NCBI GenBank assembly: GCA_028718945.1
Contig: JAQUKT010000008.1
Span: 1-37,435, forward strand
Direction of reading: 5' to 3'
DNA length: 37,435 nucleotides
DNA from: Actinomycetota bacterium
GTDB taxonomy: Bacteria > Actinomycetota > Geothermincolia > Fen-727 > JAQUKT01
Both the position numbers and the translations under genes were made by a program. The first letter of the stretch is position 1, and the number at the start of each line of letters is the position of its first letter. Below the pieces are notes generated by a model. That model made no database searches and was not told the DNA's origin. It saw only the letters and a program-made list of their open reading frames with translations. This document shows, in pieces, positions 1-37,435 of the stretch.

Positions 1-51
1 CAAGCAAAATTATAGATGAACTTCACGACAATTGCAAGGAGGGACCCCCAC

Positions 52-1134
52 TTATAAAGCAAACTTGAAGTGAATCACATCTCCATCCTGGACTGTGTAG
101 TCCCGACCTTCTACAAGCAGAATGCCCTTTTCTTTTGCGGTTGCGAAGCTTCCGCATTCGAGGAAATCGTTGTAGTGGACAACTTCCGCTTTCACGAATC
201 CTCTCTCGAAATCAGTGTGAATCCTCCCTGCGGCTACTCCTGCAGGTGAACCAGCGGGGATCGACCAGGCTTTGCACTCCCCAGAGTCAATGGAGAAAAA
301 AGTGATGAGCCCGAGCGTCTCGTAACTCATCTTCAAAATCTGCCCGAGGCTTCCCTGCCCCATTTCAAGGAGGGAACGATATTCAAGCTCCTCCTCCTCA
401 GGGAGTTCTCCGATTTCCTCCTCGATTTCAGCGTTTACGATGACAAAAGGGATTCCCCTCAGGTGAGCCCACTTTTGAATTTCCTCCTCATGCTTGCTGT
501 TGCGCTCTTCTCCTACGTTGAGAACAAGTATTGCCGGCTTCAAACAGAGAAGCCCGAGGTCTTTTGCAAATTCAGAATGGGATTTCCTTGCTTCCTCTAA
601 ACCAAACCCCTCTTCCTCGGCGAGAATATTTTCGAGTTTTTCGAGCGCCTCGACACGCTCCATCGCTTCCTTGTTTCCGCTTTTTGCTTCTCTTCTTGCC
701 TTGGTGAGTGCTTTATCGAAAACTTCGAGGTCGGAAAGCCTCAGTTCGGTTTCTATGAGCTGGGCATCTCTTACGGGGTCAACCGTTCCCGCCACATGAG
801 CGACGGTCTTTGATTCAAAAGCTCTGACAACATGAAGGATGGCATCAACTTCCCTGATTTTTGCAAGAAACCTGTTTCCAAGCCCCTCCCCCTTGTTTGC
901 TCCCTCAACGAGCCCTGCTATGTCTATGAAACGAACATCCGCCGGCACTTTCCTCTCGCATCCAGCCAGTCCAGCCACTTTTGATAACCTTTCATCGGGA
1001 ATTGAAACGACCCCGACGTTTGGCTCAACAGTTGTAAATGGATAAGGCGCGACAGTCGCGCCGCTTCTAACAAGTGCATTGAAAAGCGTTGACTTGCCCG
1101 AGTTTGGAAGACCAACAATCCCTACGCTGAGCAA
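52..1134 (-). CDS. ychF: Redox-regulated ATPase / OBG-family GTPase YchF
   Basis: 360 aa; N-terminal MLSVGIVGLPNSGKSTLFNAL Walker A and C-terminal TGS-like end (EGRDYTVQDGDVIHFKFAL), typical of YchF. Confidence 0.96.
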   Translation of the reverse strand: MLSVGIVGLPNSGKSTLFNALVRSGATVAPYPFTTVEPNVGVVSIPDERLSKVAGLAGCERKVPADVRFIDIAGLVEGANKGEGLGNRFLAKIREVDAILHVVRAFESKTVAHVAGTVDPVRDAQLIETELRLSDLEVFDKALTKARREAKSGNKEAMERVEALEKLENILAEEEGFGLEEARKSHSEFAKDLGLLCLKPAILVLNVGEERNSKHEEEIQKWAHLRGIPFVIVNAEIEEEIGELPEEEELEYRSLLEMGQGSLGQILKMSYETLGLITFFSIDSGECKAWSIPAGSPAGVAAGRIHTDFERGFVKAEVVHYNDFLECGSFATAKEKGILLVEGRDYTVQDGDVIHFKFAL

Positions 1135-1552
1135 TACTCAACCCCCTTTTCCCGGGTGTAAAGGATGAGTGTTAGTAAAATACTCAATGCATCCTACATT
1201 CTATATCTGCCTCGGGAGAAAGGGTAGCCGAAGTAAGGAAAGGGAATCCTCCCGGATGCATATCTATTGGCAGCAGGAGATGGCACTGGGGGCTGCTCGT
1301 GGCTAGGGGACACCGGGGAAGGAGAGACCCCGGTACAGCAGCACCCGGGAGGAGAGGATTTCAACTTTCTCCTGTCCATAGTATTTTTTCTCTATTTTTG
1401 CTCCTTCACCTTCCTTGAGGTAAAACCATTTCCATGGTATTTTGTTTACTTTTCAATACAAAATACGAAATTACCCGATTTTCCAGGACCTTCCCTCAAA
1501 TAATAAATCGAGAAGAATTCTTTCGCATTGAGATTTATCAAGGAAATTTTGA

Positions 1553-2299
1553 CTATTGATAAGAAGTTTTTGTTCCCAGTGCCCAGAATATCGGAACTAT
1601 AAGCATCTTCCCCGATGAAACCTGCGCTTTTTCTTTATCGAGAAGGTTTTTTGCGCCAATTTCAGGGAAAACGCTCAAATCATCAAGGTAAACTTCAAGG
1701 TTAGATTCGAGCTCTTCCTCAAGGTTTTTTTCTTCGAGAATCGTAGATGAAACCCCCCACTCGACACTGAAACCGGATTTCCTCAAAAGGAAGCCCAATT
1801 TTCTCCCGATGCGAGAATCCGCTCCCTGCCTCTTCAATGATTCCTCTAAGGCAAACGAGAAATCGGGGTTTTCGGGAAACTCAACTCTTCCACCGTAGTC
1901 TGGTTCCGCGGAGATAAGGAGCAGGCCCCCCGGTTCGAGTACCCTTCTAATCTCGGACAGCACCTGAAGTGGTTCTTTGAGCCACATAAAGACGAAATGA
2001 GAGGTAAGAAGGTCGAATTCATTATCATTGAAAGGAAGGCTTGAAATGTCGGAGACAAAGAACTCTATTTCGGGGAAGCTTTTTCTCGCAAGCTCGATAA
2101 ATTCATTGTTGCCATCGACGCCGGTAACCCTTCCCTGCGAAAGCGATGCGATCTCAGCAGTGATTTCTCCCGTTCCGCAGCCGATGTCGAGAATAGCCCT
2201 TCTCCTCCCTATTCCAGCCTTTCGATAAAGATGGCGCCTCAGTTGGGCGGTTGAATGCGACTGATGCTTCAAGAAACCAGGGATTCCAGCATGATTCAT
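1553..2299 (-). CDS. Class I SAM-dependent methyltransferase
   Basis: 248 aa; ILDIGCGTGEITAEIA motif I, VTGVDGN motif II, VLEPGGLLLIS post-motif; starts 18 nt after the radical SAM gene. Confidence 0.9.
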   Translation of the reverse strand: MNHAGIPGFLKHQSHSTAQLRRHLYRKAGIGRRRAILDIGCGTGEITAEIASLSQGRVTGVDGNNEFIELARKSFPEIEFFVSDISSLPFNDNEFDLLTSHFVFMWLKEPLQVLSEIRRVLEPGGLLLISAEPDYGGRVEFPENPDFSFALEESLKRQGADSRIGRKLGFLLRKSGFSVEWGVSSTILEEKNLEEELESNLEVYLDDLSVFPEIGAKNLLDKEKAQVSSGKMLIVPIFWALGTKTSYQ

Positions 2300-2317
2300 C
2301 TTTCAAATTAGCCTTTT

Positions 2318-3688
2318 CTAAATCGAGGACTTGCTCTCAACGCAGATGAACTCCGCACTTTCCCAGGAGAGCGGGCAGCCACCCCCGCACAGAGGGAATA
2401 GTTCACATTCCTGACATGTTTTGTCCGCAAACCCCTTTTCCCTCAAGAGGCGACAGGTAGGGCTTTCCCAGATATCCTTCCATTCGTCGGTCAGGATGTT
2501 TCCACACGGCTCGTAGTATGATTGACAGGGAATCACGTCTCCGTTCGGCTCGACGCACATGTTGAACTTTGCCGCAGTGCACTGCTTTGGTCCAAGACCG
2601 AGCGTTATGGGATTGAATCTGCAATACTTGGTTGGGGTGTACCAGATGAACCTCATGCCAAGTTTCCATGCGCGCTCCTTTGCGCCTTCCACTATTTCCT
2701 CCATTTCATTTTCAGGGACACCAAGCTTGCTCGTTTTTGCCTCTCCTGTATAGATTATTCCGTTCATTGCGACTGTCTCTATGCCGAGACCTTCAAGAAA
2801 ATCAATCGTAAGAAGGATCGTGTCGCGATTCTCTTTTGTTATGGTCGTATTGGTTATTGTATAAACCTTAGAGTTGACGGATGCTCTTATTCCCTCAACG
2901 GTCTCTTCCCATGCCTCGGGGGAGCCCACCATCCGGTCATGCACCGCGTAATCATTGGACTCAATCGTAATTTGAATGTGGTCGAGACCGGCATTCTCGA
3001 GCCTTCCAATGAGGTTTCCCTTCGCGAGGTTGCGCCCATTTGTCAGAAGCCCGCTTATAAGCCCGATATCCTCGGCGCACTCCACGAGCCCTACGAGGTC
3101 TTCTCTCAAAGTCGCCTCGCCGCCGGTGAAGACCACATGCGGAATACCTATTTCCCATGCTTTGAGAAGCGCCTTCTTCCAGTCCCCTTCTGTCATTTCG
3201 GGAAAATTCTTGGGGCGAGCCACATAGCAGTGAGAGCAGTTGTTGTTGCACCTGTATGTAAGAGCAAAATCAAGGCGATAGGGCGCCCGAATGGGCGTCT
3301 GGAACGGCTCGATTCTTTCCATCCCGAGATGGACAATCGGGCAGACATCTCTTTCCCTTTCGATGCGCTCGAGTTTTTCCCTCAGTTCATGAAAGTCCGA
3401 AAGAGCCTGCTCGTTGCTGATTTTGTATCTCGAGGTGATTCTCCTCACCGCCTCGTCATCACTTGCTCCCTTGAGAGCGAGTTTCGCGTACTCAACCGCG
3501 GTTTCATTCAAGTGAATGATTTTCTGGGCGTTGACGGAAAGGATTCCGGTCCCGTCTTCTTCCACCCTCAGGTGGAATCTATCCGCGCCGAAATCATCAC
3601 CCCTCTGGTAATGGTAAAGACCGGGCTTTATTGGTTCCGCTCTGGAAAGGCGCTCCTCAACCCGTTTCCATGGACCTTTGAAACTCAT
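2318..3688 (-). CDS. Radical SAM/SPASM domain protein with possible N-terminal PqqD-like domain
   Basis: CNNNCSHC (CxxxCxxC) radical SAM motif; C-terminal SPASM-type Cys pattern (CVEPNGDVIPC...CQECELFPLCGGGC). Start placed at ATG 3686-3688 (MSFKGPWKRVEE) overlapping the upstream stop; the 19 extra N-terminal residues in the ORF track come from out-of-frame reading of the upstream Cys tail. Confidence 0.93.
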   Translation of the reverse strand: MSFKGPWKRVEERLSRAEPIKPGLYHYQRGDDFGADRFHLRVEEDGTGILSVNAQKIIHLNETAVEYAKLALKGASDDEAVRRITSRYKISNEQALSDFHELREKLERIERERDVCPIVHLGMERIEPFQTPIRAPYRLDFALTYRCNNNCSHCYVARPKNFPEMTEGDWKKALLKAWEIGIPHVVFTGGEATLREDLVGLVECAEDIGLISGLLTNGRNLAKGNLIGRLENAGLDHIQITIESNDYAVHDRMVGSPEAWEETVEGIRASVNSKVYTITNTTITKENRDTILLTIDFLEGLGIETVAMNGIIYTGEAKTSKLGVPENEMEEIVEGAKERAWKLGMRFIWYTPTKYCRFNPITLGLGPKQCTAAKFNMCVEPNGDVIPCQSYYEPCGNILTDEWKDIWESPTCRLLREKGFADKTCQECELFPLCGGGCPLSWESAEFICVESKSSI

Positions 3689-5565
3689 CTCCCGCCTCCC
3701 GCACAGGCACACGCGCATCCTGCGCATGCACAGGCACACGCGCATCCTGCGCCTCCCCCGTGATAGCCGTAATAACGTGATCTAAGAATCGGGCGATAGA
3801 CTCTTCTATACTCCTCTAAGTTGACCTCCTTCACGAGTTTCCTCTCGAATTCGGAGGTGTGCTTTTGCGCCTCGTCTTGGATTGACCTGAATGCATTAGC
3901 TATTGCGGTTGCGAATTTCCCTCCCTCAACATGAGCCCCCCCCGCTGATGCCTGAAGGCTGCCTTCTTTTTCAAGAATTGAGGAGCCCCATGAAGGAACG
4001 GGATATATTCCACGGGAGAAAAAGTCTTTCAACTTTGCGCCGAAACCCGGGTCGAGAAGTAAAAGGGGTGTATATTGTTGAAACTTCTCGATTCTCTCTT
4101 GTGGCTTCTGAGCCTGTCCAACACGAAGCCAGGCTTCACTGCTTTCATTCTTGTAGTGAGAAATAGTCTCCGCTTCTGAGAAACCTCTAACCTTTTTTTC
4201 CACTTCGCTTACAAGACCTTTGAGCGCAAGCCTCAAAGATTCAGGCTCGATCAAGCCTTCCGGCGTGATTGCGCCGAGAAAAAGAGGATAATACTCCTTG
4301 TCAATGAGAGGTTTTCCAGCCCTCTTTAGCCTCAAGGGCTTGAGGCTTGTTAACGTTATCAGCCCTTTTGAAATCATGTCAAAGATAGCGACAGCAGTGA
4401 CTCTGTCGAGGTCCTGGGACAGGAGAATTGCCACTTCCGCTGGAAGCAAACTCTTACAAGCTCCCGTTCCTTCTACCCCTAACTTTGGCTTTATGTAGTC
4501 AATCTTCGCTCCCCGTTTCTTAACCCTTACAAATGAGAGAATGGTTCGTATAAGAGCGAGAAGCGCGGCAGCCAGCATGGGGAAAATACGCAGCCAGTCG
4601 GCTCCAGTATATGAATCGTAGGACGATCCCGAAACCGGCTTGTAGTCGGGCAAGGGCTGTCTTGGATAAACGCCCGATACATAAATGGCGGGGAAAGATA
4701 CTCCAAAAAGGTAACCCTCGGTTGGCTTCGCTTTCGATTTGACCCATGTGAAGGATATTATCCCCTCGGATGTGTTGCTTGTCGTAAATTTTTCCCTGTG
4801 ATAAACGGTTTCATTTGGTTTGACGCCCGGAGGGAATTGTATGGTAACGCTCAGGAATGTTTCTCCATGCGCGAAGCTTTTGCTCCACCAGGTGTTTTTG
4901 AACTCGAAAGAGGCATATCCCTTGTGCTCGGTGTCCGCATATACCATTTGATAGTTCTTACCGTGGAACTCGAAAACCCCCTTTGTGCCTGGCATGATCG
5001 CTCTCTCATTGAGGTGCACCTCGACCCCCGGTGAAACAACGCTCGATGGTTTTATGTCGTAGAGGGCGTTTCCATCAATCGCGGCGGAACACTCGGAAAC
5101 CTGATAATCGCTGGTTGGCATGCCAATGTCAACAACATCTATGGGGGCTCCCTCTGAGTCGTTTTCAAACTCAATTCTGTACCAGAAATCTATGGAGGAG
5201 TCCGTGTTTATGTTCAGTATTACGCTTTCGTAAGGGACCTCGAAGCTTAAGTCCTGGGCGGTTGCTTGAGGTATAAGAAGCGTGATTGAAAGAAGTAAGG
5301 CGGCAAAAACAGCTACACACAGAGCACTCGTTGCAGGCTTCCGCGCTTTACATAGCGTACCATTCCATAGATACTTTGGCGCTCGAGCGCCCCCCTTTCC
5401 ACTCCGGCTTTGCTGTGCCACCTCGACGTACATACAGTACGCGTTCGGTCGCGAGCCTTGTTGGCGCACAGAGTGACACTCTCGGTGCGTCAACCTACCT
5501 ATGGGGAGGTGCATTATGTTTTGAAATCTCTTAAACAATCTCAAGCTGCCTCCACGCTTTCGCAA
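3685..5565 (-). CDS. DUF2207-like predicted membrane protein with C-terminal Gly/Ala/Cys-repeat tail
   Basis: Signal-like segment (ALCVAVFAALLLSITLLIPQATA), beta-rich extracellular domain, mid TM (IFPMLAAALLALIRTILSF), large C-terminal domain ending YYGYHGGGAGCACACACAGCACACAGGGR. The true start is uncertain, probably internal to this ORF (about 5340-5430). Confidence 0.8.
   Translation of the reverse strand: MRKRGGSLRLFKRFQNIMHLPIGRLTHRECHSVRQQGSRPNAYCMYVEVAQQSRSGKGGARAPKYLWNGTLCKARKPATSALCVAVFAALLLSITLLIPQATAQDLSFEVPYESVILNINTDSSIDFWYRIEFENDSEGAPIDVVDIGMPTSDYQVSECSAAIDGNALYDIKPSSVVSPGVEVHLNERAIMPGTKGVFEFHGKNYQMVYADTEHKGYASFEFKNTWWSKSFAHGETFLSVTIQFPPGVKPNETVYHREKFTTSNTSEGIISFTWVKSKAKPTEGYLFGVSFPAIYVSGVYPRQPLPDYKPVSGSSYDSYTGADWLRIFPMLAAALLALIRTILSFVRVKKRGAKIDYIKPKLGVEGTGACKSLLPAEVAILLSQDLDRVTAVAIFDMISKGLITLTSLKPLRLKRAGKPLIDKEYYPLFLGAITPEGLIEPESLRLALKGLVSEVEKKVRGFSEAETISHYKNESSEAWLRVGQAQKPQERIEKFQQYTPLLLLDPGFGAKLKDFFSRGIYPVPSWGSSILEKEGSLQASAGGAHVEGGKFATAIANAFRSIQDEAQKHTSEFERKLVKEVNLEEYRRVYRPILRSRYYGYHGGGAGCACACACAGCACACAGGGR
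3701..3752 (-). repeat. Two 25-nt perfect direct repeats (3701-3725, 3728-3752), 27-bp period, encoding the Cys-Ala tail
   Basis: gcacaggcacacgcgcatcctgcgc occurs at both positions, in frame in the DUF2207-like ORF. Confidence 0.95.
5378..5515. other. Palindrome/hairpin-rich element (possible small mobile-element remnant or structured RNA)
   Basis: 14-bp palindrome GGCGCTCGAGCGCC (5378-5391) and a long hairpin GTTGGCGCAC-AGAGT-GAC-ACTCT-CG-GTGCGTCAAC (5460-5494); followed on the + strand by GGGGAGGTGCATTATG with an immediate stop (ATG TTT TGA). Confidence 0.5.
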
Positions 5566-5600
5566 ATCGGATAAAATAAATCGTTGGCAATTAGGTTAGA

Positions 5601-6695
5601 ATGAAAGGCGTGGAAATGCAAAGAGGAGAAAAGATACTCGCTATTTCGGACACTCATTTCGGGGATGCCTCGCAGCTTTTGAATGACGAGGAAACGGTCG
5701 AGAAATTCATATCAATGCTTTCATCGCGAAGGGAACTGAGCGAAATAATCCTGTTGGGCGACATACTCGACCTCTGGGTAAAAACAACGGTTCCGGCTTT
5801 GCGTTGCGCGCGCGCCTTCATCAGGCGGGTTTCGGAGCTCGAGAGCATCAAGCGGATAACCTACGTTCCCGGGAATCACGACCATCAGATGTTCATGGAC
5901 GCTTTCAGGCTCGAGCAGGATGTAAGAATCATGCAGGGAAATCTTACTACTCCACGCTTCCAGCCGGCGCGCTCCTATGGAGAGACTCTGCTTTCCGCGC
6001 TTTCAAGCCACGGTTCGAAAGCCCAGTTCTCGATGGTTTATCCGTTCGTGGTTCGAGAAGTAACCGGGAGGAAGGTTGTTTTCACACATGGGCATCACCT
6101 CGATTTCTATGCTTCGGAATTTGGATGGGTGAAGACATTCTGGTTCGGGCGCCGTGTAATCAAGAAGAGAAGGAAGAAAGCCACCCTTCACGATATAGAA
6201 ATGGCAAACGTCCCCTTTTGCGGAGCGATGTCGAGTGCTCCATGGGTTCCAGAACTTGTGAGCGAGGCTTTGAAGTACTATCACGTAATCACTTTTTTCT
6301 CGAAGCTTTTTCGCTCGAGGAGAAGTCAGGTTTCGCCCCTGAGAGATACCCTCATACGCGAGAACTATGACGAGATACAGGGTCTTTTGCCTCTGTTAGA
6401 AATCACGGGCGCTTCCTGTTTTGTTTTCGGGCACACGCACCGGCCTGGAATGGGTCGAATCCAGGGGAGCGGTCTGCTCGTGGCGAATACCGGCGCATGG
6501 ACGAGGGGCGAGGACGAGTCGATTCCCGCTAAGACATGGGTTGAAATTGGAGCTTCAGGAGATGTAGAACTCTATGAGATGAAAGACGGGGCATCAAGCA
6601 TCGTTGCAAAAGAGAATTTGATTGAAAAACACCAAAATCGAAGGTCTGACCCTCCGACCGAAAGGAGACGGAATGGAGTGCCCGAGCAGGGATGA
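5601..6695 (+). CDS. Calcineurin-like metallophosphoesterase
   Basis: ISDTHFGD, LLGDILDLW, YVPGNHDHQ, FTHGHHLD, VFGHTHRPG motifs. Confidence 0.93.
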   Translation: MKGVEMQRGEKILAISDTHFGDASQLLNDEETVEKFISMLSSRRELSEIILLGDILDLWVKTTVPALRCARAFIRRVSELESIKRITYVPGNHDHQMFMDAFRLEQDVRIMQGNLTTPRFQPARSYGETLLSALSSHGSKAQFSMVYPFVVREVTGRKVVFTHGHHLDFYASEFGWVKTFWFGRRVIKKRRKKATLHDIEMANVPFCGAMSSAPWVPELVSEALKYYHVITFFSKLFRSRRSQVSPLRDTLIRENYDEIQGLLPLLEITGASCFVFGHTHRPGMGRIQGSGLLVANTGAWTRGEDESIPAKTWVEIGASGDVELYEMKDGASSIVAKENLIEKHQNRRSDPPTERRRNGVPEQG

Positions 6696-6867
6696 GAACC
6701 TCGAATTCTGCAAATGCACCTATGAGCCTTGTAGTCGAAAGGGAAGGTGCTGCGAGTGCATCAAGTATCACGTCTCGAAAAGAGAGCTTCCTGCCTGCGC
6801 TTTTCCGCTACAGGCTGAACGCACCTACGACCGCTCGTTTGAAAAGTTCATCGAGGTTTACCGTTAG
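6673..6867 (+). CDS. Small Cys-rich protein, DUF6485-like
   Basis: MECPSRDENLEFCKCTYEPCSRKGRCCECIKYHVSKRELPACAFP...TYDRSFEKFIE; ATG at 6673 preceded by AAAGGAGA. Confidence 0.8.
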   Translation: MECPSRDENLEFCKCTYEPCSRKGRCCECIKYHVSKRELPACAFPLQAERTYDRSFEKFIEVYR

Positions 6868-6882
6868 TTCGAGAAGAACCGC

Positions 6883-8664
6883 TTATTCTTCACCGAGGAA
6901 GAAACGGTGCGGGTCGAACGTCCTCACTTTCAGGAGTTCATTCAATGATGGAAGCTCGACTCGCTCGAGTTTTGGCGCGACCTTGAGTTCCCATCCGCAT
7001 TCCTTCACGATTTCTCCTACAGTAGTTTCCTCGTCTTTTCCCGGATCGAGTGGGAAGTAACCCGTTAGAACGAATTCCCCGTCTCTTTTCTCGAGGATGC
7101 CCTTTGTGGTAACCACGGTTTTTATCTTTTCTCCGGGGCACGTAATATAAGGTACTTCCCCAACGAGTCTGGCGGGCGAGTGTTCTGTTAGAATGACTAT
7201 TTCACGCGCTCCGGCTTGAACGTCCGCCGCTCCGCCTGAGCCGACAAGGAAGAATTTCGCCTGGGGGATCGCGGTGGAATTCACGTTCCCACACCTGTCA
7301 ACCTGGCCGGCGCCGAGAGCACCAATGCACTTGCTTGTTTTTGCTCCAACAATCGAACCGAGAATATCATTTACATCGGTGAGCATTCTGCATTGAGGAA
7401 CATTTTTGAGGTTGAAGATGTATGGGTCGGCCGGCTGAGGGCTGTATCCGAAGAAGCCAATTTCAGCCATCAAATCAGTGTCATATTCTTCCTCCATGAG
7501 GTTATAGTAGGCGACCCAGGCTGCAAGGTTTGAAGCCCCAACCCCGGCGAGGATTGTTCTCAGCTCCTGTTTTCTTATCTTTTCCGCTATTACTCTTGCA
7601 CCCACTACCACCATCATTTCCGTGGGGTTGAATTCTTCAGTCAGGTTCATTTCAGGAATTGTATTTGCGATTTCGGATTCCCAAGCTTCCTTTGATGAGT
7701 TCCCCCTTAGAAATGAAATCCTTTCGTGCCCGAGCTTGAAGAGGTACTCTTCGTTGTTCTTGCAGCCAAGTACCCATTTATCCGCCCAATTCTGAAGCTT
7801 CTTCTCATCCTTGCACTGTTCCCTGAAGTGAATGATGAAATCCCTGTCCACCTCGTATCCGATCAGTTCTCCCTCGAGACCGTAGTTGGATAAACCTCCG
7901 GGATGAGTGCCGAAGGGGGCGAGGCAGACCGCCTTCACGAGATATGAGGGGATTTTCACAAGATGGCTGTACCTCTTTATGAAATCAGCGGATACGATGC
8001 GCTCGACCGTTACAATCGTTCCTTCTTTTGCGGCTCTTGCTGAAGTGGCTCCCTCGGCATAGGGTGGAGAGATAATGACATTGCCAGCGGGGTCTGAAGC
8101 CCAGCCGTGAAGGAATGCCAAATCTGGCTCAATGGCGCGTGCAAGTCCCATGACCTTACCATCCGGAGCCTCAATCTTGAAATAATCTTTTGCGTTCTCC
8201 TCCTCCATGGTTGTCCCAAGAAGCGAATTAACGGGTATGAAATCCAATCCGAGAGCGCCGGCAAGGAGCCTCAACGAGAAAGAGAGGATTGACCAGTTTT
8301 CCATACTCACAGTGCCTTCCCGATACGCCTTCTGATAGATTGGATTTGGTCCCGGCATTGGATAGGAATCTCCGTAGAATGTGGCAATGGTTCTTTTCAC
8401 GAGATTGCCGAAGAAGAAAAGAGCCAGATCACTTATGAAGCCGAGCGTACTCAGGGTGAAATTAGGATTCTTCCCCCAGAATTGCCTTATTATTTCACGG
8501 CATGCCGCGCTGGGACAGGCATAACTGTGCCCGACATGGATGGACATCCCCGGACGGACGAATTTTCTTACCGCCTCCTCGAGAGGCATCACCTTGTTTG
8601 CTTTGTGTCCGCCTTCTGAAACCTCAATCTGTTTTCTTATTACTTCGTCGAGTTCACCAAACAT
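6883..8664 (-). CDS. Fused two-domain family I CoA-transferase (glutaconate/3-oxoacid CoA-transferase-like)
   Basis: 593 aa; N-terminal alpha-like part (MPLEEAVRKFVRPGMSIHVGHSYACPSAA) and C-terminal beta-like part (DLMAEIGFFGYSPQ, GALGAGQVDRCGNVNST); upstream GAAGGAGGTGC. Confidence 0.88.
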   Translation of the reverse strand: MFGELDEVIRKQIEVSEGGHKANKVMPLEEAVRKFVRPGMSIHVGHSYACPSAACREIIRQFWGKNPNFTLSTLGFISDLALFFFGNLVKRTIATFYGDSYPMPGPNPIYQKAYREGTVSMENWSILSFSLRLLAGALGLDFIPVNSLLGTTMEEENAKDYFKIEAPDGKVMGLARAIEPDLAFLHGWASDPAGNVIISPPYAEGATSARAAKEGTIVTVERIVSADFIKRYSHLVKIPSYLVKAVCLAPFGTHPGGLSNYGLEGELIGYEVDRDFIIHFREQCKDEKKLQNWADKWVLGCKNNEEYLFKLGHERISFLRGNSSKEAWESEIANTIPEMNLTEEFNPTEMMVVVGARVIAEKIRKQELRTILAGVGASNLAAWVAYYNLMEEEYDTDLMAEIGFFGYSPQPADPYIFNLKNVPQCRMLTDVNDILGSIVGAKTSKCIGALGAGQVDRCGNVNSTAIPQAKFFLVGSGGAADVQAGAREIVILTEHSPARLVGEVPYITCPGEKIKTVVTTKGILEKRDGEFVLTGYFPLDPGKDEETTVGEIVKECGWELKVAPKLERVELPSLNELLKVRTFDPHRFFLGEE

Positions 8665-8722
8665 TTGAAAAGCACCTCCTTCAAATGCGGTATTCTAACA
8701 CTTCGGGGAAATGCAGTCCAAA

Positions 8723-10408
8723 CTATTCTGGACGAGAGTGCTTTTCGCTTGCTCTATAGAGCTGAACGAATCGGTCTGCTACCGAAAGCCAGCTCGAGTT
8801 TCTCGATACGAGTTCCCTTACCTTTTTGGTTCTTGCTTTCAAATCTCTTTTTGGAATTTCAAGAACCCTCGAGCAGGCGGCAGCAATCCTCGTCACCATT
8901 TTTTCTTTTGTCCCAAGGGCTATGTCTTCTGACTCCTCGCCCCAGACCTCGAAAACAGGGCGAAGCGCGCTTTCGAGCCCCGAGTGAGTGCAAGAAACAG
9001 GCGTAACTCCCATTGCCATTGCCTCAACTAAAACCATTCCAAAAGCCTCGGGGGCGATTGAGGGAGCAAGAAGGGCTTTGGCGTGTTCCAAGAGGTAACG
9101 GTGCTCCCGGGGTCTTGTGTATCCCGTAAAAATCACCGAGTCCCGAATTTCACGTTCCACACAGAGGCGAAGGTAATCATCCAAGGTTCCCTCACCTGCA
9201 AGGCTCGACAGAAAATCGCAAATCGGGCCGAATGGCTCCTCGAGCCTCTTTGCGTATCGCTTGTTCCCATAGTCGCACAATTTTTTTAGAGCGCGGATGT
9301 CGCCCGAATCAAGCGATTCGAGAATCAACTCGAGGATTCCACGAAGTTCCCCGAACCCCACGACAACTATTTTCACGTCGGGATGTTTCCGCTTGATGAG
9401 CGGCAGCGCAAAAGGGACGCATTGTATTCCTTTTGTTTCGAGGAGCTTGCCAATGAAGATAAAGTATGGAGTATTCTTACGCGCAAGCTCCCTCAATGGC
9501 GATATGGCGTCTTTTGAGGGAATCCAGTCGGGACAAAGCGCGTTTATCCTTTCGATTTCCCCTTCGATGCTTTCGTCATCAAAAGTTCTCCTTTTCTTTA
9601 CTGGACTACGGGCAAAATCAACGACCGTCAAACCGGAAGTTCTTTCTTCTATCGACGATATGACCGTTTCAACCGAGTTTGAAAGACTCAACCCTGTCGG
9701 GAAAAAAATTTCCGTATCAACACCGGGAGAAATGACATGAGTCTTATCACCGATGGATGGAACAATTCCTTTGAAAATCTTTGAGATTTCGCGCGAGGTG
9801 TATTCGCTCGGAGTGATTATGCGCTCAGCGTGCGCCAGACCTTCCGAAGCGTAATGGAGGTATCTCGGGTCACGCTTTACGGCGAAATCAATTCCCGAGC
9901 CGTGTATGATGGCGAAATACGGAAAAGAGTCTTCTTTGCGGATTTCAGCTAACACATAGGGAAGCATTACGGCATGGTTCACGAGCACGAAATCTGGCGA
10001 GAACTGCCTGATGAGCCGCTTGAGGGAGTCTTCATTTGCATCTACATACGCGAGAAGTTCGTTTTCTTCAAGTTCGACGAACTCTTTGACCCTGAAATCG
10101 CGGTATCCATCCCTGACGAACACCGGAAGAATTTCGCCGATATATGGTTTGTAAACCATGCACTCACCGGGAAATTCCGAATCTCTTCTCCAGACTAATT
10201 CCGGACCGCTTGATTTTGAAGTTTCTCTCAGGTAAGAGGTAACGAAGGGGAAATCAGGTTCGTTTTCCTGACAATATACGACAACGTTATGCCCTTGCAG
10301 AGAGAGCGCCTGTGAAAGAGCCTGAACATACTGGTTGCTTCCGGTGCCGCTCAAGAGATAACCGTGCACGATGAGTATTCTCAAAGCCTCTCGAACTGCT
10401 TCAACCAT
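8723..10408 (-). CDS. Glycosyltransferase family 4 protein
   Basis: 561 aa; LIVHGYLLSGTGSNQYVQALSQAL N-terminus, VISPGVDTEIF, FIGKLLETKGI, C-terminal PEAFGMVLVEAMAMGVTPVS (EX7E-like). Confidence 0.92.
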   Translation of the reverse strand: MVEAVREALRILIVHGYLLSGTGSNQYVQALSQALSLQGHNVVVYCQENEPDFPFVTSYLRETSKSSGPELVWRRDSEFPGECMVYKPYIGEILPVFVRDGYRDFRVKEFVELEENELLAYVDANEDSLKRLIRQFSPDFVLVNHAVMLPYVLAEIRKEDSFPYFAIIHGSGIDFAVKRDPRYLHYASEGLAHAERIITPSEYTSREISKIFKGIVPSIGDKTHVISPGVDTEIFFPTGLSLSNSVETVISSIEERTSGLTVVDFARSPVKKRRTFDDESIEGEIERINALCPDWIPSKDAISPLRELARKNTPYFIFIGKLLETKGIQCVPFALPLIKRKHPDVKIVVVGFGELRGILELILESLDSGDIRALKKLCDYGNKRYAKRLEEPFGPICDFLSSLAGEGTLDDYLRLCVEREIRDSVIFTGYTRPREHRYLLEHAKALLAPSIAPEAFGMVLVEAMAMGVTPVSCTHSGLESALRPVFEVWGEESEDIALGTKEKMVTRIAAACSRVLEIPKRDLKARTKKVRELVSRNSSWLSVADRFVQLYRASEKHSRPE

Positions 10409-11271
10409 CAGGAATTCATCTTCTTCTCGGGTGATGTGCGGCGGGCGCTACCGATTCTCGATACGAGCCCCTCCATGTATCTTCTTCTTGGAGACAGAAT
10501 GAAGGAAGCGGCGAAGATCAGAAACATTACAAGCACTATTGCTGCTCCAGAGGCAAGGTCGAACTTCCATGAGAGATAAAGACCTATGAGAACCGAGACA
10601 ACAGCGCTCGAAAGGGAAGCGATTATTACGCCCCTGTAGTTTTTGAAGATTTGCATGCCGACGGAAGCGGGAATGACCAAAAGGGCTGAGACGAGAATTA
10701 TTCCAAGGAGCTTGATCGAGACAACGATCAGGACTGCCATGGTGAGAAGAAGTCCATAGAAAAGAACACTCGATGGAACGCCACTTGCGGTGGCCGTCTC
10801 CTCATCGAAAGCGAGGAAGAGGAGTTCCTTGAAGAATAGAACGGTAAAAAGAGTTGAAAAAAGGGTGGTAATCCCTAACGCTAAAACGTCTCCCCAGCCG
10901 AGGGCGAGAATGCTTCCAAAAAGATAACTCATGAGGTCGATGTTGTAGGCATGGGCGACTCTCACGAGCAAAACCCCGAGAGCCATTGCGGAAACAAATA
11001 ATATCCCTATCGCGGTGTCCTCATGGACCCTTCCTTTCTTTGATACCACTCCTATTCCAAGCGAGACGAGTGAGCAGAAAATACCGGCAGTGACAATGGG
11101 ATTGATGCCGAGAGCGAGCCCGATTGCTACTCCTCCAAAGGCGGCGTGAGAAATTCCCATGCCAACGAACGCAAGCCTTCTTACCACCACGAAGAATGAA
11201 ATGAGAGAACAGGCTATTGCTGCAATGATGCCGCCTGCGATTGCTTTCTGCATAAAGCCGTACTCGAGCAT
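10408..11271 (-). CDS. znuB: Metal ABC transporter permease (ZnuB/MntB family)
   Basis: 287 aa hydrophobic; ISHAAFGGVAIGLALG and LLVIPASVGMQ motifs; overlaps the ABC ATPase start. Confidence 0.9.
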   Translation of the reverse strand: MLEYGFMQKAIAGGIIAAIACSLISFFVVVRRLAFVGMGISHAAFGGVAIGLALGINPIVTAGIFCSLVSLGIGVVSKKGRVHEDTAIGILFVSAMALGVLLVRVAHAYNIDLMSYLFGSILALGWGDVLALGITTLFSTLFTVLFFKELLFLAFDEETATASGVPSSVLFYGLLLTMAVLIVVSIKLLGIILVSALLVIPASVGMQIFKNYRGVIIASLSSAVVSVLIGLYLSWKFDLASGAAIVLVMFLIFAASFILSPRRRYMEGLVSRIGSARRTSPEKKMNS

Positions 11272-12092
11272 CAGTGATTCGCCTCGGTTTTTCCTCCGCG
11301 CCCCTGTCCCACAAGAAAGTCGAACTCGCAGCGGTAGGCTTCCTTCAGCCTCTCGCTCGAAAGCACCTCTTTTGGCTTTCCATGGATGTGCATTGTCCGA
11401 TTTATACAGGCGAGCTCGTCGGCATAGCGCGCAAGAACGTTTACATCGTGAGAAACGAAAACTATTGAAAGGTTCAGGTTGCCTTTCAGACGATCGAGTA
11501 GCTCCATGAACTGCTGCTGCACCGGCATATCAAGCCCTGATGTTGGCTCATCGAGAAGGAGAATCTTTGTTTCCTTGCACAGAGCGCGGGCGAGAAAGGC
11601 TCTTTTCTGCTGTCCCGCTGAGAGCTCCCCGATCTGGCGATTCTCGAGCCCCTCGAGGCCAACCAGCTTTATGCTTTCCAGGGCTGCGCTTCTGTCTTCT
11701 CTGCTCGGGAATTTGAAAAGCCCGATGCAGCACACGCGCCCCATCAAAACAACATCCAGCACTGATACCGGGAAGTTTCTGTCGAATAAGACCTGCTGTG
11801 GCATGTAGCCGATGTGGTGCAGTTCGCTCTTGAGTTCGGAAGGGCTCATACCCATCACCGACACATTTCCTGAGGAAGGTCTTACAAAACCAAGAATGAC
11901 CCTTAGGAGTGTTGTTTTTCCCGCGCCATTTGGACCTATGACGCCCAGGAACATCCCCGGTTCTAATGAAAAATTTATGTTCTCGAGGACGGTTCTCCCG
12001 CCGAGCTTTACGTCAACGTGTTCGAGTCTGATGAGGTTTAGACCCTCGGTTTTGCCGTCGAAGAATTCAGCGACTTTGCATGACCGCCTCAT
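11271..12092 (-). CDS. znuC: Metal ABC transporter ATP-binding protein (ZnuC-like)
   Basis: GPNGAGKTTLLRVILG Walker A, LSAGQQKRAFLARAL signature, ILLLDEPTSGLD Walker B. True start may be downstream of the ORF start (e.g. near LNLIRLEHV). Confidence 0.92.
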   Translation of the reverse strand: MRRSCKVAEFFDGKTEGLNLIRLEHVDVKLGGRTVLENINFSLEPGMFLGVIGPNGAGKTTLLRVILGFVRPSSGNVSVMGMSPSELKSELHHIGYMPQQVLFDRNFPVSVLDVVLMGRVCCIGLFKFPSREDRSAALESIKLVGLEGLENRQIGELSAGQQKRAFLARALCKETKILLLDEPTSGLDMPVQQQFMELLDRLKGNLNLSIVFVSHDVNVLARYADELACINRTMHIHGKPKEVLSSERLKEAYRCEFDFLVGQGRGGKTEANH

Positions 12093-12150
12093 TTCATTGC
12101 ATCTCCCTTGACAGAAACCGTGACCTTACATGACCGCCTCATCTCATCGC
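12079..12150. repeat. Imperfect direct repeat pair (12079-12100 and 12129-12150), 50-bp period
   Basis: CATGACCGCCTCATTTCATTGC versus CATGACCGCCTCATCTCATCGC. Confidence 0.8.
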
Positions 12151-12464
12151 GCCCCCATGACCGAAGGGCTGTTGTTTATCATCCCTTTGTAATTGCCGGC
12201 TTCCTTTTTTGGGTGATTTTCGATAGGGCTGGGCTTGCTCACCTTGATTCCTGTTTCCGCTCCTTGAGCAATCATTGGTGGCATTGGTGGTGCTTCGGGA
12301 TTTATCTGTGGCTTGGTAAAGGTAGCCTTCGTTTTGAGTTCCCTCATGCGGGGGTTCGAAGTCTTTGCGTTTTCCGGTAGTGACTTCAGTTCCCCTTGAA
12401 TCTTTTCTCCTTGCGTGTTTTGCATTTCATCGCCTCGGCTCTGTTTCTCATAGTCATTTCTCAT
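12144..12464 (-). CDS. Hypothetical hydrophilic protein upstream of the znu-like genes
   Basis: 106 aa ORF; AAGGAAAGG a few nt upstream of ATG; no recognisable domain. Confidence 0.35.
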   Translation of the reverse strand: MRNDYEKQSRGDEMQNTQGEKIQGELKSLPENAKTSNPRMRELKTKATFTKPQINPEAPPMPPMIAQGAETGIKVSKPSPIENHPKKEAGNYKGMINNSPSVMGAR

Positions 12465-12624
12465 GGCGTGCCTTTCCTTGAGAGGATATCAGTTGAGTGG
12501 GGTGCGCACAACCGGCTCATTGGAATTGAAGGGCGTTTTGACAAGGTCGTTGACTCAATCTATTTCCTGAAAGTGAACCGGGGAGTTCTGTCGAATAATT
12601 AAATAAAGTTTTGGGGGGATTCTG

Positions 12625-12849
12625 ATGGATGAGTTGATATTTGAAATACCTTTTTTGGAGCATGCGGGCTGGCTTGTTGCCCACCGAAATAACAGGCTTT
12701 CGCTTTCGCAGAGACCCGCATACGCGGTCTGGGAGAGCCTTTCTGGCTCTATTCCGTTTGAGCAAAAAGCTCCGAGCCGGGACGCGTTGAAAACATGGAG
12801 CGAATGGAGCCTTTTACTTTTGAACAGGTCGGGCTTCAAAGAGGATTAG
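12625..12849 (+). CDS. Hypothetical small protein
   Basis: 74 aa ORF preceded by GGGGGGATTCTG; no recognisable domain. Confidence 0.4.
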   Translation: MDELIFEIPFLEHAGWLVAHRNNRLSLSQRPAYAVWESLSGSIPFEQKAPSRDALKTWSEWSLLLLNRSGFKED

Positions 12850-12923
12850 CTCAAGCACGCACAAATGGACTACTGCAGCCCACAGTTTTTCGAGGTAGAA
12901 GAAAATTTCAAAGGACCTTCTCA

Positions 12924-12999
12924 TGGAGCTGGCGGAGGGATTCGAACCCCCGACCTGAGGTTTACAAGACCTCTGCTCTACCAACTGAGCTACGCCAGC
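12924..12999 (-). tRNA. tRNA-Thr (anticodon TGT)
   Basis: Minus strand GCTGGCGTAGCTCAGTTGGTAGAGCAGAGGTCTTGTAAACCTCAGGTCGGGGGTTCGAATCCCTCCGCCAGCTCCA; full cloverleaf, anticodon TGT, CCA encoded. Confidence 0.97.
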
Positions 13000-13181
13000 C
13001 TCGAACAACATTTTAGCAGAAAGCAACGGGGGTCAGGCCTTGCATCGTGCATTTGTGGACTAACTCTGCTTTTCACATATCAATGTAAATAGGGATTACT
13101 CTTCGAAGGCAAGCCATAGCCATTTCATGAAACAAGTGATTATTCAACAAGCGGAAGACCAGCGCGAAAACTGCAAATATG

Positions 13182-14663
13182 TCATTGCAAGACCTGACCC
13201 CTTCCTCCCCTCCCTCGCAGGTCCTCCACTTTTATGCCGAGATTCATAAGCCTTTTTCTAATCATATCCGCTATCTCATATTCGCCTGTTTCCCTTGAGA
13301 GTTCCCTTGCGTCGAGCAGTATCTTTATGAGCTCGTCTGAATCTATTGGCTCTTGAATGCGAACCCTTGCGGATGCCTGGTATTGTTGCGGAGTTGCCTT
13401 TGAGAGACCGGAAAGCCCTAAGACATCGAGCATCTCCTCGAGCCTCCCCTCACATTCGGAGAGCATTAGCCTTGCCGCCGGTGTCTTATACGAACTTACT
13501 TCCTGAACGTATGCGTTGATCTCTCGAACGAGACCAAAAATTCCGCTCAGAGCAGCCGCGGTGTTGAAGTCGTCATCCATCGCATTGCGAAAATCACTCT
13601 GGCTGTCCTCGAGAAGGAAAAGGAGTTTGTTTTCGCGCTCGGTCCTCTCGAGATTCATCTTTTCTCCCTCGAGCCTCTCAAGTAAGTCTTTGAGATTGAA
13701 GAGGCATCTTCTTATTCGTTCACATGAAGCGTTCGCTTCGGCAAGGCTTTCCTCGGAGAAATTCAAAGGGCTTCGATAGTGAACAAGGAGGCATAACATT
13801 CTTATCGTCTCGGGAGAATGATGGATGAGAGCTTCACTCAAAAGCGTTATGTTTCCAAGCGACTTTGACATCTTCTCTTCATCAATGGTGAGCATCCCGG
13901 AGTGAACCCAGTATCTCGCGAACTTCTCACCGGTTAAGGCCTCAGCCTGGGCGATTTCGTTTTCGTGATGGGGAAATATCAGGTCTTGCCCTCCACCGTG
14001 AATGTCGAATCCGCTTCCAAGGTATTCAAGCGACATTGTGCTGCACTCGATATGCCAGCCAGGTCTTCCATCTCCCCATGGGCTTTTCCAGCAAGGCTCT
14101 CCGGGTTTTGCTGCTTTCCACAGGGCGAAGTCATGCGGCGCTCTCTTTTTGTCCTTGCCTTCGGTCCATGAGGAGTCAATCTGGTCATCGAGGTCGCGTC
14201 CTGACAGCATCCCGTATCGGGGAAATGTTGAGACATCGAAATAAACGTCTCCCGCTGATGCGTAAGCGTGTTTCTTCTCGATGAGTCCCTCGATTACGGA
14301 AATCATATCCTCGATATGCTCGGTAGCGCGTGGCGCGATGTCGGGAGGTTCGACTCCGAGGCTTTCCATGTCCTTCTCGAAAGCCCATGTGTATTTCGCC
14401 GCTACCTCTTCGGGCGATGTGCCTTCTTCTGAGGCCCTGTTTATTATTTTATCGTCAACGTCGGTTATGTTCTGGACGAAAGTAACCTCGTATCCTGAGT
14501 GCCTCAAATATCGTCTTATCATGTCAAAGTTGAGGAATGTCCGCGCGTTCCCGACATGAATGTAGTTGTAAACTGTGGGACCGCAAACATAGATTGAAAC
14601 CTTCCCGTTTTCTCTCGGGGTGAATTCTTCCTTTTTTCTTGAGAGCGTGTTATATATTTTCAT
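13182..14663 (-). CDS. cysS: Cysteinyl-tRNA synthetase
   Basis: 493 aa; [35 protein letters not shown] motifs. The last codons and stop lie in a dispersed repeat. Confidence 0.97.
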
Positions 14664-15429
14664 CTTTTTCTTTTTTCTTGCCTTTCGGGGCGGCGCTTTT
14701 CTTCGTGGCTGGCTTCTTGCGCTGCGCGGAAGTTTCCTTCTTCTCGGCTGGCTTCTTTCCTCTCAAGCCGAGTTCGCTCTCTATCCTGTCGAGCCTTACT
14801 TCGATTGCCTTCAGGCTCTCGAGCACGGGGTCCGGAAGTCTTTCGTGGTGCAAATCTATAGCCGATATCCTTTCGCCCGAGCAAACCGTTACTCTCCCCG
14901 GAACTCCCACCACCGTGCAGTTTGGCGGGACATCTGATATCACAACAGCCCCTGCGCCAATCTTTGAACTTTCGCCAATCCTCACCGGACCAAGCACACT
15001 TGCACCCGCGGCTATGACCACATTATCCTCTATTGTTGGATGCCTCTTCCCCTTTTCCTTTCCCGTCCCGCCAAGGGTGACACCCTGAAAGAGGGTTACA
15101 TTGTTTCCTATTTCCGTGGTTTCTCCTATCACCACTCCCATTCCGTGGTCGATGAATAAACCCTTGCCCATTTTCGCGCCCTGGTGTATCTCGATGCCAG
15201 TCAGAAGCCTTCCAGACATTGAGATGAGGCGGGGCAGCAACGGAACGCTCTTTTCATGGAGGTAATGGGCAATTCTGTACATCCATATCGCGTGAAGCCC
15301 GGGGTAAGAAAAAATTACCTCGAGGGTTCCGCGCGCCGCGGGGTCTCTATCCTTGACCACCTGAATATCCTCGCGCAGAATCCCAGCTGTTCTCCTCAGG
15401 AAGTCAACAAACTTCTCAATGTAATTCAT
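14650..15429 (-). CDS. cysE: Serine O-acetyltransferase with Lys-rich C-terminal tail
   Basis: Hexapeptide-repeat protein ([48 protein letters not shown]); overlaps the cysS start. Confidence 0.95.
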
Positions 15430-16894
15430 GAATCCTCCTCTTAGCCTCCATTCTTTCGGCGCATCCTTCGCTTCCCCAGAACATTATAAGGTAGATGAGG
15501 TCCGGACCTATAACATGCCCGGTTATTCCGAGCCTCAATACCCAGAGAATTTTTTTCGCGCCCCATCCCCTTGCTTTTGCCTCTTCCCTCAAGCCCTTGA
15601 CTATCCTTTCTGCCACATCTCTTGAACTTCCGGGATTTTCCCGAAGAGCCTCAAGACAGATATCAAAAACTTCGTCGAGGTCAGAAGTCTTGCGCAGCTC
15701 CTCTAAAGCCTTGTCAGTTATTTCATCCGGTTTCTTTGTGTAAATAAGGAGTTGTTCCACCGCCTCGGATAGCGTTTCTATCTTCTCCCTGACGCTTTCA
15801 ACCGCGAGCTCGAATTTCTCCGGTGGAATCTTTTGGAGCTCTTTTTCTCCAGCTTTTTCAATGAATGGTCTTACAAGCCCGGCAAGGCTATCGTTCGAGA
15901 GTTTTTTCATGTGCTGACGGTTGATCCAGTTCAATTTGTCAATATCGAAAATAGCCCTGCTTGCGGAAAGTCTCTTGAGATTGAACTCGGAGACAAGCTC
16001 TTCCATGGTGAATATTTCCCTGTCATCACCGGGTGACCATGAAAGGAGAGAGAGGTAATTCGCCAGCGCACTTGAGAGATAGCCCCTTTCCCTGTAATCG
16101 CTGACCGCGGTCGCGGCGTGTCTCTTTGAGAGTTTTGCTCCATCTTTACCGAGGAGAAGTGAGTGGTGGAGAAAGAGGGGAGGGGCTGAGTCGAGTGCCT
16201 CGAAAAGCATGGCGTGCCTTACCGCGTTCGTCAGGTGGTCATCTCCTCTTATCACGAGGTTGACCTTCATCGTTATGTCATCGACCACGACAGCCATGTT
16301 GAAGCCCGCGCGACCGTCAGAGCGAAGTATTATGAAGTCAGCAATCTCCGAGGAATCAACCACCACTTCACCCCTAAGCAAATCTTTTACGACGACTTTT
16401 CCTTCGGGGACCCTGAACCTTATCGCAAAAGGCTTACTGGCAGCGAGTCTTTCAGATTCCTCCTGCGGAATTTCGAGGCACTTCCTGTCGTAGCGCCAGG
16501 GTTTACCTTGTGCCACGACCTTTCTTTTCCTCTCCTCGAGTTCATCAGGGCTGCAGAAGCAGCGGTATGCTTTCCCTTCCTCGAGAAGGCGAGAAACCTG
16601 CTCGCGATATAAATCCATTCTCTCGCTCTGTCGGTAAGGAGCGAAAGGACCTCCGATGTCAGGTCCTTCGTCCCAGTCGATGCCCATCCATTTGAGGGAA
16701 TCAATTATGTCCTGCTCGAATTCCGGACTCGAACGAACCACGTCGGTATCCTCGAGCCTCAAAACAAATTTTCCGCCTTCCCTTCTCACAACAAGCCAGT
16801 TGAGAAGAGCTGTTCTCGCAGAACCGAGATGGAGTTTCCCGGTTGGGCTGGGAGCGAATCTTACCCTCAAACTTTCGCCGGAGAAATCAAGCAC
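15416..16894 (-). CDS. gltX: Glutamyl-tRNA synthetase
   Basis: [33 protein letters not shown] motif. Start placed at GTG 16892-16894, overlapping the upstream stop; the ORF track extends to 16975. Confidence 0.94.
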
Positions 16895-17753
16895 CGGGTT
16901 TGCTTCCCCCCTTCGAGCATTCCTCTCTCTTGAAAAGTTCGAGAGAAATTCCCTCCTCCTTCTTGTATGCGTCAAGACGCGCCTGGAGGAGTTTCCAGTT
17001 TACAAGGTGTCCATCGAACTCGGGTCCATCGACACAGGCAAATTTAGTCTCCCCGCCGACCTCAACCCTGCAGGTTCCACACATTCCCGTTCCATCGAGC
17101 ATAATGGGGTTCAGGCTTACGACTGTTGGGATGCCGAACTCCTCGGTCAGTTTAGAAACGGCCTTCATCATTGGCACCGGTCCAACCGCTATGACTTTTT
17201 CTGGTTCATCCTTTTGAATCGCCGAAAGCAGGATGTCAGTAACGAAGCCCTTTACTCCCGATGAGCCGTCATCGGTTACGATTTCAGTTGGGGCATGCAG
17301 GCGATTGATTCTCTCGAGTAAGATGAGATGCTCTTTGTCCCTTGCTCCCAAGAGTATGGTCGCGTCTCTGCCCGAGCGAAGAATTTCTCGCGCTATCGGG
17401 TATATGGCAGCTATCCCGACGCCGCCGCCAACACAAAAAACCTTATCCGGAAGGGATTCTATGTCGGTTGGATTCCCGAGCGGACCGACGGCATCTGAGA
17501 TTTCATCTCCCGGCACTAACCGCGAAACCTTGGTTGTGGTTGTCCCGACCACCTGAAAAGCGGCTTCTATTGTGCCGTTGGGCGAGAAGTCGAGGAAAGT
17601 CAGGGGTATTCTTTCTCCTTTCTCATCAACTCTAAGTATGAAGAACTGCCCCGCGCGAGCATTTTTCGCTATTTTTTCCGCGCGAATTTTTACGCGGAAA
17701 ACATCCTCCGCAAGTTTCTCCTTTTCAACTATCTCGAATTTTTTATTTTCCAT
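16887..17753 (-). CDS. Ferredoxin/NAD(P)H oxidoreductase FAD-binding subunit (NfnA/SudB-like)
   Basis: RIPLTFLDFSPNGTIEAAFQVVG, GGGVGIAAIYPIAR, DGTGMCGTCRVEVGGETKFACVDGPEFDGH Cys cluster. Confidence 0.92.
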   Translation of the reverse strand: MENKKFEIVEKEKLAEDVFRVKIRAEKIAKNARAGQFFILRVDEKGERIPLTFLDFSPNGTIEAAFQVVGTTTTKVSRLVPGDEISDAVGPLGNPTDIESLPDKVFCVGGGVGIAAIYPIAREILRSGRDATILLGARDKEHLILLERINRLHAPTEIVTDDGSSGVKGFVTDILLSAIQKDEPEKVIAVGPVPMMKAVSKLTEEFGIPTVVSLNPIMLDGTGMCGTCRVEVGGETKFACVDGPEFDGHLVNWKLLQARLDAYKKEEGISLELFKREECSKGGSKPGA

Positions 17754-17785
17754 CGCTTATGAGATTTGTTCGCAGGGTCTTGTTT

Positions 17786-18571
17786 TCACTTTTCACTCTC
17801 GAGTTTTTTGATGAGAGTATCCTCGAGCATGTCAATCTCTGCGGCAAAAGCCGGGTCAGCCGTGTATGCGGATTCCGCTTTCATGTCTGATTTTCTGACT
17901 GCTTCCGAGTAATGCACCAGACCAATTTTTTCTATGTCCTCGATTCCTTCTTGAATCTTTTCAATCTCGCTGTCATCTATAACTTTGTTGAAAACAAGAA
18001 AAAGCCTTCTTATCCCGAGTTGCCGCGCGAGTCTAAGAGTAGACTTTGCGGTCTGAATACTCCTCAATCCCGGCTCTGCAACGATGAGTATTGCATCTAC
18101 ACTTTCAGCGGTTCCCCTTCCAAGATGTTCGATTCCTGCTTCCATGTCCATTATCACGACCTCATCCCGTTCGAGAAGAATGTGGCGCATAAGCGCCTTC
18201 AGGAGGACCGATTCGGGGCATACGCAACCGCCGCCCCCTTCTTTTACCGTCCCCATCGAAAGGAGTCTGACTCCCTCGTGATTGACACAAATCTTTTCGG
18301 GCAGGTCGCTGACCTTTGGATTCATCTTGAAAATCTGCCCGTACGTTCCGGGTTTTGCTCCCGTTCTTTCCTCGACGACATCTTTCATTTCAGAGAGAGG
18401 AACTATTGATAGGGCAATGGAAGGGTCAATTCCGAGCGAGACAGCAAGATTTCCATCAGGGTCAGCATCGATCGCGAGCACTTTCCTGCCTGCCTTTGCG
18501 AAACTTTGAGCGAGGGAAGCGGCAATTGTGCTTTTCCCAACCCCGCCCTTACCACTTATTGCAATCTTCAA
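17786..18571 (-). CDS. cooC: CooC-like ATPase (CODH nickel-insertion accessory type, MinD/ParA superfamily)
   Basis: ISGKGGVGKST deviant Walker A, DADPDGNLA, GGGGCVCPES (CxC), DMEAGIEHLGRGTA. Confidence 0.85.
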   Translation of the reverse strand: MKIAISGKGGVGKSTIAASLAQSFAKAGRKVLAIDADPDGNLAVSLGIDPSIALSIVPLSEMKDVVEERTGAKPGTYGQIFKMNPKVSDLPEKICVNHEGVRLLSMGTVKEGGGGCVCPESVLLKALMRHILLERDEVVIMDMEAGIEHLGRGTAESVDAILIVAEPGLRSIQTAKSTLRLARQLGIRRLFLVFNKVIDDSEIEKIQEGIEDIEKIGLVHYSEAVRKSDMKAESAYTADPAFAAEIDMLEDTLIKKLESEK

Positions 18572-18598
18572 CTTCTTTCAACCTCCAATTTTTGCCTT

Positions 18599-20569
18599 TT
18601 AGGCTTCTGCCTTTTCAAGGAGCCTTAGGAAAGCCTCGGCGACTTTCGAGTCAAACTGGCTGCCCGAGTTTCGCTTGATTTCGGCGACTGCCTCTTCCTT
18701 TGAAAGAGCTTTCCTGTAAGGCCTATCCGAGGTCATCGCCTCGTATGAGTCCGCAACCGCCAATATTCTCGCTCCAAGTGGGATTTCCTCGCCTGATTTT
18801 CCATTCATGTAGCCACCACCATCATAGCGCTCATGGTGATGATAAATCAGAGGTATGATGTTTCCCAATTGTGGAAGCGATTCGAGAATTTTTACGCTCA
18901 GTGCGGGGTGCATCTTTATCGCCGAATACTCATCCTCGGTCAGCCTGCCTGGCTTTTTCAGCACATTGTCCGGAATGCCTATCTTTCCAAGGTCATGGAG
19001 CATTCCCGCGAGCCTTATATCATCTATTTCATCTGGAGTAAGCCCCAATTCATGTGCAATGGCGACAGCGTATTTTGTGACCCTTGCGGAATGACCCGTT
19101 GTGTAGGGGTCACGCGCTTCCATGGCAGTGACAAGGGAGGCGATGGTCCCGATGTATGAGTCCTCCAATCTCTGGTAAAGCCTTGCGTTTTCTATTGATA
19201 CGGCAGCCTGAAGGGAGAAACTCGAAAGCATCTCGGTTTCCTCGCTTGAATATTCCACGCCCGCCTTTCCGCTTGCCACCCCTAACCCTCCTAACACTTT
19301 TTCGCCCACAACCAGTGGGGCAAAAACGCAGGCCTCGCAGGAGATTTCAAGGTCCGGAAAATGATAATCCTTTGTCCCTTTGTGAAGAGAAATGCACTTG
19401 CGATTTTCCATAACCCATTCTGAAACTCTTTCTATGTCCTTTTGGTCTCCAAAGGTCTCGATGCTTCCCTTCTTTGCTTCAATCTTGAGTTCGCCAAACA
19501 TTTCTTCCTTGAGCATTATAAAGCCACTATCCGCCTGCATCAGCGCAGCGGCCATCTCCAAGATAGTTTCAAGCTGCTCCTTCGGGTTGAGGTAAGATGA
19601 AACCATCTTTGCCACGATTCCAATCGCAGCCATGTATTCGAGTCTCTTCTCCATCTCCACAAGGAGGTCGCTCTTATCTACCGCTATGGAGATATGATTG
19701 GCAACCGCCACCGCTATTTCCATCTGCTCGGGCGTAAACTCCCGTTTTTCTCCGTCATCGAGGAGAAGCATCCCGAGTTCTCTTTCGCCCATTTTCAAGG
19801 GGACGAGAAGAACGGAAAGCGTCTTGCACCTATCGAGAAACATCTCAATCTCCGGCGGGTTTTTCTTCTCCTTTTCGAGGGAAACCGGACCACCGAGTGA
19901 AACCACGGCGGCAAGCGCTTCGCTCTCCATATCGGATATCTCCTCGAGGGCTTCTTTGAGGATGGATGTGTTTGATGCGGCGAGTTTTGGTTTCTTCTCC
20001 TGATCAAATAGAAAAAGGGCACATCGCTTGACGCCAGCAATGTTTGTCGCTTTTTTGACCATCTCTTCATACATCTTCGAGGTATTGGTTTCATCTGAGA
20101 GTATTTCGGCCAGCTCATAGAAGGCGCGAGATTTATCCGTGCTCGCGGTGGCATTTATGTCGCAAGAATCAAAATAGCTTCTTACCATTACAAACCAGCA
20201 TTCAGAGAGAATGGATTCAACGACCATCATCGCGTCAACGAGGTCAGGGGGAGCCACCTCTTTTTTCTCCACCTTTTTCTCCATTGCTCTCCATGTTGCG
20301 CGCTTCAGAAAGTCGAGCGTGTTAGGGATTTCTACAATTGACAGGTTTTCCTCGGAAAACTTTCGTCCAAGTGATTCCCAGCGCTCGAGAAGCTCCTCAT
20401 CTTTGCCATCGCTGAGAGCGGAGACAAGATGCCCGAGCGTGAATTCTGCTTCTTTCATCACTTCTTCGGGAGGAATGGAAAGCGCGTCTTTCTGTTCCGA
20501 GATGAGAGTGCTCAATTCGGAAATGATATCCTGCTTACAGGCCCTGATTGCATCTGAAATCCAGCTCAT
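18599..20569 (-). CDS. GAF-containing HD-GYP phosphohydrolase / signalling protein
   Basis: 656 aa; GAF-like regions and TGHSARV...GMLHDLGKIGIPD...YHHHERYDGGGY...ARILAVADSYEAMTSDRPYR. Confidence 0.92.
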   Translation of the reverse strand: MSWISDAIRACKQDIISELSTLISEQKDALSIPPEEVMKEAEFTLGHLVSALSDGKDEELLERWESLGRKFSEENLSIVEIPNTLDFLKRATWRAMEKKVEKKEVAPPDLVDAMMVVESILSECWFVMVRSYFDSCDINATASTDKSRAFYELAEILSDETNTSKMYEEMVKKATNIAGVKRCALFLFDQEKKPKLAASNTSILKEALEEISDMESEALAAVVSLGGPVSLEKEKKNPPEIEMFLDRCKTLSVLLVPLKMGERELGMLLLDDGEKREFTPEQMEIAVAVANHISIAVDKSDLLVEMEKRLEYMAAIGIVAKMVSSYLNPKEQLETILEMAAALMQADSGFIMLKEEMFGELKIEAKKGSIETFGDQKDIERVSEWVMENRKCISLHKGTKDYHFPDLEISCEACVFAPLVVGEKVLGGLGVASGKAGVEYSSEETEMLSSFSLQAAVSIENARLYQRLEDSYIGTIASLVTAMEARDPYTTGHSARVTKYAVAIAHELGLTPDEIDDIRLAGMLHDLGKIGIPDNVLKKPGRLTEDEYSAIKMHPALSVKILESLPQLGNIIPLIYHHHERYDGGGYMNGKSGEEIPLGARILAVADSYEAMTSDRPYRKALSKEEAVAEIKRNSGSQFDSKVAEAFLRLLEKAEA

Positions 20570-20625
20570 TCGGGTCGCCCTGTAGATGGCTTGCTAAACT
20601 TTTGCTTTATTCTATCACTCGACAA

Positions 20626-21318
20626 TCAAACCGCGATAGAGTTTTCAGACTGAAAGAAATCGCAGATTTCCGCCAGCGGGCATATTTCGTGGAGAGGTTT
20701 GCGCGGATAGCAGATTTCTCTTCCGATACGTACAAGTCCGAGATGAACGCTCTTTCTCTGAGGCGGCTCGAATATTTCCTCGAGGATACTCTCTGCGCGA
20801 ACCGCATCCGTTTTTTGATCTACGAGACCAACTCTTTTTGCGATTCTCAAGACATGAGTATCAACGGGAAGCACGTCCCTTCCAAACCCGAAGAGAAGAA
20901 CGACGGAGGCGGTCTTTGCTCCGACACCGGGAAGCGATGTAAGAAACTTTCTTGCTTCATCAACATTGATATCGGCAAGAAGATCAAGAGAGTAGCCTCC
21001 GGTTCTTTTTCGAATGTCCTCGAGAACACCTTTTATTACCGTTGACTTCTTTTTTGAAAGGCCGCCGGGCCTGATTGCTTCTTCGATTTGTTCAAGAGGA
21101 GCGAGTGCGAGCTCTTCTATTGACGGGAATCTTTCGGTTAGCCTTTTGAATGCGAAGTTGTAGTTTTTGCTCGAAGTGTTTTGGGATAGTATCGCGTGAA
21201 CAAGTTCCCATGTTGGCTCGCCTTCAGGGATTTCAATTTCCCTCGTATATTCCCGCGCGGAAAGCCTTGAAACCAATATTTCCTTCTTCATGCTGGATTT
21301 CTTCATTTCAACAACCAT
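20626..21318 (-). CDS. nth: Endonuclease III family DNA glycosylase
   Basis: SLPGVGAKTASVVLLFGFGRDVLPVDTHVLRIAKRVG HhH-GPD motif; C-terminal Cys cluster CYPRKPLHEICPLAEIC. Start chosen at MVVEMKK; the ORF extends to 21405. Confidence 0.9.
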   Translation of the reverse strand: MVVEMKKSSMKKEILVSRLSAREYTREIEIPEGEPTWELVHAILSQNTSSKNYNFAFKRLTERFPSIEELALAPLEQIEEAIRPGGLSKKKSTVIKGVLEDIRKRTGGYSLDLLADINVDEARKFLTSLPGVGAKTASVVLLFGFGRDVLPVDTHVLRIAKRVGLVDQKTDAVRAESILEEIFEPPQRKSVHLGLVRIGREICYPRKPLHEICPLAEICDFFQSENSIAV

Positions 21319-21434
21319 TGAGGCTGCCCGTTTGAGATTGAGCCCCAAGCACAATGACACTGAAAGCGGCCTGACGTTTGGTTTTGTTGTTCCGTTTTGT
21401 GCCAAAATCGAAGGTCTGGCCCCGACCTCCCGGC

Positions 21435-22700
21435 TTACAAATCCTTGGGGATTCCTTCGCCACGAGCGAGGTCTTCGTATGTCTCCCTCCTCCTTATCAC
21501 AAAAGCCTTGCGACCGGAGACAAGGATTTCCGGGACTCTTGGTCGAGAGTTGTAGTTCGAGGACATCGAAAAGCCATACGCTCCCGCGGTGAAAATCGCG
21601 AGAAACTCTCCGGGCTTTACCGCCGGGAGTTCTCTGTCGATCGCAAAGAAATCCGATGATTCACATATTGGACCAACAACGTCCACTTTTTCAGTTGGAG
21701 CACCATCGTTTAGTTCCGCTGGAGAAATTTTGTGAACAGCCTGGTAAAAACTCGGACGGAGAAGGTCATTCATTGCGGCATCAACAACGATGAACTTCTT
21801 GTCCCCACCTTCCTTCGTGTACAAAACTCTGGTGACTAAAATCCCGGCATTTCCAGCAATCATCCTGCCTGCTTCTATGATTACCGAGCACTCGAGTGGG
21901 GTTAGTATTGGAATCAGGGTATTGGCGAAATCCTTGGGCGATGGGGCATCTTCATCCGTGTACTGGATGCCAAAACCGCCGCCAATGTCAACGTATCTTA
22001 CATCAATCCCGAGCAGTTTGAGACTCTTCACGAGGTTCGATATTTTCTTAATGCTCGCTTCAAAGGGTTTTGTATCGAGAATTTGGGAGCCTATGTGTTG
22101 GTGAACCCCAATTGGTTCAAGCCCTGGCAATTTTGCGGCAACTTCATACTCAGCCATTGCCTGACTCAAGGGAATTCCAAACTTGCTTTCCTTTGAACCT
22201 GTTGCGACGCCCGGGTGGGTATCTACCTCGACATCGGGATTCACCCTGAGGGCAACCGGAGCCTTGACCTTCAGTTTTTGCGCGATTTCGTTTATGAGCA
22301 TGAGCTCCTGGCTGGACTCGACGTTAAACATGAGGATTCCCTCTTTCAGGGCATACTCGATTTCATCAGCGGTTTTCCCAAGCCCCGTAAAAACGATTTT
22401 CTTCGGGTCAACCCCCGCCTTGAGAGCGCGAAAGAGTTCGCCTCCAGAGACTACATCCGCTCCAGCCCCCTCGCCTGCAAGAATCTTGAGTATCGCCACA
22501 TTCGAGTTTGCCTTGACGGAAAAGCATGTTAGGTGAGGAATTGAAGAAAATGCATCGTCTATTGCCCGGAAGTGCCTCGTGAGCGTGTTCATGCTGTAAA
22601 GATAAAAGGGCGTCTCTACTTTCTCCGCGATTGCAGATACGCGGAGCTCCTCACAATAAAGTCTTCCATTCCTATAGTCAAAGTCGTTCAAGAAAATCAC
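21435..22700 (-). CDS. lysA: Diaminopimelate decarboxylase
   Basis: TPFYLYSMNTL, CFSVKANSN, GVHQHIGSQI, DIGGGFGIQY, ICESSDFFA, GAYGFSMSSNYNSRPRVPE. Confidence 0.97.
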   Translation of the reverse strand: MIFLNDFDYRNGRLYCEELRVSAIAEKVETPFYLYSMNTLTRHFRAIDDAFSSIPHLTCFSVKANSNVAILKILAGEGAGADVVSGGELFRALKAGVDPKKIVFTGLGKTADEIEYALKEGILMFNVESSQELMLINEIAQKLKVKAPVALRVNPDVEVDTHPGVATGSKESKFGIPLSQAMAEYEVAAKLPGLEPIGVHQHIGSQILDTKPFEASIKKISNLVKSLKLLGIDVRYVDIGGGFGIQYTDEDAPSPKDFANTLIPILTPLECSVIIEAGRMIAGNAGILVTRVLYTKEGGDKKFIVVDAAMNDLLRPSFYQAVHKISPAELNDGAPTEKVDVVGPICESSDFFAIDRELPAVKPGEFLAIFTAGAYGFSMSSNYNSRPRVPEILVSGRKAFVIRRRETYEDLARGEGIPKDL

Positions 22701-22815
22701 CAGTTAGCATATAGTTGCCAGTTTAGGATAACACAAGTAACGGGTGATAAGCACGCGGGGATGATAAAGAGTAAAATAGATTCTGGCAGTCGAATTATTT
22801 GAAGCCAACAAGGGG

Positions 22816-23100
22816 ATGATTTCAGTGCATATGGCAACTGACATTGTTTCAATCAAAACAGGCGTGAGGCAGCTTGCCTCGAGGCTTGAATATGAAGCAA
22901 AAGCATGCGAACAATGGGCTTCACTTGCCAGAAATCGTGAACTTCCGGAGGTTGCGGTCAGACTTGAAGAGGTTGTTGCTGCTCTCAAGGTTGCATACGC
23001 AAACGCTGAAGCCGCCCTCGGGGTAGCGCGCGAGACGCAGGAGCAGTCAGGAGTTGCAGATGACCTCGATCATCACCCGCACGAGAAACATTCTAACTGA
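22816..23100 (+). CDS. Hypothetical helical protein with His-rich C-terminus
   Basis: 94 aa ORF with coherent composition; no known domain recognised. Confidence 0.6.
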   Translation: MISVHMATDIVSIKTGVRQLASRLEYEAKACEQWASLARNRELPEVAVRLEEVVAALKVAYANAEAALGVARETQEQSGVADDLDHHPHEKHSN

Positions 23101-23110
23101 CCCGGAAGGA

Positions 23111-23947
23111 TCATTCTTCCAAGAGAGAGCGTAGAAGCGACAGGTCATCAGCTTCCGGAGATGTGTAATCGAGCTCGCAGATTGCTGAAAGATTTCTCAG
23201 TTTTTCGTGGTTGACGATGCGTCTGAATGACTCGAGACCAATCGAACCCTTTCCAATATGCTCATGCCTGTCGAGATGCGAGCCGACTTTTCCCTTCGAG
23301 TCGTTCAGATGCAGGAGTTTGAGCCTTTCGAGCCCGATTTTTTCCTCGAGCTCTTCTAACATTGAATCCACCACGCTCGGGTTTGAAATATCGTAGCCGG
23401 CGGCAAATATGTGGCAGGTATCGAGGCAGAAACCAAGCCTTTTCGGCCAGCCTGAAAGTTCAAAGACCTCCTTGAATTCATCGATTCTTCCCCCTATCGA
23501 GGTTCCCGCACCTGCTGTGGTTTCAAGAAGGAGATTTGCCCGCCCTTTCTCGCGATTGAAAACCTCTCTTACAGCGCTTGCGATTCTTTCAAGCCCAAAA
23601 TTAACGCCCTCTCCTTTGTGATTTCCTATGTGAGTAACAACTCCTTCGGCTCCAAGTTCATCCGCGAGTTTCAGAGAGCTCGAGAGTGAGCCAATGGAGC
23701 GCTTGAAAACGGCATCCGATGGAGAAGCCATATTCACGAGGTATATAGAGTGGATAATAACCGGCTCTATTCCGGTCTTTTTCTTGATACTTCGAAATTC
23801 CTCGATTTCTTCCCTCGAGGGTCGAGGAGTTCCCCACTGACCTGGATTTCCCGGAAACATCTGGATTGCCTGGCAACCCGCCTCTTTGCCTTCGAGTAGA
23901 GCATTCGTGAATCCGCCTTTTATTCCTACATGATAACCGAACTTCAT
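23111..23947 (-). CDS. nfo: Endonuclease IV (AP endonuclease)
   Basis: FPGNPGQW, VIIHSIYLVNMASP, LLLETTAGAGTSIG, GFCLDTCHIFAAGYD, LLHLNDSKGKVGSHLDRHEHIGKGSIG. Confidence 0.96.
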   Translation of the reverse strand: MKFGYHVGIKGGFTNALLEGKEAGCQAIQMFPGNPGQWGTPRPSREEIEEFRSIKKKTGIEPVIIHSIYLVNMASPSDAVFKRSIGSLSSSLKLADELGAEGVVTHIGNHKGEGVNFGLERIASAVREVFNREKGRANLLLETTAGAGTSIGGRIDEFKEVFELSGWPKRLGFCLDTCHIFAAGYDISNPSVVDSMLEELEEKIGLERLKLLHLNDSKGKVGSHLDRHEHIGKGSIGLESFRRIVNHEKLRNLSAICELDYTSPEADDLSLLRSLLEE

Positions 23948-23973
23948 GGGTTATTTGCCGCCTTACTTTTTTG

Positions 23974-25641
23974 CTACATCCTCTCGGGCGCGGAAACCCC
24001 AAGGAGGCGTAGGACTATTCTTAAAACTTCTCTTGTGCATTCAACGAGGAAAAGCCTTGCCCTTGTTAGCGGAGCATCTTCCGTTACGACTCTGCAGTCA
24101 CGGTAGAACACGTGGAAAGACGAGGCGAGTTCCTCGGCGTATGTGGTAAGCCTGTGGGGAGCCCTTTTTTCCGCGCAGAACTCGACCAGTTCTTCGAGTT
24201 CTGCGAGCTTCCTCATGAGGTCCATCTCGGGCTCGCTGTTTAGGAGTTCGACTTCTCTTCTCGATGGCCTCTCGGTATCGGTGCCTTTCTCTTCGGCATG
24301 GCGAAGAATGCTCGATATGCGGGCATGCGCGTATTGCACATAATAAACGGGGTTCTCGGGGGATTCCTTTTTTGCGAATTCTATGTCGAAGTCGAGGGGA
24401 GAATCATTTGACCTCTGTAGGAAAAAATAGCGGGCTGCGTCTGTGCCAACCTCATCTAAGAGTTCATCGAGGGTAATCAGATCGCCGGTTCGTTTTGACA
24501 TCGTAACCGGCTCTCCACCGCGATAGAGTTTTACCAGTTGCCCGAGGATTACCTCGAGTTTTTCAGGGTCATATCCCATCGCTTTCATCGCGGCTTTCAT
24601 GCGGGCGACGTATCCATGATGGTCCGCTCCCCAGATGTCTATGATTCTATCGAAGCCCCGGTTCATTTTGTTTCTGTGGTAGGCTATGTCGGAAGCAAAG
24701 TAAGTAGGTTCCCCATTTGAGCGGATTAGCACCCTGTCTTTTTCATCGCCATACCTGCTTGTTCGAAGCCATAGCGCACCCTCATTCCTATATGCATCTT
24801 CTTTTTCCTCGAGGAAGGAGAGCGTTTCGTTGACCTCCCCGCTTCTGTAGAGTTCACGTTCACTTGTCCACGCGTTAAAATGAACTCCCACCCTATCGAG
24901 TGTCTTTTTTATCGATTCGAGCATCAACGGATATTCCATCTCGATGAAGTGATTTGTTCTTTCCTGGTCGGATAAACTCTTGAAACTTTCCCCGTGCTCG
25001 CTTATTATTCGCTTCGCGATTTCAGTTATGTAGTTTCCCCTGTACCCACCTTCGGGCCATTCGACTTTCTGCTTGAGCAGTTGGAGATATCTGGCGGAGA
25101 TTGACTCTCCGAAATTTCTCATCTGTGTGCCGTAATCGTTTATGTAAAACTCACGCTCGACATTGTAACCCGCGTGCTCCATTACCCTCGCAAGTGAATC
25201 TCCAAACGCAGCCCAGCGTCCGTGTCCTATGTGGAGAGGCCCAACCGGATTTGCGCTCACGAACTCAATCTGAACTCTTTCCCCTTTACCCAGCCCGGAG
25301 GAGCCAAATTTCTCCTTCCTCTCGTCGATCTCGAAGAGGATTTCACGCAGGAACTCGGGAGCGAGATGGAAATTTATGAAGCCCTGTCCGGCTACCTCTA
25401 CGCTTGACAGAACATCTTCCGGGGCATCAACAAAGGAGGCAATAATTTCCGCGACGGCATGCGGATTCATCTTGAGCTGAGACGCGAGTTTGATAGCGAT
25501 GTTGGTTGCCCAGTCCCCATGCTCCTTTCGCTTTGGACGCTCGAGAGAAATGCGTGGTGGCTTAAACGGAGGTAGCTTCCCTTCCTGAGCCGCCTTGTTT
25601 ATCGCTTCATCAACTATTTTCGAAAGCTTTTCTCTGGACAT
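23974..25641 (-). CDS. argS: Arginyl-tRNA synthetase
   Basis: VQIEFVSANPVGPLHIGHGRWAAFGDSLARV, TMSKRTGDLITLDELLDEVG; C-terminal LRLLGVSAPERM. Confidence 0.97.
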   Translation of the reverse strand: MSREKLSKIVDEAINKAAQEGKLPPFKPPRISLERPKRKEHGDWATNIAIKLASQLKMNPHAVAEIIASFVDAPEDVLSSVEVAGQGFINFHLAPEFLREILFEIDERKEKFGSSGLGKGERVQIEFVSANPVGPLHIGHGRWAAFGDSLARVMEHAGYNVEREFYINDYGTQMRNFGESISARYLQLLKQKVEWPEGGYRGNYITEIAKRIISEHGESFKSLSDQERTNHFIEMEYPLMLESIKKTLDRVGVHFNAWTSERELYRSGEVNETLSFLEEKEDAYRNEGALWLRTSRYGDEKDRVLIRSNGEPTYFASDIAYHRNKMNRGFDRIIDIWGADHHGYVARMKAAMKAMGYDPEKLEVILGQLVKLYRGGEPVTMSKRTGDLITLDELLDEVGTDAARYFFLQRSNDSPLDFDIEFAKKESPENPVYYVQYAHARISSILRHAEEKGTDTERPSRREVELLNSEPEMDLMRKLAELEELVEFCAEKRAPHRLTTYAEELASSFHVFYRDCRVVTEDAPLTRARLFLVECTREVLRIVLRLLGVSAPERM

Positions 25642-25722
25642 CCAAATGGGGTCAGGTCTTGCAATGACACATTTTCAGTTCATTTCCTACTCTTCCGTTT
25701 GTTGAATAGTAACTCGAGAGCA

Positions 25723-26223
25723 CTAACTCCCGCAATCATCATGTTTTTCTTTCTTTCCCCTGATTCTTATCAGAAGGAGAACAGTCATGAAGACAAGAAG
25801 GGCAAGGAAGCTGATGTTTATGATAAGGAGAGTCAGGTTTATCGAGTCAGCGTTCTTCCTTTCCGGGGGCATCTTAATGGGATTGATAAACCATCTTTTT
25901 GGGTGTGATCGACTTGGTGGAGTAACCGAGTAGCCTGGAGCAGCCTTCACTTCATAATCGAAGTAAGGAACGCCTGCGCATGAATTCACGACGGGGTTAT
26001 CGGCAGGTAACTCAAATGGTTGAAGTGCTATTGTTTTACCGGCGTTTGCGTAGAAATCGAGATTCACTTTGACAGTTTCCCGCTCGGGGTCAGCGATTCG
26101 GATTCTATATGTTGCCTCTCCTTTTGCCTGCGAACTTCCGAAAGAAGTTTGTGCGAAAAAGGAAAATGCTAAAGCGATTAGAACCAGGAAGGAAACAAAT
26201 CCTTTGTTTCTGCGGATGAACAT
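25723..26223 (-). CDS. Hypothetical secreted/membrane protein
   Basis: 166 aa; N-terminal signal-like segment (FVSFLVLIALAFSFFAQTSFG) and C-terminal TM (LTLLIINISFLALLVFMTVLLLIRI). Confidence 0.7.
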   Translation of the reverse strand: MFIRRNKGFVSFLVLIALAFSFFAQTSFGSSQAKGEATYRIRIADPERETVKVNLDFYANAGKTIALQPFELPADNPVVNSCAGVPYFDYEVKAAPGYSVTPPSRSHPKRWFINPIKMPPERKNADSINLTLLIINISFLALLVFMTVLLLIRIRGKKEKHDDCGS

Positions 26224-26549
26224 CTTTAGATACCTCCTTCATGTTTTGATTGCGCCGAAGCGTTTATTCTTTCTCTGATAATACTACCGCTGAGTGAAAC
26301 AAACACCTCAACGAGAATGAGGTCAGCAATTGTCTTTAGAGGAAGAGCAAGTGGCAATGAGACCAAATAGGCTACCGGTATCCTCCCTTGAAACCTTCAA
26401 GCGGCTTAACCAGGTAAACTTGGACATGGCAACGATCAACGGGTTGGTCTTCGGGAGCCGCTAAAGTCCTTGAGCGTTGCCGGGCAAGATTCTGCGCTGC
26501 AACCAATAATCGATAGCGAGAATTCAAAGAGAGGGATCCTTTCTTGACT

Positions 26550-27991
26550 TTACAGCTCGTAGCGCTGCCAGGAGATGCGGTCGGCGCGCCATCCGTCCAC
26601 CAGGGAGTCAATGCTCATCATAACGGTACGGTCGCCCTTGAACATCGATGAGGGAAGCTTGATCCATATCTGTCGCGAGTAATGATATATCCGTGCGCCT
26701 CCTGCAGGATGCAGGCTGTTGTGGGCGAGAACGAGGAACGTGGCTTTGTTTCCTACGACCTCGATGTCGGCTCTCGTCACACCCGAGCCCCTGAACATCC
26801 TGAGCCGGAAGATGTACGAGATCCGGTCGGATACGTTCCCATGTGTCTCGATTCCGAGCAGCGTGTGATATGGAAAGACACCGAAGGCTACGCGCTCTAT
26901 GTCGGAGTCCTGCCCCGCGCCGGGCATCAGCAGATCGCTGGGAGGATCAGAGTTCACGACGAGTGGCATGGGCTCTGTGCCAAGGCGGATCGACCCTGGT
27001 CCCTTATTGAATACGTGCCCAAGTTCTGTGGAGCTGAAGAGCTCATTCTGCCGCACGAACGACTCGATGAACGGATCCTGCAGGCGTGCAGGGATGCGGT
27101 ATGCCTTGAGCGCCCGGGCCTTCAGGTTCTCCTCGGTGCCGGTGAGCGGCACCATGATCCAGTGAGTGCTCGCATGCACCAGTGGCGGAGGTGGCTTCAG
27201 AGACGCGTAGTATGCCTCTGCCCTTGGCAACGGGTAGCCCCGCCGGTGGATCAGGTAGGTGTACTCGTGGGCCCTGAAACCGGTTCGTGCCAGCGCGTAC
27301 TGGATGAATGCGTTCGTGGCCCGGTGGTCGTGGTGGTCATCATGCGAGTCCGGGTAGATCACGGCGCTGGGGGAGAATCTCTTGATTATGGACTCGAGCG
27401 TCCTCTCGAGGCTTTCCCCGCAGTAGGGAGCGCCCTTCCGGTAGGCGAAGGGGTAAGGCGCACAGGTCGCGCCGTTTTGTCCCATGTGCAGCTTGTCGCG
27501 GTCCCAGTTTAGGCCCCATAGAGAATTGAGGCCGCCGTCGGGGTAGGCAAGAAAGATTATGTCATGGGGTGGTAGCCGATGTCCTGCATGGCCTTGAGCG
27601 TCTCGGCCGACCGCTTACGCCCGAGCTCACGGTAGTTCTCCGGGGTGGGAGAGGCATTGCCGCTGACCTGTATCGCACTGTCCCTGTTGCCGTCCCCGCA
27701 TGTGACGATTACAAGCTTGACCTTCTTGTTCTGCGCCAGTGCCTTATGGATGAGAACAGCCGCTGCCAGGCTTTCATCGTCGGGATGCGGGGCAACGACC
27801 AGGAGTCGGTCGCCGATCTGGGGGAAGCCGACCTCCACGTGCCCCGTTGCCTTTGTGGGTCCTCTGAGGAGGGCGGGCTTTGCGAGTAGGAGCAGGATGG
27901 CAATGATTATCACTGCTCCCGCGAACGCCAACCGAATCCGCCACCGCCCCTGAGGTGATTGGTACACGGCAGGATGGGGTATGTCGCTCAT
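26550..27991 (-). pseudogene. PIG-L family deacetylase, apparent single-base frameshift near 27566-27569
   Basis: N-terminal half VVAPHPDDESLAAA (27557..27991) and C-terminal half YPDSHDDHHDHRATNAF (26550..27485) lie in different frames. Continuity is restored by adding one C to the CCCC run (GYHPHDIIFLAYPDGGLNSLWGLNWDRDKLHMGQ). Confidence 0.8.
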
Positions 27992-28303
27992 GATCCCTCT
28001 TCCTTGTTTGTTTGAATTCTTGAATAAATATAGGTCGTGTTCACTATCTATTTGAACACAGGCACAACTGTATACCGCACATTATTCTGGCATCTAATGT
28101 AGTTTATACATACCTTTTCTGACTGCGTGTTTCTTTGTATAGAACGTTTGAGTGAGCAAATAGGGCCTCTCAGTTGGATTCGAGAAATTGGAAAGCGAAA
28201 AACCCACCTTTGATCTGGCATGGGGACAAGTTTACTGAGCCAACGTAGGCAGAACCCTGCCAACCGTGACTTAAAGGACAATTAACCCGCGGGTTTGCTG
28301 TTA

Positions 28304-29683
28304 CTAAAGATTTTTTGGCTTCTCTGCCAGCGTCACCTCGACTGATTTCTTTTCATTTCCGGAGTAGAATACGAGCTTGGCTTTATCACCGACGTTTTTC
28401 TTTCTCACTTCTGCGACGAGTTCGTCCATTGATTCAATTGGCTTTCCTTCGAATTCAACAATGATATCCCCACGCTTTATCCCTGCTTTATCGGCGGGAC
28501 CATCGGGGAAAACCCCGGTGACGTACGCTCCTTTTGATACGGGAAGGTTTAGCCTTTTAGCGATCCGTTCCCCGATGCTCTGGCCCTGCACTCCGAGGTA
28601 TGGATGCGAAATTGGTTTTCCGGCAATTATGTCGTCGGCAACTTTTCTTGCGGTGTTTATTGGAATGGAAAATCCTACCCCCTCTGAACCTCCGGATGAA
28701 CTCGCAATGACTGTGTTTATTCCGACCAGTCTCCCACTTGAATCGCAGAGAGCGCCTCCTGAATTGCCCGGATTGATGGCGGCGTCTGTCTGGATAAGGT
28801 CGGCAAGAAGCACGCTGCTCTGTGCGCTCTGGTTCCGGCTTACCGCAGAAACATCCCTGTGAAGGGCGCTCACAATACCTGAAGTAACACTCTGCTCGAA
28901 TCCAAATGGGCTTCCAACCGCTAATACGAGTTGCCCCACAATAAGGTTATCCGAATTGCCGACCTCCAGAGCTGGGAGGTCATTTTTTTCCACCTTTACA
29001 ACCGCGATATCCGTTTCAGGGTCTGCTCCAACCTTCTTTCCTTTGAGCTCCTCGCCGTTTGCGAGTGTTACGGTTATCTCCTCCGCGCTTTCCACGACAT
29101 GGTTGTTAGTCAGAATGTAGCCATCGCTTGAGAAGATAACTCCTGAACCGGTTCCCTCCTGAGGTTCAATTTCGAAGAGGAAGGTTCGCTGTGGAGCGGT
29201 TCTCGTGTCAATGTTTACAATAGAGGGAGTCACCTTTTTTGCGATAGAGCTCACATCCACCGCGCCCTCAGTGGGACTGACTACTTTGATTACCTCTTTT
29301 GGCGTGTTTTCGCTGGAGCTACTCTTTTTCAACTTTCCCGTCATTAGGTCTATCGGGCTTACTCCGAAAGCCCACGGCAAAAGCAAAAGAACCACAAGGG
29401 CACCAACCAGACCCCCAACAAGTGCAGTAACGATGCCGCGTCGCCATCCGCCCTTATTATTTCTTCCGGTGTTTTTCGGCGGCGCAACTGGAGGAATCGC
29501 GCCACCCGAGGGGCTCGTCGGTTGCTGTGCTACTTGAGGGGGAGGCACAGGAGGGGACTGCCCGAGGTTGTTTGAATAACCCCGACTGTTCGAACTACCG
29601 GAAGGCGTACCGGATTCGTACCCAGCGGCGGCACAATCCTGTGGCGCTTTCGGTTGTTCGCCCTGCCACATTTCTCGTTCCAT
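28304..29683 (-). CDS. Trypsin-like serine protease with PDZ domain (HtrA/DegP-like), membrane anchored
   Basis: ILTNNHVVESAEEITV, DIAVVKV, AINPGNSGGALCDSSGRLVGIN; PDZ GVFPDGPADKAGIKRGDIIVEFEGKPI; N-terminal TM. Confidence 0.94.
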   Translation of the reverse strand: MEREMWQGEQPKAPQDCAAAGYESGTPSGSSNSRGYSNNLGQSPPVPPPQVAQQPTSPSGGAIPPVAPPKNTGRNNKGGWRRGIVTALVGGLVGALVVLLLLPWAFGVSPIDLMTGKLKKSSSSENTPKEVIKVVSPTEGAVDVSSIAKKVTPSIVNIDTRTAPQRTFLFEIEPQEGTGSGVIFSSDGYILTNNHVVESAEEITVTLANGEELKGKKVGADPETDIAVVKVEKNDLPALEVGNSDNLIVGQLVLAVGSPFGFEQSVTSGIVSALHRDVSAVSRNQSAQSSVLLADLIQTDAAINPGNSGGALCDSSGRLVGINTVIASSSGGSEGVGFSIPINTARKVADDIIAGKPISHPYLGVQGQSIGERIAKRLNLPVSKGAYVTGVFPDGPADKAGIKRGDIIVEFEGKPIESMDELVAEVRKKNVGDKAKLVFYSGNEKKSVEVTLAEKPKNL

Positions 29684-30036
29684 TTCAAACCTCCTTCTAT
29701 CTGTCTATTTTATACAATCATGCTAAACAAAGCTCGACTTCTTTAATTCTAATCCGCGCTATGCACGTCAGTCGTTTTGAGAAGCTTCAAGCATATTCAA
29801 TAGCTCAATGCTTAGAAAAACCTGAAAAATCGGGCAAGCAGGTATGAAAAGAACAAACAGGTAGCTCTTTCTGAGCAACATATCAGGGTTTTTTGGGTGG
29901 AAACTTTTCTTGCTCTTCAATGCAGGCAAGCCTGTCTTGGGCAATAATGCAAGGTATTGTTTTGCCTCAAACGAAATTATTAAGAGAGCGGAAAATGGGA
30001 TTTGGAAGAAAGTTTAATTTGAGTTAAGGAGGAGCT

Positions 30037-30408
30037 TTGTGGTCTAAAGAGAACAAGGAGAGTAAAGCAGGGGGCGAGGTTTTTGGTCCTTATTCAAACC
30101 GGAGGACGCCGATAAAAGTTAGTTTTCCGGTTTATCTTGTAAGCGTGCTACTCGTTGGTCTCATCGTATTCGTGGTGATGCTTGTTCAGTACCTCCCAGG
30201 ACAGAGGAGAAATTACAGGCTCGAGCAGGCAATAAGGGGGGCAGATTATGTTTACATCGGAATTAGAATTCCCTCGGGCGAGTTGAAGGAGAGAAAATTG
30301 AGTTACTCAGAAGAGGATGAAGTTGCAAAGATCCTTTTAGATATGGGAGCAAAGAAAGCAAAAGCACAGATCAACCCCGACAGAACCAGAATCCCATTCG
30401 AGAAATAA
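30037..30408 (+). CDS. Hypothetical single-pass membrane protein
   Basis: 123 aa, TTG start preceded by AAGGAGG; one TM (FPVYLVSVLLVGLIVFVVMLV). Confidence 0.6.
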   Translation: MWSKENKESKAGGEVFGPYSNRRTPIKVSFPVYLVSVLLVGLIVFVVMLVQYLPGQRRNYRLEQAIRGADYVYIGIRIPSGELKERKLSYSEEDEVAKILLDMGAKKAKAQINPDRTRIPFEK

Positions 30409-30432
30409 GGGTACGCTTCACTGCTTTGCCCT

Positions 30433-31455
30433 TTACCTGTGGGCAATTCCATATTGTTCAGCCATTTCGAGAGCCGCTTTTCTCTCATCGAAAGAAAGTC
30501 TTCTGTCGATTTCTGGGTGAAGAGAAGCGCGGTAATCGGGTCTGTACTGGAACATTAGGTTGAAATACACCCCTGGAATATTTTCTTTGACCCACTCCAT
30601 GATAAGTTTGGTGCAGCATTCGAGGTGTCCCGGAATAACAAGGTGCCTGAGCATCACTTCTGCTGTTTCGTAGGCAATCCTAAAGTTCCTTGGTACAACG
30701 GAAAAGTAATTGTCAACATCCGACAAAGCCCTGGCGCAATTATCGTTTCCATACCGAAAGTCGCCAAGGTAGATGTCAACAACCCCGTTGAGTATCCGCA
30801 TTGCTTCGAGAGATGTGTACATGTTTGAATTCCAGACAATCGGAAGATACATGCCCGGCTCACCCAGGAGCCTTATTGTCTCGAGTATTGTGTGAAGGTT
30901 CGGGTCGGGATTGCCTCCCACGAAGTTCGCGTTTTTCGAACCCTGAGAAAGACCCTCGATCAGAACAGCGGAAAGCGTCTCCGGCTCGGCAACCCATCCC
31001 GATTGAGGATTCATGGCAATATCCCAGTTCTGGCAATAAACACATCTGAATGTGCAGCCGGAAAAGAATATGGTGTGGCTCGGAACCAACTCTGGCTCCT
31101 CACCCATATGAAGAAAATCAGAAGTATAGTGTGATTCAGAACCCACCCCGCAATAGCCAGTTTTTCCGTCAATCCTGTTTGCCTTGCATCTTCGTTCACA
31201 GAAGCGACACTTTGAAAGCATTCGCCTTGCGAGTTCTATCTTGAGGTCAAGAAGTGTTTCCTCCCCAGTTGGTCCTAAATCTCTCCAGCCACCGCTTTTT
31301 GCCAGATTGAGCGCCTCAGCGCTTTTTTCTATGTTCAAACTCTCGAGTTCCTCATCGGAGGCTGACTTGATTTCAATGCCGCAATCAATGTTCTGGGAGA
31401 TCCAGTGAACAGCGGGCCTTTCCTTTTTCAAAATTGAGAAATATTTTTCAAGCAA
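30433..31455 (-). CDS. Radical SAM protein, PflA-related
   Basis: CTFRCVYCQNWDIA (CxxxCxxC), N-terminal CRFCERRCKANRIDGKTGYCGVG Cys cluster. Confidence 0.9.
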   Translation of the reverse strand: MLEKYFSILKKERPAVHWISQNIDCGIEIKSASDEELESLNIEKSAEALNLAKSGGWRDLGPTGEETLLDLKIELARRMLSKCRFCERRCKANRIDGKTGYCGVGSESHYTSDFLHMGEEPELVPSHTIFFSGCTFRCVYCQNWDIAMNPQSGWVAEPETLSAVLIEGLSQGSKNANFVGGNPDPNLHTILETIRLLGEPGMYLPIVWNSNMYTSLEAMRILNGVVDIYLGDFRYGNDNCARALSDVDNYFSVVPRNFRIAYETAEVMLRHLVIPGHLECCTKLIMEWVKENIPGVYFNLMFQYRPDYRASLHPEIDRRLSFDERKAALEMAEQYGIAHR

Positions 31456-31673
31456 AGCGCGCCGCGCCCCTTTACCTTGATTCGAGCAACTCCTAAGACT
31501 TGATTGTGATTTTGTAGTAAATTATATCCACTCCATCCAGAGAGTAAAAAAAGCGGCTCCGGAAATCCAATCTTTTTGTTGGAACAAATGCCGCTCGAGC
31601 CTCGTTGTTATAGAATTTTTCCACCAGCATTTTGATGTGCGCGCGAGAGCAGGGAAGGAATGAGGTGGAAGAA

Positions 31674-32633
31674 ATGAACAATTCCGCAAGGAAGGTCGTA
31701 GTTATCGGCGGAGGTCCCGCGGGTCTTACGGCAGGGCTTTACGTCAAGCGTGCTGGCATTGACGCGCTCCTCCTGGAAAGGGAGCTGCCCGGCGGACAGG
31801 CTGTTTTTTCTCCTCTGATTGAAAACTTTCCGGGATTTCCCGATGGAATTGAGGGTGCTGAACTCATGACGAGAATCAAGAAGCAGGCAGAAAGATTTGG
31901 CCTTGAAATCAGAACATTTGCGGCGGTAGTTCGAATAGAGGGAAAAGACAGAATGAGGAAAATTGTTCTCGAGGGCGATGAGGTGGGTGCGATTGCCGTA
32001 ATAGTGGCAACCGGCAGAAGCCCGCGGAAACTCGGGATTCCCGGCGAGGATGAGTTCAAGGGCAGGGGAATTTCATACTGCGCTACCTGTGATGCCCCCT
32101 TGTTCAGCGGGAAAGAAGTTCTTGTCGTGGGAGGCGGAGACGCGGCGCTCGAGGAAGCCTTACATCTTTCGAGGTTTGTCAGGCGTGTTATTCTCGTTCA
32201 CAGGAGGGATGAGCTCAGGGCTTCATCTTATCTTGAGGGAAAAGCAAGAGCCGAGCCAAAAATCGAGTTTGTTTTGAACACTGAATTGAGGGAAATAAAA
32301 GGAGACCAAACAGTCAGGTCAGTGGTTCTTGAAAACAACAAAACAGGTGAGGTTTCAGAGATTGAAGTTTCTGGCGTGTTTTTCTATGTTGGCAATGCGC
32401 CGAACACGGATTTCCTGAAAGGTTTAGCCGACCTCGATGATGCCGGTTATATCCTCACTGACAGCAGTCTTCAGTCGAGTGTCCGCGGAATTTTTGCTGC
32501 CGGCGATGTGAGGGCAAATAGTTTCAAGCAGGTAATACTCGCGTGCGCGGAAGGGGCGCTCGCGGCAAATTCCGCGATGAGATATCTTGAGGAAGTTGGA
32601 GAAAAGAAAGCATACGGAAGTCCTCGGGCTTAA
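31674..32633 (+). CDS. trxB: Thioredoxin reductase
   Basis: VVVIGGGPAGLTAGLYVKRAG, ISYCATCDAPLFSGKEVLVVGGGDAALEEAL, GIFAAGDVRANSFKQVILACAEGALAA; start set at MNNSARK with GAGGTGG upstream. Confidence 0.95.
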   Translation: MNNSARKVVVIGGGPAGLTAGLYVKRAGIDALLLERELPGGQAVFSPLIENFPGFPDGIEGAELMTRIKKQAERFGLEIRTFAAVVRIEGKDRMRKIVLEGDEVGAIAVIVATGRSPRKLGIPGEDEFKGRGISYCATCDAPLFSGKEVLVVGGGDAALEEALHLSRFVRRVILVHRRDELRASSYLEGKARAEPKIEFVLNTELREIKGDQTVRSVVLENNKTGEVSEIEVSGVFFYVGNAPNTDFLKGLADLDDAGYILTDSSLQSSVRGIFAAGDVRANSFKQVILACAEGALAANSAMRYLEEVGEKKAYGSPRA

Positions 32634-32652
32634 ATCTTGGTAACGGCAGCAA

Positions 32653-33075
32653 TCAGACAAGAAGCATGGGTAGCGGCTTGAGTTCTCTCTTCAATGGGTC
32701 CAGGAAAAGACCAAGTGCCTCGAGCGTGAAAGCGCCAAGGAGACTATGGTCACCTGCTTCCCCGAAGACGACATCAGCGCCACCAGTCTTCCCACCATAT
32801 CTGAAAAGAGCAATCCCCCTCTTTCGAACAAGTTTGCTGCCGTCTGCCAGACGGAACTCTTCTTCAGCAATTGGCTTTATGCGGAGTTTCTCGAGAATTT
32901 TTGAAGGAATCACTGAATAAATTGCACCAGAATCAACCAAGAGCTCCACTTTTTCAGTTTTCTCTGGATAAGAGGGATTTCCGACCTCAATTTCTAAGTA
33001 TGTTAGTCCCATCACTTCCCCTTTGCTGGTTATAATATTCGCTTTATATGTATACTTGAGGAAGATTTCTTCCAA
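32653..33075 (-). CDS. Retropepsin-like aspartic protease family protein
   Basis: VELLVDSGAIYSVIPSKILEKL (DSGA motif), ...LLGAFTLEALGLFLDP. Confidence 0.8.
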   Translation of the reverse strand: MEEIFLKYTYKANIITSKGEVMGLTYLEIEVGNPSYPEKTEKVELLVDSGAIYSVIPSKILEKLRIKPIAEEEFRLADGSKLVRKRGIALFRYGGKTGGADVVFGEAGDHSLLGAFTLEALGLFLDPLKRELKPLPMLLV

Positions 33076-33223
33076 TTCAATTATACTCTATCATTCATCC
33101 CTGATCACGGAAGAAAAGTTAAAGGATGCTCAAGTGTCAGTTTCTGGTTTCCGGGGAAGTCAAGTCCGCTTTTGAGAAAATACTCTCTATGCGTTAAGAT
33201 TCAAAAGGGATTGGAGTAATTGT

Positions 33224-33634
33224 ATGAAGATAGCAGTTGTTGATGGAATGGGAGGAAGCATAGGGGCGCAGATCGTTCTTGAGCTTCGCCAGGCTTTGCC
33301 GGAAGAGACGGAGATAATTGCTCTCGGGACAAACGCGATAGCGACCGGTAACATGATGAAAGCAAGGGCGTCGAGAGGCGCTACCGGCGAGAATGCCATT
33401 GAGTTCTCAATAGGTGAGGCTGATGTAATCATGGGTTCTCTTTCAATTCTTGTTCCAAACTCCATGATGGGCGAGGTCACGCCGCAAATTGCGACGGCTG
33501 TGGCAAGCGCGCCCGGTCGAAAAATTCTTCTCCCGATTTCAAATCCACCACTCGAAATCTTGGGAACCAAAAAAAAACCACTTCAACAGCTGATAAAAGA
33601 TGCAATTTCAATTGTTACAAGTCATCCTTGGTGA
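33224..33634 (+). CDS. DUF3842 family protein
   Basis: MKIAVVDGMGGSIGAQIVLELRQAL...ALGTNAIATGNMMKARASRGATGENAI...DVIMGSLSILVPNSMMGEVTP. Confidence 0.85.
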   Translation: MKIAVVDGMGGSIGAQIVLELRQALPEETEIIALGTNAIATGNMMKARASRGATGENAIEFSIGEADVIMGSLSILVPNSMMGEVTPQIATAVASAPGRKILLPISNPPLEILGTKKKPLQQLIKDAISIVTSHPW

Positions 33635-33661
33635 TAGAGCAGAATAAAGAGGGGTAAGAAT

Positions 33662-33850
33662 ATGTGCGAGGCGAGCGTTTATACTGTTCGGGACGGGGAG
33701 AGAAACTTGGTGATGGAAAACGTTGTGAGCATTCGCCCCGAAGGCGAAAAAGTTATTTTAGTTGACATTTTCGGCGATCAAAAGGTCCTGGCTGCGAAAA
33801 TTGAAAAGGTTGACCTGCTCGAGCATGAGGTCATTCTTTGTTCGGGATAA
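33662..33850 (+). CDS. cooT: CooT-like small nickel-binding family protein
   Basis: 62 aa MCEASVYTVRDGERNLVMENVVSIRPEGEKVILVDIFGDQKVLAAKIEKVDLLEHEVIL. Confidence 0.8.
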   Translation: MCEASVYTVRDGERNLVMENVVSIRPEGEKVILVDIFGDQKVLAAKIEKVDLLEHEVILCSG

Positions 33851-34010
33851 TTCGCTAACGGAAACAATACTTCTTGCTTTTCGGGTAGGAGGTATTTTTT
33901 TTCTGACTGTGATAAGATGCTAATGAAATTGTTTGCGTTATGGTCGGTTTTTTTAAGGGGTGTCAGGGAGAGTAGAGAAAAGAAACGCGAAGCGATAACG
34001 AAAATGTGTT

Positions 34011-34051
34011 ATTGCAAGACCTGACCCCATTTACAAGACCTGACCCCATTT
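34011..34051 (+). repeat. Tandem copies of dispersed repeat TGCAAGACCTGACCCCATTT / ACAAGACCTGACCCCATTT
   Basis: attgcaagacctgaccccatttacaagacctgaccccattt; further copies near 13030, 13180 and 25644. Confidence 0.9.
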
Positions 34052-34066
34052 AGAAGAAAGAATTCG

Positions 34067-34123
34067 AGCCACGAAGGCCGTGCTCCGGTAGAAGCCGGTT
34101 TTGGTGGCTTTTTTGTTGCCACC
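34067..34123 (+). promoter_or_regulatory. Candidate structured 5' leader / attenuator of the cbiM operon
   Basis: AGCCAC (34067-34072) can pair with GTGGCT (34104-34109) followed by T6; the mutually exclusive hairpin GGTGGC (34103-34108)/GCCACC (34118-34123) lies immediately before the RBS. Confidence 0.5.
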
Positions 34124-34140
34124 AAAGGGAGGTGGTCGAA

Positions 34141-34812
34141 ATGCACATACCAGATGGATTCTTGGACCCGAAGGTCTGGGGCACGGCATCAGGGGTATCG
34201 GCAGGTTTCACGGCTTACGCGCTCTATGCCGTGAAGGAAAAACTGAACGAGAAGGTGATTCCGCTTCTCGGAATAACCGCGGCGTTCATATTTGCTGCTC
34301 AGATGCTGAACTTCCCTGTCGCGGGTGGAACGAGCGGGCATTTTCTTGGCGCAATGCTTGCCTGCACTCTGCTCGGACCACTCCAGGGATTTTTAGTGAT
34401 GGTGATCGTGCTTCTTGTTCAGTGTCTGTTTTTCGCGGACGGTGGGCTCACCGCGTTGGGCGCAAATGTTTTCAACATGGGGATTGTCGGCGGGCTCTTT
34501 TCCTACATGATTTTCATCTACATCAAGGCGTTGATTGCGAGAATTTCCGGAGAGAAGCGCGCCCTTCTTATTTCCGCGGCTATCTGTTCCTGGCTTTCGG
34601 TTGTTATTGCATCTGCGGTTTGCGCGGTTGAGCTGGCACTTTCTGGAACGATTCCCCTTTCAGTTGCGCTGCCGGCGATGGTAAGCGTTCATGCCCTGAT
34701 TGGCATTGGCGAGGCGGCAATTACGACGGTTGTTCTTGCGGTTGTGACACAGGCGAGACCTGACCTTGTGCATGCAATGAAACTAAGGTTGCCGGCGGGA
34801 CAGGAGGTATGA
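34141..34812 (+). CDS. cbiM: Energy-coupling factor S component, CbiM/NikM family
   Basis: MHIPDGFLDPKVW N-terminus; VAGGTSGHFLGAMLACTLLGP. Confidence 0.93.
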   Translation: MHIPDGFLDPKVWGTASGVSAGFTAYALYAVKEKLNEKVIPLLGITAAFIFAAQMLNFPVAGGTSGHFLGAMLACTLLGPLQGFLVMVIVLLVQCLFFADGGLTALGANVFNMGIVGGLFSYMIFIYIKALIARISGEKRALLISAAICSWLSVVIASAVCAVELALSGTIPLSVALPAMVSVHALIGIGEAAITTVVLAVVTQARPDLVHAMKLRLPAGQEV

Positions 34813-35177
34813 TTATGGAGATTAAGTCATTTATCAGAGAAAACAAAAGCATCCTGATTTTCCTCATTGCGGCGGTTGCGGTTTCCATAGTTCTTGCGAC
34901 TTTCGTTTCTCCATTTGCGTCATCATCTCCGGATGGTCTCGAGAAGGTAGCCGAGGACAAGGGATTCGGCAAAAAAGCGGAGGAGAAAGAGCCCGCCTGG
35001 AGAAACTCGCCGGTACCCGACTATGTTGTTGGCGGTGAAAAAAACGAAGACAAGAAATGGGCTACGGGGCTTGCGGGGTTCATTGGAGTTTTGATAACCA
35101 TAGCGGTTACTTTAATGGTTTGCCTCATAGTTCGTGGCATTAGAGCATTTTCGCGTGAAAAATCGCCTGTAGAATGA
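34809..35177 (+). CDS. cbiN: PDGLE-domain protein (CbiN/NikN-like)
   Basis: FASSSPDGLEKVAEDKGF motif, two TMs, located between cbiM and cbiQ; overlaps both. Confidence 0.88.
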   Translation: MIMEIKSFIRENKSILIFLIAAVAVSIVLATFVSPFASSSPDGLEKVAEDKGFGKKAEEKEPAWRNSPVPDYVVGGEKNEDKKWATGLAGFIGVLITIAVTLMVCLIVRGIRAFSREKSPVE

Positions 35178-35938
35178 GACACGACTTCATAGACAGATAT
35201 TCGAGAATTGAAAGCCCGATACACGCGCTTGACCCGAGGGCGAAGGCGGCTGCGTTCTTCGCCCTCATCATTATATGCGTGAGCACGCCAAACAGCGACT
35301 GGTGGGCATTTGTCATATACGCGACACTGGTACTGGTGGTGCTTTTTGCGTCAGGAGTTCCACTTCGCTACTTCTTTTCCCGCTTGCTGATCGTATTACC
35401 GTTTATTCTGCTCGTTTGTATTTTCCTTCCATTCATGCACAAAGGCGGAGGGCAGGTAAGTCTTGGTCCCATTTCACTTTCAAAGGAAGGATTGCTCATG
35501 ATGAGAGCAATCTTGCTGAAATCTTTGATATCGGTCTCGTGTTTGATTCTGCTTTCATCAACGACGCAGTTTGCCGACCTCCTTCACGGTCTCGAGAAGC
35601 TTTACGTCCCTCGATTTCTTACCACTGTTTCAGCGTTCATGTATCGATACCTTTTCTTGCTTGTTGATGAGGCGCAGCGTATCGCAAGGGCGCGTGACTC
35701 GAGGAACTACAAGGGGAAGTGGATATGGCAGGTGAAAACCACTGGTTATATAGTTGCGACTCTTTTCCTGCGAAGCCAGGAGCGCGCTGAAAGAGTTTAC
35801 CAGGCAATGGTTTCCAGGGGTTTTGAGGGGGAATTCCCACGCTGGACGGAAATCAGAATGAGGGTTTATGATTACGCTTTCGCCGTGCTCTTCATAGGTG
35901 GGGCTATTATTGGGAGGATGGTGCGCCCTTGGAGTTGA
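35174..35938 (+). CDS. cbiQ: ECF transporter T component CbiQ
   Basis: [38 protein letters not shown]. Confidence 0.93.
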
Positions 35939-36654
35939 TACCAATTGACAAGGATATCGCCATAAGGATTGAAAACTTGAGTTTTTCATATCCCGATGGA
36001 ACACCCGCTCTGTCGGGAGTAAATTTTTTGGTGAGGAAGGGCGAATCGGTTGCGGTACTCGGACCAAATGGAGCCGGGAAATCAACGCTTGCGCTTCACT
36101 TGAATGGGATACTGAAAGGCGAGGGGAAAGTCGAAATTCTCAAGTTTGAGGTGAACAAGAAAAATCTACGTGAGATAAGAAAGCACGTTGGGCTCGTGTT
36201 CCAGGACCCCGATGACCAGCTTTTCACCCCGACGGTAAAAGAGGACGTAGCCTTTGGGCTTTTGAACCAGGGTGTTGAGCCGAAACAGGTTGAGGAAGCG
36301 GTAGAAAGAGCGCTCGAGTGGGTGGGGATGCCCAATTCTGAGAGCCGCTCGCCGCATCACTTGAGTTTTGGGGAGAAAAAGAGGATATCGCTTGCGACGG
36401 TTCTCTCGATGAGCCCCGAGATACTTGTTCTCGATGAGCCGGCATCAAACCTTGACCCGCGCGGCAGGCGAGAACTGATTGAACTGATAAAAACATTTGG
36501 GACAACAAAGATTATCATCACTCACGATACCGAAATGGCACGGGAGCTCTGTGAGCGCACGGTTATTCTCGACCAGGGGAGAATTGTGGTTGATGGAGAA
36601 ACCGCTGATGTTCTTAGGGACGAAAAACTACTCGACCGCCACGGTTTACTTTAG
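35929..36654 (+). CDS. cbiO: ECF transporter ATPase CbiO
   Basis: [72 protein letters not shown]. Confidence 0.95.
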
Positions 36655-36739
36655 GATAAACTTACCTGGAAAACATTCGATAATGAACCCATCCCTTGTG
36701 TTAGAATTCAAGTTAGAAGTCATACCAAACGGGGGTAAT

Positions 36740-37435
36740 TTGAAGAAAAAAAGGATTCTTCTTATAGACGATGAGGTAGCTCTTCTTGAAGTAGTGAAGG
36801 CAAACCTTGAAATAGAAGGTTACGATGTTGAAACCGCCATGAGCGGAGAAACCGGGATTGTCACCGCTATGGTTGACGAGCCTGACCTCATTATCCTTGA
36901 CATAGTGATGCCTGACATAGATGGCTGGGAAATCTGCCGGAGGCTGAGAGCGGATAAGCGAACGAGATACATTCCGGTAATAATGCTCACTGCCCTTGGG
37001 GAAACTGAGTACATTGTCAAGGGCTTTGAGTGTGGAGCGGATGACTATCTTTCGAAGCCCTTTGAAAACGCTGAACTCTTCGCAAGGATAAAATCGGCTC
37101 TCGCAAGAGCGGGGAAAGGCCTTGCGGTTGATCCCTTGACCGACCTTCCTGGGAAGCATCACATTTACGAGGAAACGCGCAAGAGACTCGAGCGCAGAGG
37201 GAAATTCTTCGCCTTTATTTACATTGATATCTCGAACCTGAGGTACATAAACAGCAGGTTCGGTGTTGAGTGTGGAGATGGTCTTGTCAGGGGACTTGCG
37301 AAAATCCTCAATGAAGTTGTGATGACCGACAAGGAAGAATTCCTCGGTTATATGGGGGAGGATGACTTCGTTATGCTCTCCGTGCCTCTGAGAGTCTCGC
37401 AGATTTTCAATTTCGTGACAAACAAATTTGATAAC
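36740..37435 (+). CDS. Response regulator receiver with degenerate GGDEF-like output domain (truncated at window end)
   Basis: TTG start; RILLIDDEVALLEVVKANLE, LIILDIVMPDIDGWEICR, DDYLSKPFENAEL; then DPLTDLPGKHHI...YMGEDDFVML. Confidence 0.88.
   Translation, partial: MKKKRILLIDDEVALLEVVKANLEIEGYDVETAMSGETGIVTAMVDEPDLIILDIVMPDIDGWEICRRLRADKRTRYIPVIMLTALGETEYIVKGFECGADDYLSKPFENAELFARIKSALARAGKGLAVDPLTDLPGKHHIYEETRKRLERRGKFFAFIYIDISNLRYINSRFGVECGDGLVRGLAKILNEVVMTDKEEFLGYMGEDDFVMLSVPLRVSQIFNFVTNKFDN

Follow-up and report, generated by a model that had tools for sequence, protein, structure and literature searches.

The locus lies in a window of 37,435 nucleotides (contig JAQUKT010000008.1, assembly GCA_028718945.1), the whole stretch of DNA that was analysed and the one to which all coordinates and strand signs refer. 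A minus-strand gene (3685..5421, from a candidate start) encodes a membrane protein of about 550 residues, counted from the start of its signal peptide, with one transmembrane helix and a C-terminal tail, GGGAGCACACACAGCACACAGGGR, coded by 3688-3759 and closed by a TGA stop at 3685-3687; the invariant part with which the protein terminates, CACACACAGCACACAGGGR, occupies 3688..3744. Next on the minus strand (2318..3688) is the gene for a 456-residue radical SAM/SPASM enzyme (rSAM) with an N-terminal PqqD-type RRE, recognized by its Pfam domains, a 49-sequence alignment and its predicted fold. The rSAM ATG (3686-3688), with GGAGG immediately upstream, overlaps the stop codon that closes the tail gene (ATGA, 3685-3688), as the first-pass annotation had stated. 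A SAM-dependent methyltransferase (Methyltransf_11, with an AEPDYGGR motif; 1553..2299, minus strand) is a conserved downstream partner by Pfam match and recurrence in clusters, and also comes next after the rSAM in order relatives and Asgard loci; among the enzymes of the clusters, rSAM and methyltransferase are the recurrent ones. The divergent calcineurin-like phosphoesterase on the plus strand (5601..6695) is a neighbour conserved only within the order.

The start of the tail gene is given only as a candidate, because a dispersed repeat, present 19 times in the genome, covers the beginning of the reading frame (it falls within the first 72 or so codons of the frame as listed, window about 5350-5565) and because no ATG, GTG or TTG occurs from codon 49 up to the signal peptide. 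The nearest in-frame starts, GTG at 5421 or ATG at 5433, both lie within this repeat. Downstream of it the AF2 model and hydropathy predict, all on the minus strand, a hydrophobic signal helix (model residues 3-22; 5275..5334), an extracytoplasmic beta-sandwich domain (residues 33-217; 4690..5244; pLDDT >90, with Foldseek matches), a single transmembrane helix followed by a K/R-rich stretch (residues 249-278; 4507..4596), a cytosolic winged-helix-like and helical domain that profile comparison finds weakly TIGR04222-like (residues 300-508; 3817..4443), a disordered Gly-rich linker and finally the tail. With seven K/R after the transmembrane helix and one before it, the model and hydropathy agree with the cytosolic C-terminus inferred earlier. 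The Foldseek matches of the tail protein, to beta domains of M1 peptidases and ribophorin I, have TM-scores of 0.2-0.3, a general likeness that is uninformative on function. A PDB search with the tail-protein profile gave no match; the protein falls outside every Pfam and NCBIfam family, and its relatives, like the window protein itself, gave no consistent Pfam match. The earlier description of this protein as DUF2207-like did not hold. DUF2207 (PF09972) proteins have a signal, a beta domain, a transmembrane helix, a C-terminal domain and a low-complexity tail, and the general layout is indeed similar, but PF09972 has no match in the genome or in any of the 54 tail proteins scanned with Pfam, and TIGR04222 matches weakly, below its cut-off.

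The Cys-Ala tail pointed out in the first-pass annotation is a real feature, found again at the C-terminal end of homologues from different phyla. The pattern CACAGCACA was sought in 85,462 species genomes, giving 119 listed stretches, 80 of them readable as loci, and the distribution obtained is a lower bound. Among the matches listed, 71 of the 80 loci have the pattern at the extreme C-terminus, always with the GGGR ending, in at least Chloroflexota, Actinomycetota, Armatimonadota, Planctomycetes, Acidobacteriota, others and Asgard archaea; the matches in L040, L046, L053, L054, L060, L069, L101, L103 and L114 were internal or spurious and were excluded. The general form is two blocks, (CA)nG(CA)mGGGR, with 6-8 Cys and with Cys, Ala, Gly and Arg as the only residue types. 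All 71 tail DNA sequences in the matches listed are distinct, and just five peptides are encoded; the tail in the window uses a synonymous mixture (TGC/TGT for Cys, GCG/GCC/GCA for Ala), and the reversed pattern gave 0 matches in 199 genomes as against 23 with the real one. An origin of the tail by chance or from a DNA repeat is ruled out by this synonymous codon variation and by the control.

Homologues of the window protein were found in order relatives (G004, G007, G010, G012) and at 53 further loci. In the alignment of homologues the tail columns are invariant as against protein bodies that are about 30% identical, and order-level relatives retain the tail although the proteins are just 47-52% identical. 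The tail of G012 is interrupted by a contig end; in G002 it is shortened to CACACAGGGR, lacking the central Gly block, and the gene is frameshifted. The tail is a portable module: two adjacent tail proteins occur at L192, and at L194 an unrelated 969-residue protein carries the module as a fusion. The two-block form, the phylogenetic breadth and the methyltransferase, pseudo-rSAM and zinc-ribbon partners were absent from the first-pass annotation.

There is a close relationship between the tail and the radical SAM enzyme. Among the matches listed, an rSAM of the same family adjoins the tail gene in 60 of 64 testable loci. The cultured Ornatilinea apprima P3M-1 (L056) is one of the organisms with the cluster. 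Tails lacking a linked SPASM gene, which had been named beforehand as the case against the pairing, do occur, but in three of the four such loci among the matches listed the genome carries the enzyme family elsewhere; the fourth, an incomplete MAG, had no family rSAM. The co-occurrence check proposed at the same time gave a clear association: of 199 Anaerolineae genomes, 22 have both, 1 the tail without the rSAM, 2 the rSAM without the tail and 174 neither (totals 23 and 24; p=6e-26). The tail protein is missing from G109, which has rSAM and methyltransferase, and a family rSAM is missing from G103, which has the tail; both assemblies may be incomplete. Distances among tail proteins correlate with those among their enzymes (r=0.93 over 39 pairs, a value inflated by shared ancestry), and tail type B is paired only with the YKAD enzyme clade. 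A portable, invariant C-terminal signal recalls other C-terminal sorting tags, and the tail might be a sorting or assembly label for some other machine, its linkage to the rSAM being unrelated. This we consider highly improbable, since the rSAM co-occurs nearly one to one even where the genes are unlinked, with a constancy unmatched by any other linked gene. It is strongly supported that tail and rSAM form one system. The linkage would also be compatible with a tail that binds some other molecule for the enzyme to act on.

The enzyme is a SPASM radical SAM protein, as first proposed: Radical_SAM (82 bits), SPASM (37 bits) and PqqD (25.9 bits, over residues 49-107) all score above their Pfam cut-offs. 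The RRE occupies residues 23-111 (3356..3622), where the AF2 model has strands and then helices; the cluster motif CNNNCSHC (CX3CX2C) lies at residues 147-154 (3227..3250), its Cys invariant in the 49-sequence alignment; and the SPASM region, CX2CX5CX3C with a terminal Cys, spans 2345..2623, all on the minus strand. Across these 49 family enzymes the CX3CX2C and SPASM Cys are conserved and a PqqD/RRE match is found in 39, features that place the family among the RRE-bearing radical SAM/SPASM peptide maturases. The nearest predicted folds are the peptide maturases SkfB and SuiB, with PqqE and CteB also among the nearest. No NCBIfam equivalog covers the enzyme, and its best NCBIfam scores, all far below cut-off, are for PqqE, whose substrate is PqqA (113 bits, cut-off 381), AhbD and NirJ2. 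PqqE, AhbD and NirJ2 are not known to form thioethers. SkfB and CteB are RRE-bearing enzymes that do form thioethers (PMC8172795).

These profile scores, highest for PqqE/NirJ/AhbD although far below cut-off, are among the points that suit a different role for the tail, in which its 6-8 Cys, unmodified, would bind metal or Fe-S and deliver it to, or scaffold, an rSAM and methyltransferase acting on another small molecule, e.g. a tetrapyrrole. Cys-rich tails do bind metals, and the methyltransferase belongs to the cluster. Such a device is nevertheless unlikely: the rSAM bears a PqqD-type RRE and is nearest in fold to SkfB and SuiB, the strict CACACA alternation with a GGGR end exceeds the constraint needed for metal binding, tail type follows enzyme clade, and a paralogous rSAM adjoins a differently repeated tail, (ACHS)n.

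The system resembles several known ones and coincides with none of those compared. Sactipeptides are defined by thioether crosslinks from Cys sulfur to the alpha carbon. Their maturases (SkfB, AlbA, CteB) share the RRE, radical SAM and SPASM/twitch architecture and a Cys-rich target, and provide the nearest solved folds, but the putative substrate here is the C-terminus of a 550-residue membrane protein with a signal peptide rather than a small leader-core peptide, and scores against the curated families are far below cut-off (SkfB/AlbA, with SkfB at 75 and a cut-off of 300; StsB 82, cut-off 625). Ranthipeptides (SCIFF and others) have a small Cys-rich precursor, e.g. six Cys in 45 residues, with thioethers to a beta or gamma carbon; here there is no small precursor, and the tail holds only Cys, Ala, Gly and Arg. 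The rSAM/SPASM ACGX system (TIGR04340; rSAM 62 bits, cut-off 400) and similar TIGRFAMs Cys-repeat pairs likewise have a SPASM enzyme adjoining a short Cys-repeat target, in that case a small ACGX-repeat peptide, as opposed to a large membrane protein bearing CACACA-G-CACACA. Among rSAM/SPASM enzymes, QhpD and anSME act on bona fide proteins and not on small peptides, as the candidate here would; they have other substrates and motifs, without a Cys-Ala tail.

A literature search found no paper describing the tail/rSAM pairing, and its closest result was TIGR04222/MNIO. TIGR04222 membrane proteins with Cys-rich C-terminal tails adjoin MNIO enzymes, and modification of the tail in place has been proposed (Antoine et al. 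2025, PMC12452194). Common to both are a large membrane protein, a low-complexity Cys-rich C-terminus and a modifying enzyme encoded alongside (PMC12452194), together with a weak sequence similarity in the cytosolic domain: the window protein scores 18.3 bits with the TIGR04222 (near_uncomplex) profile (cut-off 43), and 5 of 54 tail proteins match at E<=0.01 (best 3e-4). The neighbouring enzyme is a radical SAM protein rather than an MNIO, and whereas TIGR04222 tails are Ser/Gly-rich with scattered Cys and predicted to be periplasmic, the present tail is predicted to be cytosolic and alternates Cys and Ala strictly.

The reading that we favour, at a probability of about 0.7, is that of a maturation system in which the radical SAM enzyme has the membrane protein's C-terminal tail as its substrate. 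The claim of the first-pass annotation that tail and SPASM enzyme belong together, with the tail the likely target, is strongly supported by linkage, co-occurrence, the RRE, the fold near SkfB/SuiB, correlated divergence and the cytosolic tail. The RRE would bind the tail protein and the rSAM would modify the repeated Cys and Ala in place, after which the methyltransferase would act on the product or the C-terminus. The likeliest product, as a hypothesis, would be thioether crosslinks from Cys sulfur to Ala carbon. If the tail folded as a hairpin about its single central Gly, residue -k would lie opposite residue +k and a Cys would face an Ala in each pair, nested as in most sactipeptides. The topology usual among sactipeptides is the nested hairpin, and Ala is known as a thioether acceptor in ruminococcin C (PMC8172795); the pairing is suggestive only, because its parity is true of any (CA)nG(CA)m.

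Maturation of the tail in place has to be set against a precursor role, in which the modified tail would be cleaved to a small RiPP, as with PQQ and mycofactocin, and the membrane protein would be a mere carrier. The RRE-rSAM architecture and the closeness to PqqE would fit such a precursor, but we regard it as very unlikely, since the clusters have no recurrent peptidase or exporter, the entire membrane body is conserved along with the tail, and the terminal GGGR is invariant, so that the core would follow a leader of 500 residues. As no protease gene recurs, the product of in-place maturation probably stays attached. As a hypothetical function, it would then give the membrane protein a rigid tip derived from thiols and possibly active with metals or in redox reactions. 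A more detailed version is tentative and, taken whole, rather doubtful: as many as six Cys-Ala thioether bridges would be nested in the tail like the rungs of a ladder about the central Gly, giving a membrane protein that faces the cytosol a permanent, methylated prosthetic tip built by the rSAM; the module, present in Asgard archaea and many bacterial phyla, would be ancient or widely transferred, and in some lineages a catalytically dead rSAM would be its dedicated partner.

Short secreted peptides are the substrates usually envisaged for RiPP enzymes. In this system the partner of a radical SAM enzyme, at a ratio close to one to one in bacteria as well as archaea, is an invariant tail of a large membrane protein, and this suggests that such a protein bears a kind of peptide modification not yet described. 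The conservation across phyla suggests that the modified peptide has a basic cellular role rather than that of a competitive natural product. The system would be the radical-SAM counterpart of the recently proposed MNIO-modified TIGR04222 tails, and the tail, about 19 residues of four amino-acid types, is a compact, testable substrate. The zinc-ribbon partner was not found in the window's order. The system is, in addition, an instance of partnership with a pseudo-radical-SAM protein: a second rSAM paralogue that has lost the cluster Cys occurs in many lineages, including Chloroflexota and some others, where it is likely a non-catalytic partner, and it is found together with loss of the final SPASM Cys from the active enzyme.

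The membrane protein with the Cys-Ala tail (550 aa, ending in CACACACAGCACACAGGGR; gene at 3685 to about 5421) is encoded by the first of three consecutive genes on the minus strand of the window, followed by a radical SAM/SPASM enzyme (rSAM; 2318-3688, minus strand, 456 aa) and a methyltransferase (1553-2299, minus strand). The TGA of the tail gene overlaps the rSAM start in an ATGA at 3685-3688, as the first-pass annotation had noted, and the translational coupling proposed on that basis is plausible, given the shared ATGA and a GGAGG just 5' of the ATG, within the tail codons. The rSAM has PqqD, Radical_SAM and SPASM domains, all above Pfam cut-offs. For the membrane protein, Pfam gave no match and TIGR04222 a weak one, below its cut-off; PF09972 lends no support to the earlier label 'DUF2207-like'. 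The start of the listed reading frame is doubtful, because a copy of a dispersed repeat lies within its first ~72 codons, and from codon 49 to the signal peptide none of the usual start codons occurs.

A DNA pattern for CACAGCACA, requiring two CA pairs on each side of the Gly, was scanned against 85,462 species genomes and gave at least 119 stretches, with 80 readable loci, mostly from MAGs, among the matches listed. The motif lies at the extreme C-terminus, with GGGR as the final residues, in 71 of these 80 listed loci; the matches in the other nine were spurious or internal and were set aside. Among the matches listed, Chloroflexota are the commonest hosts, and the tail is found also in Asgard archaea (Hodarchaeota, Heimdallarchaeota, Sigynarchaeota), Armatimonadota, Pirellulales, Aminicenantes, Coatesbacteria, Zixibacteria, Edwardsbacteria, Acidobacteriota, Sabulitectum and relatives (Hyd24-12/Fermentibacteraceae) and one deltaproteobacterial MAG. 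All 71 listed tails are unlike in DNA, yet they encode only five peptides: (CA)4G(CA)3GGGR (39/71), (CA)3G(CA)3GGGR (10/71), (CA)3G(CA)4GGGR (9/71), (CA)5G(CA)3GGGR (8/71) and (CA)2G(CA)4GGGR (5/71). When 54 tail proteins were aligned, most of them ~30% identical to that of the window, the tail columns were invariant, and just a handful of invariant residues were seen elsewhere.

Two loci have unusual arrangements. In one cluster (L192, 5024-8791) two distinct tail proteins stand in tandem, both with the tail CACACAGCACACACAGGGR, while in another locus (L194, 1-2907) a 969-aa regulator-type protein, ATPase/TPR-like, shares an open reading frame with the C-terminal module of a tail protein, tail included; the fusion may be genuine or the contig chimeric. 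The tandem and the joining to an unrelated protein suggest that the tail module is portable.

A relative of the window rSAM adjoins the tail gene in 60 of the 64 loci with enough flanking DNA, among the matches listed; in a few of the 60 (e.g. L062, L070, L074) the adjacent copy is a dead paralogue, lacking the cluster cysteines. The first-pass annotation had held that tails without a linked SPASM gene would count against the pairing. Such tails occur in the remaining 4 of 64 loci, and three of these genomes (L071, L088, L089) carry elsewhere an rSAM of 45-51% identity, which in two of them sits beside the methyltransferase. In the fourth, L111, an incomplete MAG, such an rSAM is absent from the assembly; conversely, genome G109 has the rSAM and the methyltransferase and no tail, and these two stand as exceptions to the pairing. 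Co-occurrence across genomes, proposed earlier as a check, was borne out in 199 genomes evenly drawn from the class Anaerolineae: 23 have the tail pattern, 24 have the rSAM family and 22 have both (p=6e-26); the reversed control pattern matched none of the 199. Pairwise distances of tail protein and rSAM are correlated (r=0.93, 39 pairs; at most 0.37 in 2000 shuffles), shared ancestry contributing to this value. Tails with a longer second block occur only with one enzyme clade and a different gene order.

Among 100 related genomes compared, the pair is confined to the window's order. The tail is unchanged there (GGGGGGCACACAGCACACAGGGR in G007 and G010, GGSGCACACACAGCACACAGGGR in G004) despite identities to the window proteins of 47-52% for the membrane protein in four relatives and 54-64% for the rSAM in six; the tail copy of G012 is interrupted by a contig end. 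In several relatives the methyltransferase follows the rSAM, and a divergent phosphoesterase lies on the opposite flank of the pair. In G002 (contig C48; L025/L007) both genes are frameshifted and the tail is reduced to CACACAGGGR, which may reflect either decay or assembly error.

An AlphaFold2 model of the tail protein, built on the 54-sequence alignment (mean pLDDT 84), starts with a signal helix followed by a beta-sandwich; after one TM helix come a winged-helix-like and helical domain and then the tail, which is disordered. With seven K/R after the TM helix versus one before it, the tail is placed in the cytosol, so that the topology claimed in the first-pass annotation is predicted again, with the tail on the enzyme's side of the membrane. 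The nearest folds to the enzyme model (pLDDT 90) are SkfB, SuiB, PqqE and CteB, all of them peptide maturases.

Beyond the observed linkage, co-occurrence, enzyme type and tail invariance, we infer that the tail is the substrate of the rSAM, which is hypothesized to crosslink Cys to Ala by thioether bonds. If the tail folded into a hairpin about its lone Gly, each Cys would face an Ala in every tail variant; most sactipeptides have crosslinks nested in this way, and in ruminococcin C Ala is known to accept a thioether (PMC8172795). Since any (CA)nG(CA)m has this parity, it is suggestive of Cys-Ala crosslinks, not proof. The methyltransferase would then probably act on the product or on the C-terminus and, since no protease gene recurs in the clusters, the modified tail likely stays on the membrane protein.

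An analogous idea has been put forward for MNIO enzymes, proposed to modify Cys-rich C-terminal tails, predicted to be periplasmic, of TIGR04222 membrane proteins (Antoine et al. 2025, PMC12452194). Here, in contrast, the presumed modifying enzyme is a radical SAM protein, the tail is strictly Cys-Ala and predicted to be cytosolic, and the tail proteins score below the TIGR04222 cut-off. The system, known here from sequences and models, would work in a way that resembles sactipeptide systems. NCBIfam 20.0 holds no equivalog for the rSAM, and neither it nor Pfam has a family for the tail protein or its zinc-ribbon partner. A full-text literature search, with most subscription journals and preprints outside its coverage, found no paper on the pairing, which appears to be a variant of RRE-rSAM peptide maturation.

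Further genes recur beside the pair. A methyltransferase with an AEPDY motif, 27-43% identical to that of the window, is present in at least 30 loci; all three from Hodarchaeota/Heimdallarchaeota are among these. Upstream, ~41 loci encode a 120-aa protein that combines two TM helices with a zinc ribbon and has YQLTEEPKW or similar at its end; none was found in the window's order. Most Chloroflexota, as well as Armatimonadota and Pirellulales, have a second rSAM paralogue that lacks CX3CX2C in every copy read; those of Chloroflexota have also lost nearly all SPASM cysteines and retain GGE[PA]T; the paralogue looks like a non-catalytic partner. The final SPASM cysteine of the active enzyme is present in 9/9 single-rSAM loci and missing in 28/30 loci with the dead paralogue, a difference confounded by taxonomy. 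In some Anaerolineales (L043, L109), two further genes separate the active rSAM gene from the dead one, ~1.4-2.8 kb downstream of the tail stop: one for a small PAS-like protein (EWIKEFPAAITVCDPEGIILEMNDKA...), the other for a 340-aa protein that has a hydrophobic segment near its C-terminus.

The dispersed element that overlies the tail-gene start (5353-5516, ~165 bp) has complementary ends, AGTGCACCGTCCCATAGATA ... TACCTATGGGACGGTGCACT. There are 19 copies in the window's genome (among them L029, L035, L189), at least 41 in G007 (L180, L184), 18 in G019, from another family of the class (L027, L031), and 5 in G001 (L026, L182); identity to the window copy is ~70-79%. Of the 40 pairs in the consensus fold, 8 show compensatory changes, and no Rfam family reached threshold; the element may be a repeat family or a structured RNA.

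Other Cys-bearing tails were met in passing. Two Anaerolineae genomes have a paralogous pair (L164, 1639-4155 and 4017-5573; L165, 2226-4058 and 4062-5582) in which a membrane protein, one domain of which weakly resembles the tail protein, bears an (ACHS)n tail (...CHSACVGRF), identical in both, and is directly followed by a PqqD-type rSAM ~30-33% identical to the Chloroflexota enzyme. A second cluster on the opposite strand in L062 and L074 encodes a homologue of the tail protein that lacks the Cys tail, beside an rSAM with a C-terminal Cys/Gly/Ser-rich segment of its own (GGGCSGCSGSCGTGG); a methyltransferase is encoded close by. In these loci the Cys segment seems to have been transferred onto the enzyme.
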